From Methanosarcina sp. MSH10X1 (GTDB taxonomy: Archaea; Halobacteriota; Methanosarcinia; Methanosarcinales; Methanosarcinaceae), in the NCBI RefSeq assembly GCF_004099695.1, contig NZ_SCHL01000016.1, positions 1 to 64,000 of the forward strand: a DNA stretch of 64,000 bases, written 5' to 3'. The position numbers were made by a program, and so were the translations under genes. This document shows, piece after piece, positions 1-64,000 of this stretch. Positions within the stretch are counted from its first letter, which is position 1, and the number at the start of each line of letters is the position of its first letter. The notes below the pieces were generated by a model. The model had not been told where the DNA came from. It ran no database searches and saw nothing but the letters and a program-made list of their open reading frames with translations.

Positions 1-549
1 CTGGGAAAGCTTTTTGCTGGTATCGTTTAATGATAGAAGTATCTCGGTTAGAAGTCTTGACCTGTATATTGCCTGAAGATCATCTTCCATTTCATTATAT
101 ATTTCGAAGCCGTTCATTTCCTGTCGCCGCATTCACAGATTTTTTTCTTACTTTCTTATTGAATTCTTCTAATACAATATATTATTTTATCTTCTGTCAG
201 GCATGTATATTGATATTAATTTTGTTAATTTTATTGCTCAGTGAGGGAAAGAATACTCAGATAATTTGCTAAAAGTAAAGTCAGATTTGGCGTCAACTAG
301 AACACTGAAACTTCATTATTTTAGACAAAAAACAAGATCGGTTAAATGAATGTTAATTAGATCCATGAAAATCCATCGACGTAATAAATTTATAGGAGGA
401 TTTTAAAACTGTTTTTGAATGTGAAGTTCAAACAAACCTTCCAAAGTAGATCCGAACTTCACATACCCAGAGGCAAGGAAATGATAGTTTCAAGAGTACT
501 TAAGGCTTGCTTGATCCTGCCTCCTGAAAAAATAACTAGAAAGAAGTAA
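1..549. other. Non-coding leader region with one stem-loop
   Basis: No convincing gene is seen before the protease gene at 550. The stretch is AT-rich. An 80-codon open frame at 30-272 has no ribosome binding site and no recognisable protein character. The one clear structure is an 11-bp inverted repeat at 419-429 and 454-464 (listed separately). A GGAGG at 394-398 is not followed by a start codon at usable spacing. Confidence 0.6.
419..464. promoter_or_regulatory. Inverted repeat upstream of the secreted protease gene
   Basis: ATGTGAAGTTC at 419-429 is the exact reverse complement of GAACTTCACAT at 454-464, leaving a 24-nt loop. It ends 85 nt before the protease start codon, so it may be an operator or a 5'-UTR hairpin. 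It has no following T-run, which argues against a terminator. The function is inferred from position only. Confidence 0.45.
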
Positions 550-1647
550 ATGATAACAAAGAAAAAATTGGGATTAAGTGCACTGCTTGCCGCAATATTG
601 CTGGTGAGCATAGCACTTGTGCCGACTGTGAGTGCAGATGTTAATTCAAATTCGAATGGAGATACTTCCGAGAGTGATATAAGTTATACTGCCGCAGAGC
701 TACAGGATCTATATTCTAAGTATAATATAAGTGAAAACGATATCAAATTTGCAAAAAATGAGTTACCCAATTTCTTGGAAGGAACAATTCTGTGCAGTGA
801 TAAAAGAGTTATAGTTACCGAAGACGGGAATTCACCTAAAAATATGAAAATGGGTGAGAATTTTGATATCGTAATAAGAGAACAGGAAATGAATAATATA
901 ATAGAAGAGGCTAGAAAAAAATACACTGAAAAATACAATGTCGATCCAAACAATCCACGAGTGGATATCATAAATGGTTATGTATTGCCTGAACAAGAGG
1001 TAACAAAACATGTTGAAAGCGGTAAATTATCAGCGAAGGATGAAAGTCCATTTATGGAATCTGAGAATTCATTAGCAAGTATAAGAACCTTTGCTACTAT
1101 TTTTACTCATATTTCGAGAAATCCATATCAGATAAACAATAACATCGATGTAAATGTATTTATTGCAAAAGAAGATAGCAGTCATCACGCACCAACAGAA
1201 TCCTATTATCAGGACACGATTGACGCTTTGGAAAGGTTTGAAAGTTATGGCATAAATGTTAATCGAGTTTGGCACTATAATTATTGGGACGCAAGTGATG
1301 TAACACCAACTGAAGAAGCAGAAGCGCTTCTTGATGATCTAGAGGAAGACACTACGTGGATAATTGAAAGTCCAAATGATATTGTTCTAGGCTGGGTAAA
1401 TAGTTTGGATCATAACGGTATCGCATGGAGACCAGGTTCTTTCAGTGTTTGTGCAGTTAAAGCACTTGGTGTTGACTGGCCTCATGATAGTATAGTTCAG
1501 CATGAAGTCTCCCACAATTTTGATGCAGAAGATCAAAACTCCATACTCCATCCTGAATGTATAATGAACTATGTTTATGCTCAACAGGGTACGAATATAT
1601 GGTGTACTCCCTGTCGTAATACTGTATATTATGGAATAGACAATTAA
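550..1647 (+). CDS. Secreted metzincin-like zinc metalloprotease
   Basis: A 365-residue exported protein. Residues 1-29 form a signal peptide (KKK, a hydrophobic core, then VSA before D30). The zinc site is HEVSHNFDAED: H318, E319, H322, with D328 in the third-ligand position of the metzincin pattern HExxHxxGxxH/D. The usual glycine is replaced by D325. A Met-turn-like CIMNY follows, with M339 eleven residues after D328. Cysteines near residues 337, 354 and 357 could form disulfides in the exported domain. The N-terminal 150 residues are charged and could be a propeptide. The ribosome binding site is weak (GAAAG), and no in-frame start lies closer to the signal peptide. A small membrane protein follows 47 nt downstream and may be co-transcribed. 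Substrate unknown; the family assignment rests on the zinc motif and Met-turn, not on a whole-length match. Confidence 0.75.
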   Translation: MITKKKLGLSALLAAILLVSIALVPTVSADVNSNSNGDTSESDISYTAAELQDLYSKYNISENDIKFAKNELPNFLEGTILCSDKRVIVTEDGNSPKNMKMGENFDIVIREQEMNNIIEEARKKYTEKYNVDPNNPRVDIINGYVLPEQEVTKHVESGKLSAKDESPFMESENSLASIRTFATIFTHISRNPYQINNNIDVNVFIAKEDSSHHAPTESYYQDTIDALERFESYGINVNRVWHYNYWDASDVTPTEEAEALLDDLEEDTTWIIESPNDIVLGWVNSLDHNGIAWRPGSFSVCAVKALGVDWPHDSIVQHEVSHNFDAEDQNSILHPECIMNYVYAQQGTNIWCTPCRNTVYYGIDN

Positions 1648-1694
1648 TAACTGTAGACAATTAATAACTGTAGACAAAGAAATTGGGTGGGAAC

Positions 1695-2102
1695 ATGGAA
1701 GAAGTCAATAAAAAACTTCGCTATATAGGAATAATCCTTCTGATTTTAGCAGGATTTTTTATAATCCTACCATATCTTTTTATGGGTCCACCTACATCTT
1801 TTTTTTCTGTTGAGAATGGAGATGAAACTAATCACACAGTACTTATCAAAATTGTTAATTCAAATAGTAAACCAATATTTGAAGAGAGTTATAAGCTGTC
1901 TCCTCACGAAAAAGTAATAGAATCTAAAGGTTTATGGTTATTGTTCAAGATGTCTTCACCATTAAATAAAAACAATTATATTATAAGGGCAACTTTGGAA
2001 AATAACACAAGTAAGGAGATGAGCATGTCTTTGAACTCTTGGACTAGCTTATATATCTCAATAACAGACTCGTCTATCTTTATTGATACGCTCCAAGTTT
2101 AA
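1695..2102 (+). CDS. Small single-span membrane protein, unknown function
   Basis: A 135-residue protein that I do not recognise. Residues 1-9 are charged, followed by one hydrophobic segment (about residues 10-32). The remaining 100 residues are polar and probably lie outside the membrane, with a beta-rich look. I prefer the ATG at 1695 over an in-frame TTG at 1683, because a GGGTGGGA stretch sits just before it. The gene starts 47 nt after the protease gene on the same strand, which suggests a shared transcript. It could be an inhibitor or anchor for the protease, but nothing in the sequence shows that. Confidence 0.55.
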   Translation: MEEVNKKLRYIGIILLILAGFFIILPYLFMGPPTSFFSVENGDETNHTVLIKIVNSNSKPIFEESYKLSPHEKVIESKGLWLLFKMSSPLNKNNYIIRATLENNTSKEMSMSLNSWTSLYISITDSSIFIDTLQV

Positions 2103-2119
2103 GAGATATATAAATACAG

Positions 2120-2237
2120 TAGGACTTACGCACTTGAAGTACAAAATCAAGTACATTTGACATTGCAGTTAAACTTGCTCTTTAAACAGTTAGAGGTTTA
2201 GTGGTTCTTGATTCTCAGTTCAACCGCGTAAGTCCTA
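2120..2237. mobile_element. MITE-like element, copy 1 (best preserved)
   Basis: A 118-bp non-coding element bounded by a perfect 12-bp terminal inverted repeat: TAGGACTTACGC at 2120-2131 and GCGTAAGTCCTA at 2226-2237. The outermost TA on each side could be a duplicated TA target, as made by IS630/Tc1-type transposases. Two related copies lie at 2294-2406 and 58085-58197. All share the outer ends and a CAGTTCAAC-like block next to the right end. No transposase is present in the window. Confidence 0.75.
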
Positions 2238-2293
2238 TACAGATATTATTTAAACCTTTTAATTTTTTCCGAGTATGCCTGCTGAATCAAATT

Positions 2294-2406
2294 GGACTTA
2301 CGCACCTAAAGTAAAAAACCAAGCATCTGAGACATCTAGACTGGTTTAGTATTTTAGATAGTTGAAAGCTTAATGCCATTTATAACAGTTAAACCGCGTA
2401 AATCTT
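2294..2406. mobile_element. MITE-like element, copy 2 (decayed right end)
   Basis: The left end GGACTTACGC (2294-2303) is intact. The right end GCGTAAATCTT (2396-2406) has two changes from the copy-1 terminus. The copy is about 113 bp, in the same orientation as copy 1 and 57 bp after it. The internal sequence has diverged, so the two are probably independent insertions rather than a recent duplication. Confidence 0.65.
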
Positions 2407-2570
2407 ATAAATGTAAAGATAGGAAACAAACATTGACAAATAGTTCCTTATCTCTAACTAAAAAGAAAACACTTACCAGACAGGAAGATAAAAGCTTTAA
2501 ACTGTATTAAAAAGAATATTTAAAAGAATGTGATTGCCATAAAAAAGAAGCAATAGCCACTCCCTCTTTT

Positions 2571-4277
2571 TTACATCCTTTTCAACTGCTGGCTGTATAC
2601 CTTTCCTATCCTCTGGATCGTATCGGCTTCTTCGGGGTCTTTATCGTCCCGGATGCGGATGAAGCGCGGAAAACGCAGCGCAAAACCTGAGTTATAATTG
2701 GGGCTTTTCTGGATTTCCTCAAAGGCAATTTCAAGGACGATTTTCGGCCTGATTGCAAATACTCCGCCTGCTTCTCCGCCTTCCATGAGACCCGAAAGCA
2801 TCTCTGTAAGCTCCTTTAGCTGATCGTCGGTCAGACCGGTGCCCACTTTGCCGACCTGGAGAAAACGATCGGTTTCGGGATCATAACAGGCAACTGTGTA
2901 AGAGCCTATTAGATTTGCACGTCTGCCAAAGCCCCATTCGGCTCCCACGACTACCAGATCGAGGGTTTCCATAAGAGGCTTTTTCTTAAGCCAGTTTTTG
3001 CCGCGCTTTCCAGGGGAATAAAACGAATTCGGATTTTTGACCATGAGCCCCTCGTGCCCGGCTTCCAGAGCTTCCATGTAAATCTGTTTTATAACATCAA
3101 GATCCCCGGTTATCACCTGCTTATCCACGCAGATCGATTTTGAGTCTTCAGTCGACCTTTCAACGCAGGACTCGAGCGCTTTCCGCCGCTCAATAAGAGG
3201 CAGGTCGATAAGGGTTTTACCGTCTAAATACATTATGTCAAAAAGGTTGAGCTGAATAGGGATGCCGAGGGCTTTTTCCTCCACATCGTACTTGCGCCGG
3301 AAACGCTTGAGAATTTCCTGAAATGCTCTGGGCTTACCGTTCTCGTCCACTGCCACGGCTTCCCCGTCAAGAATTGCCGATTCGGCTTTTACATGTTTAC
3401 GAACGATTTCCACAAGGTCGGGAAGGGAATTTGTGACGTTTTCAAGCTTGCGGGAGAAAAGCGTAACCGAATTTCCAGCCTTATGGATCTGGACTCTTGC
3501 CCCGTCGAACTTCCATTCAATTGCAGCCTCCCCCATTTCCCTGATATCGGCATCTATATCAGGGCTGATCTGGGAGAGCATCATTTTAATCGGGCGGTTG
3601 ATTTCGATTCCCAGGCGTTGCAGAGCTTCCGTTCCACCTGCCTTGGCAGTTGCAGCGACTATCCCGAGATCGTTTGTGACCATAAAGGCATGCTCGACCA
3701 CATCCGCAGGCACGGAAAAAGCTTTTGCAATCGCGTCCCTTACAACGCCTTCGCCGACGCCGATTCTCAATTCTTCAAGCGCAAGCCTGGAGATATATTT
3801 CGCTTCCCTCGGAGTTGAGGAGTTGAAGAGAAACTGGAGATTTTTTATCTTAATATCCTGTGAACCTTTTCCCGAGGCTTCGGAAGCAATCTTGAAGCGT
3901 TTATAAACCTCTGTTACTGAGAGTTCGGGCTGTTCTTCGAGGAAAGAGGAAAAAGTAACCTGATTTTTCCTTTTTTCCTTAAGGATAAGCAGGGCTGTAT
4001 CCCCGATATCTCCAGTGGTGCGGATAAGAGATTCTATGCTCTTTACAGCCATTCCCGAGGCTCTGGAGAGAGCAACGTACAGCAAGCTCGTGCCAATTCC
4101 CAATTGCTTTCCACTCCAGGCAGGAAAAATCTCACTCATAATAAAATGAGTTGCTATGGGCAGCTCTTCTATATCGACCTTTTTAAGAAGATCAGCAACC
4201 CGGTTTGTAGTATCAATCGTACTTGAGATTTTTTCAATCGCCTGGCAGGTTTCTGAAAATTCCTTGAAACTTGTCAT
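2571..4277 (-). CDS. lig: ATP-dependent DNA ligase
   Basis: A 568-residue archaeal replicative-type DNA ligase that seals nicks through a ligase-AMP intermediate. It has an N-terminal DNA-binding domain (about residues 1-220), then the nucleotidyltransferase domain with motif [11 protein letters not shown], where K256 is the adenylated lysine. Later motifs include [17 protein letters not shown] and [13 protein letters not shown] near the domain joint. The C-terminal OB-fold domain ends in a short basic tail. The length matches archaeal/eukaryal-type ligases. The gene starts 53 nt after the homoserine dehydrogenase stop on the same strand. The intact motif I and full length argue for an active enzyme. 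Confidence 0.96.
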
Positions 4278-4330
4278 GATCCACGCAGCTTTGTAATTAT
4301 CTTTTTTCGAATCCGGTAGAACCTGAATTT

Positions 4331-5332
4331 TTACCTGTCAGTTCCGTAAATTGCGACCAGATCGCTGAGAATCGCACTTGCAGTTTCGATCGGGCCTGCA
4401 CCCTTACCCGTAACCGTGATTTCTCCTGCAAGTTCGGTATCTACCGACGCCACGTTCAGAGTCCCTCCGACTGCAAGGGGATGGTTGATAGGCACAAGCC
4501 TTGGGGCTACATGAATTCTTTCCCTGCTGACTTCTCCTATGAGTTTGATCACATGCCCTCTTTCATAAGCCATCTCAAGGGCTTCAGGCGTGACTTTCGT
4601 GATTCCTGTAACTTCAACATCGTTATAAGTAACATCAAGTCCGAAAATCGCGTTGGCAAGAATGACGAGTTTGCAGGCTGTATCAATTCCTTCCACATCA
4701 TATGTGGGATCGGTCTCAGCAATGCCAAGTTGCATGGATTCGGCAAGAATGTCATTGTAGCTTGCCCTTTCTTCCAGCATCCTTGTCAGGATGTAATTAC
4801 AGGTTCCATTCAGAATTCCTTTAATGCTCTTAATTCTGTTGCCTGCAAGCACCTCGTTTGCCAGGTTGACAATAGGCATCGAACCGCCGACAGTAGCTTC
4901 GAACCTGAAATGTGAACCTGCTGCTTTTGCGGTCTCTATGAGTTCCCTGTACTTAAGAGTAAGAGGTCCTTTATTGGAGGTAATAACATCTTTTCCTGTC
5001 TGGAAGGCTGCAAGCATATTTTGCAGACCTGCTCCGCCGGTTAATATATTCGTAGGCGTCGTCTCTAGTACCAGATCATGGGGGATGGATCGGATGACAT
5101 CGACTCCGGAAAGGTTTTCAAGGGCTACAGTCCCATCTGTCTTCTTCCTGGCGAGGCAGTCGGCAAGATCCACACCTTCAGGATTAACAGTTGCGCCCTT
5201 TGAATCCACAACAGCAACCACTTTTACTTCCAGCCCGATACGTTCCAGATACTCTTTTTTCATAAGGAGTACTTCGGCCACACCCTGTCCGATTGCACCG
5301 AACCCGAGAATAGAACAGTACACTGTTTTCAT
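4331..5332 (-). CDS. hom: Homoserine dehydrogenase
   Basis: A 333-residue NAD(P)-dependent enzyme that reduces aspartate semialdehyde to homoserine, the branch point to threonine and methionine. The N-terminal Rossmann loop is GFGAIGQG (about residues 9-16). The family signature around [11 protein letters not shown] and the TSNKGPL lysine region are present. It lacks the C-terminal ACT domain of longer bacterial enzymes. The adjacent upstream gene encodes a free-standing ACT protein 26 nt away, which suggests regulation in trans. The start is supported by AGGAGAT ten bases upstream. Confidence 0.95.
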
Positions 5333-5358
5333 GTTTTCAAATCTCCTAAAAACTTTTT

Positions 5359-5862
5359 TCAGGCCTGGATATCTATTGGAAGAACCATAAGCAGATCTTT
5401 CTTTGCCGAGACTTTTTTGAGGATGGAGAGTGCCCTTTGCAAATCCTCTTTACCGACAGCATCAATTTTCATGAGGGCCGAAGAAAGCATATTGATACCG
5501 GGCATGGAAAGTGAGAGATCCACAACCTCAGCAAAGCCGGTCTTGTCAATCTCGTCAATCGTATCCTGGATTCCTGTATGGACTACATGTCCTATGAGCA
5601 CTACATTTATGCTCTCCCTGAAACGGTGTTCTCCGACTCTTACTACTCTAATTCCGTTTTCTTCCAGTTTCGCTTTTATTGTCTCAATGCTTTCGGGCCT
5701 GGTCTCGAGTACAAGCTTTACGGGCACTGTTTTTCTGGGGGTTCTTTTCTGATGGTGATGTACTACTGTTATCAGGTTAGCCTTACACTCCGAAAGAGGC
5801 TGGAGGGCTAAAAGCATCTGCCCGGGTACATCTTTTAACTCAATGTCCATGGAAACTCGCAT
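5359..5862 (-). CDS. ACT domain protein, probable regulator of homoserine dehydrogenase
   Basis: A 167-residue protein beginning with a typical ACT fold: DVPGQMLLALQPLSE followed by ANLITVVHHHQ. The second half (from about residue 80) looks like a further alpha/beta regulatory module. ACT domains bind amino acids and tune metabolic enzymes. The position directly upstream of a homoserine dehydrogenase lacking its own ACT domain suggests that this is its separate threonine/methionine-sensing subunit; that is inference. GAGGGA lies seven bases before the ATG at 5862, which supports this start over the second Met at 5850. Confidence 0.85.
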   Translation of the reverse strand: MRVSMDIELKDVPGQMLLALQPLSECKANLITVVHHHQKRTPRKTVPVKLVLETRPESIETIKAKLEENGIRVVRVGEHRFRESINVVLIGHVVHTGIQDTIDEIDKTGFAEVVDLSLSMPGINMLSSALMKIDAVGKEDLQRALSILKKVSAKKDLLMVLPIDIQA

Positions 5863-6253
5863 GTTGTCCCTCGTACATTTTTTAATAATCCCTTGTGCAA
5901 TTTAAATAATAATCTACCAATCTATCAATGTTATATCCAGCAGCTTACTGTCAGAGTTGAAGTGATGTATCAGAGTATCCGGTTCCAATCCAGCCATCCA
6001 GTCTTAAACCTGAGTTTTCGGAACCTCATTTCCAAACCCATTCCTGCTTCGCAGGACCTGTTACTCCGATTTGCTATTCGCATATTTTATCCGATAGGCA
6101 GTCTCTGGGGCATAAGAGATCAAAAAGGGCATTCAAATATACTGCGTACTATAAACATTGTTAACCCTTTCTGCTGCTTAGTAGATGAATTAAGTTATAT
6201 AGTTTACTGTTTACGGTCTTTCAAAAAAGACTTTACAGGGTACTTATCCGCCT
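5863..6253. other. Intergenic region without a recognised gene
   Basis: A 391-bp gap between the leader of the ACT/hom/lig run and the 3' end of a convergent-side membrane gene on the same strand. It should contain the promoter of the ACT-hom-lig run (the AT-rich stretch 5880-5935). An apparent open frame at 5893-6315 overlaps the next gene antisense and has no ribosome binding site. No RNA gene or repeat was recognised. Confidence 0.5.
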
Positions 6254-7288
6254 CTACTCTTTCTTGTTTCTATGTTCGGTTTGCCTGTGGATGTGCATAT
6301 CCGGAATACGGATGATATTTCCTCTTCCTTTTTTGAATTTCTCTATGAGCCCGCGCTCCTCAAGGTCAGAGAGCATAAGACTGACTTTGGATTCCGAATA
6401 AGGGGATTTCTTTCGCAGTTCTCTCTGAGTAATCCGGTTTCCACTGGCTCGAATTAGCTCCAGAAGTTCTTTTAGATCCTCAGGAAGATTAATTCTTGAA
6501 GGTCTCAGGGATTCTGAACTCGATTTACCGGATTCCTCCTGGTTAAGAGAAGATTCCGGGACAGCCTGAACCTCTTCTGTAGATTCGCTCTGCTTCTGTA
6601 AAGCTTTACCAGCTTCAGGTATCTCTTCGGACTCCTGATTAAATTGATCCGAGTTTATTTCTGAAATCCTAACAATGTTTTCTACCGGATCGGATTCAGT
6701 CTCTTCAGAAAATATTGCATCCTTTATGGGGTTTTCAGGCTCCAGCAGATATGGCTGCCTGTTTCCGTCAGGATACAGGGCATCTGTAGATTTTGGGTGC
6801 CTCTTTTTTAAAAAGTAGCCAGCCAGTAACAGGACTATAAAAGCCAGGAAAGCCGAAACTAACACGGTGTACTGAGAGCCTGGTCGGGATACAGGACCTG
6901 CTTCTTCATAATCCAGAACAGGGGCTTCAAATTCATCCTGGTTCAGAAGCTCCTCATTATAGGGCGGGAACAGGAGAAGGTCATGTATATACTCTCCTTC
7001 ACCCGAGATCACAACTACTTCCCTGGCTGTGTAAACGATCCTGTTTCCTTCAAGATAATTGGCGGTTATTGTATATGTTCCGGGAGTCAGGTTGAACGAA
7101 TATTCCGAATCCGTTGCAACAAAATTCTGTTCCGGGGTGGAATTGATCTCTACAACTGAGTTATTAAGAGGCTTGAAAGTGTACCACTCGTAAACTGTTC
7201 CGTGAATCGTGGCCGCAATTGCATTCCCCTGAAAGACTATAATGAGAAAGAAAACAAGTGCGAACCTGCAGAGCTTTGTAAAATTCAC
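6254..7288 (-). CDS. Membrane-anchored winged-helix regulator with extracellular carboxypeptidase-regulatory-like domain
   Basis: A 344-residue protein with three parts. Residues 1-26 are a signal peptide or signal anchor. Residues 27-105 match the carboxypeptidase-regulatory-like beta-sandwich (IHGTVYEWYTFKPLNNSVVE ... LTPGTYTITA). One transmembrane helix spans about 140-160 and is followed by KKRH, which places the rest inside the cell. An acidic, low-complexity linker covers 165-265. The C-terminal winged helix is at 270-330 (ITQRELRKKSPYSESKVSLM, then ERGLIEKFKKGRGNIIRI), MarR/TrmB-like. This is the layout of a one-component membrane sensor that binds DNA in the cytoplasm. Neither ligand nor targets can be read from the sequence. 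The nearest divergent gene encodes a secreted coiled-coil protein (start 7506) and could be a target. Confidence 0.8.
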   Translation of the reverse strand: MNFTKLCRFALVFFLIIVFQGNAIAATIHGTVYEWYTFKPLNNSVVEINSTPEQNFVATDSEYSFNLTPGTYTITANYLEGNRIVYTAREVVVISGEGEYIHDLLLFPPYNEELLNQDEFEAPVLDYEEAGPVSRPGSQYTVLVSAFLAFIVLLLAGYFLKKRHPKSTDALYPDGNRQPYLLEPENPIKDAIFSEETESDPVENIVRISEINSDQFNQESEEIPEAGKALQKQSESTEEVQAVPESSLNQEESGKSSSESLRPSRINLPEDLKELLELIRASGNRITQRELRKKSPYSESKVSLMLSDLEERGLIEKFKKGRGNIIRIPDMHIHRQTEHRNKKE

Positions 7289-7505
7289 GCAAGGTTAAAT
7301 GGGTTTTTAACATAAATCTTTTACTTTTCTTAATAGAGAGGTGCAAAACGAAATAAATGAACATTAAAGCTTTATCAAGGGAACAGGGAGTGTATCAAGC
7401 TTGGAAGTCCGTATCTGCCTGTGAATAAGATTCATTCCAAAAAGAATGCTTATATTCACCTTAATCCATATGACAGTATAATAACTTATAAACGGAGGCA
7501 GTCAG

Positions 7506-8537
7506 ATGAAAAAATCAAGAGCTATGCGATATCTGGCTTGTTTTACGATCATATTAACATTACTGAGTTTACTGCCAGGAGGCTCACTCGCTGCCCGAGA
7601 CTCTTCAGAACATGGAAACGGCAATCCGAATCAGTATATGCGCGAAGACCCGCTCAATTCGTACACGAATGGAACTGACAGCATGGGTGAAGCCAGCAGT
7701 ACCGAATCTAATGCCAGACAGGAACAGAAGAATCTCAGCACAAAAAGTCGAAATAAAATTTCCGAATACAAACAGGGAAGAAAGCAGATACAGGAAGAAC
7801 TCCAGTTCCATAAGCAAGAATACAGTGAAGCAAAAGAAGATTTTCTCAAGATCAGGAATCGTATTCGGGCAGAAAAACTTGACCCTCAGTCCGATGAAGC
7901 TCTGGATGCCACAAAGCTCTACCTTAATTCAAGTATTAGCTATATGATAGCTCACCTTTCAAACGTTAAGAGCAATATGGAGTACTCAAACGGAAACGGA
8001 ACGGAAGAAAAAATTATTGCCATAGATGATAAGATTAAATTGCTTGAAGCTGAGAGGGCAAAAGTTGAAAATTCATCAAGCCAGGAAGAGCTTGTGGTCG
8101 TAGTCAGGTCCGTACGCGGAATATGGAACAATGCCGAGAAAACCAGTCTTGCAGGCGCAGGAAAGACTGTCAGCGAGAAAATAGGAGAGTTCCTTGAAGA
8201 GTCCGAAAACCTCTCTGAAAAACTCGGAGTAAAGGTTGAAGACCTGAAAAAAAACGGCGTTAACACAGCTGAGCTTGAAACCAAACTTGCCAGTTATATA
8301 TCATATATAAAGTCCGCGCAGGAAAAGAAAGAAGCGGCAGACTCCATTTATAATGACGAGAACGTAACCCTTGAAGACATGCAAAAGGCGAATAATTATC
8401 TTCGTCAGTCCCTCAATGATATCAGCAAGGCAAATAAGATACTCAGGGATATGTTCGTCGAACTGAAATATTACGAAACTGAAGGGGACAACGGAACTGA
8501 AGTTAATGCCACGAGTTCAAGTCGGAAACTTAACTGA
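7506..8537 (+). CDS. Secreted coiled-coil protein, unknown function
   Basis: A 343-residue exported protein. The signal peptide is residues 1-29, ending in SLA. The mature part is polar, rich in Lys, Glu, Ser and Asn, and predicted from its heptad-like pattern to be largely helical coiled coil (about residues 70-320). Many N-x-S/T sites fit an exposed surface protein. A strong GGAGG lies seven bases before the ATG. It is divergent from the membrane winged-helix gene, with 217 nt between the starts. I do not recognise a family. Confidence 0.7.
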   Translation: MKKSRAMRYLACFTIILTLLSLLPGGSLAARDSSEHGNGNPNQYMREDPLNSYTNGTDSMGEASSTESNARQEQKNLSTKSRNKISEYKQGRKQIQEELQFHKQEYSEAKEDFLKIRNRIRAEKLDPQSDEALDATKLYLNSSISYMIAHLSNVKSNMEYSNGNGTEEKIIAIDDKIKLLEAERAKVENSSSQEELVVVVRSVRGIWNNAEKTSLAGAGKTVSEKIGEFLEESENLSEKLGVKVEDLKKNGVNTAELETKLASYISYIKSAQEKKEAADSIYNDENVTLEDMQKANNYLRQSLNDISKANKILRDMFVELKYYETEGDNGTEVNATSSSRKLN

Positions 8538-8601
8538 ATTCAAGTAGGAAATCGACAGAATTTAAGTAGGAAATCGACGGAACTTAAGTAGAAAATACAG
8601 A
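8536..8601. repeat. Three tandem 22-bp units over the stop codon
   Basis: Three head-to-tail 22-bp units occupy 8536-8557, 8558-8579 and 8580-8601. The core AAGTAGGAAATCGAC is kept in the first two and decayed in the third. The array begins within the stop codon of the coiled-coil gene, so extra copies do not alter the protein. No function is apparent. Confidence 0.7.
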
Positions 8602-8705
8602 GATTTAAATTGAAAGCAGCCTGAAAACTGCAGATAGAAAAAATTGTGCTCAGGGGATGAGACTAAAAATACTTATTAAAAATTGCAAGATAGAGGAGGC
8701 AGAAA

Positions 8706-8972
8706 ATGGTTAAATTTACTCACCTGCTCGTACTGTCAGTTTTAATTATCTGGCTTGCAGGATCCGGTTGTGTCGGGAATGGTACATCTGAAGTAGAAAA
8801 GTCAGGGGTAGACCCAAACACCGATGAGGCAGGGAACATGGCACAGGCTGAAAGTCTGGAAATGGGACTTACGCAAGCTGAAATTCAGGCTCTTGATTCT
8901 GATATGGCAGAGCTTGAGGATTTGCTTGAGAATGCATGCCCTGAAGAAGAGATAGTAATCGAAGAATTGTGA
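8706..8972 (+). CDS. Small acidic lipoprotein
   Basis: An 88-residue protein with an N-terminal hydrophobic segment and a lipobox-like LAGSGC, with C22 the likely lipid-modified residue. The mature 66 residues are strongly acidic (many Glu and Asp, ending EEEIVIEEL) with no recognised domain. GAGGAGG lies seven bases before the ATG, a near-perfect ribosome binding site. It follows the secreted coiled-coil gene by 168 nt on the same strand, so the two exported products may act together; that is inference from position only. Confidence 0.7.
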   Translation: MVKFTHLLVLSVLIIWLAGSGCVGNGTSEVEKSGVDPNTDEAGNMAQAESLEMGLTQAEIQALDSDMAELEDLLENACPEEEIVIEEL

Positions 8973-9012
8973 AATGGAAAGTAAAAAAGTGAAAACCATT
9001 GATAAATCGTTT

Positions 9013-9339
9013 TCACTTAAAAAACATCTTTTCTTTGTTTTTAATTCTCTGGATTTCATTTTCCAGAGTTTCTATTCTGGATTCAAGCTCACGCATATCT
9101 TTTTTAGTAAAAATATCGGCTTTCGAGATCGATTCCTGAATCTTCTCAGAGATCTTCTTCTCAAGATCAAGCTTCTGTTTTTTTCGTTCTTCCAGCATAT
9201 CCTGGACAGCTTTTTTACCTTCTTCCCTACTGATGTCTCCTTTATCGACAAGCTCCTTTACAAGGTCGTTTACCCTGTCTTCGGTTATTGCCCAGAGACC
9301 GGCTCCTATAAGCCCGAGTTTTCTGACGGATTCTCTCAT
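9013..9339 (-). CDS. Phasin-like coiled-coil protein
   Basis: A protein of about 108 residues. Its N-terminus (RKLGLIGAGLWAITEDRVND, then LVDKGDISREEGKKAV) resembles the PhaI/PhaF family of polyhydroxyalkanoate granule-associated proteins. The C-terminal 50 residues form a charged coiled coil. In Methanosarcinales this family is kept without obvious PHA synthesis, so a granule role is doubtful here. The start is Met at 9339 or two codons upstream at 9345. It is convergent with the lipoprotein gene. Family assignment is from memory of the pattern and is moderately sure. Confidence 0.65.
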   Translation of the reverse strand: MRESVRKLGLIGAGLWAITEDRVNDLVKELVDKGDISREEGKKAVQDMLEERKKQKLDLEKKISEKIQESISKADIFTKKDMRELESRIETLENEIQRIKNKEKMFFK

Positions 9340-9820
9340 GTACAAACACTCGCTTTTGAATTATCAATCTGGAAAAAATTATATTAATATAGGTTTACGT
9401 GAAAATAATCTTACGTGAGAATAATTTTAAATGAAAACAATGTTACATGAAAATAAACTTAACCTGAAAACAATCTTACCTGAAAATAACCTTACGTGAA
9501 AACAATTAATAATTGATCTGCAAAGACGTATTAAGATTTCCCTGTCCAGAAAAATAGATATTAACCTGTTCTTATTTGATCTTTCTTCTTTTTCATGCAA
9601 TTAGTTTTCATGGATTCATCTTTTGAGTTTATTGGATTAGGTTTATGTGGTTATTTAGTTAATTTATCTGTATTATAAGATTTTATTTATTTCTTATAAG
9701 TCTTATTTTTGTTTTTCCATTCTTCTCATAAGCTTATAAATTTAAGTCAGCCTGTAATCCAGTCAGCCTGTAATCCAGTCAGCCTGTGAGTTAAAATTGA
9801 GGAGTAGTGAATTAATTTGC

Positions 9821-9933
9821 AGTCATTTTAATGTTAGCAGACTGCTTAAAAAAAATGAAGTCATTTTGACGTTAGCAGATTACGTAACCGAAATTGAAGT
9901 CATTTTGACGTTAATAGATTAATTAACCGAAAG
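9821..9933. promoter_or_regulatory. Three direct repeats upstream of the small heat-shock promoter
   Basis: The block AGTCATTTTRAYGTTARYAGA begins at 9821, 9859 and 9898, giving spacings of 38 and 39 bp. The last copy ends right at the AT-rich TATA region (9934-9948). Regular spacing and position suggest binding sites for a regulator of the downstream Hsp20 gene. The two nearer copies also share TTA..TAACCGAAA after the core. Confidence 0.55.
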
Positions 9934-9948
9934 AAAATATATAAATAT
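9934..9948 (+). promoter_or_regulatory. Probable BRE/TATA box of the Hsp20 gene
   Basis: AAAATATATAAATAT preceded by CCGAAAG fits an archaeal TATA box with an upstream purine-rich BRE. It lies about 33-47 nt before the chosen ATG at 9981, so transcription would begin some 8-12 nt before the GGGGG ribosome binding site. Confidence 0.5.
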
Positions 9949-9980
9949 ATTAATTGGTGATGTTATTTGGGGGTAATTTA

Positions 9981-10280
9981 ATGGCAGACGTTTTAAGAGT
10001 ATCACCAACTATATGTGCATATCCTGACGACCAGTATGAAAACCTTGAGGTTGAGGTAACCCTTCCAGGGGTGGAAAAAAAAGATATCTCTTTTAAGATC
10101 ACAGAAGACGGCTTTTATGTAAGGGCTGCCAAGGAAGGGGTAGAATATGCTGACAGTTACGCTATCTGCTGCCCGGTAGTTCCGGAAAAAGCGGTAGCCA
10201 AATATTCAAACGGTGTACTTAAAGTTACAGTACCGTACCAGCAGCCTTTTGAAAAAGCTGTGGATGTAAAAATCGAGTAA
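9981..10280 (+). CDS. Small heat-shock protein (Hsp20/alpha-crystallin type)
   Basis: A 99-residue protein made almost entirely of an alpha-crystallin domain: LEVEVTLPGVEKKDI at the first strands and the hallmark GVLKVTVPY near the end. It lacks the long N-terminal arm and the I-x-I tail of most Hsp20 proteins, so it may form small oligomers or bind partners differently. I chose the ATG at 9981 because GGGGG sits seven bases before it; an in-frame start at 9954 overlaps the promoter. It is preceded by three direct repeats and a TATA box. Rubrerythrin follows 210 nt downstream, so the two may share a stress theme without being one operon. Confidence 0.8.
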   Translation: MADVLRVSPTICAYPDDQYENLEVEVTLPGVEKKDISFKITEDGFYVRAAKEGVEYADSYAICCPVVPEKAVAKYSNGVLKVTVPYQQPFEKAVDVKIE

Positions 10281-10490
10281 GGTAATCTGGGCTCGCGCAG
10301 TTGAAGCGGGAAATTGGTAATATCAAACTCCCGGAGCATTAAACCTCAAGCGGTTTAAAGGTATAGCTGTGGCTTAAATAAGAATATTGGTTACAGAGCC
10401 TGGTAGACCTTCTCATCCGGGTTTTGTGTCTCAACTGTGTGTGTAAGTCCTGAACAGATGAATAAAGGAATTTTCTGAAGAGGTATTTAA

Positions 10491-11039
10491 ATGAAAAAAA
10501 TGACAGAACAACATCTTATCAATGCATTCGGAGGAGAAAGCCAGGCACATATGAGATATCTACATTTTGGGAACCAGGCCGAGAAAGAAAAATACAGCAA
10601 CGTAGCCCGCTTATTTCGTGCAATTGCTCATGCCGAATATATACATGCTGGAGATCATTACCGTGAGTTAAGATATCTCGAAGGGGGATTTGTCGCAAAC
10701 AGCATGGGGGCCTTTGGTCCTGGGGATTCAATAAAAAACCTTAAACTCGCTATTGCAGGTGAGACATTTGAAATTGAGGAAATGTATCCTGCATATATAG
10801 AAGTTGCAAAATTCCAGGGAGAAAAAGGCGCACAGAGAAGTTTTGAATGGTCATATGCCACTGAGAAAATGCATAAGCAGCTTTTTGAAAGAGCACTGGA
10901 GCAGTTGAATTCAGGAAAGGATATTGAACTCGGACCTGTGCAGGTTTGTGAAGTATGTGGATACACTCTTGAGGGAGAAGCGCCGGACCGGTGCCCGGTA
11001 TGCGGTGCATTGAAGAACAAATTTACTGCGTTTGAATAA
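10491..11039 (+). CDS. Rubrerythrin
   Basis: A 182-residue cytoplasmic peroxide-reducing protein. The N-terminal ferritin-like four-helix domain carries the di-iron ligands in the regions GESQAH, HAEYIH, GETFEIEEMYP and ATEKMHKQ. The C-terminal rubredoxin domain has C153-x2-C156 and C168-x2-C171 (VCEVCG and RCPVCG), binding one iron. Both domains look complete. GAGG seven to ten bases before the ATG supports the start. In anaerobic methanogens rubrerythrin removes hydrogen peroxide with electrons from rubredoxin or F420-linked carriers. Confidence 0.93.
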   Translation: MKKMTEQHLINAFGGESQAHMRYLHFGNQAEKEKYSNVARLFRAIAHAEYIHAGDHYRELRYLEGGFVANSMGAFGPGDSIKNLKLAIAGETFEIEEMYPAYIEVAKFQGEKGAQRSFEWSYATEKMHKQLFERALEQLNSGKDIELGPVQVCEVCGYTLEGEAPDRCPVCGALKNKFTAFE

Positions 11040-11375
11040 TTGCCTTGTAAGTGCTTATCCCGTATCGGTTAATTCTAACAGGCGAGTTTCTCTACCGCAG
11101 GATCAATATGGCTTCATAAGAGGTCATTTCTCTTAAGAGGTCATTTTCTGTGCTATTTGCCTTACGGCAAACTTTCCTGAGCAAACTCCCTGTTACAATT
11201 TTACTGAAAACTAACTCCCTGTTTATTATTTTACTAAAAATTAACTTCCTGTTTACAATTTTACTAAAAATTATCGGTTCGGTAAGAAATTTCCTGTCTG
11301 GTAAAAGCATATTGGCCGATGAATCTACCCAAAAACCAGGTTTAAGCATTATCTGAACTCCACTGGCAGAATAAA
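11040..11375. repeat. Intergenic region with three ~30-bp tandem repeats
   Basis: Three diverged units of about 30 bp, each carrying CCTGTT and TTTTACTRAAAAYTA, lie in tandem at about 11188-11275. They create an antisense open frame (11092-11379) whose translation just repeats a KIxNRxLIFS pattern, so I do not call it a gene. No other feature was seen between rubrerythrin and the next gene. Confidence 0.55.
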
Positions 11376-11639
11376 TCATTCTGGAGTTCTATTATATTTT
11401 TCGCTACTTTCAAACCTGTCTGCGATTCTGGGCCAGAGTGACAGTGAAATTATCATTGAGATTACAAAAACAAAAATCGAACCCGCAGCCATGTCTACTC
11501 TGGTGTAGGCGGTTTCCCCTCTTGAGATACTGGTTAAAAGAGCCCCGGAAAGAAAAAGAATAACAAGCACTATCGAAGTGGCAAAACTTAATAAAAGCAC
11601 TACTTTTTGCGTATTTTCTGTTGATCCGAATTTTACCAT
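11376..11639 (-). CDS. Small two-helix membrane protein
   Basis: An 87-residue protein with two hydrophobic helices (about residues 12-36 and 48-72) joined by a short polar loop, and a charged tail. GGAGA lies just before the ATG at 11639. It lies 99 nt downstream of copA on the same strand and could be its last co-transcribed gene. No family is recognised, and there are no Cys, Met or His clusters that would indicate copper binding. Confidence 0.6.
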   Translation of the reverse strand: MVKFGSTENTQKVVLLLSFATSIVLVILFLSGALLTSISRGETAYTRVDMAAGSIFVFVISMIISLSLWPRIADRFESSEKYNRTPE

Positions 11640-11738
11640 ACAATTCTCCGTCTAACTTTCGTGATTAACTATCTTATTTTCCTGATTATCTATTTTATTT
11701 CATTCTTCTTTGCTAAACTTTAGAACAATCTACCCGAT

Positions 11739-14603
11739 TCATTTAAGCTTGCTTCTTTTCATTAGCAGGGAATTGGTAGTCACCGAGACCGAGCTTAATG
11801 CCATAAAAGCGGCAGCAAGTTCAGGTGTAATCAGAATCCTGTGAAAGAGGGGGTAAAGAATCCCGGCTGCGATAGGAATACCTATTGAATTGTACCCGAA
11901 AGCCCAGAACAGGTTCTGTTTGATCTTACGGATAGTAAGCCGGCTCAGCTTAAGAGCCACCACCACGTCTCTGGGGTCGTTCTTTATGAGTACAATTTCT
12001 GCGGATTCCATTGCCACGTCCGTGCCCGCTCCCATCGCAATTCCAATATCGGACTGGATCAGCGCAGGGGCATCATTAATGCCGTCGCCTACCATCCCGA
12101 CAAGCTTGCCCTCTTCCTGAAGTTTCCTAACTTCATTTGCCTTATCTTCAGGAAGTACTTCAGCAAGCACTCTGGAAATACCTACCTGTCTTGCGATTGC
12201 ACCGGCTGTAATAGCATTGTCTCCTGTAATCATAGCTACCTCGACCCCCATTTTTGTCAGCGTTTCAACGGCTTCCCTGGAGTTTTCCTTCAGGGTGTCG
12301 GCGACTGCAACAAGACCTATGGCTTCGCTTTCAAGTGTTACAAGCATTGCAGTTTTCCCGTTTTCCTCGAATGCACGCATTTCAGGTTCAAGTGTCTCAA
12401 AGGAGATCCCGTTCTCTTCCATAAGTTTACGCGTCCCGAGCAGGATTCTTTTTTCCTCAAAATAAGCTTCCACGCCTTTTCCAGGAATGGAACGGAAATT
12501 TCCTGCCTTTCCGAGGCTAATCCCCCGTTCCTCAGCTCCCTTTACGATAGCTTCCCCAAGGGGATGCTCCGAACCTTTTTCAGCTGTTGCTGCCATAAAA
12601 AGTACCTGTTTTTCTTCATTTCCCGGAGCTGCAAGCAGATCCGTGAGCTTCGGAGTGCCCTCCGTAAGGGTTCCGGTTTTGTCAAAAACTATAGTATCAA
12701 GCTTATGCGCCCTTTCAAGGGCTTCCCCGCCTTTTATAAGGACTCCGTTTTCCGCACCTCTGCCCGTACCTACCATGATGGCTGCAGGAGTTGCAAGCCC
12801 GACTGCACACGGGCATGAGATCACAAGGATAGTAATGCCTATAAGCAGGGAAAAGAGGAAAGGGCTGATTCCGCCCATAGCTGCGGATACCCCGAAGCGC
12901 CAGTAACCTATGAAGAACCAGAAGAGAAATGCAAGAAGGGTAAGAATATGCACCGCTATTATGAAGTTGCCAGCGAAAACATCCGCAACCCTCTGGATTG
13001 GGGCTTTAGAGGTCTGAGCATTTTCAACGAGCCTGACTATCTGGGCAAGAGCCGTATCTGCTCCGACTTTGGCAACCCGGAAATTAAAAGCTCCCGTTTT
13101 GTTCAGAGTCGCCCCGATAACCGTGCTGCCGGGACCTTTTTCTACCGGAATACTCTCCCCGGTAAGCATTGATTCGTCCACTGCCGAACTGCCTTCAATA
13201 ACAACTCCATCAACCGGAATTTTCTCTCCCGGTCGAACAACAACAATGTCGCCGACTACTACTTCTTCTACAGGAATCTCTTTCTCCATACCATCCACGA
13301 GAATTCTGGAAGTCTTTGCCCTCAGCCCCATCAATTTCCTTATTGCTTCCGAAGTCCGACCCCTTGCCCTCACTTCGAGATACCTGCCAAGCACAATGAA
13401 AAGTATAAGGAGGGCTACCGTATCGTAATAAAGAGTATCATACCCTGGACCCAGATCAAAAAATGTCGCTGCTACGCTGATGAGATAGGCGGACCCCGTT
13501 CCTCCGGCAATAAGCAGGTCCATATCAGTTACGCCATGCCTGAAACCTTTGAAGGTTCCGACAAAGAACTGCCTGCCCGGGAAGATAAGGATAAGGGTAG
13601 ACAATATAAAAAGCACTATCGGATCGAAGAAAAAGGAAGGAATTAACCCCGAAAGGGAAGGAAACATCATACCCATATTCCCGATAGCAACCGGAATTCC
13701 AAGCACGGCGGCAATGATCAGATTGTTTCTCTGCCTCCGGACCTCAGCCTCCCTGAACATCTGCTCTCTGTCTTCGTATTCCACAGATTCAGTTCGGACA
13801 GATGCCCCATAGCCAATTCCCTGAACCGCAGCAATAATCTCCCTTACGGAAATCCGGGATGAATCAAACTCTACAACCGCTTTTTCAAGTGGGAAATTTA
13901 CCGAAGCCGAAATCACGCCGTCGGTCTTAATAAGGATTCTCTCGATATTTGCAGCACAGGAGGCACAGCTCATGCCTTCAAGACTGAGAGTTACGGTGTC
14001 CTTTTCAACTTTATACCCGATTGATTCGATGGTATCCTCAATCTCCTTTGGGGAAATAAGCGAGGGGTTAAAACCAACTTTTGCCCTCCCAAGTTCCAGG
14101 TTGACAACTACTGAATCCACGCCCTGTTTTCTCTTTAAAACCCTCTCAATATTTGCGACGCATGCCGAGCAGGTCATGCCGGAAACTCCAAGCGTGATTT
14201 CTTTTAAACTGATCGCCGTGCCTGAGACTCGCGGTTCCTCTCCTTCCGGCAGTTCACAGGCTGAATCCAGGGGACAGGTTTGAGGAGCCTCTTCGGGTTC
14301 CTCCGGTTTCTTCAAAGACGTCTCCTCAGTCTTCGCCTCTGTACCTGCCATTCCCATTCTCCCGGAAACCTCTGACAGGGCATCTTCCTGAGCCTTTTCG
14401 CGTTCTGTGGAGTATCCTGCCTTCCGGATAGCTGTTTTTATGTCCTCCAGCGTCACTTTTTCAGGATCAAAGCTAACCGTTGCGCGTTGGGATTCGAGAT
14501 TTACATCAACGGACTCGGCCCCTTCAAGAGCAAAAATGGCATCCGCTACTCTTTTCTGGCAGTGACCACAGGTCATGCCGTAAACTCCAATAGTAACTTC
14601 CAT
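11739..14603 (-). CDS. copA: Copper-translocating P-type ATPase with three HMA domains
   Basis: A 954-residue P1B-type ATPase that uses ATP to move copper across the membrane. Three N-terminal metal-binding HMA domains carry GMTCGHC (C12/C15), GMTCSAC (C145/C148) and GMSCASC (C213/C216). The first is separated from the second by a linker of about 60 residues rich in Glu, Pro and Thr. The membrane CPC motif is SCPCAVG (C597, C599). The phosphorylated aspartate is D641 in DKTGTLTEG, followed by GDGINDAP in the hinge and HP in [10 protein letters not shown]. The C-terminal membrane helices carry the conserved YNSIGIP and [13 protein letters not shown] of Cu(I) pumps. It sits 42 nt downstream of a small HMA protein and near CopZ. 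Cu(I) is the likely ion; silver could also be moved. Confidence 0.95.
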
Positions 14604-14645
14604 CAGATGTGCCGCCTATCCAGATTTTTCGGGATTTCCCGGCAT

Positions 14646-14894
14646 TTAGCAAATTCTTCCGGGTTCTTCGATGGTTTTATAGCCAGCTTTAAGCAAGGTC
14701 ATCTGTATAACATATGCATCAGTAATCCGACTGTCATAGGCTACGTTTACGGTTCTTTCAGGAATATTGATATTTACTCTGGAAACCCCATTGATAGAGG
14801 TAACGAGCTTTGCGACCATATCCTTGCAGTACCTGCATACCAGGTCGTCTACTATGAATGTTGTCTCCCCTATGTGTTCACCCCCGCAGCACAA
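14646..14894 (-). CDS. Small HMA-like metal-binding protein with CRYC motif
   Basis: An 82-residue protein with an HMA (ferredoxin-like) fold pattern. The metal site is CRYC (C20, C23) instead of the usual CxxC after GMT/S. The N-terminus adds a CCGG, and the C-terminus ends in a further Cys. An in-frame TGA lies just upstream, and the only usual start codon is TTG at 14894, which I accept with caution. It lies between copZ and copA on the same strand, 42 nt from copA, so a metallochaperone or sensor role beside CopA is likely. The ligand set is unusual for plain Cu(I) transfer. Confidence 0.7.
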   Translation of the reverse strand: MCCGGEHIGETTFIVDDLVCRYCKDMVAKLVTSINGVSRVNINIPERTVNVAYDSRITDAYVIQMTLLKAGYKTIEEPGRIC

Positions 14895-14988
14895 CTGTTC
14901 TCAAACAGACGCTTCACCCATATAGTAAAAATTTGTATTTTTTAGTATATAATAAGTTCTTTGAAAACGCTATATGCAGTTAACACAA

Positions 14989-15195
14989 TTATATAGGCTC
15001 GTATCCGGCTTCCCTGATTGCAGCCCTGACCTTTTCAAGATTAGCCTTTCCTTCCTCAAGCTCGACAGTTACCTGTTTAGTCTGAAGATTTACATCCGCC
15101 CTCTGTACGCCTTCAACGTCCTCAACGGCTTTTTTAACCCTCAACTGGCAGTGCATGCAGGACATGCCTTCGACTTTTATGATTTCCTGAGTCAT
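14989..15195 (-). CDS. copZ: Copper chaperone CopZ-like HMA protein
   Basis: A 68-residue single HMA domain with the metal site GMSCMHC at the end of strand 1. It would carry Cu(I) in the cytoplasm to CopA's N-terminal domains. The start is the ATG at 15195. GGAGAT lies eight bases upstream and overlaps an alternative ATG at 15210, which therefore cannot be the preferred start. It is the first gene of the run copZ - CRYC protein - copA - small membrane protein, preceded by two palindromes (15295-15324). Confidence 0.88.
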   Translation of the reverse strand: MTQEIIKVEGMSCMHCQLRVKKAVEDVEGVQRADVNLQTKQVTVELEEGKANLEKVRAAIREAGYEPI

Positions 15196-15503
15196 GTTTC
15201 CAATCTCCATCCGGTTTTACGTAGTGACTTAACATAATAATGTTCTCGAATACTGCAGGATTGAATAAGTATATGTCCGGTTTGCCACAAATTCTTTACG
15301 TAAACTGTCCAGAGTTTACGTAAACTGCCCGGAGCCAGATAGGCTGGATAGCAGTGACAGGCACCTGAAAACGGGTAACTGTCATGTAGCCTCTCATAGT
15401 TACTGAAGATAGTGTAGTTTTAACTCAATAGAACTTATAACAGTTTTAATAGAACTTATAAAAGTTAAATGTTTTTAATCCTGTGTGGTCCTGTGTATCG
15501 CCT
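15196..15503. other. Control region of the copZ-copA run
   Basis: This 308-bp region holds the presumed copZ promoter. A TATA-like stretch on the minus strand lies at about 15262-15276, and the twin palindromes lie at 15295-15304 and 15315-15324. Two copies of AGAACTTATAA lie at about 15429-15464, near the 3' end of the neighbouring membrane gene. No coding sequence is seen. Confidence 0.5.
15295..15324. promoter_or_regulatory. Twin palindromes TTTACGTAAA, candidate operator of copZ-copA
   Basis: Two perfect 10-bp palindromes TTTACGTAAA at 15295-15304 and 15315-15324. Their centres are exactly 20 bp apart, two helical turns. Both are followed by CTGYCCRGAG, so each is part of a longer direct repeat. 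They lie about 100 nt before the copZ ATG and upstream of its likely TATA box, where an activator or repressor dimer pair would bind. Confidence 0.55.
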
Positions 15504-15821
15504 TCAGTCAGCTAGGAAGCGAGCAGCCAGCTCAACAAGGATTCCGAGTGTCATAATCAGAGTGACAGCTACCAGTGCAGTGGTCCATAGTCTGGTATCA
15601 TACACCCTCAGGATCTTTCTTGCGCCCATAGAACCTACCAGGAACCCTGAAAACAGCATAAATAATACTATTATTATCAGGCTCACTGACAGCCAGTGGT
15701 GACCTGTAAGTGCTGCCAAAAACTCCCTGAAGCCAGATGAAAGATCATGGAAAATAATAATGCAGCCGGTAAGAAATATGGTAATTGCCGCTGATACGAT
15801 AAAAGTTGCCTCTTCTCTCAT
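15504..15821 (-). CDS. Three-helix membrane protein in the metal region
   Basis: A 105-residue protein with three transmembrane helices (about residues 5-28, 45-68 and 76-100). I chose the ATG at 15821 (MREEATF), which lies one base after the TGA of the upstream gene, a tight junction implying translational coupling. A longer start at 15851 would overlap that gene. No family is recognised. It probably forms a complex with its larger membrane neighbour. Confidence 0.65.
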   Translation of the reverse strand: MREEATFIVSAAITIFLTGCIIIFHDLSSGFREFLAALTGHHWLSVSLIIIVLFMLFSGFLVGSMGARKILRVYDTRLWTTALVAVTLIMTLGILVELAARFLAD

Positions 15822-15822
15822 T

Positions 15823-16782
15823 TCAGGCCTCCATGCCAGTATTCCCAGCACTGGAGATTATCGCTCCCATCAGGAACATGAGCAATACCATGAAGAGCGC
15901 AAGGCACGCCACTATTGTAAGGGCATGCCTGGAATTAGCGTTACCTAAAAAGGTATCCTTATCCAGAGTGTAGAGTGATATGGACAGAGCAAAAGTGATT
16001 ATAGGCAAAAAGACGAAGATATGCTCTTTTGCCTCCATTATGATCTCGTGCGCCCAGGGATATAGCCCTGCCAGGATTACAGGTTTTACCTGGGACCCGT
16101 AAACTGTTAAATAATTGTAACCTCCTGCCATCCAGCACCCTGCTGTTACAAAGAATACTGCCAGATAGCTTGCCAGCCTGGCTCTGGCGAGTGACCTGTC
16201 TACTGGATACCGGATCTCCAGAATGATCCAGACCATAACGAGGGCAGCCAGGCCACCAGATATCGAATGTATGAGGACCAGAGTTTTTATCCCGGCAGTT
16301 ACTCCATTATATAGACCCCAGGCTGCGTCGATAATCAGGATTGAGGCCAGGGAATATCCCATTATTCTATGCAATTCCCTATAACGTGCCCGATTCTTTA
16401 AAATTAGACTTGGAAGAACCTGAAGAATAGCAATGAGAAGAATAGCCACTCCCAGTTTTCCGTGAATAGACGATAGTATGGCTTCTCCGTGCTCCAACCT
16501 TATCCATAAACCGTAGATAAATGATCCAAGGATGAAGGCTCCAAAGTAAATACCACTCTTTCTATGAAGCTTAAAGAGATTTCCTGAGCTTCGCTTTATC
16601 CTTCCCCTGAGCATAGCCCCGGTTGTAAGGGCATGGACCATAACCAGCAGGCTAATAATTGCTATCAGAGCATGACCTATCCAGTCCACATATACCAGAG
16701 CAATGCCGCCAATAATCAAAAGTAGTGCCAGACCTCTGAATATATCCGGAATTGTTTGTCTGCGGTTTAATTTCTCAGGAAT
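15823..16782 (-). CDS. Polytopic His-rich membrane protein, cytochrome b561-like, with apparent ATT start
   Basis: About 319 residues and 7-8 membrane helices. Histidines sit in or at the ends of helices in a pattern recalling cytochrome b561 or ferric-reductase membrane domains (MVHALTTG, LFKLHRKSG, SIHGKLG, YRELHRIMGY, then AHEIIMEAKEHIF). Haem binding and electron transfer across the membrane are plausible but unproven. The first ATG/GTG/TTG in frame is TTG at 16719. However, the frame stays open for 21 more codons reading (I)PEKLNRRQTIPDIFRG, which looks like a natural N-terminus. That longer frame begins with ATT at 16782, seven bases after GGAGG (16790-16794); an in-frame TAA lies directly upstream. 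I give the longer form. It is followed after 1 nt by the three-helix protein gene. Confidence 0.65.
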   Translation of the reverse strand: MPEKLNRRQTIPDIFRGLALLLIIGGIALVYVDWIGHALIAIISLLVMVHALTTGAMLRGRIKRSSGNLFKLHRKSGIYFGAFILGSFIYGLWIRLEHGEAILSSIHGKLGVAILLIAILQVLPSLILKNRARYRELHRIMGYSLASILIIDAAWGLYNGVTAGIKTLVLIHSISGGLAALVMVWIILEIRYPVDRSLARARLASYLAVFFVTAGCWMAGGYNYLTVYGSQVKPVILAGLYPWAHEIIMEAKEHIFVFLPIITFALSISLYTLDKDTFLGNANSRHALTIVACLALFMVLLMFLMGAIISSAGNTGMEA

Positions 16783-17240
16783 TTAACCCCCTCCATTGCC
16801 CTTCACTCAAAGCTTTTCAGGTATTTCCGGTAGACAAGCTTGCTCTTCCTCTAAACCTGCCCGATAAACCAGAATCTCTAAAGAGGATTCTCAATATCGG
16901 GGTTCTTTCAATGGGGCAGGATCTTCTCGGACACAGAAATTAATATTATCCATTGATTAATATTAATCACGCAAACTAATATATATCGTTTCAAAAAATT
17001 AATTAAAACATATTACAATTGCCCAGTATCCCTTAGCAAATACTCAATGAAGATTACAAAAGATCAGTACATTATTGTGGCATTTATGCCATAGTGCGGC
17101 AGAATACGATTGTGTAGTATTTGTGTAGTATGGTTGTGTAGCGGGATCGTGTAATATGGTTGTGTAGTGGAGTAGGGGAGTAATATAGTGAGCAATGTAG
17201 TGGAGTAGGGGAGTATAGTTGTGTAGCAGGGTTGTGTAAT
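16783..17240. other. Divergent intergenic region with a palindrome and tandem repeats
   Basis: The region separates the His-rich membrane gene from the divergent TauE-like gene. It holds a 16-bp perfect palindrome (16954-16969), a long AT-rich stretch (16975-17050) and the GTGTAG-type repeats at 17101-17246. No coding sequence is convincing. A 63-codon frame at 16752-16943 is antisense to the membrane gene's 5' end and has no support. Confidence 0.5.
16954..16969. promoter_or_regulatory. Perfect 16-bp palindrome
   Basis: TGATTAATATTAATCA is its own reverse complement. It lies 172 nt before the start of the minus-strand membrane gene and 272 nt before the plus-strand exporter gene. It could be an operator, but an AT-only palindrome in AT-rich DNA also arises by chance. 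Confidence 0.3.
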
Positions 17241-17246
17241 ATGGCT
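17101..17246. repeat. Irregular GTGTAGT/GGAGTAGGGGAGTA repeats reaching the exporter start codon
   Basis: Short units built from TTGTGTAGTATGG, GTGTAATATGGTTGTG and GTGGAGTAGGGGAGTA recur in mixed order. GTGGAGTAGGGGAGTA occurs twice (about 17167 and 17200). The unit GTGTAATATGG occurs both within the array and over the start codon of the next gene at 17241, so the start site lies inside the last repeat unit. Confidence 0.6.
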
Positions 17247-17972
17247 GTTTACGAAGAAATTATGTACATAACTCTGCTTACACTGCTGGCAAGCCTGATA
17301 GGGACTCTGGCAGGATTTGGGATATCCACAATAATGATACCCATCCTCCTTGTGTTTCTTCCTCTGCCTCAGACTCTGCTGCTGGTAGCTATAATTCACT
17401 GGTTTAATGATATCTGGAAGATAATCTTATTTCGGGAGGGAATTAAATGGAAGCTTTTTCTTGCCTTCGGCCTTCCCGGTATCTTTACAAGTTTTCTGGG
17501 GTCATCGTTATCCCTGCGCATCCCGCGTGAGATTCTTTCAAGAGCCTTAGGATTATTCCTTATAGCCTACGTACTTTTCATCCTTTTTAACCGGACCTTC
17601 AAATTAAGCCAGAAATTGTCTGTTGCTGTCTCCGGTGGAGCCCTTACCGGATTTTTTGCAGGGATTTTCGGCATAGGGGGGGAGATAAATGCAGTCGCCT
17701 TGAGCGCTTTCAATCTGGAAAAAGCTGTTTATGTCGCAACCGCTGGAGCCATATCTTTTATGATCGATTCTACGAGAATAGCGACCTATGTTACCGGAGG
17801 AGTCAGGCTTGACCCTGCTCTCCTATCAGGCTTTCTGATCTTTGTACCTGCATCTTTAATCGGGGCACTGCTCGGGAAAAAAGGAGTTGAGAAAATCCCT
17901 CAGGAAAAATTCAGGAATTTTGTGGCAATTTTCATATTCCTGTTGGGGCTGAAACTGGTGCTATTCCCATGA
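17241..17972 (+). CDS. TauE/SafE (TSUP) family membrane permease
   Basis: A 243-residue protein with about eight hydrophobic helices and the two-half layout of the TSUP family, including glycine-rich AGFGISTIM in the first half and FFAGIFGIGGEI in the second. Family members export sulfite, sulfonates or other organic anions. Start candidates are ATG 17241 (used) and ATG 17262; neither has a clear ribosome binding site, because the repeats run up to the first. It lies within the metal region; some TSUP members are linked to metal handling, but the substrate cannot be told here. Confidence 0.8.
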   Translation: MAVYEEIMYITLLTLLASLIGTLAGFGISTIMIPILLVFLPLPQTLLLVAIIHWFNDIWKIILFREGIKWKLFLAFGLPGIFTSFLGSSLSLRIPREILSRALGLFLIAYVLFILFNRTFKLSQKLSVAVSGGALTGFFAGIFGIGGEINAVALSAFNLEKAVYVATAGAISFMIDSTRIATYVTGGVRLDPALLSGFLIFVPASLIGALLGKKGVEKIPQEKFRNFVAIFIFLLGLKLVLFP

Positions 17973-18149
17973 TTTGACGGCTGCCCTGTCCGCGTGAACA
18001 CAGTAAGATTGTGTTCCGGAAAGCTCTCAGGAACCTATCCATAGGATAGACCCAGTCTAAACCTTAATAGCTGAGAACTCAGCGAATAAGGGTTAAACCT
18101 GTAACCTCCAGTAAATACAAAAAGTTATTAAAAAGAAGGGAAAACAGAA

Positions 18150-18356
18150 TTATAAAGGCTCGTACCCTGCTTCCCGTACAGCAGCCTTGATCTTTTCCAG
18201 GTCGGTTCTGGTCTCCTCGAACTCCACAACTGCCTCCTTTGTTTCCGGATTCACGTCAACTTCAGTTACACCCCGGACGGAAGCAATAGCTCTCCCAACC
18301 CTTAAGATGCAGTGATCGCACTCCATTCCTTCGATTTTTAAGGTCTCGTGTGCCAG
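18150..18356 (-). CDS. Second CopZ-like HMA protein without a standard start codon
   Basis: A 68-residue HMA domain: LKIEGMECDHC with the metal-binding pair CDHC, then VRGVTEVDVNPETKEAVVEF and the end AAVREAGYEPL, very like the copZ product at 14989. The gene is complete at its 3' end (TAA at 18150-18152). No ATG, GTG or TTG lies in frame before the metal motif. The frame is open back to a TAA about 45 nt upstream of the CTG used here. GGGGAGG (about 18366-18372) sits nine bases before CTG at 18356 and directly next to ATT at 18363-18365. So either CTG or ATT initiates, or the start has been lost. The family is certain; expression is not. Confidence 0.7.
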   Translation of the reverse strand: MAHETLKIEGMECDHCILRVGRAIASVRGVTEVDVNPETKEAVVEFEETRTDLEKIKAAVREAGYEPL

Positions 18357-18606
18357 AGAATCAATCCTCCCCTTTAATGCCCACTTTAATGAGTTTTGAT
18401 TTTTTTACCTGTGTGTTTTTTACTGTTTCTGTTTTTATATTGTTACAAGTCTTGAATTTAAGGTCTATTTTGCCGATTCCTGTTTCTATACGGTTACAGG
18501 GTCTGATTTAAGATTTATTTTGCCCGTTTATGTTTTTTTATTGCTGCATGATTTTATCACATTGCGGGATTCTCGTTCACTCAGCACTTTTACCGATGAA
18601 TATCTT

Positions 18607-20262
18607 TCATTCCTTCCGAATTATGGCAACAAGGGCTATCAGGACAGACGCTCCGATTCCAGCCAGTCCGACCCAGGAAAAAGTACCTCCGTTTAACAGG
18701 ATATAGGCTGAGATAAAGAGCAGGACAGCAAGGTAGAATTCTTTCGAGAAAACAGTTTTCCTGCTCTCTTCCTGCTTTAAATAAAGGAATTTGTCTCCCA
18801 TTTCTTCCATCTTATCGGCGACTTCACGAATCGCAGCCCTCAGTTCAGCTTTTTCGTCAACGGGCTCAGTGGAAAATTCGATATGAATGGCAGGCCCTTT
18901 CGGCTCATTAAGCTTTTTATAAGCATCCATGAGCACGGGAATTGCGATACTTTTAATATTGTATCTCGGGTCCAGCTCCAGGCAGACCCCTTCTATAAGC
19001 AGGATCGCCCTTTGCAGCGTTGAAAATTCCCCGGGCAGCCTGATATCATACTTCAGGCCTAGCTTGGCGTAATTGTCACTTTGCCTGCCTTCAAGCCCGT
19101 AGTTCTGGTTTGCGATCAGGCTGTCCATATCTTTCCTGAGCCTGTGGATATCCACTTCCCGTGCATCCGCACCCCCGATTTTCAGGAAACCCTGAGTTGC
19201 CTCTTCCGCATCCCTGTTGTTTATGGCGTAATAAAACTCCAGCATATGCTTCTGGAGCTCCTCATCGATACTGCCCACAGCCCCGAAATCAATAAAGGCT
19301 ATGGTATCGTTTTCCTGAACTAGCATATTGCCCCCGTGAGGGTCAGCATGGTAAAAGCCGTCGATATAGACCTGCTTGAGATAGCTTCTGGTGATGGTAC
19401 GTGTATATTCCGATTTCTTGCTTTGGGGCACAGGCATATTAATTATGTCTTTAATCTGGGTTCCGTGGATGTATTCCATCGTAAGGACATTGGCTGAACA
19501 ATAGTCGGAGTAAATTCTGGGCACAGACACGTTTTTCACGTTCTTGAAATTATCTTCAAAACGCCGCATATTGACGGCTTCGGTTCTCAGGTCGACCTCG
19601 CGGGTAAGCATCTCCCGGATTTCCAGCAAGAGAGCATCAATATCAAAATTACTCCCCAGCCTGAGAATTTTCCGCATGACAGGCTTGAAATCGTCCAGGA
19701 TAGAAAGGTCGATGTTTATAATGTCAATAAGGTTCGGGCGAAGAATTTTGACAGCAACCGGTTTGCCTTCCATAACCCCTTTGTAAACCTGCGCAATCGA
19801 GCCGCAGGCAATGGGTTCAGAGTCAAAGCTGTCAAAGATTTCAATAAAAGCTTTTGCCTTCCTTTCCCGTGAAACCTTGAGCTCGTCTTCCGTTTTTTTC
19901 CGTTTTCGCTCTGCCCGCGTCTGATACTCGCAAACGCAGGCAAGATCAAGGGATTCAGCCATCTCCTCAAAGGGCACTGGCTTAACCTTATCCTGAAGGT
20001 TTGCCATTTCTATGACATAAGGCTGCGGGACAATATCAGGCCGCTTGCTCATGGTCTGCCCCATTTTGATAAAAGTTGGCCCGAGCTCTTCGAAAGCCTG
20101 CCTGAGCTTCACAGCCGTCTGCCTATTTTCGATATCAAAAGTACAGGTACAATCGGGATTTGAAATGTAATTGGTGCGCAGATCCCGATAGAGTTCGGGA
20201 ATAAGATTGTATTTTAAAAGAACCCTGGCAACCTCAAGGTACCGCTTTGTTTTCCCCAGCAT
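18607..20262 (-). CDS. ABC1/UbiB-family atypical kinase
   Basis: A 551-residue protein of the UbiB/ABC1 (AarF) family. The family signature KxGQ is K66-M-G-Q69 in the N-terminal extension, with an alanine-rich nucleotide loop ACGSIAQVYKG, then VAVKILRP, the catalytic loop GFYHADPHGGNM and the metal-binding FIDFGAVG. Two hydrophobic helices at the C-terminus (about residues 505-548) anchor it in the membrane. In bacteria the family supports ubiquinone biosynthesis; in methanosarcinas a role with methanophenazine or other isoprenoid lipids is possible, but this is inference. The promoter region upstream (20263-20501) is shared with the divergent gene at 20502. Confidence 0.9.
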   Translation of the reverse strand: MLGKTKRYLEVARVLLKYNLIPELYRDLRTNYISNPDCTCTFDIENRQTAVKLRQAFEELGPTFIKMGQTMSKRPDIVPQPYVIEMANLQDKVKPVPFEEMAESLDLACVCEYQTRAERKRKKTEDELKVSRERKAKAFIEIFDSFDSEPIACGSIAQVYKGVMEGKPVAVKILRPNLIDIINIDLSILDDFKPVMRKILRLGSNFDIDALLLEIREMLTREVDLRTEAVNMRRFEDNFKNVKNVSVPRIYSDYCSANVLTMEYIHGTQIKDIINMPVPQSKKSEYTRTITRSYLKQVYIDGFYHADPHGGNMLVQENDTIAFIDFGAVGSIDEELQKHMLEFYYAINNRDAEEATQGFLKIGGADAREVDIHRLRKDMDSLIANQNYGLEGRQSDNYAKLGLKYDIRLPGEFSTLQRAILLIEGVCLELDPRYNIKSIAIPVLMDAYKKLNEPKGPAIHIEFSTEPVDEKAELRAAIREVADKMEEMGDKFLYLKQEESRKTVFSKEFYLAVLLFISAYILLNGGTFSWVGLAGIGASVLIALVAIIRKE

Positions 20263-20501
20263 CTGCTTATTAATTGGTTATCATTGCTTAAGAGAATATC
20301 TTTGAGGCTGCGGGACCTGGATTTTTTAAAGAGCCGGATAAATTAAGATTATATTCTGTCGTTTTAAGCTCTCCCGGCGAGATTATCAATTGAAGACCTA
20401 TCAGTTGAAGACTTATTATTAAGTTGAAAACTTATTGTTTAAAAGTTGATTATGAATAATTTTAGATAAATTAATAAGCTTTGTTACAATAATACTGTCA
20501 A

Positions 20502-21437
20502 ATGTTACTCGTCTCCCTTATGCACTCGGCTGAGTATCTATTGAAGACAGGACCTACAATAATTATCGGAGTTATCCTTGCAGAACTTCTTGTAAGCCTC
20601 GGCTGGTTCTACAAATTTGATTTTCTGGTAAGCCCGATTACAAATTACGCCCATCTCAGAAAAGAATGCGGAATCGGCTTCCTTACGGCTTTTGCATCCA
20701 CATCTTCAGCCAATGCTTCGCTTAAAAGCATGTACGACAGAGGAATGATAAAAGAAGACGAACTGGTCATAGCCTCGGTTCTGAATTCCTTTCCCGCCAT
20801 TGTCATGCACTGGAGAACCCTGATTCCGATACTTGTGCCCCTGCTCGGCACAACCGGGATTATCTACGTGGGACTCATAACTCTCGTAGGACTTGTAAAA
20901 ACCCTGATAGTGCTTATTGCCGGCCATTTTTTGCTTAAAGGAGAAAAAGTACATTTCGAGGAATTTGAGAAAAAAGAAAAGCCGGAATTAAAAACAGCGT
21001 TTAAAAAAAGCCTTAAAACCTCGAAGAAAACCATAATCAGGATTTTCAAAGTGATGGTGCCCGTAACAATCCTGGTTTTTATCCTGACAGACCTGGGTGT
21101 GTTTGATTCCCTCGGTTCGCTTCTCAAGCCGATCTCGGAATACCTGCCCGTGCCTGTGGAAGGGCTCCCGGTAATTGCAGCCCTTTTTGCAAGCCACCTT
21201 GCAGCCTACACGCTCGCAGCAAGCCTCATGGAACAGGGAGTTTTAAGCGGGCTTGAAGTCATAATTGTCCTGCTGGTAGGCAATATTATAACAAGCCTCG
21301 GAACACTGAGAATTTATATCCCTCATTACGTGGGAATTTTCGGTCCCAGGCTAGGAATGAAAGCCATGCTGATTTCCCAGGTTCTCAGATTGTTTGTTAT
21401 GATCGGGATCACAGGGATTATTTTAACGGTGTTTTAG
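20502..21437 (+). CDS. Gate-domain (nucleoside recognition-like) membrane protein
   Basis: A 311-residue integral membrane protein with eight or so helices arranged in two related halves. The motifs FASTSSANASLKSMYDRGMI and VLNSFPAIVMHWRTL in the first half, and ASHLAAYTLAASLMEQGVL with NIITSLGTLRIYIPHYVGIF in the second, match archaeal proteins of the nucleoside-recognition/Gate type. Family members have been linked to ion or nucleoside movement and to spore maturation proteins SpmA/SpmB. No substrate can be inferred here. An in-frame ATG at 20520 is an alternative start. Confidence 0.75.
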   Translation: MLLVSLMHSAEYLLKTGPTIIIGVILAELLVSLGWFYKFDFLVSPITNYAHLRKECGIGFLTAFASTSSANASLKSMYDRGMIKEDELVIASVLNSFPAIVMHWRTLIPILVPLLGTTGIIYVGLITLVGLVKTLIVLIAGHFLLKGEKVHFEEFEKKEKPELKTAFKKSLKTSKKTIIRIFKVMVPVTILVFILTDLGVFDSLGSLLKPISEYLPVPVEGLPVIAALFASHLAAYTLAASLMEQGVLSGLEVIIVLLVGNIITSLGTLRIYIPHYVGIFGPRLGMKAMLISQVLRLFVMIGITGIILTVF

Positions 21438-21560
21438 AGTGAATAGCGTTTTTGAAATGAAAAGTGAATTCTCAGTTGAAAGTGGCGACAAAATGGGAAA
21501 GCAGCCGATATTCCAAAATCGGAAGCGAGATAAGAAAAAATTAGATTTTTAAATAAGATA

Positions 21561-22160
21561 CTATGGTTTCGCCCTGACCTTCATGAAAACGTCCTTAAAA
21601 GCCAGGTTTCTCGCCTCTTCAATGGTAAAGCCGGCTTTTTCGATATTCCTCATGGTATTGCGGGTCGTATGATCCCCAAGCAGGAAAAACAGAAACGGGT
21701 TAATTAAATGTTCCAGGAAATCAATAAAAGGATAGTTGCTGTGCACGTGCTCAAGGGCGATCAGTTCCCCTGACGGTTTCAGGACTCGCCTCATTTCCTT
21801 AAGGGCTTTCACAGGATCAGGGATCGTGCAGAGCACGAAAGTCGCAACCACATAATCGAAGCTGTTGTCCGGAAATTCAAGGTGCTCGGCATCCATAGGA
21901 TAAAGAGTGACGTTCTTCATGCCTCCGGCTTTTTCCTGTGCCCTCCGGAGCATTCCTTCGCTTTTGTCGATCCCTATCAACCGGCAGCCTACCGGATAGT
22001 ATTTCAGGTTTCTTCCAGTGCCAACCCCGATTTCCAGGATTTTTCCGCTCAGGTTTGAAAGAGCCTCTTTTCTCCATTCCCGGAAAAAGAAAAGTTCCAG
22101 AGGCAGATCTACCAGTTCATATATGGGTGCGATTCGGTTGTACTTTGAAACCACGGACAT
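21561..22160 (-). CDS. Class I SAM-dependent methyltransferase (UbiE/Coq5-like)
   Basis: About 199 residues from the Met at 22160 (MSVVSKYNRIAPIYELVD). The SAM-binding motif I is ILEIGVGTGRNLKYYP. Motif II/III follow as GIDKSEGMLRRA and DAEHLEFPDNSFDYVVATFV, with the post-motif EMRRVLKPSGELIALEHV. Such enzymes methylate small molecules or quinone-like lipids; the nearby UbiB-like kinase makes a lipid substrate an attractive guess. A longer frame to 22283 would add 41 residues that are unlike the family, so I prefer the shorter start. Neither start has a good ribosome binding site. Confidence 0.8.
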   Translation of the reverse strand: MSVVSKYNRIAPIYELVDLPLELFFFREWRKEALSNLSGKILEIGVGTGRNLKYYPVGCRLIGIDKSEGMLRRAQEKAGGMKNVTLYPMDAEHLEFPDNSFDYVVATFVLCTIPDPVKALKEMRRVLKPSGELIALEHVHSNYPFIDFLEHLINPFLFFLLGDHTTRNTMRNIEKAGFTIEEARNLAFKDVFMKVRAKP

Positions 22161-22515
22161 TAAACAAATTACGCTTTCTTCCTGATTAGCTTTTTTGGGA
22201 TAACAAAGCAAAAGCGAGTATTTACCAGGCACTATCCGCTTGACATTATATCCTCGCATGAGAACTTCGGGAAACCGATTCATATTTAAGCGTTAGAAGT
22301 AATACCACGCTATAAATCTGACATCAAACATTACGTTAAATTTTACATAAGGTCTCACATAAAATCTCACATTGTATCTTAGATCAGACTCACAGATAAT
22401 ATCGCAGCAGACATTATTACTTACAGGCGTTGAAATAAATTCACAAACATTGTTACTCCTACAGGAACTGTACCCATACCTATTCATTTCATAAAGACCG
22501 GAGAGAGGAAACCCG

Positions 22516-23991
22516 ATGAGCAATATTTTACGCAGGGGCAGGCTGGAAACCGCCCAGGACGAGGAAATCTTACGTTATACATCCTCTATGGAAGCTGACA
22601 GGTGGATTTTTGATGCTGATATAGCAGTTGACCTTGCCCACACGGTAATGCTTGGAGAGCAGGGAATTATAAACCGTGAGGACTGCAGCAAAATCCTTAA
22701 CGGGCTTTTGAAAATAAGGGAAGAAGGAATGGAAAAGCTCGATTTCAGCTATGAAGATATTCATATCTCGCTTGAGTCGAGGCTCATCGACCTGGTCGGA
22801 GAGGACGTCGGGGGCAGGATGCACTCCGGACGTTCCAGAAACGATGAGGTTGCAACCTGCATCAGGCTTGTGCTCAGGGATGAACTGACCGGACTGCTTG
22901 AAGAAATCTATAAATTGAGGCAAACGCTTCTTGCCCTTGCTGGAAAACATGCTGATACGCTCATGCCTGGTTTCACTCATCTGCAGCACGCCCAGCCGAC
23001 GACGCTTGCCCACCACCTGTGCGCCCATGAAGCCGCGCTTGGCAGGGACTTCAACAGGGTTCAGGATGCTTATTCCAGGGTAAACCTCTGCCCGCTTGGG
23101 GCTGCAGCTTTTGCTTCCACGGGCTTTGACCTCAACAGGAAAAGGACACAGGAACTTCTGGGTTTTACAGGCCTGCTTGAAAATTCAATGGATGCAGTCA
23201 GCAGCAGGGACTTTCTTGTCGAATGCGCCTCAGGCTTCACAAATCTAATGATAAATCTGAGCCGTGTGGCTGAAGAGCTTGTAATCTGGTCCTCTTCCGA
23301 ATTCAATTTCATAGAACTTGACGACATGTATGCTTCCACCTCCTCGATCATGCCGCAGAAAAAAAATCCGGACACTGCTGAACTTATGCGCGGAAAAACA
23401 GGAGTAGCCGTGGGAGCACTTATGTCCTTGATAACGATTTGCAAGGGACTTCCCCTGAGTTACAACCGTGACCTGCAGGAAGCAACCCCCAATATCTGGC
23501 GGTCTGTAGAAACGGTAAGGGCTTCAGTGAGGGTCATGGAAGGAATAGTAAAAACAATAAAAATCCACACTGAAGTGCTTGCAGCCCAGTCAGTCACAGG
23601 CTTTACGACAGCTACAGAACTTGCGGATACCTTTGTCCGGGAAACCGGAATTCCTTTCAGGACTGCCCACCAGATTGTCGGGATGCTTGCCAGGGAAATG
23701 GAAAAACCCACCCTGGAAAAGATCGATTCCGTAGCCGAAATTGTGCTGGGAGAGTCGCTTTCGAGCCGGGGGCTCACGCAAAAAATGGTGAAGGAAGCTC
23801 TTAATCCGGTTTCGAACATAAAGAGGAGGAAAATCGCTGGCGGGCCAGCCCCAGACGAGATGCGGAATTACCTGTCGAGAAGGCAGACCGAGCTCGAGCT
23901 TAACAGGCAGGAAATTGCAGCCCTGAAGGATATCACAGATTCGGCTTTTGAAAACCTGCTTACAGCCGTTAATGAATACAGGAAAACCTGA
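22516..23991 (+). CDS. argH: Argininosuccinate lyase
   Basis: A 491-residue enzyme of the fumarase/aspartase superfamily that splits argininosuccinate into arginine and fumarate. The signature SSIMPQKKNPD starts at S276. The other conserved blocks are present: HSGRSRNDEVATCIRLVLRD, MPGFTHLQHAQPTTLAHHL and LPLSYNRDLQE. The C-terminal domain is complete. GAGAGG lies seven bases before the ATG. The length is typical. No other arginine genes are in the window. Confidence 0.96.
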   Translation: MSNILRRGRLETAQDEEILRYTSSMEADRWIFDADIAVDLAHTVMLGEQGIINREDCSKILNGLLKIREEGMEKLDFSYEDIHISLESRLIDLVGEDVGGRMHSGRSRNDEVATCIRLVLRDELTGLLEEIYKLRQTLLALAGKHADTLMPGFTHLQHAQPTTLAHHLCAHEAALGRDFNRVQDAYSRVNLCPLGAAAFASTGFDLNRKRTQELLGFTGLLENSMDAVSSRDFLVECASGFTNLMINLSRVAEELVIWSSSEFNFIELDDMYASTSSIMPQKKNPDTAELMRGKTGVAVGALMSLITICKGLPLSYNRDLQEATPNIWRSVETVRASVRVMEGIVKTIKIHTEVLAAQSVTGFTTATELADTFVRETGIPFRTAHQIVGMLAREMEKPTLEKIDSVAEIVLGESLSSRGLTQKMVKEALNPVSNIKRRKIAGGPAPDEMRNYLSRRQTELELNRQEIAALKDITDSAFENLLTAVNEYRKT

Positions 23992-24323
23992 GGTTTGACG
24001 GAGCAAACCAGATATTAGTACTGAATGTATCAATATAGTACCGAGTCTATCACTATAATACTGAATGTTCAAAAAACTCGGCATTAACAACTCGATATTA
24101 TGCACTCAGTCCTGGCATATTAAATCTTAATTACGGTCAGTGTTAATATACTCAGGATTGGCAAATAAGCTCGAAACTAGATAAACTCGAGATTAGCACA
24201 CAAGTTTTAACACACTCAATATTAATATTACTTTGACCTCTAAGTATCACGCAATGCCTGATATCAAACCAGAATACCGATTATTGGGACATCATTTCAA
24301 GAAACTATCATAAGGGATTATTT
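23992..24323. other. Intergenic region with short degenerate repeats
   Basis: Between argH and gatD lie diverged copies of TAGTACTGAATGT/TAGTACCGAGTCT (about 24014-24072) and AACTCGATATTA-like words (24085-24230). No gene or clear promoter can be picked out. The gatD promoter is expected within 24230-24310. Confidence 0.45.
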
Positions 24324-25601
24324 ATGGAATTCAAACAGGGCGACCGGGTACGTATTGAAAAGAACGGCACTGCCTACGAAGGCAAAGTGATGCCGTCCAT
24401 GGAAGGATATATTACAATAAAGATGAACAGCGGTTACAATGCCGGATTTTCTAAGGATAGGGTAAAGGTAACGCTTCTGGGAGGGAATGGGGAAACCCCA
24501 AACGGTGGCAGCCTAAACGGCGGGAAAAAATCCGGAGCGGCCGGAGAGGAACTCCCGAAGTCCGGGAGAAAGCTTCAGAAAATCGCCATTCTTTCCACAG
24601 GCGGAACGATTGCCAGCAAAATCGATTACAGGACAGGTGCAGTAACTTCCCAGTTTACTGCTGATGATATCCTTGCGGCGATCCCTGAACTCAAAGAGAT
24701 AGCCGATTTTAAAGGCAGGGTAATCTCAAGCATTCTCTCGGAAAATATGGATTCTGAATCCTGGCAAAACCTTGCCCGCGCAGTAGTGGAGGAGATTGAA
24801 GCAGGTGCCGACGGGATAATCGTAACCCACGGGACAGACACCATGATGTACACGGCTGCAGCCCTTTCCTTCATGATCGAGACGCCTGTACCTATTGTCC
24901 TTGTAGGTTCCCAGAGAAGTGCAGACCGTCCCAGCAGCGATAATGCCATGAATGCGATTTGTGCAGCCCGTGTTGCCACAAGCGATATTGCTGAAGTTTC
25001 GGTTGTCATGCACGGGACGACCTCGGACGATTTCTGCGAGATCCACCGTGGAACCAAAGTCAGGAAAATGCATACTTCCCGCAGGGACGCTTTCAAGTCC
25101 ATAAACTCCCTTCCTATAGGGACTGTGGATTACAGTACAGGGGAAATAAAAACTTTCATTGATTATACCAGACGTGGAGAGAGATCTCTCAAATTCAAGC
25201 CGGGTATTGAGCCGAAGTGCGCCCTTGTTAAATTTACGCCCGGTGCAGATCCTGAAATTCTTGACTGTTATATCAATGGCGGGTACAAAGGTCTGGTTCT
25301 GGAAGGTACCGGTCTCGGGCACGTTTCTACGAAATGGACTCCAAAGATCCGGAAAGCTACGGAGGCAAAAATGCCTGTCATAATAACATCCCAGTGCCTT
25401 AACGGCAGAGTCTGCGACCGCGTATATGATACGGGCCGTGATATGCTGAAAGCCGGTGCAATCGAAGGAGAGGATACCCTGCCCGAAACCGCCCTGGTTA
25501 AACTTATGTGGGTGCTCGGCCAGACCGATGAATTTGACGAAGCCATTAAAATGATGAAGGAAGATCTCAGTGGGGAAATTACCGAGTGCTGTTTTAAGTA
25601 A
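24324..25601 (+). CDS. gatD: Glutamyl-tRNA(Gln) amidotransferase subunit D
   Basis: The 425-residue asparaginase-like subunit of archaeal GatDE, which turns Glu-tRNA(Gln) into Gln-tRNA(Gln) by releasing ammonia from glutamine. Residues 1-55 are the small Tudor-like domain ([20 protein letters not shown]). A Gly/Asn/Lys-rich linker follows. The asparaginase fold has the two active-site threonines in STGGTIAS (T92) and THGTDTM (T168, with D172), and a lysine in [13 protein letters not shown]. The partner gatE is not in the window. The ribosome binding site is weak (AAGGG, eleven bases upstream). Confidence 0.95.
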
Positions 25602-26311
25602 AATAAAAAACTAAGCAAAAATGAAGATAAACGTGATAAAAAGTTAAAAAAAAATCCAGTCAGGTAATTCGAAAAAGAACATGAATCCCTTAAGGGATTC
25701 ACCTGTAATTTCCGAGAGGAGAATGAACCCTTAAGATTCATCTGTAGTTTTCATCGCCCATTGTTATTTTTCCGGTGCTGGATTTCTGGTTGTGGAATTT
25801 CACCTGCAATGGTAGATGAATATATTTCAGGAACAGAACGTTCTTTTCAATACAAGCATTTTTTCGTGTTCCGTATCCAGAATACTTAAATCCTATCTCT
25901 CCAGCTCTTGCGGGTTCCTGTTTAAAAGCTATTTTCCGATTTCGGATTCATTTTCATAGACCGGCAGGGGGAGATGGTTACGTTCTTCAATTCCTGATCC
26001 GTAAGAAGAGCGATATCGTACCTGTACGGACTCATAAAACTGTCATGATAGATTTTGGCAGCAGTCTATTGATCCGGCAGGTATTGGTCTACTTATCCAG
26101 TTAGATACAGAAAGGAGATATACCAAATTAATTTATACCAAATTAATTTATACCAAATTAATTTTGCAACTTATAAAGTCTACTTTGTACTGGAATTTGC
26201 CTTACTCAATATATTTAAATAACAAAAAGCATTAATGTTCAATGCTAACAAGTGTCATGTTAACTATTATCAGGTAATTAGTATCAGGATATTTTCTGGA
26301 AGGTGCTGTAG
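25602..26311. other. 710-bp intergenic region before the symporter
   Basis: No gene was recognised. Seen features: an 18-bp palindrome GAATCCCTTAAGGGATTC at 25683-25700, followed by a diverged copy of the same block (25727-25755); and three tandem 15-bp units (TACCAAATTAATTTA) at 26121-26165. The AT-rich part 26195-26260 contains the probable promoter of the accessory protein/symporter pair. Confidence 0.5.
26121..26165. repeat. Three tandem 15-bp repeats
   Basis: TACCAAATTAATTTA is present as two exact copies at 26121-26135 and 26136-26150 and a third with one end change at 26151-26165. It lies about 150 nt before the small accessory gene, upstream of its probable promoter. Confidence 0.75.
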
Positions 26312-26470
26312 ATGTTCGGAATAGATGATCCATTTATCTGGCTTGCATATCTTGCCAGTATATTAAGTGCACTCGGGTGTCTGGTTTATGGAGCTTATCA
26401 TTGGAGAGGCGGAGACGAAGAGCAGACAGTGAAGAGCAGTGTTAAGAAGAAAGTGACCCAGGACCAGTAA
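26312..26470 (+). CDS. Symporter small accessory protein
   Basis: A 52-residue protein: MFGIDDPFIWLAYLASILS, continuing as one hydrophobic helix to about residue 28, then YHWRGGDEEQ and a basic tail. It lies 103 nt upstream of a sodium/solute symporter. Small proteins starting M-F-G-I-D-D-P-x-I-W are known from methanogens beside such symporters, where they are taken to be an extra membrane subunit. GGAAGGTG lies before the ATG. The gene is easily missed because of its length. Confidence 0.8.
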   Translation: MFGIDDPFIWLAYLASILSALGCLVYGAYHWRGGDEEQTVKSSVKKKVTQDQ

Positions 26471-26573
26471 ACTGGGAATAAAATCGGGATCAATTTGAAG
26501 GATCAGGTTAAGTAAGGATTTTGGTAAAACCTGAGAAAAAACAGTAATTAAAACTATTTTGGAATGGTCGATT

Positions 26574-28232
26574 ATGGCAGTCAGTATTTCAATTCTCATC
26601 CTCTTTCTTATAGTATACCTCGGGGCTACTTTTTATGTCGCTTACCTTGGATACAGAAAGAATTCCCAGACCGAAGGGTATATGCTCGCCGGCCGGGGGG
26701 TGCACCCTGCAGTTATGGCTCTTTCCTACGGAGCTGCCTTTATCAGCACCTCCGCAATCATAGGGTTCGGCGGAATGGCTGCATCTTTAGGAATGGGACT
26801 CTTATGGCTCGTGTTTATGAATATTTTTTTCGGGATCTTCATAGCCTTCGTAGTCTTTGGGCCCCGAACCCGGCGCATGGGGCTGAACCTGGGAGCTATA
26901 ACCTATCCTGAGTTTATCGGGAAGCGTTTCCAGTCAAAGTTTATTCAGGCGTTCTCCGGGCTTCTGATCGGAGTCTTTATGCCTCTTTACGCTTCAAGTG
27001 TTATCATAGGAGCCGGAAGATTCCTTGAGACAACCCTGGGACTTAATTATAACATTGCTCTTATAATATTCACTATAATCATTGCTTCTTATGTGATTAA
27101 AGGCGGCCTTCTCTCAGTAATGTACGTGGATGCCATGCAGGCTGTCCTGATGTTATTCGGAATGGGGTTCCTGCTTATTTACACATATAGTATGCTTGGG
27201 GGAGTTACCGGGGCCCACCAGGCTCTTACAGATATGGCAAACCTTGTTCCTCCTGCCCTTGCAGCCCAGGGACATCAGGGCTGGACTTCAATGCCGTCCT
27301 TCGGCTCCCCTATCTGGTGGACAATGGTTTCCACAATCATAATGGGAGTAGGAATCGGCGTGCTTGCGCAACCGCAGCTTGCAGTCAGGTTCATGACTGT
27401 AAAAGACGACCGTTCCCTGAAAAGAGCAGTTGCCGTGGGGGGGCCTTTCCTCCTGATGATGGTAGGAGTCGCGTATGCTATAGGAGCACTTTCCAACGTA
27501 TATTTCTATAAAACCATGGGCATTATTTCACTCCAGGCAGTACCGGACGGCAATACTGACCTTATAATGCCTGCGTTCCTTAACCATGCAATGCCTGAAA
27601 TGTTTGTCATGCTCTTTATGCTCTGCCTGCTTTCAGCCGCAATGTCTACTGCAGCCGCCCAATTCCATACAATGGGTACGGCAATAGGGTACGATGTTTA
27701 CCAGCAGACTATAATGAAAGGCAAATCCAAGGCAACTGTCCATGTTACAAAAATAGGGATTGCCTTTACCATTCTGGCAGCAGTTATTCTGGCATACATC
27801 CTGCCCGGAAGCATTATTGCCAGAGCCACTGCCATGTTCATGGGTCTGTGCACATCTGCTTTCCTGCCCTTATTTATCGGAGCACTTTTCTGGAAACGCA
27901 CAACAAAAGCTGGAGCTACTGCAAGCCTTGTAATCGGATCATTAAGCAGTCTCTTCTGGCTGGTATTTGTGCATGCAAAAGAAGCAGTACCTCTAAAGAT
28001 TTGCATGGCAATTTTCGGAAAGGAAACTTTACTTGCAGGTACCTGGCCTCTTGTAGACCCGATCCTGATTGCAACGCCACTATCTCTGATTGCCCTGGTT
28101 GCAGTAAGCCTTATGACACCACAACTCTCACCCGAATTTCTGAAGAAAGTTTTCAGGTTCAGGTTTGAAGACGAGGACGAAGAAAACTCAGAAAAAGTAT
28201 CAAGCAATGCAACGGATTCAGCAGGCGTTTAA
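26574..28232 (+). CDS. Sodium:solute symporter (SSS family)
   Basis: A 552-residue secondary transporter with about 13 membrane helices. The early region FYVAYLGYRKNSQTEGYMLA, followed by GRGVHPAVMALSYGAAFISTSAIIGF, is typical of SSS members, including the Na-site serines. Another family motif is MLCLLSAAMSTAAAQFHTMG. The short acidic C-terminal tail (DEDEENSEKV) is cytoplasmic. An in-frame TTG at 26559 is an alternative start; I prefer ATG 26574. The upstream 52-residue protein is its probable partner. The substrate is unknown; pantothenate, proline and acetate carriers belong to this family. Confidence 0.9.
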   Translation: MAVSISILILFLIVYLGATFYVAYLGYRKNSQTEGYMLAGRGVHPAVMALSYGAAFISTSAIIGFGGMAASLGMGLLWLVFMNIFFGIFIAFVVFGPRTRRMGLNLGAITYPEFIGKRFQSKFIQAFSGLLIGVFMPLYASSVIIGAGRFLETTLGLNYNIALIIFTIIIASYVIKGGLLSVMYVDAMQAVLMLFGMGFLLIYTYSMLGGVTGAHQALTDMANLVPPALAAQGHQGWTSMPSFGSPIWWTMVSTIIMGVGIGVLAQPQLAVRFMTVKDDRSLKRAVAVGGPFLLMMVGVAYAIGALSNVYFYKTMGIISLQAVPDGNTDLIMPAFLNHAMPEMFVMLFMLCLLSAAMSTAAAQFHTMGTAIGYDVYQQTIMKGKSKATVHVTKIGIAFTILAAVILAYILPGSIIARATAMFMGLCTSAFLPLFIGALFWKRTTKAGATASLVIGSLSSLFWLVFVHAKEAVPLKICMAIFGKETLLAGTWPLVDPILIATPLSLIALVAVSLMTPQLSPEFLKKVFRFRFEDEDEENSEKVSSNATDSAGV

Positions 28233-28330
28233 GCCTGCAGCCTTAATTTATATTAAAATGCTTTATTAACCTTCCAGCTTATTTTTTATTCATCTGCAAT
28301 ATTTTCTTAACTTTGCCAGGTGCTCTTTCA

Positions 28331-29587
28331 TCAGTCTTTTCTGACAGGGAGGGTTTGCCCCCCATGGGGCATCAGGTGGATTTTTGCATCCGGGTTTTCC
28401 GAGAGTACTGCGGATAAGGCGTCCTTTACGCTTGCCATCGGAGTGAAGAATGCGGCTCTTGTCTGCTCGTCCGGGAGCTTTGAGACCAGGTAGAGCTTAA
28501 ATTTTTTTGAGACTTTTGCGATGATTGCAGTCTTATGTCCCCCAAACTCAAAACATTGTTTGAAACGCTCGATTGCGTCGTCGGGGCTCCGGCATTCCCT
28601 GTTCCAGCATTCATAAACCTGATTTCCAATTCCTTCGGCACATTCGGCGACAAGTATAATGGAGCCTCCTTCTCTGACAGCCTGGGTTGCATTGTCAAGC
28701 GCCTTATTTGCCTGGAAAAGGTTGATATCTTTCGGGAAGCCCCCGCAGGACACTATAACTGCATCCGCGGGCTCTACAGGCACCTTATACATGGCATCAA
28801 CATACTCTGTGCCTTTCCTGTGAGCCCCGATAAAGTCCCCGGCAACGGCAGCAACAATTTCTTTTTTGCTGTCAAGCACGACATTCAGGATAAAATCAAG
28901 ACCTGTAATTTTTGCAGCTTCTTCCATGTCCTGCCGCACAGGACCATCTACCCTTCCGGAAACAGCTTTCTCATCGATCATCATTTTATGGTTTGTGATG
29001 ACTGCCTCTTTCGAGCTTACACCAGGCAGCACTGACTTGGCTCCCCCGCTGTACCCTGCATAGTAATGGAATTCAATACTTCCTGTCCCGATAATAATAT
29101 CTGCATCAAGAACCTTTTCGAAGATTTCAATCGGGGTTCCGCGGGAGGTCACGCCAATATGCCTGCATCTGCCGGTATCGTGCTGGATGCAGCGGATTCT
29201 TTCGTAGATTGATTTCCCCACCAGTTTTCTGGATTCTTCGTCAGTCTGGTTTCGATGTAGTCCAAGGGCAAAAACAATAGTAATGTTTTCGTCCATTGCC
29301 CCGCCCAGATAAAGCTCTTCAAGCAAAGGTGGAAGAAGCTTTGCAGTAGGAGTCGGCCGGGTAACATCACTAACGATGATTGCAACCTTCGAATCAGGGT
29401 TTATAATCTCTGAAAGCCTCCTGCTTTCTATCGGGTTTTCAAATGCCTTTTTAATCAAAAAAGAGGAATCTACCTTTACTTCAAATTCCGAAGGCAAAAT
29501 AATACTGGCGAGATTTCTTTCCGGAATCTCAAACTCAACTCCCGTGCTTCCAAAGGCAAGCGGTATTTTTTTTGTGTTTGCAGTCAT
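28331..29587 (-). CDS. larA: LarA-type nickel-pincer racemase, paralogue 2
   Basis: A 418-residue member of the lactate racemase LarA family, which uses a covalently held nickel-pincer nucleotide to racemise or epimerise 2-hydroxyacids. K184 in GGAKSVLPG matches the cofactor-linked lysine of characterised LarA. The metal or catalytic histidines appear in GLHRNQ, EFHYYAGYSG and TNHKMM. VSDVTRPTPT is the conserved N-terminal-domain motif. It is 127 nt after a close paralogue on the same strand. LarB, LarC and LarE, which make the cofactor, are not in the window. The true substrate may not be lactate. Confidence 0.85.
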   Translation of the reverse strand: MTANTKKIPLAFGSTGVEFEIPERNLASIILPSEFEVKVDSSFLIKKAFENPIESRRLSEIINPDSKVAIIVSDVTRPTPTAKLLPPLLEELYLGGAMDENITIVFALGLHRNQTDEESRKLVGKSIYERIRCIQHDTGRCRHIGVTSRGTPIEIFEKVLDADIIIGTGSIEFHYYAGYSGGAKSVLPGVSSKEAVITNHKMMIDEKAVSGRVDGPVRQDMEEAAKITGLDFILNVVLDSKKEIVAAVAGDFIGAHRKGTEYVDAMYKVPVEPADAVIVSCGGFPKDINLFQANKALDNATQAVREGGSIILVAECAEGIGNQVYECWNRECRSPDDAIERFKQCFEFGGHKTAIIAKVSKKFKLYLVSKLPDEQTRAAFFTPMASVKDALSAVLSENPDAKIHLMPHGGQTLPVRKD

Positions 29588-29714
29588 GTTTGCCCCGATG
29601 TTTTGATCTTGATACCTTTTTCAGTATTGTAAATATAGGGATAAACAGGTATAAAAATAGATATAAATAACCTCAAAGGTAGTTCGCAACTTCGAGTTTT
29701 ATTTATGGTATCTC

Positions 29715-30977
29715 TTATCGTTTTACAGGAAGGGTCCATCCTCCATCGGGCATTATGTGGACTTTAGCGCAGGGATTTTCGGAGAATACCTTTTCGAGTG
29801 CTTCTTCTATGCTTTTTACGGGCGTGAAGAAGGCTTTTTTACTCTCTGCGTCGGGAAGCTCTGAAACGAGGTAAAGCTTGAATTCTTTTGCAGCCCTCCC
29901 GACAATAGCAGCTTTGTGTCCGCCGAATTCAAAACAATTCTTGAAGCGCTCCACTGCCTCTTCAGGAACCCTGCATTCCCTGTTCCAGCATTCGTACACT
30001 TTATTTCCTATTCCTTCGGCACATTCGGCTACAAGGATAATGGAACCTCCTTCTTTTACGGCAGGAATGGCGTGCTCAAGGGATTTTGTTGCCTGGTAAA
30101 GGTTGATGTCCTTCGGAAAACCCCCACAGGAAACAACAACTGCATCTGCAGGCTCTACGGGCACTTTATACATGGCATCAACATACTCTGTGCCTTTCCT
30201 GTGGGCTTTGATAAAATCGCCCGCAACGGCAGCAACAATTTCTTTTTTGCTGTTGATTATAACATTCAGGATAAAATCAAGACCTGCGATCCTTGCAGCT
30301 TCCTCTATGTTCTGTCTTGCCGGACTTCCGGCTCTGCCTGAGAGGGGGTCCCCTTCAAAGAGGTTGCTGTAAAAGCTGTGGAACGAGAGTATGGATTTTT
30401 CAGAACTGACCCCAGGCAGGATGGATTTCCCTCCTCCTCCGTACCCTGCATAATAGTGAAATTCCAGGGTGCCTGTGCTTATAATAACATCGCAGTCGAC
30501 TACTTCTTCGAAAACTTCAACAGGCGTTCCGAAACTTGTTTCCCCGAGTAGCCTGCATCTTTTCCTGTCGTGCTGGACGCATCTTATTTTTTCAAAAACT
30601 TCTTCCCCTACAAGCTGGCGGCATTCTTCTTCAGTCTGTAAGCGATGAAGCCCGAGGGCAAAGACGATAGTGATATTCTCATTTTTTGCTCCGCCAAGAT
30701 AAAGCTCTTCCAGGAGAGGAGGGAGAATTTTTGCAGTCGGGGTTGGTCTCGTAACATCGCTAACAATGATTGCAACCTTCGAATCAGGGTTAACAATCTC
30801 AGAAAGCCTCTTGCTTTCTATTGGGTTTTCAAGTGCCTTTTTAATAAGGGAAGCCCCTTCTTCCTTTATTTCTGATTCCGAAGGCAGGATGATACTGGAC
30901 ATATTCTTTTCAGGTATACTCAGCTCAGAAATCCCGCTTCCAAACGCGAGTGGAATCGTTTTTGCATTTTCTGTCAT
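29715..30977 (-). CDS. larA: LarA-type nickel-pincer racemase, paralogue 1
   Basis: A 420-residue paralogue of the gene directly downstream, similar along its full length (the VSDVTRPTPT, GLHR and EFHYYAGY blocks are shared). From the ATG at 30977 the pincer lysine is K184 (GGGKSILPG), the same number as in paralogue 2, which favours this start over the Met two codons earlier. It differs after the lysine: SFHSFYSNLFEGDPLSGRAG replaces the shorter TNHKMMIDEKAVSGRVDG, a change next to the active site that suggests a different substrate. The two genes form a probable operon produced by tandem duplication. Confidence 0.85.
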   Translation of the reverse strand: MTENAKTIPLAFGSGISELSIPEKNMSSIILPSESEIKEEGASLIKKALENPIESKRLSEIVNPDSKVAIIVSDVTRPTPTAKILPPLLEELYLGGAKNENITIVFALGLHRLQTEEECRQLVGEEVFEKIRCVQHDRKRCRLLGETSFGTPVEVFEEVVDCDVIISTGTLEFHYYAGYGGGGKSILPGVSSEKSILSFHSFYSNLFEGDPLSGRAGSPARQNIEEAARIAGLDFILNVIINSKKEIVAAVAGDFIKAHRKGTEYVDAMYKVPVEPADAVVVSCGGFPKDINLYQATKSLEHAIPAVKEGGSIILVAECAEGIGNKVYECWNRECRVPEEAVERFKNCFEFGGHKAAIVGRAAKEFKLYLVSELPDAESKKAFFTPVKSIEEALEKVFSENPCAKVHIMPDGGWTLPVKR

Positions 30978-30983
30978 GATCAT

Positions 30984-31642
30984 TCCGGTGTCTTCGTATT
31001 AATTATATAAAATCGTATAGGTAAACAATAAAAAGTTAAGTTAAAATTCGGTTTTAAACATGCAGTTCAAATCGGCAGTTAAAACTGGATTTTTATTTTT
31101 ATAAGATATTTATTATTTTAATAGTTTTCCCACCAAGCCTCTTACAAAAAATAGCTTGATCACAAGCCTTTTCAAAAAAGGCTTGAGCGAAAACTTTTTC
31201 AAAAAAAGTTTTATCAAAAACCATGCTTTATATAAACCGGCGTAACCGGGGCGTGATCGACTGGCGCAACGCAAGCCTTTTCAAAAAAGGCTTGAGCGAA
31301 AACTTTTTCAAAAAAAGTTTGATCAAAAACCATGCTTTATCGAAAACGTCACTATCGGCGTGATCGACCGGCGAAACGCAAGCCTTTTACAAAAAGGCTT
31401 GAGCGAAAATCCCCACGTAACGGCGTGATAAACCGGCGCAACGGTTTCGGGACAACGGTCGCGGCTCAAGAGGGCTATTTAAGGGTAAGAAGAACCTTTA
31501 ATTCACTCAAAAGAGATAATTCTGGGCAAGTGAAGTTATTTTTCACTCACCTGGAGAACTGACTAATAAGGTCACTTCTTCACGATTTGCCTTCTGTTTG
31601 AGATTTATCATAAGTTTAGGAGCGGGAAGAGAATAACAGATT
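30984..31642. other. Intergenic region dominated by a hairpin repeat array
   Basis: No protein gene is supported. An open frame at 31332-31562 is made largely of the repeat DNA. The array (31164-31442) is listed separately. 31003-31110 is AT-rich and holds the larA promoter on the minus strand. 31443-31640 is plain sequence without recognised elements. Confidence 0.6.
31164..31442. repeat. Three ~108-bp tandem repeats, each with hairpins
   Basis: Units start at AAGCC 31164, 31273 and 31380 (periods of 109 and 107 bp; the third is cut short at about 31442). Units 1 and 2 carry two stem-loops in a row: AAGCCTTTT-C-AAAAAAGGCTT and AAACTTTTTC-AAAAAAAGTTT, followed by ATCAAAAACCATGCTTTAT and a GC-rich CGGCGTGATCGACYGGCG part. 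Unit 3 keeps the first hairpin but has lost the second. The layout resembles REP/BIME-type extragenic palindromes. Confidence 0.75.
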
Positions 31643-32335
31643 TTAAAGTCCTATTGACTCGCCTGGCTGCATGATAACTACTTTCGTGCCGGTTTTTGAT
31701 TCAACGGCCTGTTTGAATTCGAGGGGGTCCTGGCGGATTACATCGAAGGTATTATAGTGCATGGGAATCACGAGTTTGGGGCGGATGAGTTCTACGGCTT
31801 TTACGGCTTCTTTTATGCCCATTGTGAAGTGATCTCCTATGGGCAGGAGGGCTATTTCGGGCTCGTAGAGTTCGCCTATGAGCTGCATGTCGCCGAAAAC
31901 GGCTGTGTCTCCGGCGTGGTAGATGGAGTGCCCGTTGATCTGTATAACGAAGCCCGCCGGGCAGCCGCCGTCGAAACTAAAACCTGAAGCATCGATTGAG
32001 GAGGAGTGGAGGGCTTCTGTCATGGTTAGTTTTATGTCATCCACATGTACTGTACCGCCTTTGTTCATGCCCTCTGCAAAGACCCCTTTCGATTTGATAT
32101 AGTTTGCAACCTCATGAATGGAGATTATCCGGCACTCGGTCCGTTTTCCGATTTCTATCGTATCTCCGAGATGGTCGCGGTGCCCGTGAGTTACAGCTAT
32201 TATATCAGGGTCCAGCTCCTCAGGAGTGCACGGAGCCAGTGGGTTTCCCGAAATAAAAGGGTCGATCAACAGTTTTTTCTCAGCCTCGAACAAAAAAGCC
32301 GAATGCCCGAGCCAGGTAATTTTTACGCCAGCCAT
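31643..32335 (-). CDS. UPF0173 metal-dependent hydrolase (metallo-beta-lactamase fold)
   Basis: A 230-residue cytoplasmic hydrolase. The metal motif [10 protein letters not shown] gives H50, H52, D54 and H55. Further ligands lie in the [10 protein letters not shown] block and the final MHYNTFDVI histidine. [14 protein letters not shown] is typical of the UPF0173 group. The substrate is unknown. GAGGATGAG stands just before the ATG. The gene is divergent from the following one, with 256 nt between the starts. Confidence 0.9.
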
Positions 32336-32591
32336 TTCTCATCCTCACAGTCAGTCGTTTTTATCAAAACGTAACAATGCGTAATGTAATTTTCGATATT
32401 GACCGGATAGTTTCAATATTGACCTCATAGTTTTGATAATAACCGAATAATTAACAAAATCGGAAAAAGGAACGTTCAGAAAGTACACAGAAGGGAGGCA
32501 GCAGAAACACAGCGGCAGAATAAAGAATTATATTAATATGTGTCATTAATGTGTCATTAATAGGTGCCTTTCAATAAAAATCAGGTGAAAA

Positions 32592-33770
32592 ATGAAAATT
32601 AGCGTTGTGATCCACGGGCCCGAAGTGATTGATTCGGGAGAAGCAAAAACAGTTCTGGAAAAACTCTCCCGCCTCGGCGAAGTAAGAGCCGAGCTTGGCG
32701 GAACCATGGGAAAGGCAGCCGTCCTTGATGCCGGGCTTGAAAACATTATAGATATAACCGGGCATCTCAAGCCGAGCGCCTGCATAGAAGCTTTTTTTGA
32801 AACAGCAGACCTTATCTGCCTCCTGAACCGGGGAAAAACTTTCGAGACCGGCAAAGTTTTTGGGTCAAAGGTTTCTTCCCGCCTGAAAGACCGTGAAAAG
32901 AAGCCCCTGATCCAGATCGAATGCCCTGGAAGCTCCTTCGGGAGAATAATTCCCCTGAACAAAAAAGCCGGAGATTGCATTGAAAAACTCTCCAGAACCC
33001 TCGGGATTCCTGCCGAAGAACCCCTGCCTTTCCATAACCCGGTTTCCATAGAAAACTGCCCGAAAACCGGAAAAACCCGAATCATCCGCGAAATCTCAGG
33101 CGTTCTTCCCGGCGAAAACATCTTTGTTAACGGGATTGTTATCGGAAAATCCCTGTCTTCAAAAATCAGGATAGTCTCCGAAAACGGCTTCATTACCGCA
33201 ATCGAAGGCGGAGAAATAAAGGAGCACGGGCTTGAGAAGCTCCATAATTACGAAAAAAGGAACTCTGTCAACCTTGAAAAAGCGTGGATAAAAAGCGGGG
33301 ATATTCGGAGAAACACTTCCTTACTGCCGGACGCCAAAAAACAGAGCACCGCATATGCCCGAAAATCAGGATGCTCTTCCCTATCCGGGAACGGAAACAT
33401 TGTTTCAGGAAAAGTTGTCCTTATAGACCACACCGCAGAACGTACCTTCGAACTGGCTGCCGGTGCCGAACTTGCAGTTACAGTCGGGGACGACACCACT
33501 GAAATAGCGGGCGATATTCTTTTCAGGTTAGGAATTCCAATTATCGGGATCACGGACGGAGACTGCGATGAAGTCGCTTGCCAGACCGAACTTTTTCCGG
33601 GCTCGGTCGTGATCAGGCTGGCATCGGGAAATGATGATGCTCTGGGTAGAAAAATAAAACAGGAACTTTTAGGGGGAGAGAATTCAGTGGTTTTAGAGGA
33701 TATATGCGCTTTTAAAGAAAATGTGATAAAACTTGCAGAGCCGTTGATTGAAGATATTTTTGGGTATTAA
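32592..33770 (+). CDS. Conserved archaeal protein, probably DUF2117 family
   Basis: A 392-residue protein. Its N-terminal part (MKISVVIHGPEVIDSGEAKT, then LGEVRAELGGTMGKAAVLDAG) looks like an alpha/beta, Rossmann-like domain and fits my memory of DUF2117, a family found in methanogens. The C-terminal part (about residues 270-392) contains VGDDTTEIAGDILFRLGIPIIGITDGDCDEV, best described as a second alpha/beta domain with a cluster of acidic residues. No enzyme activity is known to me. GGTGA stands just before the ATG. Confidence 0.7.
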   Translation: MKISVVIHGPEVIDSGEAKTVLEKLSRLGEVRAELGGTMGKAAVLDAGLENIIDITGHLKPSACIEAFFETADLICLLNRGKTFETGKVFGSKVSSRLKDREKKPLIQIECPGSSFGRIIPLNKKAGDCIEKLSRTLGIPAEEPLPFHNPVSIENCPKTGKTRIIREISGVLPGENIFVNGIVIGKSLSSKIRIVSENGFITAIEGGEIKEHGLEKLHNYEKRNSVNLEKAWIKSGDIRRNTSLLPDAKKQSTAYARKSGCSSLSGNGNIVSGKVVLIDHTAERTFELAAGAELAVTVGDDTTEIAGDILFRLGIPIIGITDGDCDEVACQTELFPGSVVIRLASGNDDALGRKIKQELLGGENSVVLEDICAFKENVIKLAEPLIEDIFGY

Positions 33771-34309
33771 GAAAAAAAGTAAGACCAGCATACTCACATG
33801 CACCGCCAAGCCATGCGAGGTATTAGACCCTTTGCACCCTGCACCTGATACCAACTGCCCATAGATACCACTGGGAGCCATATGTAGTATATAAGAAACT
33901 CTTATACCCATCACTAAGACACTACCCGCCAACCTAGAATTGTTCGAAAAAAATGAAACTAGCAAAAATAAGAGAATACAGCATAGAAAATTCAAATATA
34001 AAGAAAATAAGAGGTATGAAGCCCGTTTATTGATCCCATTTTTATGCTTCTGTCAAAGTAGGAATTAATATCTATCAATATCTACAAATTGACAGAAAAT
34101 TTATGTGGAGTAACTATCAATATCTATCAATATCTATCAAATTGATAGAAAATATCATATGGAGTAACTATCAATATCTATTAAATTGATAGATCTAGTA
34201 AACGAAGTAACTATCAATATCTATCAATATCTATCAAATTGATAGAAAATATCATATGGAGTAACTATCAATATCTTGCAAATTGACATAAAAAGCTTGA
34301 GACAATGGC
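33771..34309. other. Intergenic region between the DUF2117-like gene and fic
   Basis: 33785-33905 is a small GC-richer island (CACCGCCAAGCCATGCGAGG and following) in otherwise AT-rich DNA; it has several short inverted matches but no RNA family that I recognise. 33906-34060 is AT-rich. 34065-34289 is the fic upstream repeat array, listed separately. Confidence 0.5.
34065..34289. promoter_or_regulatory. Iteron-like array upstream of the Fic gene
   Basis: Units beginning GTAACTATCAATATC start at 34110, 34164, 34207 and 34261, with a diverged partial unit before them (34065-34109). The units at 34110-34163 and 34207-34260 are identical over 54 bp. The unit at 34164 is 43 bp because it has one CTATCAATAT step of 11 bp fewer. 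Each full unit holds the near-palindrome TCTATCAA-A-TTGATAGA. The array ends 20 nt before the Fic ATG. This is the look of a multi-site operator, possibly bound by the Fic protein's own C-terminal winged helix. Confidence 0.75.
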
Positions 34310-35611
34310 ATGAAACTACCAAAGACACCTGAATTTTCAAAGAAAACTCTTGAAGAAGCAGGGAAATTGCTGCATAATAATCAAGTTGCAGATTTAGTTA
34401 ACCAATACAATGAGAAATATCTTCATTGGGAAGAATTAAAGTACAGAGAATTCCCCTTTGACCCGATTATCATATGGAATATAATGAAAATATCAAGGTT
34501 ACTAAAAGCTAAATCTCTTAAGTTTGGGAACTGGGTTTTCAAGTACACTTTAATAGACGAATTTCAGGAAAAACTCCATATCCTAGACAAATCAGCGGCA
34601 GGAAACCTTTTAAGCAGTCTCGAAGCTTTACAAGATAATAAAAAAAAATATATAATTAGTTCATTGATGGAAGAAGCAATAGCTTCAAGCCTAATTGAAG
34701 GAGCAGCAACGACAAGGGAAGTTGCGAAGAAGATGTTGCAGGAAAACAGGAGGCCTACAAACAAAGGCGAAAAAATGATTGTAAATAATTACATTACAAT
34801 GAAGCATATTTTGAACTTAAAAAACGAATCTCTAACCCCTGAAAAAATTCTTATAATCCACAAGTTGATTACGAATGAAACTCTTGAAAAAGCTCAATAC
34901 GAAGGCAACTTTAGAAAAAACGATGAAATTGCAGTTTATTCCCACGACGGGACCTTACTTCACAAACCTGTAGAACACACAGAAATTCCTAAATTGATTG
35001 ATGAATTATGTAACTTTGCAAATAACAATGAAGAAGGTTTTATTCATCCTGCGATAAAAGGGATAATCATTCATTTCATGATCGGATTCATCCATCCTTT
35101 TAACGACGGTAATGGTAGAACTGCAAGAGCTCTTTTCTATTGGTACCTTCTCAAAAATGATTACTGGCTCTTTGAATATATGGCAGTATCAAAAGTAATA
35201 AATGATTCAAAAAAGCAATATCGGAATGCTTATCTCTATACAGAGTCTGACCGAACATTGAATGACTCCGGAGATCTTACTTATTTTATTAAGTATAATC
35301 TCCACTGCATTAAAAAAGCTCTTGATGAAATTCTTGAATATCTGGAAAGAAAACAATATGAGCAGTCTCAAGCCCTGAAAATTATAATAGAATCTGGTAA
35401 TCTTACTTTACGGCAGGTTGAGATACTTAAACATTATTTAAAGCAACCTGAGAAGCACATCACAATTAAGGAGATAATGACCACTTATAGCGTGGCATAC
35501 GCTACAGCTAGAAGTGACTTGCTTAGTCTTGAGAAGTTAGGTTACGTTGAAAAAAGAAAGAGTGGAAAAAAGCTTATTTTTGTTTTCAAGGAAATAGACA
35601 AGATAGGTTGA
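34310..35611 (+). CDS. Fic family protein with inhibitory motif and C-terminal winged helix
   Basis: A 433-residue protein. The catalytic Fic motif HPFNDGNGR (H262 to R270) is complete, so it should transfer AMP or another nucleotide part to hydroxyl groups of target proteins. The N-terminal inhibitory helix motif (S/T)xxxE(G/N) is present as SSLIEG (S126 to G131, E130 the blocking glutamate), making it a class II self-inhibited Fic. The C-terminus (about residues 363-430) is a winged helix (ITIKEIMTTYSVAYATARSD, then LEKLGYVEKR). AT-rich codon use and a location at the edge of the accessory region suggest horizontal acquisition. It has no partner antitoxin gene nearby. The repeat array directly upstream suggests autoregulation. 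Confidence 0.9.
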   Translation: MKLPKTPEFSKKTLEEAGKLLHNNQVADLVNQYNEKYLHWEELKYREFPFDPIIIWNIMKISRLLKAKSLKFGNWVFKYTLIDEFQEKLHILDKSAAGNLLSSLEALQDNKKKYIISSLMEEAIASSLIEGAATTREVAKKMLQENRRPTNKGEKMIVNNYITMKHILNLKNESLTPEKILIIHKLITNETLEKAQYEGNFRKNDEIAVYSHDGTLLHKPVEHTEIPKLIDELCNFANNNEEGFIHPAIKGIIIHFMIGFIHPFNDGNGRTARALFYWYLLKNDYWLFEYMAVSKVINDSKKQYRNAYLYTESDRTLNDSGDLTYFIKYNLHCIKKALDEILEYLERKQYEQSQALKIIIESGNLTLRQVEILKHYLKQPEKHITIKEIMTTYSVAYATARSDLLSLEKLGYVEKRKSGKKLIFVFKEIDKIG

Positions 35612-36276
35612 ATTATATACATGTGTTTAGTATCAATATCTACCTAATTAGTATATCTTATACACGAAACTAACTATGAATGTCTATCAATATTTGTCAA
35701 ATCAATAGAATTTTTTTCCATTAAACGTCCATATGGCCTATTATTTTGAAAGAAGCTCTCATAATTTACCTATACCCACCGAACGTATGTTCAACTTTCT
35801 ATCCGTGTCTTGATTTTCTGGCTCTGAGAAATCTATCCAAATCAGCTGCAAATAAATAAGTAAAAGCACATCAAGCAATTAAGCTCAAACAAATGGTTAT
35901 TCTTTATTAAAATCTATAAAGAACTACCATTCTTTTTATTCATATTCAAATTTCTGAAAACGTTTTTGAATTCCCCCACTTAACCATTGTCATATCTCCC
36001 GACTTAAGGGTTCTATGTACTCTTATATATTTATCTGAGAATGGAAAAATTGTTAGATTCTGGTAACTTTATACACCTATTCGATTGTTAGTACAGCTAC
36101 AACTTACTTTCTTGAGAACTGGGAAGTACAAGAAATGTTTAGCAACGAAATACATACCAAACAAAAGAGACGTATACAAATGTCTGAAAGGGTAAATGGA
36201 TTATCACGATCTTCCGAAAATATTTAATACATTCAAAGATAAATTCTGAAGTTAGCTGGGAAAATGGGGGTCTTAT
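35612..36276. other. AT-rich intergenic region after fic
   Basis: 35631-35710 holds two decayed copies of the fic upstream repeat (TAGTATCAATATCTACCTAA and ACTATGAATGTCTATCAATA followed by TTTGTCAAATCAATAGAA). The remainder, to 36270, is AT-rich with stop codons in all frames at short distance. A TATATATTTAT stretch near 36024 could be a promoter. No gene or RNA is recognised. Confidence 0.5.
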
Positions 36277-38901
36277 TTGAACATAAAGGCAAAGCTTCAG
36301 GATGCTGTCAATGCCCTTAATTACGGCAGTATTTCCGTACAGGATAAAGAGGAAGAGGAAATCTGCCCTTACAGGATAAAACAGACAAAAATCCGGAAAA
36401 CCATTGTTATTAATTGCAGGGAATGTGATCTGGAATCTTCCCTTAACGATGTTCATTGCAGAAAAAATATTTTTAGAATTTTGCAAAAAGAGGTTCAGGC
36501 TGATTGCCTGATACTCTCACGGCTGTATGAGCGGGACTATGAAGGGGAAGCTCTGTCTTCGCTTTATGCTCTTGCAGGTTTTGATGAGATTATTAAAGTG
36601 TACGAAAGTGCAGAAAAAGTTCCCAGTGCCTGCAAATTGCCTGAAAAGAAAGCCTGTGAACTGGAAAGGAAAGAAATAATTGCTTCTTTTGTTAAAACCG
36701 TAGAAACCGACCCTTTAAGAGCCAGGCTGGAAATAAAACAATTTATTCAGAGAAAAACGCTGAAAAAGAGTTCGGAAAAAGCTCCGGAAAAAGGTTTGAA
36801 AATTGTCCCTGTTTGCGATCCCTGTTCTGAACGTTTTTTTCAAATACTTTACGAAATCGAAGAAAAATTATCCTGCTTTCCTGAGATTCCCGCGTTTAAG
36901 AAATCTGAAATTCGAACTTTTCCAGCCGGACCGGCAGAGAGCTCTGAAAAAGGGATTGGAAGGACTCTGGGAAAGATGGCAGGAAGCCTGATTAAGGATA
37001 CATCGGGAGAAGTGACCCTGGCAGAGATATCCAGATACCTTCCGTTTCTTGCGCCTCCGGGCCGGAAGGAAAAACCGGAGAAAAGTAAAGGCTACACGGA
37101 AGAGATTTTTGACTACGAAAGCGGAATCAAGCCGCATGTTCGGCCGCCTTTTTCCAGCTCAAGGGTCTATGCGGACGCACCTGAGAATACTGAATTTCTT
37201 GAGTGTTACGATATTGACGGCAGGGAAGGCAGGAAGCTTGAAGTTTCTATTTACCGCTACACCGACAGGCCGGAAAAACTTTACATGATCCGTCCGCTTG
37301 AATATAATCTTAGGGAGGAGGAACTCAGGCTGCTTGAGAAAATCCGGATGAGGATGATCAGGCACAGGCCGAAGGATCTTGCTTTCACAGACCCGACCGC
37401 AGCCAGGGAGTATTTCAGGCGTATGGCAAAAACGCTTCTGGAAGAAGAATTGCTCGCCAGCGGGGGAGCCTGCGCTCCTGAAGAACTGGAAAGCTATGCC
37501 GACCTGCTTGCAAGGTATACGAACGGGCTAGGGATAGTTGAAGACCTGCTCTCCGATGCCAGGATTACGGATGTTTATATCAATGCCCCTGCCGACAAAA
37601 ATCCTGTCCACGTTGTGCTGGAGGGAGAAGAATGCGTAAGTAATGTATTTCTTTCGCAGGACGACCTCGATGCCCTGGTATCCAGATTCAGGATCATCAG
37701 CGGCAGACCCTTTGGAGAAGCAGTTCCTGTGCTGGAACTCAACCTTGAGGCTTTCGGGGTAAGGGTTTCGGTAATAGGAGATCCGCTCAGCGCCAGCGGG
37801 CTTGCCTATGCCTTCCGAAAGCATTCTCTCTCACCCTGGACCCTGCCTAAATTGATCAATACAGGCTCGATTTCCCCTTATGCAGCCGGGCTTTTAAGTT
37901 TTCTCATGGACGGGCAGGCTTCGGTCCTGGTCGCAGGAGAGGTCGGAGCCGGAAAAACTTCCCTGCTGTCTGCCATGCTGCTTGAAATTCCGCAGAAATA
38001 CCGGATTCTTACGATTGAAGATACGCATGAGCTTCCTATTGAGCAGCTCCAGAGCCTGGGCTGGAAAGTGCAGGGCATGAGCTCACAGTCCTCGGTTCTC
38101 AAATCAGGAGCTGAAATGAGCCCTGAAACTGCGTTACGTGCGGCTCTGCGCCTTGGGAACTCTGCCCTGGTTCTGGGGGAAGTCCGGGGACCGGAAGTAA
38201 AAGTGCTTTACGAAGCCATGCAGGTCGGAAAAGCCGGAAACTCGGTTATAGGAACCATTCACGGGTCGTCCACGGAAAACGTATACGAGAGAATTGTACA
38301 CACTCTAGGGGTTTCTCCGGCTTCATTCAAAGCCACGGATGCCGTAATTATCTGTTCAGGCATAAGGCTCGAAGGGAGCATGAAAAAGCTAAAACGGGTG
38401 AGCCGGATCGCAGAAGTTACAGGCGCTGTAATCGAGAACCCTGAGCCCTCGGATATCTTTACGGAAATAATGAACTACGACGCCTCCGAGGACTGCCTGC
38501 TTGCAGGAAAAGCCTTGGAACAGGGACAGTCTGAACTTATAGAAAAGATTGCCAGGAAATGGGGCATTTCCATAGACAGGGCTCTGAAAAGTATAGAACT
38601 TCGGACAAGAATAAAGGAAAAAATTGCAATCGAGGGACTGAAGAAACCTTTCCTCCTGGAAGCCGGAGCCGTCAGCCAGGCAAATAACATGTTCTGGCTG
38701 CTTGCAGACTCTATGACAGAAAGCAGGCTATACGAGAATAAGAGCTCAACTAATTCTGTGAATAATTCCGCAAGCAATTCTGCAAATAACTCTGTAAATG
38801 ATCCGGAAACTGGCTGCAGGGATGATCCGGAAATCCTTTACAGGCAATGGGAAGCCTGGTTTGAGAAATTTGCCGGAAGGGATTCGGGTACAGGAAAATA
38901 A
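36277..38901 (+). CDS. Type II/IV secretion system ATPase (GspE/TadA type)
   Basis: An 874-residue secretion or pilus-assembly ATPase. The C-terminal motor holds the Walker A AGEVGAGKTSLLSA (K560), the Asp box region (TIEDTHELP), Walker B LVLGEVRGPE and the His box IGTIHGSS. Before it lies the usual N2 domain (LSDARITDVYINAP). The first 280 residues are an extra, charged, Cys-containing domain not found in standard archaellum or Tad ATPases. The start is TTG at 36277, seven bases after GGGGG. The GspF-like membrane gene follows after 17 nt. No prepilin or prepilin peptidase lies nearby, so the substrate is open; the PKD and propeller surface proteins beside it are candidates by position only. 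Confidence 0.9.
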   Translation: MNIKAKLQDAVNALNYGSISVQDKEEEEICPYRIKQTKIRKTIVINCRECDLESSLNDVHCRKNIFRILQKEVQADCLILSRLYERDYEGEALSSLYALAGFDEIIKVYESAEKVPSACKLPEKKACELERKEIIASFVKTVETDPLRARLEIKQFIQRKTLKKSSEKAPEKGLKIVPVCDPCSERFFQILYEIEEKLSCFPEIPAFKKSEIRTFPAGPAESSEKGIGRTLGKMAGSLIKDTSGEVTLAEISRYLPFLAPPGRKEKPEKSKGYTEEIFDYESGIKPHVRPPFSSSRVYADAPENTEFLECYDIDGREGRKLEVSIYRYTDRPEKLYMIRPLEYNLREEELRLLEKIRMRMIRHRPKDLAFTDPTAAREYFRRMAKTLLEEELLASGGACAPEELESYADLLARYTNGLGIVEDLLSDARITDVYINAPADKNPVHVVLEGEECVSNVFLSQDDLDALVSRFRIISGRPFGEAVPVLELNLEAFGVRVSVIGDPLSASGLAYAFRKHSLSPWTLPKLINTGSISPYAAGLLSFLMDGQASVLVAGEVGAGKTSLLSAMLLEIPQKYRILTIEDTHELPIEQLQSLGWKVQGMSSQSSVLKSGAEMSPETALRAALRLGNSALVLGEVRGPEVKVLYEAMQVGKAGNSVIGTIHGSSTENVYERIVHTLGVSPASFKATDAVIICSGIRLEGSMKKLKRVSRIAEVTGAVIENPEPSDIFTEIMNYDASEDCLLAGKALEQGQSELIEKIARKWGISIDRALKSIELRTRIKEKIAIEGLKKPFLLEAGAVSQANNMFWLLADSMTESRLYENKSSTNSVNNSASNSANNSVNDPETGCRDDPEILYRQWEAWFEKFAGRDSGTGK

Positions 38902-38918
38902 GTATCTGAGGGAGAGAT

Positions 38919-40859
38919 ATGGCTGAAGAGAGCAACTGGTATGTGCGAGGCTGCAAAACCACAGTAAAGCAATGGATCTGGGCGATTCCCGATCCCGTTG
39001 CCTTCCGCAGACAATGTGAAAGAAGCGTAAGTCAGGAGTACAGGGATGCCCTCCGGTTTACAGGTTTTGACCTTGAAGCCTTTGAAACCGTGCTCTTTTC
39101 CTATGTGGGGACTTTTGCAACTTTAATCCTGCTCGCCGGAATGGACCTTTTCCTGCTCCTGTCAAGAAGTTTCGATGCCGGGACACTTTATATAATGGGA
39201 GCCCTGACCTTTGTTATTCCCCTGATCGCGCTCTGTTACCTGAGCGAATATGTGAAAATAAGGGCAGGGTTTATGAAAATCTCTTCGCTGGGAGATATCC
39301 CTGAGATCCTGAGTTATATAGTTATGTCAATGAAACTTGTTCCTAACCTGGAACACGCCGTCCTTTTTGCAGCCCGGAACTCCGAGAGACCGCTTGCAAA
39401 GGACCTGAGAAAATTGGCCTGGGACCTGAACCTCAGGATCTACAACAGCATGGATGATGCGCTTCTTTCTTTTGCCGACCTGTGGGGAAGGAATAGCGAA
39501 TATTTCAAACGCTCCCTCCATCTCATTAAAAGCTCAACAGCCGAGCCTGACGAAGCACAGAGGGTTATAACCCTGAACCGCGCCCTGGACATAAGCCTTG
39601 AAGGCACGGAAAGTCTTATGGACATTTTTGCAGCAAAACTCAAGACCCCGAGTTATATTCTTTACTCGATTTTCATTCTGATCCCGCTTGCCCTGGTGGC
39701 TCTCCTGCCTGCGGTTACAGTAGTTGGGATGAAACCTGAAATAATAGACCTTATCTTCCTCTATGACCTGATTTTCCCGGCGCTTGCAGCTCTCTACTCC
39801 GAATATATTCTCATGCAGAGGCCTGTTGCTTTCATTCCGAGGCAAATTCCGGATTCGCATCCCGACCTTGCAGATATCATCCAGAAGAAACGCTCTGCTT
39901 TAATGCTTTCAATTCTGGTACTTTTCCTTATAGCACCTTTCGGATATCTCCTGCTGAAATTCGGAAATCCGGGAGGAGTAGTGGCAACCGCGCCCCTTGA
40001 AGGATATTTTTCACCCACCCTTCCGCTCCTTCTGGGCGGAACGGCATCCGTTTCGGTTTACCTGTACTTTTCAGCTGTCCCTTACAAGAAAATAAGAGAC
40101 CGGATAAAAACGATGGAGCAGGAATTCGCAGATTCCCTTTTTGTGCTCGGGCGGAGGATTTCAGAAGGAAAAGCCCCCGAAGAAGCTTTTGCCCACACTG
40201 CGCGGGCTATGGAAGGCTCAAAAATCGGAGAGGCTTTCGGGGAAATCTCAATGAACCTGCTAAGTATGAGGACAAATCTTAAAGCTGCTATTTTTGATGA
40301 AGATTTCGGAGCCTTCAGGCACATATATTCGGAAAGAATCCGAAACACAATGCTCCTTTTTACGGAAAGCGTCCACAAAAACCATGAAGCTGCAGGCGCC
40401 TCGATAATAAAGCTTGCAGACCATTTAAAAGAGCTTGGTGAAGTTGAAGAACGAATCCGGCGCTCACTTTACGACGTTACCTCAACCATGCGCTCAACGG
40501 CTGTAATTTTTGCGCCTCTTATTGCAGGGATTACCCTTGCCCTTTCCGAGGTTATTACGAAGATCCTGAATCAGGTAGCTGAAAGGGTAAACCGGATTCC
40601 TGCCGATATGTCCGGAATGCCAGTCGAAATCGGGCAGGCGGCTTTTTCCCAGTCCATTTCTCCTGACCATTTCCTGCTTGCAATAGGGGTTTACATCGTC
40701 CTTATCAGTGCTATCCTTACCCGTTTTGCAGGTTCGGTGGAATATGGAGGCGATCGAGCTCAGTTGAAGTACGACCTTGCCTGCATGCTTCCGATTTCAA
40801 TTACAATATTTGCAGCCTCTACCGCAACCTCCAGGATTATTTTCCGCGGGCTGGTGTGA
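38919..40859 (+). CDS. Type II secretion system F-domain membrane protein (GspF/TadB-C type)
   Basis: A 646-residue membrane platform protein for the preceding ATPase. It contains two T2SSF modules, each a helical cytoplasmic part followed by membrane helices (hydrophobic clusters near residues 70-110, 245-295, 325-345, 365-385, 530-550 and 590-640). ISSLGDIPEILSYIVMSMKL and EQEFADSLFVLGRRISEGKA mark the start of each module. Duplicated GspF proteins of this kind pair with archaeal GspE-type ATPases. GGGAGAG stands just before the ATG. Confidence 0.88.
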   Translation: MAEESNWYVRGCKTTVKQWIWAIPDPVAFRRQCERSVSQEYRDALRFTGFDLEAFETVLFSYVGTFATLILLAGMDLFLLLSRSFDAGTLYIMGALTFVIPLIALCYLSEYVKIRAGFMKISSLGDIPEILSYIVMSMKLVPNLEHAVLFAARNSERPLAKDLRKLAWDLNLRIYNSMDDALLSFADLWGRNSEYFKRSLHLIKSSTAEPDEAQRVITLNRALDISLEGTESLMDIFAAKLKTPSYILYSIFILIPLALVALLPAVTVVGMKPEIIDLIFLYDLIFPALAALYSEYILMQRPVAFIPRQIPDSHPDLADIIQKKRSALMLSILVLFLIAPFGYLLLKFGNPGGVVATAPLEGYFSPTLPLLLGGTASVSVYLYFSAVPYKKIRDRIKTMEQEFADSLFVLGRRISEGKAPEEAFAHTARAMEGSKIGEAFGEISMNLLSMRTNLKAAIFDEDFGAFRHIYSERIRNTMLLFTESVHKNHEAAGASIIKLADHLKELGEVEERIRRSLYDVTSTMRSTAVIFAPLIAGITLALSEVITKILNQVAERVNRIPADMSGMPVEIGQAAFSQSISPDHFLLAIGVYIVLISAILTRFAGSVEYGGDRAQLKYDLACMLPISITIFAASTATSRIIFRGLV

Positions 40860-40986
40860 ATTCAGCAAAAAGAGAAATAAAATAAGGAAAATGAGAGGTT
40901 AACCCTTTCATCTGCTGGTTTTCAATATCGGACTTTGAATTTTGCCTTTTCATTTTCCATTTTTATTTTCCATTTTATTTTCCATT

Positions 40987-43290
40987 TTACTCTCTTTTAT
41001 ACAGGAATACTCCAAGCAGACCAACGATGCCGAAAACTACTTCAAAGCCCGGAGTACTTGAAATCTCTTTCTCTTCGGTTTCCAGTTCTTTATTCATTGT
41101 AGAGATTTTAGTATTCATTTCATTGTCTGTCTCGAACTGATTTTCTTTTATAGTTTCGCCAGAGGCGCTCTTTACCATGCCTGTTATTGCAAAAGAGGAG
41201 AATTCCGGGGTTTTTGCTGTGAAATAGAGGAATCTGTCATCTTCTCCTGACGGTTCTACTGCCAGTTGCTTCCACTTTTTCTCTCTGTATCCGTTAAGGG
41301 TGATAGAAGCCGGATCGATCTTTTTATCTCCTATCCAGGCTTTTTCGACCTTGAAACAAACAGACTGGTTTTCTATGTTCTTTGAGGTTGCAACTCCTCC
41401 GCTCCCAATCCAGGTATTAAAGGATTTGTAAACCTCTCCGGAGGGTAATCCGGAAACCAGGGCGGATTTTTCTTTGAGCTGTTCGGCAATGGTTGTAGTC
41501 TTGCCCAGAGTCTTCTTTGCATCAAAGCTCACATACATAACGCAGGTTGCATTCTTTCCGAAATCAAACTTTACAGGTTTTCCACCTGCAACGTAAGCCT
41601 GGGAAAGTTCCTTTACCTCAACATTTTTTGCAGGCTCCGGAGAACCCCCTCCACCCCCGCTTCCACTTTTCTTGTTGCGTCCACCACTGCTTGAACTGCT
41701 GTCGCTGTTTGAACTGCTGTCGCTGTTTGAACTGCTATCGCTGCTCGAATTGCTCTCCAGTACGTCTATTGTAGCAATCTTTAAGGATGACCCCCTGGGA
41801 TTATATATTGTCAGATTAGCGTAATATTTTCCCGGTTCAGTATATACATGAATGGGGTTCAGGTCACTGGAGTCAGTCACTCCGTCGTTATTGAAATCCC
41901 ACACCCTTGAATCTGCATTCAGGGAAGCATCACTGAACTGTACCGCCAGAGGAGCATACCCCCTGGTAACATTGCTTTTGAAATTTGCAATCGGAATCCC
42001 GGGACCCACAATAACCGAATCCGTAACCGTGATATAACCCTGCCTGATCACAGAGCTATTGCCAGCCTCACTGGTCACTGTTAGGGTAACATTGTATATG
42101 CCGGGCTTCGTATAGGTGTGTGTGGCATTCATGGCATGTTTCGAGTTAATCCCGTTCCCAAAATCCCAGAGCCAGGAATTTGATATGCCGTCAATGCCAC
42201 TGGCAGTAAATAACACAACTAAAGGTGCAGTTCCGGAAGTTACGTTTGCAGAAAAGTTTGCTGCCGGGATTTCGAATTCTGCTGTAAGGTCGCATAAATA
42301 AATGTCTGTATCGCCGGTAACTGGACCGAAGATGGTGTCGAAGCCCCAAACAACTATGTTATCATACACCTCTGGTGTTGTGTGAGTTCCTTTTGGATAA
42401 TTATATAAAAGCGTGCTTTGCCCTGTAGAAATATTATATACATACACACCCGCATAACCGAACTGGTCATCAGCGGATTTAGAATATACAATTTTATCGC
42501 CATGTATACTGGGGTGAGTGCCAGTATCGGCTCCAGCATCAGCATAATCAGGTAAGTATAAAGTATTACCTGTATGGTCACTGGTAACATCTATAGTCTT
42601 TTTAGTAACGAGATCATACATCTGGATAAATCCAGCTCTGTTATAGAAGTCTGACCATATCACTTTATTACCGTAAATATGCGGATTAAATACCTGATCG
42701 GCATGATGTATTTTTATGGTTTCTTTAGTATTAATATCATAAACAGCAATGTTTCGCCCGTCGTCATCGTCGTAACCATAGGTTATCATGTTCTCGTATA
42801 TGTCAGGACTATTACCTTCCGCAATTTTAGTCTGTGTTGAAGTGGATATATCGCGCATGTACACGTTATAATTGTAGCTCGTTTCGTTGTATTCCGCACT
42901 CCACACGATTTTGTTGCCATAAATGGCAGGTCTGCTGGACTGGTCTACATTCTGTTCAATGTAAGTTTTTGCAGCTGTTGAGATGTCATAGACAGCAAGC
43001 CCTGGTGTTCCACTGCTCTCATCACGCCAGACTAACTTATCCTCATAAATAGCTGGATAGGACGCTGCAGAAGAATTAACTGTAGCGTCTGTTCCGGTGG
43101 TCAGATTATGAACGCGAATAATACCATTGTCTGTCCATACTACTTTATCACCATAAACAGCAGGATCAGTCCCATTACCGATTTTAGTAACCTGTACCGC
43201 TGACGCTGCGGTTGAGATTAAAATTGAAAACAGAAAAAGGAAAACTGTTAAGGTCAAAGCTACGGAATATAATTTCCCCTTATCTTTCAC
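40987..43290 (-). CDS. Surface protein: 7-bladed propeller, two PKD domains, PGF-CTERM anchor
   Basis: A 767-residue exported protein. The signal peptide is about residues 1-31. Seven TolB-like blades follow, each marked by a PAIYGxKIVW-type strand (near 43, 79, 121, 162, 203, 260 and 307). PKD domains lie at about 342-425 (WLWDFGNG) and 433-512 (VWDFNNDG). A Ser/Asp/Gly-rich linker covers 513-550. Then comes a PGF-pre-PGF domain (about 555-715) and finally the PGF-CTERM signal (PGFEVVFGIVGLLGVFLYKR). The last is cut by an archaeosortase, with lipid attachment. The start is GTG at 43290 with GGGGG seven bases before it, the same leader arrangement as in two paralogues at 43704 and 53789. Probably an S-layer-associated adhesion or matrix protein. 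Confidence 0.9.
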   Translation of the reverse strand: MKDKGKLYSVALTLTVFLFLFSILISTAASAVQVTKIGNGTDPAVYGDKVVWTDNGIIRVHNLTTGTDATVNSSAASYPAIYEDKLVWRDESSGTPGLAVYDISTAAKTYIEQNVDQSSRPAIYGNKIVWSAEYNETSYNYNVYMRDISTSTQTKIAEGNSPDIYENMITYGYDDDDGRNIAVYDINTKETIKIHHADQVFNPHIYGNKVIWSDFYNRAGFIQMYDLVTKKTIDVTSDHTGNTLYLPDYADAGADTGTHPSIHGDKIVYSKSADDQFGYAGVYVYNISTGQSTLLYNYPKGTHTTPEVYDNIVVWGFDTIFGPVTGDTDIYLCDLTAEFEIPAANFSANVTSGTAPLVVLFTASGIDGISNSWLWDFGNGINSKHAMNATHTYTKPGIYNVTLTVTSEAGNSSVIRQGYITVTDSVIVGPGIPIANFKSNVTRGYAPLAVQFSDASLNADSRVWDFNNDGVTDSSDLNPIHVYTEPGKYYANLTIYNPRGSSLKIATIDVLESNSSSDSSSNSDSSSNSDSSSSSGGRNKKSGSGGGGGSPEPAKNVEVKELSQAYVAGGKPVKFDFGKNATCVMYVSFDAKKTLGKTTTIAEQLKEKSALVSGLPSGEVYKSFNTWIGSGGVATSKNIENQSVCFKVEKAWIGDKKIDPASITLNGYREKKWKQLAVEPSGEDDRFLYFTAKTPEFSSFAITGMVKSASGETIKENQFETDNEMNTKISTMNKELETEEKEISSTPGFEVVFGIVGLLGVFLYKRE

Positions 43291-43703
43291 TTACTTACCC
43301 CCAGATAATTGATATTTTCCAAAAGTAAGATACAGTTCATATAATCTGTGCGATTTTATATAATCTGTATGATTTTATATAATCTGTATGATTTTATGTA
43401 ATTCGTATATTTTCAAACTCCGAGATATTAATATAAATTGAATAAATAATATAATATTCGTGTGAGTTTATAATAATTTTTGAATTAATTGGAAAATATC
43501 AAACAAGTAATAATAAGCACATCTTATATTATTCTACATGTAAAATATCTTCTAATCTTTGCTACTTATTAGCTTTTATTTAAACTGTGACTGTTAAATA
43601 AAATCAGGGCATTTACTGGCCTTCTGCTGGAGGTATGAGATATTATTAACAAAGATCAAAAGCCAGGAAATAACTAAAAAATAAAAAAATAAATTTATCA
43701 TTT
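43291..43703. repeat. Intergenic region with ~19-bp tandem repeats
   Basis: Three to four units of TATATAATCTGTRYGATTT lie in tandem at about 43335-43400, just upstream of the propeller/PKD gene's start at 43290. The rest of the 413-bp gap is AT-rich (43430-43560), with no gene. The gene on the far side (43704) ends here, so the promoter of the 43290 gene must lie in or beside the repeats. Confidence 0.55.
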
Positions 43704-45758
43704 TTAAGGCGTGACAGTAATATAATTCGACTTGCCCGCCGAAATACTATCTGTTTTATTTGTCACTGTTAGCATGATATTATACGTGCCTGGCTTCGTA
43801 AATGTATGCGTGGCATTCATAGCATGCTTTGAGCTGGTTCCATCACCGAAATCCCAGAGCCAGGAAATCGGAGTTTCGCCAGTGCTGGTATCAGTGAACA
43901 GAACCTTTAAAGGCGCTGTACCAGCTGTTACATTAGCAGAGAAATCCATAGACCGGGATTCAGGAACTGTGACAGTGATATAGTTGTATTTTGTAATAAT
44001 AGATTTACCGCCGCGGTTGTCCAGGTATAAAGTTACAGTATATTTTCCCGGCTTTTCATATACGTGTGTTGCATACGGACTTGCAGATTCGTTATTGTCC
44101 ACTCCATAACTTACTAAAGTACCATCACCAAAATCCCAATCGCGCCATATAGGGTAGTTTGGAAGCTCAGCATCCTTATCATCGAGGAAAGTTACTGTTA
44201 GCGGTGCACTGCCATTCGTTATATCGGCTGAAAAGTATGCAGGACCTGCGGATTCATCACCGATTCCGGCTAACACATAACCATATTTGCTTGTTGTATT
44301 GCTACCGGCAGAATTAGCTACGGTTAAAGTAACAGTGTATCCACCCATAGCACTGTATATATGTGCTGGATTCTGAACTGTTGAAGTACCACCATCCCCA
44401 AAATCCCAAAGCCATGACGCAGGTGAACCCGTGCTATTGTCAAAAAACGACAGAGTTTTGTTTGTTGGAATTCCATGAACATTCGCCTGATTCACCTGCG
44501 GAGAAAAGAAATCTGCAACTGGTGCCTGCGGAGGGGTGACAGCAATACAGTTTATTTTTTTTACCATACTGCTGCCTGCATCATTTGCTACTGTTAAACT
44601 GACATTATATATCCCTACCTTTGTGAACGTATGTGTAGCTGTGTGAGAGTGCTTTGAATTAATGCCATCTCCGAAATCCCAGTACCAGGACGATGGCGCT
44701 CCACCATTGCTGGTATCCGTGAATAGTACCGTTAGTGGTACATTTCCAGAACCGGATGTTACATTGATAGTAAAAGAAGCGAAGGGCACTATGGGCTTAT
44801 CCGAAAGATCGTACATATAAATCTCGCGATAGTAGTTATTCAGATCAGTATTGCGGGAATCCTGCCAGACGATTCTATCGCCATAAATTGCAGGGTTTAA
44901 TTGATCGGATTTATCTGCGGTGATCCGGACTTCCTGGCCAGTGGAGAGATCATACATATAGATATCGCAGTTCCCATTACGGTAGTCCTGCCAGACTATC
45001 CTGTCCCCGTAGATATCAGGACTGGCTTTGAGTGATTCATTGTAACTGATTTGAGTCTCAATCGAAGCAGAAACATTATACAGGTACAGGTTGTTGCCTT
45101 TCAGATATACTATCCTGTCACCATAGATATCAGGACAGTAGGCGGATTCGGTGGGGGTAATTTGAGTTACGGCAGACGTGGACAGGTTATACATGAAAAT
45201 ATACGAGCTCCCATTACTTACATTGGTCCATACCATGCTGTCACCGTAGATTGAAGGGTTCCCCTGGGATGAGTTACTGGTATTAATCCGAGTTTCACTG
45301 GCAGTCGAGAGATCGTAAACGTATATATCTCCCCAGTCTCCATGCCAGGTCTGCCAGATTATTTTGTCCTCATAAGTAGTAAGGTCTTGCTTCCATCCTT
45401 CATTTGTTGAATCGGAAGCTCCAGTACGAGTCTCGGTACCGGTGGAAACATTGTACGTATAGACTTCATCGCTTCCATTACGCCCATCTATCCACACAAT
45501 TCTGTCACTATAGATTGCGGGCCATGAACACGAATGATTTCCGGTGATTTGTGTCTCTTTACCTGTAGACAGTTCCCGCATGTGAATATTGCCATTAAAG
45601 TTTCCATCCAGCCATATAACTTTATTATCATAAATTGCAGGATTAAAACCCCATTCGCCATCGGATGTGATCCGGACTTCCTGTCCGGCTGACGCTATAG
45701 TCGGAATCAAAGTCAAAAACGCAAAAGCTAACGAAATCAAAAAAAGTTTAACTTTCAT
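43704..45758 (-). CDS. Exported 7-bladed propeller protein with four PKD domains
   Basis: A 684-residue protein. The signal peptide (about 1-24) ends in ASA. Seven blades follow with PAIYGDRIVW-type strands to about residue 325. Four PKD domains end the protein, each with a WDFGDG core (WYWDFGDG, WLWDFGDG, RDWDFGDG, WLWDFGDG). There is no PGF-CTERM or other anchor, so it is either secreted or held by other surface proteins. GGGGG stands eight bases before the ATG. It is a paralogue of the genes at 40987 and 53789 and directly upstream of the first. Confidence 0.88.
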   Translation of the reverse strand: MKVKLFLISLAFAFLTLIPTIASAGQEVRITSDGEWGFNPAIYDNKVIWLDGNFNGNIHMRELSTGKETQITGNHSCSWPAIYSDRIVWIDGRNGSDEVYTYNVSTGTETRTGASDSTNEGWKQDLTTYEDKIIWQTWHGDWGDIYVYDLSTASETRINTSNSSQGNPSIYGDSMVWTNVSNGSSYIFMYNLSTSAVTQITPTESAYCPDIYGDRIVYLKGNNLYLYNVSASIETQISYNESLKASPDIYGDRIVWQDYRNGNCDIYMYDLSTGQEVRITADKSDQLNPAIYGDRIVWQDSRNTDLNNYYREIYMYDLSDKPIVPFASFTINVTSGSGNVPLTVLFTDTSNGGAPSSWYWDFGDGINSKHSHTATHTFTKVGIYNVSLTVANDAGSSMVKKINCIAVTPPQAPVADFFSPQVNQANVHGIPTNKTLSFFDNSTGSPASWLWDFGDGGTSTVQNPAHIYSAMGGYTVTLTVANSAGSNTTSKYGYVLAGIGDESAGPAYFSADITNGSAPLTVTFLDDKDAELPNYPIWRDWDFGDGTLVSYGVDNNESASPYATHVYEKPGKYTVTLYLDNRGGKSIITKYNYITVTVPESRSMDFSANVTAGTAPLKVLFTDTSTGETPISWLWDFGDGTSSKHAMNATHTFTKPGTYNIMLTVTNKTDSISAGKSNYITVTP

Positions 45759-46121
45759 TTATTTCCCCCAATATCCCCGGATAAAATAAATATTTTCGAG
45801 TTTTATTATAGATAATAAGAGCTATATTAATTTCAATATATTTGATTAATTTGTTTTATTGAAAAATAAACCAGCCCTGAGCTGTTATCCGAACTCATTT
45901 AGAATATATCCGGATTTTGGAGCAGTATGCCTGGAACCTGTATTACCGTCAGTATATATATTAAGAAGGTGAGTAAAAAGAAATTAAGGGCATACAGGTT
46001 AGTTATGACCAATTTTACGAGCTCCTGAATCCTGGTTTGAGGAGAAAATCGAAAAATTTCTATGTTAAGTTTCTCAATAACTATTTTCGTCCTGAAAATT
46101 AACCTTAATGGGTAATGAAAC
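45759..46121. other. Divergent promoter region of the propeller gene and hsdR
   Basis: The 363-bp AT-rich region separates the leader of the propeller/PKD gene from hsdR. AT-rich blocks near 45810-45860 (minus-strand promoter) and 45935-45970 are TATA candidates. No repeats or genes are seen, and no controller-protein gene or C-box-like site is evident. Confidence 0.4.
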
Positions 46122-48875
46122 ATGAATAATAGCCAGACTCCGGAACAGAAAGCCAGAAATTGTATTGATAGCAAATTGAATAATTCGGGCTGGATAGTTC
46201 AGGAGAAGAGCAAAATAGACTGGACTGCTTCCAGAGGCATTGCTGTTAGAGAGTATTTTACTGACGTGGGACCGGCTGATTATGTATTGTTCGTTGATAA
46301 GAATCCGGTCGGGGTTATTGAAGCAAAGAGGGATGAAGAAGGTCACCGGTTAACCGTTGTCGAGGAACAGTCATCCGGATATGCTACAAGCAAGCTAAAG
46401 TACCTGAACAATGACCCGCTTCCTTTTGTGTATGAGAGCACAGGAAAACTCACACGGTTTACGGATATGCGTGATCCGAAACCAAGATCAAGGCCTGTTT
46501 TTTCCTTTCACAGACCTGAAACGTTTGAGGAATATCTTAAAAAGAAGCCTTTGAGGGAAAGGTTACTGGATATACCTGAGTTGAGAACAGACCGACTACG
46601 GGATTGTCAGATCAGAGCGATTTCGAATCTTGAAAGCTCTTTTAAGGACAACCGCTCAAGGGCTCTGATCCAGATGGCAACAGGCTCCGGAAAAACCTAC
46701 ACTGCCATAACCTTCATCTACAGGTTACTAAAATTTGCGGATGCCAGAAAGATCCTGTTTCTGGTCGATACTAAAAACCTTGGCGAGCAGGCAGAACAGG
46801 AATTCATGGCTTACGTGCCCAATGACGATAACCGTAAGTTTACCGAACTTTACAATGTGCAGCGCCTGCGCTCCAGTTATATCTCATCGGACAGCCAGGT
46901 CTGTATTTCAACAATCCAGCGTCTGTATTCTATTTTGAAGGGTGAAGAGCTGGATGAAAAACTGGAAGAAACCAATCCTGCTGAGAGAGGCTGGCAGCCA
47001 AAGGAGCCTCTTCCTGTTGTTTATAATGAGAAAGTTCCTATTGAAGAGTTTGATTTTGTGGTTATAGACGAATGCCACCGTTCCATATACAATTTATGGC
47101 AGCAGGTTCTGGATTACTTTGATGCCTTTTTAATAGGCCTGACCGCCACGCCGGATAAACGCACATTCGGCTTTTTCAATGAGAATGTGGTGAGCGAGTA
47201 CAGCCATGAAGAAGCTGTTGCAGACGGCGTGAATGTTGGCTATGACGTATACACAATCGAGACTGAGATTAGCAAAAGCGGGGCAAAGATACCTGCTAAG
47301 GAGTTTGTAGACAGACGGGAGAAACTTACCCGCAGAAAACGCTGGGAACAACTGGATGAAGACTTAACCTATACGGCTAAAAAGCTGGACGAGGAAGTGG
47401 TCAATCCCAGCCAGATACGGCGTGTGATACGGACATTCAATGAAAAGCTACCTGAGATTTTCCCTGGCAGAAAAGAAGTCCCTAAGACCCTGATTTTTGC
47501 TAAAAATGACAGCCATGCCGATGATATTATCAATATTGTGCGGGAAGAGTTTGGAGAAGGCAATGCCTTTTGCAAAAAAGTAACCTACAAAGCCGAGGAA
47601 GACCCCAAATCGATTTTGTCAGCTTTTCGAAATGAATACGATCCCAGAATAGCAGTTACAGTGGATATGATCGCCACGGGCACAGATGTTAAGCCGCTGG
47701 AATGCCTGCTGTTCATGAGGGATGTTAAAAGCCTGAATTATTTTGAGCAAATGAAAGGCAGGGGTACACGAACCCTGGGCTTCGATGACCTGCACAAAGT
47801 GACACCTTCGGCTATTTCAGCCAAAACTCATTTTGTAATTGTGGATGCTATCGGTGTTACAAAGACCATGAAAACCGACAGCCGGCCTCTGGAACGCAAA
47901 CGGAGCACTCCGCTGAAAGACCTGCTGGCAGCAGTTACCATTGGAGCTAAGGATGAAGACCTTTACGTTTCACTGGCTTCCCGGCTTGCAAGGCTGGATA
48001 GGCAGATAAGTGAAGACGAAAGGGCTACTTTTGCTGAAAAAGCGAATGGGAAAACTATCAGTCAAACTGTAAAGGATCTGCTCAATGCACATAATCCTGA
48101 TATGATTGATCTCAAGGCTGATGAGATTAAACAACGCCAACCGGAAATTTCAGAAACCGATGCAAGGAAAAAGGCACAGGAGACTCTCATTGATATTGCA
48201 AGGTCCACTTTCTCCGGCGAGCTGAACAATTATATCGAAAACGTCCGCAAAGTCCATGAACAAATAATTGATACCGTGAACCTTGATACCCTTAACAGAG
48301 CCGAATGGGACAAAGATGCAGTTGTACGGGCGGATGAGCTGGTCAACGGCTTTAAAGCATATCTGGAAGCTAATAAAGACGAGATCACAGCCCTTAAAAT
48401 ATTCTACAACCAGCCCTACCGGCGCAGGGAAGTTACCTTTACGATGATAAAAGAAGTGCTGGACAAACTGAAGCTGGAAAAGCCCCATTTTGCCCCCCTT
48501 AGAGTCTGGCAGGCTTACGAGCAGCTTGAAAAGGTGAACGGCAACTCCCCGAGAAACGAACTCACAGCCCTGGTTTCCCTGATCCGCAGGGTAACCGGAA
48601 TCGATCCTGTACTGACCTCTTTTGACCAGACCATAAACCGGAACTTCCAGGACTGGGTATTTAAGAAGCAAGCCGGAACCCTGAAATTTAATGAAGACCA
48701 GATGAACTGGCTCCGTATGATAAGAGATTATGTTGCAACCAGCTTCCATCTGGAAATCGACGACCTTGACTACAACCCCTTTGATACCCCTGGCGGGCGC
48801 GGCAGAATGTACCAGCTTTTCGGAGACGAGATGAATACGGTTATCAGTGAATTAAATGAGGCACTGGCGGCGTAA
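46122..48875 (+). CDS. hsdR: Type I restriction enzyme, R subunit
   Basis: A 917-residue motor/nuclease subunit of a type I system (EcoEI-like). The N-terminal nuclease domain has ADYVLFVDKNPVGVIEAKR, with E67-A-K69 the E-x-K of the PD-(D/E)xK site. Helicase motifs are MATGSGKTYTA (K191), VVIDECHRS (D316 to H319), GLTATP, VTVDMIATGTDVKPLECLLF and QMKGRGTR. The last 200 residues form the C-terminal domain that contacts the methylase. It translocates DNA and cuts foreign sites lacking methylation. GC content is like the core genome, unlike the hsdS gene downstream. It is the first gene of the R-S-M locus. Confidence 0.95.
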   Translation: MNNSQTPEQKARNCIDSKLNNSGWIVQEKSKIDWTASRGIAVREYFTDVGPADYVLFVDKNPVGVIEAKRDEEGHRLTVVEEQSSGYATSKLKYLNNDPLPFVYESTGKLTRFTDMRDPKPRSRPVFSFHRPETFEEYLKKKPLRERLLDIPELRTDRLRDCQIRAISNLESSFKDNRSRALIQMATGSGKTYTAITFIYRLLKFADARKILFLVDTKNLGEQAEQEFMAYVPNDDNRKFTELYNVQRLRSSYISSDSQVCISTIQRLYSILKGEELDEKLEETNPAERGWQPKEPLPVVYNEKVPIEEFDFVVIDECHRSIYNLWQQVLDYFDAFLIGLTATPDKRTFGFFNENVVSEYSHEEAVADGVNVGYDVYTIETEISKSGAKIPAKEFVDRREKLTRRKRWEQLDEDLTYTAKKLDEEVVNPSQIRRVIRTFNEKLPEIFPGRKEVPKTLIFAKNDSHADDIINIVREEFGEGNAFCKKVTYKAEEDPKSILSAFRNEYDPRIAVTVDMIATGTDVKPLECLLFMRDVKSLNYFEQMKGRGTRTLGFDDLHKVTPSAISAKTHFVIVDAIGVTKTMKTDSRPLERKRSTPLKDLLAAVTIGAKDEDLYVSLASRLARLDRQISEDERATFAEKANGKTISQTVKDLLNAHNPDMIDLKADEIKQRQPEISETDARKKAQETLIDIARSTFSGELNNYIENVRKVHEQIIDTVNLDTLNRAEWDKDAVVRADELVNGFKAYLEANKDEITALKIFYNQPYRRREVTFTMIKEVLDKLKLEKPHFAPLRVWQAYEQLEKVNGNSPRNELTALVSLIRRVTGIDPVLTSFDQTINRNFQDWVFKKQAGTLKFNEDQMNWLRMIRDYVATSFHLEIDDLDYNPFDTPGGRGRMYQLFGDEMNTVISELNEALAA

Positions 48876-49051
48876 AAATGGAAGAAAAAATTGATTGAAT
48901 GGAAGTTGGAAAAAAAGTCAGGTGGAAAGTCGGGTGAAAATTTGTAGAAAACTGCGGAGAAAACCCTGGGCAGGCTGGTTTATTAAAATTACATTATAAA
49001 AATAAATGGATAATTTCAGCGTCTATATATCCGGAGTTGCCCATATTTTAC

Positions 49052-49225
49052 ATGGTGGTAAATATAGATGAAGAAACTCAATCGGAATTGGGGACCATTT
49101 TCTGGGAAAATCGGGACAAAGGCAAGCTAAAAAAGGAAGAACTTCAGAGTAAGCTTTTAGAACTCAAAGATGAGTGTTCCAGAGTAGAAGAGGAAATTAA
49201 AGAACTGGAAAGCAAGGAGGTATAA
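49052..49225 (+). CDS. Small coiled-coil protein between hsdR and hsdS
   Basis: A 57-residue acidic protein (MVVNIDEETQSELGTIFWEN, then KEELQSKLLELKDECSRVEE) predicted to be a helical hairpin or coiled coil. A TTG start at 49037 right after CCGGAG is an alternative. It lies 176 nt after hsdR on the same strand. It may be a small accessory or antitoxin-like protein of the locus, but no family is recognised. Confidence 0.5.
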   Translation: MVVNIDEETQSELGTIFWENRDKGKLKKEELQSKLLELKDECSRVEEEIKELESKEV

Positions 49226-49642
49226 CCGGATCATTAATAGAAGACTCCTTTCCATCGGTTACTTTTTCTGAGGGAAGTGATTTTTGATTGAGAGGAAACA
49301 GGCAGTCAGGATAAGAGACACAGGCAGTACTGAAGCGGTTTATCTTTTTTGAAGTACTAGAATTTATTTCTGCACCTGTGCCCATTAAGTTATTGAGTGA
49401 AAATCTCAAAATGAGTACTATTTTGCTATATCTTGGGACATTTTTATTTCGTTTTTACCTGTTATAGACGTATATGATACACATGGTTCAAATTTTGATT
49501 ATATCTCTGAAAGACATAAGTAGACAATTATTAAATCAACAGACATCTTAAAAGTAGTTCGAAATAGATAACGAAGAGTTCGGAGAAAATACTCCAGCTT
49601 TGAACGACATATTAACAAATTAAGAGGCTTTGACTGATTAAG
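49226..49642. other. AT-rich gap before hsdS
   Basis: A 417-bp stretch with no recognised gene; short open frames in both directions lack ribosome binding sites. The change from core-like to AT-rich composition begins here and continues through hsdS and the unknown gene at 51027. GAGG at about 49623 may serve hsdS. Confidence 0.45.
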
Positions 49643-51001
49643 ATGAAAACGAGTAAATCCTTTACTGAAGCCGAAATAGCCGAATTGCCCAAGCTGCCGG
49701 ATAGCTGGAGACGGACTAAACTGGGAGAAATTGCATATATAAATAGTGGAAATACTCCTAAATCTTTAAAAGAAGCTGAAAACAAAGGTCAATTCCCATT
49801 TTATAAAGTTTCTGACATGAATTCAGAAGGTAATGAAACATGGATGAAAACTTCAAATTTATATTTAACAAATGATGAAAAAGTACTCTTTAAAGTTAAG
49901 GAAGAACAAAAGGGTACAATCATTTTTCCAAAGAGGGGAGGAGCAATCCTTACCAATAAAAAGAGAAGATTAAGCTGTAATGCTTCCTACGACTTGAATA
50001 TAATGGGAGTAAAAGAAGTCAGCAAGCACATCTTAAATGGTTTTTTATGGTATTGGTTTTCAAAACTAGACCTTCGAAAACTTTATGATGGTTCAAATGT
50101 CCCACAAATAAACAATAAGGACATTGAGCCTTTGTTTTTTCCCCTTCCTCCTCTTCCCGAACAACGCGCTATTGTTTCTAAAATCGAGCTACTCTTCAGC
50201 GAACTTGATAATGGCATTTCCAATCTCAAACTGGCACAGGAACAGCTCAAAGTTTATCGTCAGGCGGTGCTGAAGAAAGCTTTTGAAGGGGAGTTAACGC
50301 AGATTCAAAACTCAATCACTTTTGTTCAATTGGGCAAGATAGTCGAAATTGTTAGCGGTAACACACCTAAGGGATTGGATACAGTTTCTAATTCTGGCAC
50401 AATCCAGTTTTATAAAGTAAGCGATATGAATCTGGAAGGAAATGAGGTTGAAATGAAGTATTCTAATATAATGCTTACTGAGAATGAGCTGGATAACTTA
50501 AATATTAAATTATGGCCAGAAGGAACAGTAATCTTTCCTAAAAGAGGAGGAGCTATTCTAACAAATAAAAAAAGGATTTTGTCAAAACCCTCAGCTTTTG
50601 ACCTCAATATTATGGGAGTTTTGCCAAACGATAAAGTTGATAGTAAATATTTGTTTTACTGGATTTTAAAACTGGACTTAGCAAAAATCTACGATGGTTC
50701 AAATGTTCCTCAGATTAATAAAAAGAATATTGATCCACTTGAGTTTCCGATCTGTTTAATCGAAGAGCAATACGCCATCGTTCAGGAAATCGAAACCCGC
50801 CTTTCAGTCTGCGATAAGATAGAGCAGGATATTAAAGAGAATCTGGAAAAAGCCGAAGCGCTAAGGCAGAGTATTCTGAAAAAAGCGTTTGAGGGGAAGT
50901 TGCTTAATGAAAGGGAACTGGCAGAGGTTCGAGGGGCAGAAGATTGGGAACCGGCTGAGGTTTTATTAGAAAGGATAAAAGCGGAAAGAGCGAAAAAATA
51001 A
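49643..51001 (+). CDS. hsdS: Type I restriction-modification specificity subunit
   Basis: A 452-residue DNA-recognition subunit with two target-recognition domains (TRDs), about residues 20-180 and 228-385. Each is followed by a helical spacer (SELDNGISNLKLAQEQLKVY and a later IEQDIKENLEKAEALRQ). The two TRDs are close relatives: both contain SGNTPK, FYKVSDMN, IFPKRGGAILTNKK, DLNIMGV and IYDGSNVPQIN or LYDGSNVPQIN. Thus both half-sites are probably alike. The C-terminus ends with RGAEDWEPAEVLLERI, a block found again as an orphan fragment after the next gene. The gene is much more AT-rich than hsdR and hsdM, a sign of exchange. Confidence 0.93.
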   Translation: MKTSKSFTEAEIAELPKLPDSWRRTKLGEIAYINSGNTPKSLKEAENKGQFPFYKVSDMNSEGNETWMKTSNLYLTNDEKVLFKVKEEQKGTIIFPKRGGAILTNKKRRLSCNASYDLNIMGVKEVSKHILNGFLWYWFSKLDLRKLYDGSNVPQINNKDIEPLFFPLPPLPEQRAIVSKIELLFSELDNGISNLKLAQEQLKVYRQAVLKKAFEGELTQIQNSITFVQLGKIVEIVSGNTPKGLDTVSNSGTIQFYKVSDMNLEGNEVEMKYSNIMLTENELDNLNIKLWPEGTVIFPKRGGAILTNKKRILSKPSAFDLNIMGVLPNDKVDSKYLFYWILKLDLAKIYDGSNVPQINKKNIDPLEFPICLIEEQYAIVQEIETRLSVCDKIEQDIKENLEKAEALRQSILKKAFEGKLLNERELAEVRGAEDWEPAEVLLERIKAERAKK

Positions 51002-51026
51002 TAATTTTGGTGAATCTAAAACAGAG

Positions 51027-51713
51027 ATGATTTTTATGAGAGAAGATGAGATCAAAAAAGGTATACAGTCAATGTGCGATTTATCTAAAGAGACAGCTAG
51101 ATATTACAATGATAGAAATGCTCTAATTGATAGACTCAATAGTGTAGATAAAGAGCACTTGGCTATATTAGAATACGAGTTTAAATCAAAAAAAGGTCCT
51201 ATTAATGATCTACGTAAGGAGATGCTAAAATATCTTCGGCACGGGAATAAACTTGATGAACAAACATTTAAAAAACTTATTAGTAAACATCGTACAGGGA
51301 ATGAAGAAAAATTTGACTTGTTTTCGGAATTTCTTATGTTTCAGCAATTCCTTGCTCCTTACGAACACAAAGTAATTGATGATTTTGTAAAGCAATTCAG
51401 AAATGAGATAATCAACAGATTGCAACTAAAGGGAAAAGTCAAACACAAGTATATCGATTTTCAAGGTAGACCGCACCCAGGGGTCGAAAAATTCTCGTTG
51501 TCGATTTATGACACTAAGCAAGATTCAAAGTCTAAACCATTACAACTTCTGGTTGAATTTCAGGATAATATTATTACATACAGTGTTAAACGCCAATTAG
51601 AAAAAAATTATACAATAAGGCCAGAAATACAGAATTCTGCCAATTTTAACTTTGAAGCGCTAATTTCTTTTTTTGAACAAAATAAAGGATTGATTTTGAC
51701 AGAAGAGCTTTAA
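51027..51713 (+). CDS. Unknown protein inserted between hsdS and hsdM
   Basis: A 228-residue protein that I do not recognise. The first 150 residues are helical and charged (LSKETARYYNDRNALIDRLN, then KLISKHRTGNEEKFDLFSEF). The last 70 look beta-rich with a final helix (KYIDFQGRPHPGVEKFSLSI, then FEALISFFEQNKGLILTEEL). No nuclease, helicase or methylase motif is visible. A second Met at 51036 is an alternative start. It is AT-rich like hsdS, starts 25 nt after it, and is followed at once by an orphan HsdS tail. It may be an accessory or anti-restriction-type factor, or cargo carried in with hsdS. Confidence 0.65.
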   Translation: MIFMREDEIKKGIQSMCDLSKETARYYNDRNALIDRLNSVDKEHLAILEYEFKSKKGPINDLRKEMLKYLRHGNKLDEQTFKKLISKHRTGNEEKFDLFSEFLMFQQFLAPYEHKVIDDFVKQFRNEIINRLQLKGKVKHKYIDFQGRPHPGVEKFSLSIYDTKQDSKSKPLQLLVEFQDNIITYSVKRQLEKNYTIRPEIQNSANFNFEALISFFEQNKGLILTEEL

Positions 51714-51734
51714 AAAGACTGTTAGATGTTTGAA

Positions 51735-51991
51735 ACGCAGAGGATTGGGAGCCGGCTGAGGTTTTGCTGGAGGAAATAAAGGCTGTAAAGGAAGGAAAGG
51801 TTAAAAAGGGAAAGCAGCCAACCGAAAAGCTGAAAAGCGTTATTCTGGACGACAGAGAACTTACTCAACAATATACCCTTGAAGCTTTTGAACAAGATAC
51901 CGCGCAGGTCACCGCGCAAGTTACCGCGCAAGTTACCGCGCAGGTCACCGAGCAAGCCACCGAGCAAGTTACCGAGCAAGTTGATAAATAA
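51735..51991 (+). pseudogene. Orphan HsdS C-terminal fragment with T(A/E)QV repeats
   Basis: From GCA at 51737 the frame reads AEDWEPAEVLLEEIKAVKEG, almost identical to the end of the intact hsdS (51 kb). It then continues KGKQPTEKLKSVILDDRELT and ends in seven copies of a TAQV/TEQV unit and VDK. An in-frame TGA lies just upstream, and no ATG is available; TTG at 51764 is the only usual start. It is therefore a severed tail of another HsdS, cut off from its gene by the insertion of hsdS-plus-unknown DNA. It could still be translated from TTG as an approximately 75-residue peptide. Confidence 0.7.
51899..51982 (+). repeat. Seven 12-bp tandem repeats encoding T-(A/E)-Q-(V/A)
   Basis: Units of ACCGCGCARGTY (first four) and ACCGAGCAAGYY (last three) lie head to tail, in frame, giving TAQV four times and TEQ(A/V) three times. 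The 12-bp length keeps the reading frame when copies are gained or lost. GATAAATAA follows directly and ends the frame. Confidence 0.85.
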
Positions 51992-52045
51992 ACGTTAATA
52001 ATCAAGTTTTAATCAAATATTATTCCAACCCGGGGATTCAAAAAC

Positions 52046-53542
52046 ATGTCTGAGAATACCTCATCCATCGTTTCCAAAGTCTGGAGCTTCTGCAACGTCC
52101 TGAGGGACGGGGGAGTGAGCTATGGAGATTATCTGGAACAGTTGACTTATCTCATATTCCTGAAAATGGCTGAAGAATACAGGAAACCGCCGTATAACAG
52201 GAATATCGGCATCCCGGAGGAATATTCCTGGGATAATTTGAAACAGCAGCGTGGGGCTGAACTCGATACTCATTATAAGGAACTGCTGGAAGAGCTGGGA
52301 AAAAAGCCGGGGATGCTCGGGCAGATTTTCCTTAAAGCCCAGAACAAGGTCAGCGATCCTGCCATGCTGTATAAGATTATTGACATGATTGACAAGGAAA
52401 GCTGGGTCATGATGGGCGTGGATACGAAAGGGGAAATCTACGAAGGGCTCCTGCAGAAGAATGCCGAGGATACGAAAAGCGGAGCCGGGCAGTATTTCAC
52501 CCCCAGGCCGCTCATCCGGGTCATGGTTCAGTGCCTCCAGCCTGAGCCTTTGAAAACAATCGGCGATCCCTGCTGCGGTACAGGCGGGTTCTTTCTGGCA
52601 GCTTATGATTTCCTTACCTCGCATTACCGGCTGGACAGGGAACAGAGCCGCTTCCTGAAAAATAAAACCTTCGGAGGGAATGAAATCGTTGCAGGAACCC
52701 GGCGGCTTGCTTTGATGAACATGTTCCTGCACAATATCGGGGAAATCGACGGGGAGCCCATGATCTCAAATTCCGATGCTCTCATTGCCGATCCGGGTTA
52801 TCGTTACGATTACATCCTGACCAACCCGCCCTTTGGAAAAAAGAGCAGCATGACCTTCACCAACGAAGAAGGCGAGCAGGAAAAAGAGGATCTCACTTAC
52901 AACCGCCAGGACTTCTGGACAACCACTAGCAACAAGCAGCTAAACTTTTTGCAGCACATCCATACCATTCTCAAAACCGGCGGGCAGGCAGCAGTGGTAC
53001 TGCCGGACAATGTACTGTTTGAAGGCGGAGCAGGAGAGACCATCCGCAAAAAGCTGCTCGAAACCACAGACCTGCACACAATCCTCCGGTTACCGACAGG
53101 GATTTTCTATGCGAATGGCGTAAAGGCAAACGTGCTTTTCTTTGAAGCCAGACCGGCAGCCAAAGAACCCTGTACAAAAGAAGTGTGGATCTACGATTAC
53201 CGCACAAATGTGCATCATACGTTGAAGAAAAACCCGATGAAATACTCCGACCTGGAAGACTTCATCAAATGCTACAACCCCGAAAACCGCCATAACCGGA
53301 AAGAGACCTGGAGTGAAGAATCTCCCGAGGGCAGGTTCCGGAAATTCAGCTATGACGAAATTGTGGCAAGGGATAAAACGAATCTGGACATTTTCTGGCT
53401 CAAGGACAAAAGCCTGGCTGACCTTGACAATCTACCGGACCCTGATATTCTCGCAAACGAAATTATTGAGAATATGGAAGCCTCCCTGGCAAGTTTCAAG
53501 GAGATTATGGCTACGATCAATGGAGAAAGTGAAGAGAATTAA
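52046..53542 (+). CDS. hsdM: Type I restriction-modification DNA methyltransferase subunit
   Basis: A 498-residue N6-adenine methyltransferase. The N-terminal HsdM_N helical domain (FCNVLRDGGVSYGDYLEQLT) contacts HsdS. The SAM motif is DPCCGTGGFFLAA (D174), and the catalytic motif is NPPFGKKSS (N260 to F263). The C-terminal part follows with LPTGIFYANGVKANVLFFEA. It methylates adenines in the target and protects host DNA. Core-like GC content matches hsdR and contrasts with hsdS and the gene at 51027. GGGG stands 11 bases before the ATG. Directly after its stop lies a 22-bp tandem array. Confidence 0.96.
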   Translation: MSENTSSIVSKVWSFCNVLRDGGVSYGDYLEQLTYLIFLKMAEEYRKPPYNRNIGIPEEYSWDNLKQQRGAELDTHYKELLEELGKKPGMLGQIFLKAQNKVSDPAMLYKIIDMIDKESWVMMGVDTKGEIYEGLLQKNAEDTKSGAGQYFTPRPLIRVMVQCLQPEPLKTIGDPCCGTGGFFLAAYDFLTSHYRLDREQSRFLKNKTFGGNEIVAGTRRLALMNMFLHNIGEIDGEPMISNSDALIADPGYRYDYILTNPPFGKKSSMTFTNEEGEQEKEDLTYNRQDFWTTTSNKQLNFLQHIHTILKTGGQAAVVLPDNVLFEGGAGETIRKKLLETTDLHTILRLPTGIFYANGVKANVLFFEARPAAKEPCTKEVWIYDYRTNVHHTLKKNPMKYSDLEDFIKCYNPENRHNRKETWSEESPEGRFRKFSYDEIVARDKTNLDIFWLKDKSLADLDNLPDPDILANEIIENMEASLASFKEIMATINGESEEN

Positions 53543-53554
53543 AAAGAAATCCGA

Positions 53555-53686
53555 ATATGTCTAAAGGTCAATCCACATATGTCTAAAGGTCAATCCACAT
53601 ATGTCTAAAGGTCAATCCACATATGTCTAAAGGTCGATCCAGATATGTCTAAAGGTTAATCCACATATGTCTAAAGGTTAATCCAG
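53555..53686. repeat. Six 22-bp tandem repeats after hsdM
   Basis: Six head-to-tail units of 22 bp begin at 53555, 53577, 53599, 53621, 53643 and 53665, built on ATATGTCTAAAGGTCAATCC with few changes; a decayed seventh follows. There are no spacers, so it is not a CRISPR array. It begins 12 nt after the hsdM stop and ends about 100 nt before the convergent propeller gene's stop. Confidence 0.9.
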
Positions 53687-53788
53687 ATAGATCTGAAAAT
53701 TAAAGAATACTCAAATATTCTTTTTATCCCCGCCGAATCCAGAAATTCAGATGTTTTTCAGAAAAATTGTGTGGTGGATGTCCACCAC

Positions 53789-54802
53789 TCACCTCATTGT
53801 GAGATTTCCAGGTTGTTCTGAAAAGTTGTATAAGTAGATATCATTGCTGTCTTCACTATCAACATAGTTCCTGTCCATTCCCCATACAATAGTGTTATTG
53901 TACACTTCTGGTGTTGTATAGACGTCTTCAGGATAGCCATATACCAGTGTGTTTTGCCCCGTAGTTATGTTATATACATATACTCCAGGTGTGCCTTCAT
54001 AATCATCAACACATTTATTGTATACAATTTTATCATTTTGTATGGCAATGTGTGTCCCTGTACTGGCGCCGTATTCATTTCCATCCGGATCAGTGTCAAG
54101 TTGACGTGTAACGTCTATGGTTTCATTTGTTGATGCATCGTACATCGCAATATATCCCTGCTGATTGTACAGGTCAGCCCAGATGACTTTAGTACCCCAT
54201 ATGCGAGGTATGTTTGGATCTCCATATGAACTGACAGTTGCTTTTTCCTGAGTATTGATATCATACATCCTGATAGTAATGTCTGCTTGCGGATCCTCTG
54301 AATATGAGTAATACACCACTTTTGTATCATATATGTCGGGATTACTACCGTTTCCGATTTCAGCTTGTGTGGATGTAGATATGTTCATCAGGTACACGCT
54401 ATCGTTTGCACTCCAGACGATTCTGTCGCCGTGAATAGCAGGTTTGCTATACTGGTCTACATTCTGCGTAATGTAACTTTTTGTGGCTGTTGGAATATCG
54501 TACACAACAAGCCTTGGTGTCCCGCTGCTTTCATCATGCCAAACTAATTTGTTGTCGTAAATATCCGGACTGGATGATCCGGCAGAGCTAACCTTAGTGT
54601 CTGTCCCGTCGGTCAGGTTGTATAGATGAATGACAACTCCATTTGTCCACACTACCTTGTTATCATAAACAGCAGGATCGTATCCTGTGCCAACTTTCAT
54701 AACCTGAGCCGCTGAAGCTGCGGCTGAGATTAAAATTAAAAAAATGAAAACCAGGAATGCTGAAGCTAAAGCTGTTGAACATAGCTTCCCCTTATTTATC
54801 AT
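53789..54802 (-). CDS. Exported 7-bladed propeller protein without PKD or anchor
   Basis: A 337-residue protein, a close paralogue of residues 1-340 of the PGF-CTERM protein at 40987. The signal peptide (about 1-31) is followed by seven blades with PDIYDNKLVW-type strands, ending shortly after the seventh (DIYLYNFSEQ). It lacks the PKD domains, linker and PGF-CTERM of that paralogue, so it is secreted or a truncated derivative. GGGGGT lies seven bases before the ATG, the same leader as in the other two propeller genes. The propeller itself looks intact. Confidence 0.85.
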   Translation of the reverse strand: MINKGKLCSTALASAFLVFIFLILISAAASAAQVMKVGTGYDPAVYDNKVVWTNGVVIHLYNLTDGTDTKVSSAGSSSPDIYDNKLVWHDESSGTPRLVVYDIPTATKSYITQNVDQYSKPAIHGDRIVWSANDSVYLMNISTSTQAEIGNGSNPDIYDTKVVYYSYSEDPQADITIRMYDINTQEKATVSSYGDPNIPRIWGTKVIWADLYNQQGYIAMYDASTNETIDVTRQLDTDPDGNEYGASTGTHIAIQNDKIVYNKCVDDYEGTPGVYVYNITTGQNTLVYGYPEDVYTTPEVYNNTIVWGMDRNYVDSEDSNDIYLYNFSEQPGNLTMR

Positions 54803-55378
54803 TTATCTACCCCCAAGTAGTTTTATTTTCCAAAATTAACGTACAGTTTATAATTCGGATATTTTCAGATCCTTGATCATATCTGAATCATATTAATAAA
54901 GTCAAAGCAATCCAAACCTGTATTTGCTCAGCGAATTATTTGTTAAATTAGACAAAGACTAAGCAGATATATAATTTTCCAAATAAAATATATCTAACCT
55001 TTGGGTGAAAAGAGGAAAAATGTAATTTTTGAGAAAGCCTTCTGGTCTTTTCCAGCTTTTTCTGAGCCCATTTACTTGAAAAAATGTATAACTGGTAATC
55101 TCAAGGCTGAATTGCAAAAATGAACTGGTAGATAAGCCCAGAATATAAAGGGCAGCTTCCGGCTCACGGATATCTCTCTGCTGCGATCTTTCTTACCGAT
55201 CTTGCAGGGACCTGATAGCCATACCTTTCAGCTACGTATTTGGGAAGAGTGCGGCAGCTCCGCATCTGGAAAAAATACAGTCAATTAAAGAATAATTGCC
55301 GGAAATTAAAACGCCGGGGCAGATAATTGCATCATTATAAACCTGCCCTCAGGTATTTTGCTTTTGAAGATACTGTAA
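54803..55378. other. Intergenic region with one possible very small gene
   Basis: The first 200 bp are AT-rich and hold the promoter of the 54802 propeller gene. A 33-codon frame (55164-55265) is listed separately. The remaining parts (55020-55160 and 55270-55375) show nothing recognisable. Confidence 0.5.
55164..55265 (-). CDS. Possible 33-residue basic peptide
   Basis: The minus strand reads MRSCRTLPKYVAERYGYQVP and then ARSVRKIAAERYP before TGA. The stretch is GC-richer than its surroundings, and its residues look like a real helical DNA- or RNA-binding peptide (alternating basic and aromatic). There is no ribosome binding site before the ATG; the frame opens only a few codons earlier, after a TGA. 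It may be a genuine small protein, or a remnant of a lost larger gene. Confidence 0.3.
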   Translation of the reverse strand: MRSCRTLPKYVAERYGYQVPARSVRKIAAERYP

Positions 55379-56035
55379 TTAAACAATCTCTGCGATCTTC
55401 CTTGCTGATGCTTTAAGTGCTTCTCTTGCCCCTGCCTCGGTAAGCCCGGCTCCCATTGCGATTTTCAGGGCAGTTTCATCCGTAATAAGGTTTTCAGGGG
55501 CATGGGTATCAGTATTCACCAGAAGGGTTGCACCGGTTTGAAGAGCAAGCCTGGCTACATGGCCGTTTGTCCGGTTGTGCCCGTTTCTTGCTGTAATTTC
55601 AAGACAAACGCCGTTTTCTTCCGCAGTTTCGACATCTTCCTCGGAGATTAAGCCAGGGTGGGCGAGAATATCCACGTATTCACATGCGGCTGCCGCTGCA
55701 TTTGTTCCGGGGGCAACCGGCTCGGCGATAGTTTCCCCATGCACGACCACGATTTCTGCACCCAGTTCTTTTGCTTTCTCTGCAAGGGGAGCGATCTTCC
55801 GGGGGGGCACATGCGTCAGCTCAACACCGGACAAAACGCGGATATCCCACTCGCTTTCGAGGTATTTTGCTTTCTTTGCAGCTTCTATAAGCTGTTCGAG
55901 ATTGGTATAATCGGCGTGGTCGGTAAGTGCAATAGCCTCATAGCCGTGAATGACCGCCCGCCTGACAAGCTCGCTGGGGATCAGTTCCCCGTCACTGAAA
56001 ATCGTGTGAGTATGAAGATCAATCAACCGGATCAC
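55379..56035 (-). CDS. PHP-domain metal-dependent phosphoesterase
   Basis: A 218-residue PHP protein. The metal-binding motifs are in order: DLHTHTIFSDGE (H8, H10), LTDHAD, GVELTHV, VVHGET, LAHPGL, EITARNGH and NTDTHAP. All the expected His/Asp/Glu ligands are present, so a trinuclear metal phosphoesterase is likely. Related proteins include histidinol phosphatase and RNase/DNase-type PHP enzymes; the substrate is unknown. The start is GTG at 56035. It is not linked to histidine genes here. Confidence 0.88.
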   Translation of the reverse strand: MIRLIDLHTHTIFSDGELIPSELVRRAVIHGYEAIALTDHADYTNLEQLIEAAKKAKYLESEWDIRVLSGVELTHVPPRKIAPLAEKAKELGAEIVVVHGETIAEPVAPGTNAAAAACEYVDILAHPGLISEEDVETAEENGVCLEITARNGHNRTNGHVARLALQTGATLLVNTDTHAPENLITDETALKIAMGAGLTEAGAREALKASARKIAEIV

Positions 56036-56122
56036 CGTGTTTGGAAGACATCTTAACCTTTACTGTGTTTACTTTTCTGCATTTCAGTTTTTAATTACAA
56101 TATTATATTTAATTATAGTATT

Positions 56123-56300
56123 GTATGTTACTGTATTCTGTATGTGACTGTATTCTGTATGTTACTGTATTATTCTGTATGTTACTGTATGCAGTATGTT
56201 ACTGTATTCTGTATGTTACTGTATTCTGTATGTTACTGTATGCAGTATGTTACTGTATGCAGTATGTTACTGTATGCAGTATGTTACATCTTACTGTATT
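56123..56300. repeat. About ten ~17-bp tandem repeats
   Basis: Units of GTATGTTACTGTATTCT or GTATGTTACTGTATGCA run in tandem, with a few longer units, between the start of the PHP gene and the 3' end of rlmE. Open frames through the array (rich in CYCMLLY) are by-products of the repeat. Confidence 0.8.
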
Positions 56301-56336
56301 CGGCACAGCACTATAATTGACTGGACTTTTAAGAAG

Positions 56337-57128
56337 TTATTCAGATTTCTCAGTTTTCCCGAGCCTTTCTGCGACCTCGGCAAAAGCAAAGTTCGGCTTG
56401 ACGTCCGTGATTTTAATCCGGACTTTTTCTCCCATCTCAACTTCCTTTACGAAGACAACGAACCCTTCGATGAGCACGGCGCCGTCCCCGCTTGAGCCCA
56501 GCTTCTCGATATCCACAACGAATTCGTTGCCTTTACGGAGCGGGGCTGTAAGGAACTTCTTTCCGATAACATAGATTTCCGCGCTCTGTGACCGTGAAGC
56601 TTGAGGAGAATAGGCTGTAGTCCGGACAAAGTTGTCCCTGACCGTCTGCATGTAGTCGCCAAACATATCTCCCTGGAAGACCTTGACAACAAAGTTCCCT
56701 TTGGGCTTGAGAATTTTTTTCGCACATTCCAGGGCTGAGGTTGCAAGCTCGATTGACCTTGCATGGTCGTAAGACCAGTTTCCTGACAGATTAGGGGCTG
56801 CGTCACAGATTACCACATCGGCTCCTTTTGCCCCTACGATCTGAATAATCTTTTTAATTGTGGATTCGGCGTTTATATCGCCCTGAATGGTCTCGACTCC
56901 CTCGATTGGGTCAATTCTCTGCAAATCCACGCCAAGGACCTTTCCCCCGGACAGTTCCTTTGCAACCTGGAGCCATCCGCCCGGAGCTGCTCCCAGATCG
57001 ACAACCGAATCTCCCCGGTTGATAATTTTATATTTTTCATTAATCTGTTTAAGCTTGAAGGAAGCCCTGGATCGGTAGCCTTCCTCTTTTGCCTGACGAT
57101 AATAGTAGTCTCTTCTGTCTCTTGCCAT
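56337..57128 (-). CDS. rlmE: 23S rRNA (uridine 2'-O) methyltransferase with TRAM domain
   Basis: A 263-residue RlmE/FtsJ-type enzyme that methylates the ribose of a uridine in the A-loop of 23S rRNA. K25 (in RASFKL), the SAM motif DLGAAPGGW (D44 onward), CDAAPN and VVKVFQGDM provide the K-D-K-E catalytic set. Residues 205-260 form an added TRAM RNA-binding domain, as in other euryarchaeal members and absent from bacterial FtsJ. The start MARDRRDYYYRQAKEEGYRS is the typical N-terminus. Confidence 0.94.
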   Translation of the reverse strand: MARDRRDYYYRQAKEEGYRSRASFKLKQINEKYKIINRGDSVVDLGAAPGGWLQVAKELSGGKVLGVDLQRIDPIEGVETIQGDINAESTIKKIIQIVGAKGADVVICDAAPNLSGNWSYDHARSIELATSALECAKKILKPKGNFVVKVFQGDMFGDYMQTVRDNFVRTTAYSPQASRSQSAEIYVIGKKFLTAPLRKGNEFVVDIEKLGSSGDGAVLIEGFVVFVKEVEMGEKVRIKITDVKPNFAFAEVAERLGKTEKSE

Positions 57129-57283
57129 TGTTACTTTTCCTGCACTGAAAGCTGATATAGATTGCGCAAAAATGTTTTTATTATGAACTCATGGATCTAT
57201 TGTCAATTATCTCCGGATCTATTGTCAATGATTTCCGGATCTGTTGTCAATATTTGCTATTCTTCTTTTACCAATACTGAATC

Positions 57284-58012
57284 TTATACTTCAATATGAG
57301 CATTTGTATGCTTGCCTTCGTCTGTACTGAATAAAATTACGGAAGATATCAGTATGATCACGGCTATCCATACTGCTTTAACTCCAATAAACGAAGTAAG
57401 CAATCCTCCCAGAATAGCTCCTGCTAAAAACGAAAGGTTAATCATGGAAAACCGGACTGCTTGAAAAGCCGATTTATAGTCTTTTCTTGTGACAGCAATA
57501 TAAGCTTCCTGGGTAGCCGATCGTAGATTTCCGGTGATCGCAATTGTGTTATACGGAGAACCGACAAGTTTGCGAAATACAGAAAACTGGATAGCTGCTA
57601 CAAATGAGATTGCAACAGTTACCATCATATCAGGACCTGTATAAGGTATAAAACCTACGATAAAAAGGACTGCAATTTCAAGAATTAAAACTGCTCTTTC
57701 GGTATCCGGTATTAACAGGTTCATCGAAGGTTTTTTAATTATCTCGGCAACTACTACTCCGACGACAAATGCCAGAACAGGTACTGCGTAAAGTACTGCC
57801 TTTTCCCATTCTCCTGCTGCAGCTTCTATACCCATGAGCACGACATTTCCTGTCTGGGCATTGGCAAAAACCCCGCCTCTTCCTACGAATGTATAAGCAT
57901 CAAGAAATCCCCCTACTATTGCAAGGAGTATTCCAAGCTCCACAGATTCGGAGGTCAATTTTTTGAAATTTATTTTATTGTCGTTTTTCATCATTTGCAT
58001 TTTATCATTCAA
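57284..58012 (-). CDS. DUF1275 (YoaK) family membrane protein
   Basis: A 242-residue protein with about six membrane helices. The DUF1275 signature GGFLDAYTFV and FANAQTGNVVLMGI is clear, followed by the second conserved block GNLRSATQEAY. The function of the family is unknown; the internal symmetry suggests a small transporter. The gene lies alone on the minus strand, with a MITE-like copy just upstream (58085-58197). Confidence 0.88.
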   Translation of the reverse strand: MNDKMQMMKNDNKINFKKLTSESVELGILLAIVGGFLDAYTFVGRGGVFANAQTGNVVLMGIEAAAGEWEKAVLYAVPVLAFVVGVVVAEIIKKPSMNLLIPDTERAVLILEIAVLFIVGFIPYTGPDMMVTVAISFVAAIQFSVFRKLVGSPYNTIAITGNLRSATQEAYIAVTRKDYKSAFQAVRFSMINLSFLAGAILGGLLTSFIGVKAVWIAVIILISSVILFSTDEGKHTNAHIEV

Positions 58013-58084
58013 AACTCTAGAATCGTATTTAATTGTAACAAGCCTGCCTCCTTATTATATTTAAGCTTTTTTATAAAATATAGA

Positions 58085-58197
58085 GGACTTACGCACCTGG
58101 TGTAAAAAATCATACATAACAGACGTTGTAGTCAAACCCCATTTTTGGATAATTGGAAAATTAATATACTTATTTCTCAGTTCAACTGCTTAAGTCC
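58085..58197. mobile_element. MITE-like element, copy 3
   Basis: GGACTTACGC (58085-58094) and GCTTAAGTCC (58188-58197) match as an inverted repeat with one mismatch. The element is 113 bp and shares the CAGTTCAAC block before the right end with copy 1 at 2120. It lies 73 nt before the DUF1275 start codon, so it may affect that promoter. Confidence 0.7.
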
Positions 58198-58344
58198 GAT
58201 TATATTATTTTCGGGCTTTATAGAAAACCTATATAAGCCAGTTTCAAAAAGCTAAAAGTAAATCAGTAGAAATATATCCGGTTCAGTTAAAATTAGTCTT
58301 CGCTTCATTAATCATATCAATACAAAATCTTTTAGTTTCTACTG

Positions 58345-59175
58345 CTATCCAAGGCTAAAGAGTTCTGGGTTCAATATCAAATCATTTTTAACGTTAATTA
58401 TTTTATTAAAAACCGATAGCCAGGGAACATCATCTCTAATTGTTGGAGCTTTCATGTGTAAATTATGGATATGGCATCCTTTTATAGATTCGTCAGGTAT
58501 CATTTCAATGTTATTGATAAAATGACTATTTACATTATTAGAATAATCTTTGGATACCGGTGTGCACATAGTCCTAAAGTCTACAACAAAGCCTATATAC
58601 TTCTGATATGAAGGATAATTTGTAATTAAATACTCCCAGAATTCTTTCATCTGTATACCTTTAGAGATCACATGTCCGGTTCTGTTTTCAATGAGAATAG
58701 TTGGCTTTACTTCGAATTCGTCTTTAAAATTATTAAACAATTTAATAGCAGATTCAGCAATATATTGGTTCGTATTAGGCTTTTTTCCTGGATGGATTTC
58801 TATCACGGAAGGAGGTAATCCAATATACTTGGCAATATCTATATTCATCTCTATAAACCGATTTACCCATGGTTCACTGTACCATTTTAAATAGCATTTA
58901 GGGGCTAAAGCAGGTTCCGTGTGAAAAATGTATCTAATGTCTCTTGGACGTTCATCATCTTTCAAATACAATTTACTTATAGCTTCTTTAGTTAGAAATT
59001 CACCAGCACTTAATCCTAAAAATTCAGTCTCGGTTTTTCTGACAAAATGAGCAGGTAACTCTACAAAATTAAATTTATATCGTTTTGCTTTTTCCCATCG
59101 ATTAAGCAATCCTCCTCTACAATTTTTAGAGTTGACTCCACCGACATTAGGAAATACAAACCATGTTTCACTCAT
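58345..59175 (-). CDS. TIM-barrel protein of the AP endonuclease 2/xylose isomerase type
   Basis: A 276-residue protein. The pattern VIEIHPGKK, ILIENRTGH, FVVDFRTMC and GCHIHNLHMK places E, H and D residues at the ends of successive strands, as in the metal-binding AP_endonuc_2 barrels. Substrates in this fold include sugars and abasic DNA; none can be chosen here. The C-terminus (NPELFSLG) stops soon after the last strand and may be slightly shortened. AT-rich codon use unlike its neighbours rlmE and the Vms1-like gene suggests recent gain. Confidence 0.65.
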   Translation of the reverse strand: MSETWFVFPNVGGVNSKNCRGGLLNRWEKAKRYKFNFVELPAHFVRKTETEFLGLSAGEFLTKEAISKLYLKDDERPRDIRYIFHTEPALAPKCYLKWYSEPWVNRFIEMNIDIAKYIGLPPSVIEIHPGKKPNTNQYIAESAIKLFNNFKDEFEVKPTILIENRTGHVISKGIQMKEFWEYLITNYPSYQKYIGFVVDFRTMCTPVSKDYSNNVNSHFINNIEMIPDESIKGCHIHNLHMKAPTIRDDVPWLSVFNKIINVKNDLILNPELFSLG

Positions 59176-59354
59176 ACATATCTAAGTAATTCTTACTGTT
59201 TGACAGCTTATTATACTTTTGCTACCTTTATGGTTCTTGGATTCTTATTTCTAAACAATAGGCAGTCTCCCGAATTTGCTGTAAATTCGCGGTTATAAAG
59301 TTGAAAGTTCTTCTCTGACGCTTTTTCGGAACTTCGAGTAAAGATTCTCATGCT

Positions 59355-60395
59355 TTACAGCAAATACCGTCTTGAGCTTAAAACCGCCCTGAGAATTTCT
59401 TCACCGTCTGTCTTTTCAACCCTGATATCGGACGGCTTTTCAATTATTTCAAGGTTAAGGGGCAGACGTTTCCGGATTTCCCCAATTAGCTGAAAATCCC
59501 CGCTCAGAATGACAAAGTCAATTGACCTGTTTTCTTCAAGAACCCTATCCAGAGCCTCAATAACTTTGTCCATGTGATGCGCGATATCCTCTTCCCTCAG
59601 GCGCTCGAAGCGCCGCTGGCTAAAGCCTCCTTTGCTGTGTTTCTCCTTTACGCTGCTGCGGATAAGCTCCTCGGTATCGAAGACCCGCGCATCGGGAGTA
59701 AAGCCAATGAAAGATTCGCCTGCATGCAGGACACAGACAAGCATTCGGTAGTCCTTACTCAAAATTTCTTCAAGCAAAGCAACCTCAAAACTATTCCCGA
59801 GCTGCCAGGCTGGAGAAGTTATGGGAACAGGAAGAGCTATAGCTTCGCAGACTATGCGGTGAAGGTCATAGAACAGTACAGCGCCTGTTTCGGAATCAAG
59901 CCTGTCAAGAAGCGTACGGGTTTCTTCTTCTACGCGCTCAAGAAGCTTTTCACTCAGTACATCTGAGAGACGGGTATCCGGGGGCAGATAAACGGTCAGC
60001 AGGTCGCCTGAAGGAGAGTAAAAGGATTTGAGTTTTGAAAGGTAAGCCAGAACCGCTTGCGGACTCAGGGTTTCAATCCCGCGGAACTTCAGTTTGCCCT
60101 CGGATTCAGTCCTGACTGTTTCGAGCTCGTGGGAGAGAGTCCGGGTTCGAATACGTTCCTGGTTTAAAAGGGCTTCGGCTTCCTGCCTGTCCGCAACTGC
60201 CTGCCTCGCAAGAGCTTCTTTCTTTTCAAGCTGGCTTTTTGCAGTCCGCAGGTCGAGTTCCAGGTTAACGACCTGCGAGTTGAGCCGGTCGATCTCAAGT
60301 TCGAGCTGCCCTTTTCCCGAAATTTTTCCTATAAGCGTACCCAGTCCCTTTTTCGTAACTTCAGGGGCTTCTTTCTTTACTGTTTTATTATTCAT
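59355..60395 (-). CDS. Vms1/Ankzf1-like peptidyl-tRNA hydrolase
   Basis: A 346-residue protein. Residues 20-105 form a coiled coil. From about 125 on lies a release-factor-like VLRF1 domain with SKGGFSQRRFERLRE, where Q260 is in the position of the catalytic glutamine of Vms1/ANKZF1. In eukaryotes these enzymes free nascent chains from stalled 60S ribosomes. An archaeal equivalent would act in ribosome rescue, perhaps with archaeal Rqc/NEMF proteins; no such partner is in the window. No CCA-specific C-terminal domain or ankyrin repeats are present. Confidence 0.82.
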   Translation of the reverse strand: MNNKTVKKEAPEVTKKGLGTLIGKISGKGQLELEIDRLNSQVVNLELDLRTAKSQLEKKEALARQAVADRQEAEALLNQERIRTRTLSHELETVRTESEGKLKFRGIETLSPQAVLAYLSKLKSFYSPSGDLLTVYLPPDTRLSDVLSEKLLERVEEETRTLLDRLDSETGAVLFYDLHRIVCEAIALPVPITSPAWQLGNSFEVALLEEILSKDYRMLVCVLHAGESFIGFTPDARVFDTEELIRSSVKEKHSKGGFSQRRFERLREEDIAHHMDKVIEALDRVLEENRSIDFVILSGDFQLIGEIRKRLPLNLEIIEKPSDIRVEKTDGEEILRAVLSSRRYLL

Positions 60396-60681
60396 CTATT
60401 CCTTCCCGACCATGCTCCGGCTTCAATAAGAGTCAATAATTTTATAGTTGATATTTTAACTCTTAAAGGTTTAGCTTTATTTTTTGATTATATTTCAGAT
60501 TTATTAATAAAATAAAGTCTTCCTATAAAGCTTCTCTATCAATTTTAATCCTTTGTATTTCGAAAGTTTTAAGAATATCGTATTGAATGTCACTTTGCTT
60601 CAGGAACGTTTTCTGAAAAGCAAATCGATTTAAGAAATCATTGCCCAGTTTATAAACTTTATAGATCACTCCGGTGCCTGA

Positions 60682-62037
60682 ATGAAAACCCCATTAAAAG
60701 ACGCTCAGAACCTGACGGACCAGAAAGGTCCGAATAAGGAGAATCCCGGTAAGAAGGAACCGGATCGAGTAAACGAAACGGACAAACAGGACAGGCAAAA
60801 AGCCCCCAGGTGCAAAACCGAAAATTTCCATCCCACGCTCTGGATCCAGGGACAGAAAAGTTCTTCTCTTGCCGGAAAAACCATAGTTCTCGGCATTACA
60901 GGCAGCATTGGGGCGGTAAGAACCGTGGAACTTGCAAGAGAGCTGATTAGAAACGGAGCTGAAGTCCACGCTGTCATGACAGAGGCTGCCACGCATATTT
61001 TGCACCCTGATGCCCTGCACTATGCTACGGGAAACCCTGCAATTACCGAACTAGGAGGCAGGGTCGAGCATGTGGAATTCTGCGGGCTTAAGGGCAGGGC
61101 AGATCTTCTCCTTATAGCCCCTGCAACAGCAAACACCGTAGGGAAGATCGCATATGGAATAGACGATACTCCTGTGACGTCATTTGCAACAACTGCCCTT
61201 GGTTCTGGCGTGCCTGTAATGATTGTCCCTGCAATGCACGAATCGATGTTCAGGCATCCGGCTGTAGTTGAGAACCTGGTAAAACTGAAAAGCTGGGGAA
61301 TCCGGGTTGTGGGTCCCAGGCTGGAAGAAGGCATTGCAAAAATTGCAGCAAATGAAGAAATCGTGCTCGAAGTCGAGAGAGTTCTCGGAAGCAAAGCCCT
61401 TGAAAACCGGAAGGTAATTATCACGAGCGGCTCAACTGCCGAAAGGCTGGACCCTATCCGAATCCTGACGAACCGGGCTTCGGGCAAAACCGGCAGGGAA
61501 CTTGCCCTTGAAGCTTACCGCAATGGGGCTGACGTAACCCTGGTACACCGGGACAGGCTCGGGTTTGCGGGAATCAGTGAGATTTTTGCAGAGAGCGCTG
61601 CCGACATGACCGAAACTGTACTCTCGGAACTTGAGAAGGGGTATGATGTCCTTATCAGTTCGGCAGCAATTGCAGACTATACAGCCGAGCCCTCTCCCGA
61701 AAAAATAAAATCGGGAGGAGAATTTACCTTGAGTCTGAAACCGACCCGCAAACTGATAAAGGAATGTCGTGAGAAACATCCTGACCTTGTAATCGTAGGC
61801 TTCAAAGCTGAAACCGGGGTTGAAAGGCAGGAACTTCTGAAAAGGGCAGTTTCAACCCTTAAAGCCTCAAAGCTTGACCTTATTGCAGCAAACGATGTCG
61901 CAAAAGGCGGTATGGGCACCGAAGAAAACGAACTGTACCTGCTTGGGCGGGTAAAAGGCGACCCCAAACACGTAAGCGGGAACAAGCGCAAACTTGCAAC
62001 CTCTATTCTCGAAGAGGTAGCCGAACTGTTAAAATAA
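60682..62037 (+). CDS. coaBC: Bifunctional phosphopantothenoylcysteine decarboxylase / phosphopantothenate-cysteine ligase
   Basis: The 451-residue CoaBC makes 4'-phosphopantetheine from phosphopantothenate and cysteine in two steps. The N-terminal flavin domain (CoaC) begins at about residue 63 (KTIVLGITGSIGAVRTVELA), with the decarboxylase blocks IAPATANTVGKIAYGI and PAMHESMF. The CoaB domain starts near residue 245 (VIITSGSTAERLDPIRILTN) and has ANDVAKGGMG near the end. The first 45 residues are a charged, low-complexity extension. It is followed after 156 nt by pantoate kinase and later by phosphopantothenate synthetase. Confidence 0.94.
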   Translation: MKTPLKDAQNLTDQKGPNKENPGKKEPDRVNETDKQDRQKAPRCKTENFHPTLWIQGQKSSSLAGKTIVLGITGSIGAVRTVELARELIRNGAEVHAVMTEAATHILHPDALHYATGNPAITELGGRVEHVEFCGLKGRADLLLIAPATANTVGKIAYGIDDTPVTSFATTALGSGVPVMIVPAMHESMFRHPAVVENLVKLKSWGIRVVGPRLEEGIAKIAANEEIVLEVERVLGSKALENRKVIITSGSTAERLDPIRILTNRASGKTGRELALEAYRNGADVTLVHRDRLGFAGISEIFAESAADMTETVLSELEKGYDVLISSAAIADYTAEPSPEKIKSGGEFTLSLKPTRKLIKECREKHPDLVIVGFKAETGVERQELLKRAVSTLKASKLDLIAANDVAKGGMGTEENELYLLGRVKGDPKHVSGNKRKLATSILEEVAELLK

Positions 62038-62193
62038 AAACTCTCGTGAAGTAAATGCTCTGCTGAAAATATCAAATATACTGCAGAGTATTCCAGGGTG
62101 TTTCACAGAAGTCCGGAAGTATTCTGCAAAGCATTTTGCAAAACAGGAACGAACTTTGAAAAAATGATTGAAATTGTAAAAAAGGCGTTTTCT

Positions 62194-63096
62194 ATGTATA
62201 CATATGAGAGTGAGGGAGCAGACTTTCTGGCAAAAGCCTATGCTCCGGGACACATTACAGGCTTTTTCCAGATCCACGAGCATGAAAATCCTCATCGCAA
62301 GGGTTCTACAGGCTGCGGAATCGTACTGAACGGTGGCGTTACCACCGAAGTAAAGGTCGGCGAGTCTGTAGAAGAATCCGCGGTCTTCCTTAACGGGAAA
62401 AGGGTTGAAGGCAGAACCAGCCGTACAGTTGCAGAGGCAATGACCGGGGTGCCTGTAAGGATTAAGAGCTGGGCAGAAATCCCTACCGGTTGCGGATTCG
62501 GAGCTTCGGGTGCAGGAGCTCTCGGGACAGCTTATGCCCTGAACAGGGCACTCTCCCTGAACCAGACCGTAAAAAACCTGACCGAATATGCCCACGTAGC
62601 CGAAGTTGTTAACCGCAGCGGGCTTGGGGATATTGCTGCCCAGTCCAGCGGGGGAGTTGTAATCAGGCTCCGGCCGGGTGGGCCCGAATACGGGCTTGTG
62701 GACAGGATTCCGGCTCCCGAAGCCAGGGTTTTCTGTATTGTGCTTGGCGAAATCTCCACCAATTCAGTGCTTGGGGACGAAGCTGCAGCCGGAAGAATAA
62801 ACAGTGCAGGAAAAACAGCCATGTCCGAGCTGCTCAAAAAACCCACACTTGAGAATTTCATGCAACAGGCAAAGGCATTTGCCAGTAAAACCGATCTTAT
62901 GAGCAGCAGAGCGAAAGACGTGATCGAAGCCGCAAACGCAAGTGGTGGGTTTGCTTCCCAGGCAATGCTTGGTGATACTGTTTTTGCAATTGCCCCATAC
63001 TCCCAGGAGTTCCCTCTCTACGAAGCTCTTCAGGAATTCGGGCAGGTACTGGAATACGGTATAAGCACCTGTGTGCCGAAGTTAATGAATGAATAA
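62194..63096 (+). CDS. Pantoate kinase (PoK, GHMP family)
   Basis: About 300 residues from the ATG at 62194 (MYTYESEGADFLAKAYAPGH). Archaea phosphorylate pantoate before joining beta-alanine, the reverse order of bacteria, and this GHMP-type kinase performs that step. The ATP loop is PTGCGFGASGAGALGTAYAL, and the first conserved block is APGHITGFFQIHE. Longer starts at 62164 and 62098 (GTG) exist, but add residues not seen at the start of other family members. The association with coaBC and the synthetase gene at 63489 supports the assignment. Confidence 0.9.
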   Translation: MYTYESEGADFLAKAYAPGHITGFFQIHEHENPHRKGSTGCGIVLNGGVTTEVKVGESVEESAVFLNGKRVEGRTSRTVAEAMTGVPVRIKSWAEIPTGCGFGASGAGALGTAYALNRALSLNQTVKNLTEYAHVAEVVNRSGLGDIAAQSSGGVVIRLRPGGPEYGLVDRIPAPEARVFCIVLGEISTNSVLGDEAAAGRINSAGKTAMSELLKKPTLENFMQQAKAFASKTDLMSSRAKDVIEAANASGGFASQAMLGDTVFAIAPYSQEFPLYEALQEFGQVLEYGISTCVPKLMNE

Positions 63097-63488
63097 GTTC
63101 AGGTAAAAAACAGACTTTTTAATGCCTATCAGGAGAATATAAATCTCTGCGGGAAGATCTTCCCGGAAAAATATATTTGAAAAAATCTGCTACATAACTG
63201 ATTCCCCTACAGCTTAAATAGGATCGAAATAGAAAACTTGGATCAAACAGGTGACATACAGTTCAGAGGATATATTAGAGTCTTTACTGCGTGTATTTGA
63301 GTGAGTATTTGCATGCGCATCGGATTGCCTGTTTGACTCCTCATCCAGGTCTGATCGCCTGTCTGACTCTTCATCCGAGTGCCTCAAATTGATCAGGCAA
63401 TTCGTAATCTGAAGAAATCAGGTTGCTGATTTGAAGTAGTGAATAAAAAAGGTATGAGAAACTAAACTAAAAAAGGTAAGCGACCGTT
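63097..63488. other. Intergenic region before phosphopantothenate synthetase
   Basis: The 392-bp gap contains two 30-bp direct repeats at 63323-63352 and 63353-63382 (core GCCTGTYTGACTCYTCATCC). The AT-rich stretch 63420-63470 may hold a promoter. The gap suggests that the synthetase gene has its own promoter rather than reading through from pantoate kinase. No gene is seen. Confidence 0.55.
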
Positions 63489-64000
63489 ATGACCGAAATA
63501 CCCAAAGACCATCCGAGGTATGAGTCCCTGCTAGCCCGCGAAAAGGTTGCAGCCGGGGTAAAAATGGGAATTACAAGCATTCAGGGGCTGATTGCCCAGG
63601 GAAGAGGCGAAAGCTTTGATTACCTTCTAGGCGAACGAAGCACCAAGTCAGCCCTGTACGCTGAAAGGGCGGCAGTTGCTGCCCTGATTCTGGCAAACAA
63701 CCCTGTAATTTCCGTAAACGGCAATGTCGCAGCCCTCTCTCCTGATAAAGTTGTTGCCCTTGCAGATGTTACAGGGGCGAAGCTTGAAGTGAATCTCTTT
63801 CACAGGACTGAGACGCGGGTGCACCTTATAATAGAACAGCTCAAAGCCAACGGAGCTTACGAGGTACTCGGGAAAAATCCGGATGCTGCCCTTGAACTCT
63901 CTCACGACAGGCGGCTGGTGGAAAGCCGGGGGATTTATTCCGCAGACGTTGTGCTCGTTCCGCTGGAAGACGGAGACCGGTGTGAAAAGCTCGTGGAAAT
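63489..64000 (+). CDS. 4-phosphopantoate-beta-alanine ligase (phosphopantothenate synthetase), 3' part outside window
   Basis: The first 170 residues are present; the gene runs off the window. MTEIPKDHPRYESLLAREKV and the following KMGITSIQGLIAQGRGESFDYL are typical of the archaeal phosphopantothenate synthetase. Further blocks are NPVISVNGNVAAL and AKLEVNLFHRTETRV, the nucleotide-binding region. The enzyme joins 4-phosphopantoate and beta-alanine using ATP. With PoK and CoaBC beside it, three successive steps of archaeal CoA synthesis lie in 3.3 kb. Confidence 0.9.
   Translation, partial: MTEIPKDHPRYESLLAREKVAAGVKMGITSIQGLIAQGRGESFDYLLGERSTKSALYAERAAVAALILANNPVISVNGNVAALSPDKVVALADVTGAKLEVNLFHRTETRVHLIIEQLKANGAYEVLGKNPDAALELSHDRRLVESRGIYSADVVLVPLEDGDRCEKLVE

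What the first reader, a model, noticed from the sequence alone, without database searches (positions are those of the whole stretch)
34065..34289. Phased iteron array in front of a Fic-winged-helix gene
Four units start GTAACTATCAATATC at 34110, 34164, 34207 and 34261. Two are identical over 54 bp; one is shorter by exactly one 11-bp CTATCAATAT step, so sites stay on one face of the helix. Each full unit contains TCTATCAA-A-TTGATAGA. The array ends 20 nt from the start of a Fic protein with its own C-terminal winged helix, and decayed copies lie downstream of the gene (35631-35710). I infer a self-regulating, one-gene Fic module whose DNA-binding domain reads these sites.
Basis: partly seen in the sequence, partly recalled or inferred. 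Interest (0 to 1): 0.7.

Follow-up and report, generated by a model that had tools for sequence, protein, structure and literature searches.

The report
Self-recognising operator array of archaeal Fic enzyme
A single-gene enzyme of a toxin and anti-virus type, found in a methane-making archaeon, sits behind a ladder of short DNA repeats that its own DNA-binding tail almost certainly reads, because across archaea and bacteria the repeat sequence changes in step with that tail; this suggests how such a dangerous enzyme keeps itself in check.

Summary
The repeats are real and far beyond chance (11 hits against 0.25 expected), but the step is 10 bp, not 11. The gene encodes a class II Fic adenylyltransferase with a C-terminal winged helix, structurally like SoFic and CbFic2. 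Homologs across archaea and several bacterial phyla carry an array at the same place, with rigid geometry: direct half-sites every 10-11 bp, ending in an inverted half-site 7 or 17 bp on (142 of 145). The half-site tracks two residues of the recognition helix: Y-A/G with TATCAA, Y-D with TACCAA (23/23), Y-Q/E with TACTAA (46/48), N-Q with TCCTAA. Three paralogs in one genome each have a different, private array. Distant Fic proteins lack arrays. In archaea a TATA box often follows the palindrome by 6-8 bp. Best reading: a self-contained, autoregulated Fic module whose winged helix binds its own array, most likely as a cooperative repressor. Autorepression by a Fic-HTH protein is already known (CccR). 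The phased array, family-wide recognition code, archaeal setting and link to the SoFic anti-phage family appear new. "Iteron" (replication) is unsupported.

The parts
34310..35611 (+). Gene for the 433-aa class II Fic protein with C-terminal winged helix
   Evidence: ORF; Pfam Fic 6e-19 and HTH_DeoR 3.2e-5; Fic motif HPFNDGNGRTAR at residues 262-273 and inhibitory motif S-xxx-EG at 126-131 conserved in the family; model pLDDT 86; PADLOC SoFic 3e-43
35498..35536 (+). Codons of the recognition helix (residues 397-409, YATARSDLLSLEK); residues 397-398 track the half-site sequence
   Evidence: helix from the AlphaFold2 model; co-variation
34062..34094 (+). Degenerate outermost array unit (CTATCAATATCTACAAATTGACAG)
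34110..34163 (+). Array unit 1: direct half-sites CTATCAA at 34114, 34124, 34134 and inverted half-site TTGATAG at 34142-34148
34164..34206 (+). Array unit 2 (one 10-bp step fewer): CTATCAA 34168, CTATTAA 34178, inverted TTGATAG 34186-34192
34207..34260 (+). Array unit 3, identical to unit 1 over 54 bp: half-sites at 34211, 34221, 34231 and inverted half-site at 34239-34245
34261..34289 (+). Array unit 4, start-proximal and degenerate (CTATCAATATCTTGCAAATTGACAT), ends 20 nt before the ATG
35630..35710 (+). Two decayed units downstream of the gene, same orientation as the array
33780..36210 (.). Approximate segment not alignable to the closest relatives (G006, G029), in which the same flanking genes stand about 850-900 bp apart with no Fic and no array
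   Evidence: exact ends not defined because the intergenic DNA has diverged

Best explanation
The array is the cognate operator of the Fic protein encoded directly behind it. The C-terminal winged helix reads CTATCAA half-sites. A pair binds the palindrome CTATCAA-A-TTGATAG, and further subunits stack on same-face direct half-sites one helical turn (10 bp) apart, giving a cooperative array over the promoter. The most likely outcome is autorepression: the palindrome lies next to the expected BRE/TATA position and the start-proximal unit lies near the expected transcription start, so array occupancy would cap the amount of a potentially toxic AMP-transferase. Shown by computation: the repeats, their strict geometry, co-occurrence, and co-variation with recognition-helix residues 397-398. 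Inferred: binding itself, cooperativity, and the sign (repression). Further inferred: the module belongs with the SoFic-like, probably anti-viral, one-gene systems.
For: (1) Every Methanosarcina-genus homolog with an intact upstream region carries the units, as do most homologs of 37-57% identity across the order, phylum and bacteria. (2) Motif class chosen without sight of the helix: Y-D gives TACCAA 23/23; Y-Q/E gives TACTAA 46/48 of assigned; Y-A/G gives TATCAA 16/19, the other three being TATTAA in VSYA helices. (3) Bacterial lineages obey the archaeal rule: L113 (Y-D, CTACCAA), L199, L205 and L282 (Y-Q/E, TACTAA), L204 (Y-A, CTATCA/TTGATAG); N-Q goes with TCCTAA in L117, L200, L252, L284. 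(4) Genome G149 has three paralogs about 40% identical, each with its own motif and no paired sites of the others; five more genomes show the same for two paralogs. (5) Geometry: direct steps of 10 bp (107 of 141) or 11 bp (23); direct-to-inverted spacing 7 or 17 bp in 142 of 145; a TATA-like hexamer within 22 bp after the palindrome in 46 of 83 loci against 15% in shuffles, mostly at +6 to +8. (6) Distant Fic proteins (25-30% identity) show no clear excess of such repeats. (7) In the own genome no other gene carries the array. (8) Precedent: CccR, a class II Fic-HTH protein, represses its own promoter by binding inverted repeats (PMC9755527).
Against: No binding or expression data. Independent specificity changes on a tree built without the HTH are few (4 residue, 6 motif changes; 2-3 independent pairs, all concordant, too few for a sign test). 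The sign is not shown: an operator just upstream of BRE can also activate in archaea (general knowledge). The TATA element in the window itself is weak. The one other copy of the motif in the genome is not beside a Fic gene.
Confidence: 0.78

Rival explanations
1. The protein binds the array but activates its own promoter, or the array mainly controls the enzyme: DNA-bound dimers are held in an inactive or de-AMPylating state and are released on infection or stress.
For: CbFic2, a Fic-HTH enzyme, switches from AMPylation to de-AMPylation on DNA binding (PMC10628234). The C-terminal domain of E. coli SoFic controls toxicity by an unexplained mechanism (PMC12249575). Several half-sites, more than simple repression needs, could titrate the protein.
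Against: CccR is a repressor and its toxicity is independent of its DNA-binding dimerisation. In the archaeal promoters the palindrome is often fixed beside a TATA box, which fits promoter control.
Confidence: 0.25
2. The repeats are ends, or target or recombination sites, of a one-gene mobile unit, and their role is movement rather than regulation.
For: Units flank the gene on both sides in the same orientation. Gene plus array sit at different places in different genomes, with empty neighbours in the closest relatives. Fic-less relatives keep orphan units at the usual locus, like deletion scars.
Against: No recombinase is encoded with it. The arrays follow the recognition helix and the TATA position, which a mere end sequence would not. 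Downstream units are decayed or absent in many homologs. Scars are also explained by recombination between direct repeats.
Confidence: 0.08
3. The palindromic units act as RNA hairpins in the 5' leader.
For: The units can fold.
Against: Predicted folding is only slightly better than shuffled sequence (z = -1.5, 18 of 200 shuffles as good). Helical phasing and co-variation with a DNA-binding helix are not expected of an RNA element.
Confidence: 0.03
4. Iterons or a centromere for replication or partition.
For: Phased direct repeats resemble iterons or parS-like arrays.
Against: No rep or par gene lies beside it, and the array follows a Fic enzyme gene across many genomes and phyla.
Confidence: 0.02

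Closest known systems
CccR of Yersinia pseudotuberculosis (class II Fic plus C-terminal HTH; PMC9755527)
   Same: [quoted passage not shown] it binds inverted repeats in its own promoter as a dimer and represses itself.
   Different: CccR has two 10-bp inverted sites 26 bp apart and is a secreted effector. Here there are 10-bp-phased direct half-sites plus a compact palindrome in several units, in an archaeon, with no secretion context seen.
SoFic (Shewanella 3EQX/3ZCN; E. coli anti-phage Sofic, PMC12249575; PADLOC SoFic)
   Same: PADLOC SoFic model matches at 3e-43; SoFic structure 3zcn at Z 27.1 over 337 residues; inhibitory helix, Fic motif and C-terminal winged helix shared.
   Different: About 19% identity over the structural alignment; NCBIfam SoFic equivalog score 52 against a cut-off of 550; no AS1-like small gene recognised downstream. 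DNA binding by SoFic had not been shown as of PMC10628234, and PMC12249575 does not mention it.
CbFic2 of Coxiella burnetii (PMC10628234; 8CIL)
   Same: Same domain order; DNA binding through a DeoR-type HTH; structure at Z 26.9.
   Different: CbFic2 was tested on random DNA with no known operator; the operator here is sequence-specific by inference.
Autoregulated toxin-antitoxin operators
   Same: A toxin-like enzyme locus controlled by its own DNA-binding part through palindromes over the promoter.
   Different: Enzyme, inhibitory helix and DNA-binding domain lie in one polypeptide; there is no second gene.

Membership tests
Class II Fic adenylyltransferases | Fic domain with HxFx(D/E)GNGRxxR active motif | tested here: met
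   PF02661 6e-19; HPFNDGNGRTAR at 262-273, catalytic positions invariant in 22 homologs
Class II Fic adenylyltransferases | N-terminal inhibitory helix (S/T)xxxE(G/N) | tested here: met
   S126-S-L-I-E130-G131 before the Fic motif, S, E and G invariant
Class II Fic adenylyltransferases | Protein AMPylation activity | not testable with these tools
   needs biochemistry
SoFic anti-phage system | Match to the SoFic family model | tested here: inconclusive
   PADLOC SoFic 3.3e-43 over almost the full model, but the NCBIfam SoFic equivalog scores 52 bits against a cut-off of 550: a relative, not an ortholog
SoFic anti-phage system | Fic core plus C-terminal winged helix fold | tested here: met
   3zcn Z 27.1, 337 residues aligned
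SoFic anti-phage system | Protects against viruses | not testable with these tools
SoFic anti-phage system | AS1-like small antitoxin gene downstream (reported in E. coli H397) | tested here: inconclusive
   only unconvincing ORFs of 26-39 aa between 35611 and 36130
CccR-type autorepressed Fic-HTH protein | Operator in own promoter matched to own HTH | tested here: inconclusive
   co-occurrence and co-variation met; physical binding not tested
CccR-type autorepressed Fic-HTH protein | Repression of own promoter | not testable with these tools
   inferred from operator position relative to TATA
Iteron-type replication origin | Adjacent replication initiator gene | tested here: not met
   neighbours are DUF2117 and a T2SSE-family ATPase

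The most novel reading that the evidence does not exclude
A widespread class of one-gene Fic modules in archaea and bacteria, each with a private phased operator array read by a simple recognition code (residues 397-398 of the winged helix against the variable bases of the half-site T-NNN-AA). Array occupancy would set not only expression but also the catalytic state of the enzyme: bound, it is stored or de-AMPylating; released, for example when invading or replicating DNA titrates it, it is a toxic AMPylase. The array would then act as the sensor of an anti-viral system.
Probability: 0.22. Interest if true: 0.88.

Novelty: new variant of a known kind. Interest (0 to 1): 0.66.

Why it matters
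SoFic-like Fic enzymes protect bacteria by abortive infection, but how a single toxic protein is held in check, and what its C-terminal domain does, is described as open (PMC12249575). Here the domain is tied by co-variation to a phased operator array in front of its own gene, over archaea and several bacterial phyla. That makes regulation of the whole class directly testable, predicts the operator of an uncharacterised member from a few residues, and offers a set of orthogonal regulators (three in one genome).

Tried and rejected
Iteron/replication: no initiator gene nearby, rejected. RNA hairpin leader: little better than shuffles. Viral origin of the repeats: 16 IMG/VR contigs hold a single 17-mer match each and none an array, so uninformative. 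Formal phylogenetic test: too few independent changes for significance; I rely on paralogs within one genome and on transfer of the rule to bacteria. Strict 6-mer pairing misses L204, L252 and L284, whose second half-site has one mismatch or sits one step (10 bp) further away (read by eye). Two Y-Q rows (L084, L088) were assigned TATTAA by the score; the neighbouring Y-Q members and L088's own upstream DNA also hold TACTAA sites. Motifs of more distant helices (Treponema V-K with ATTTCCC, Bacteroidota N-F/N-Y) were seen but not tested statistically. Sequences of the secreted-effector relatives of pathogens were not fetched; their published operators were taken from the papers only.

Full report
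OBSERVATION. CTATCAATATCTATCAA with up to three mismatches occurs 11 times between 34062 and 35700 and nowhere else in the window; shuffles give 0.25 on average and never more than 2. The unit is a run of CTATCAA half-sites on one strand at 10-bp steps, closed by one inverted half-site, TTGATAG. In the whole 3.56-Mb genome (55 contigs) the motif occurs only at this locus and at one place on contig 11.

THE GENE. ORF 34310-35611 encodes 433 residues: Fic domain at 175-280 and a DeoR-like HTH at 370-419. The active motif HPFNDGNGRTAR and the inhibitory motif SxxxEG are conserved in the family, so this is a class II Fic. The AlphaFold2 model (pLDDT 86) has a recognition helix at 397-409 followed by a two-stranded wing. 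It aligns with SoFic (3zcn, Z 27.1, 337 residues), CbFic2 (8cil, Z 26.9) and Dde_2494 (4rgl, Z 29.6). PADLOC calls it SoFic at 3e-43; NCBIfam's strict SoFic model is far below its cut-off.

CO-OCCURRENCE. 10 of 31 genomes of the genus carry a homolog at 76-81% identity; all with an intact upstream region have units before the start, and several have one after the stop. Across the order 88 of 186 genomes have a homolog at E <= 1e-20. The 40-57% identical members again have arrays, but with other letters. Members from the wider archaeal phylum, Bacteroidota and others, Spirochaetes and virus or prophage contigs follow. A blind search for the commonest inverted-paired 7-mer upstream finds these motifs in most close members, and not in Fic proteins of 25-30% identity.

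CO-VARIATION. Choosing the best T-NNN-AA class upstream without reference to the protein gave: Y-D, TACCAA in 23 of 23; Y-Q or Y-E, TACTAA in 46 of 48; Y-A or Y-G, TATCAA in 16 of 19, with the other three TATTAA, all with S at position 396. Bacteria conform: Y-D with CTACCAA (L113), Y-Q/E with TACTAA (L199, L205, L282), Y-A with CTATCA/TTGATAG (L204), N-Q with TCCTAA (L117, L200, L252, L284). For the six of these nine with exact pairs at the expected spacing, shuffled upstream DNA gave a pair with probability 0.0005 to 0.005 each. One genome, G149, has three paralogs about 40% identical with TATCAA, TACCAA and TACTAA arrays respectively, each free of the others' paired sites; five more genomes have two paralogs that differ likewise. 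This argues against base composition and species history as explanations. On a tree of the Fic part alone the helix class changes at least 4 times and the motif 6 times; the 2-3 independent pairs agree but are too few for a sign test.

GEOMETRY AND PROMOTER. In archaeal members direct half-sites follow each other at 10 bp (107 of 141) or 11 bp (23), and the inverted half-site starts 7 or 17 bp after a direct one in 142 of 145 cases. A TATA-like hexamer follows the palindrome within 22 bp in 46 of 83 loci (15% in shuffles), mostly at +6 to +8. In Methanosarcina homologs it is GAAAGAAATATAGG between the last two units, which puts the last unit near the expected transcription start. This is the layout of a promoter operator.

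MOBILITY. In the two closest relatives at this locus (G006, G029) the same flanking genes (DUF2117, T2SSE ATPase) stand close together without Fic or array. Several other genus members keep Fic between a TM2-like gene and a phosphatase-like gene; the window genome has that locus without Fic or array. Fic-less relatives G003, G022 and G024 retain orphan units next to that phosphatase-like gene, as expected if recombination between flanking units removed the gene. The array thus appears to travel with the gene.

MECHANISM. Best: the winged helix binds its own array cooperatively and represses the promoter. Shown by computation: array, geometry, co-occurrence, co-variation. Inferred: binding, cooperativity, sign. 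CccR does this with a simpler operator. CbFic2 shows that DNA binding can also switch a Fic enzyme's activity, so an enzyme-state switch is the main rival or addition. The anti-viral role is inferred from SoFic.

NOVELTY. Autorepressed Fic-HTH proteins are known from CccR. The SoFic defence paper read does not mention DNA binding by its C-terminal domain, and I found no report of phased arrays, of a recognition code, or of this in archaea in the open library searched; papers behind subscription are not covered. I therefore file it as a new variant of a known kind.

Noticed in passing
G000:C11:248259-248730 (L009 2260-2730): Six identical 37-bp direct repeats (GTTCTTATGGTAGTTGTAGGGTATGTAGCATAGCTAC) in what looks like an integrated element with a tyrosine recombinase; most intervals are different near-perfect palindromes. 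The last repeat is followed by a solitary unit identical over 34 nt to the Fic array. CRISPR-like in size but unexplained; no exact copy of the repeat core in IMG/VR.
   Followed up: partly
L026, L040, L042 (genomes G003, G022, G024): Orphan Fic-array units without a Fic gene, next to the phosphatase-like gene that flanks Fic in relatives: likely deletion scars.
   Followed up: partly
L238-L251 (Spirochaete homologs): A clade with V-K-T-I-R helices and upstream GGGAAATTAG...ATTTCCC palindromes: a further specificity class.
   Followed up: partly
L313 (Klebsiella plasmid pKp_SB617_1) and L118 (cyanobacterium): Fic relatives with N-T-A-R helices share AACTCAA...TTGAGTT palindromes near the start codon: possibly another specificity class.
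   Followed up: partly
window 31163-31409: 109-bp tandem repeat of 2.3 copies with inner AAAAAAGCTTGA repeats between genes.
   Followed up: no
window 53548-53689 and 56122-56287: Tandem arrays of 22 bp (6.5 copies, AATCCACATATGTCTAAAGGTC) and 17 bp (9.6 copies).
   Followed up: no
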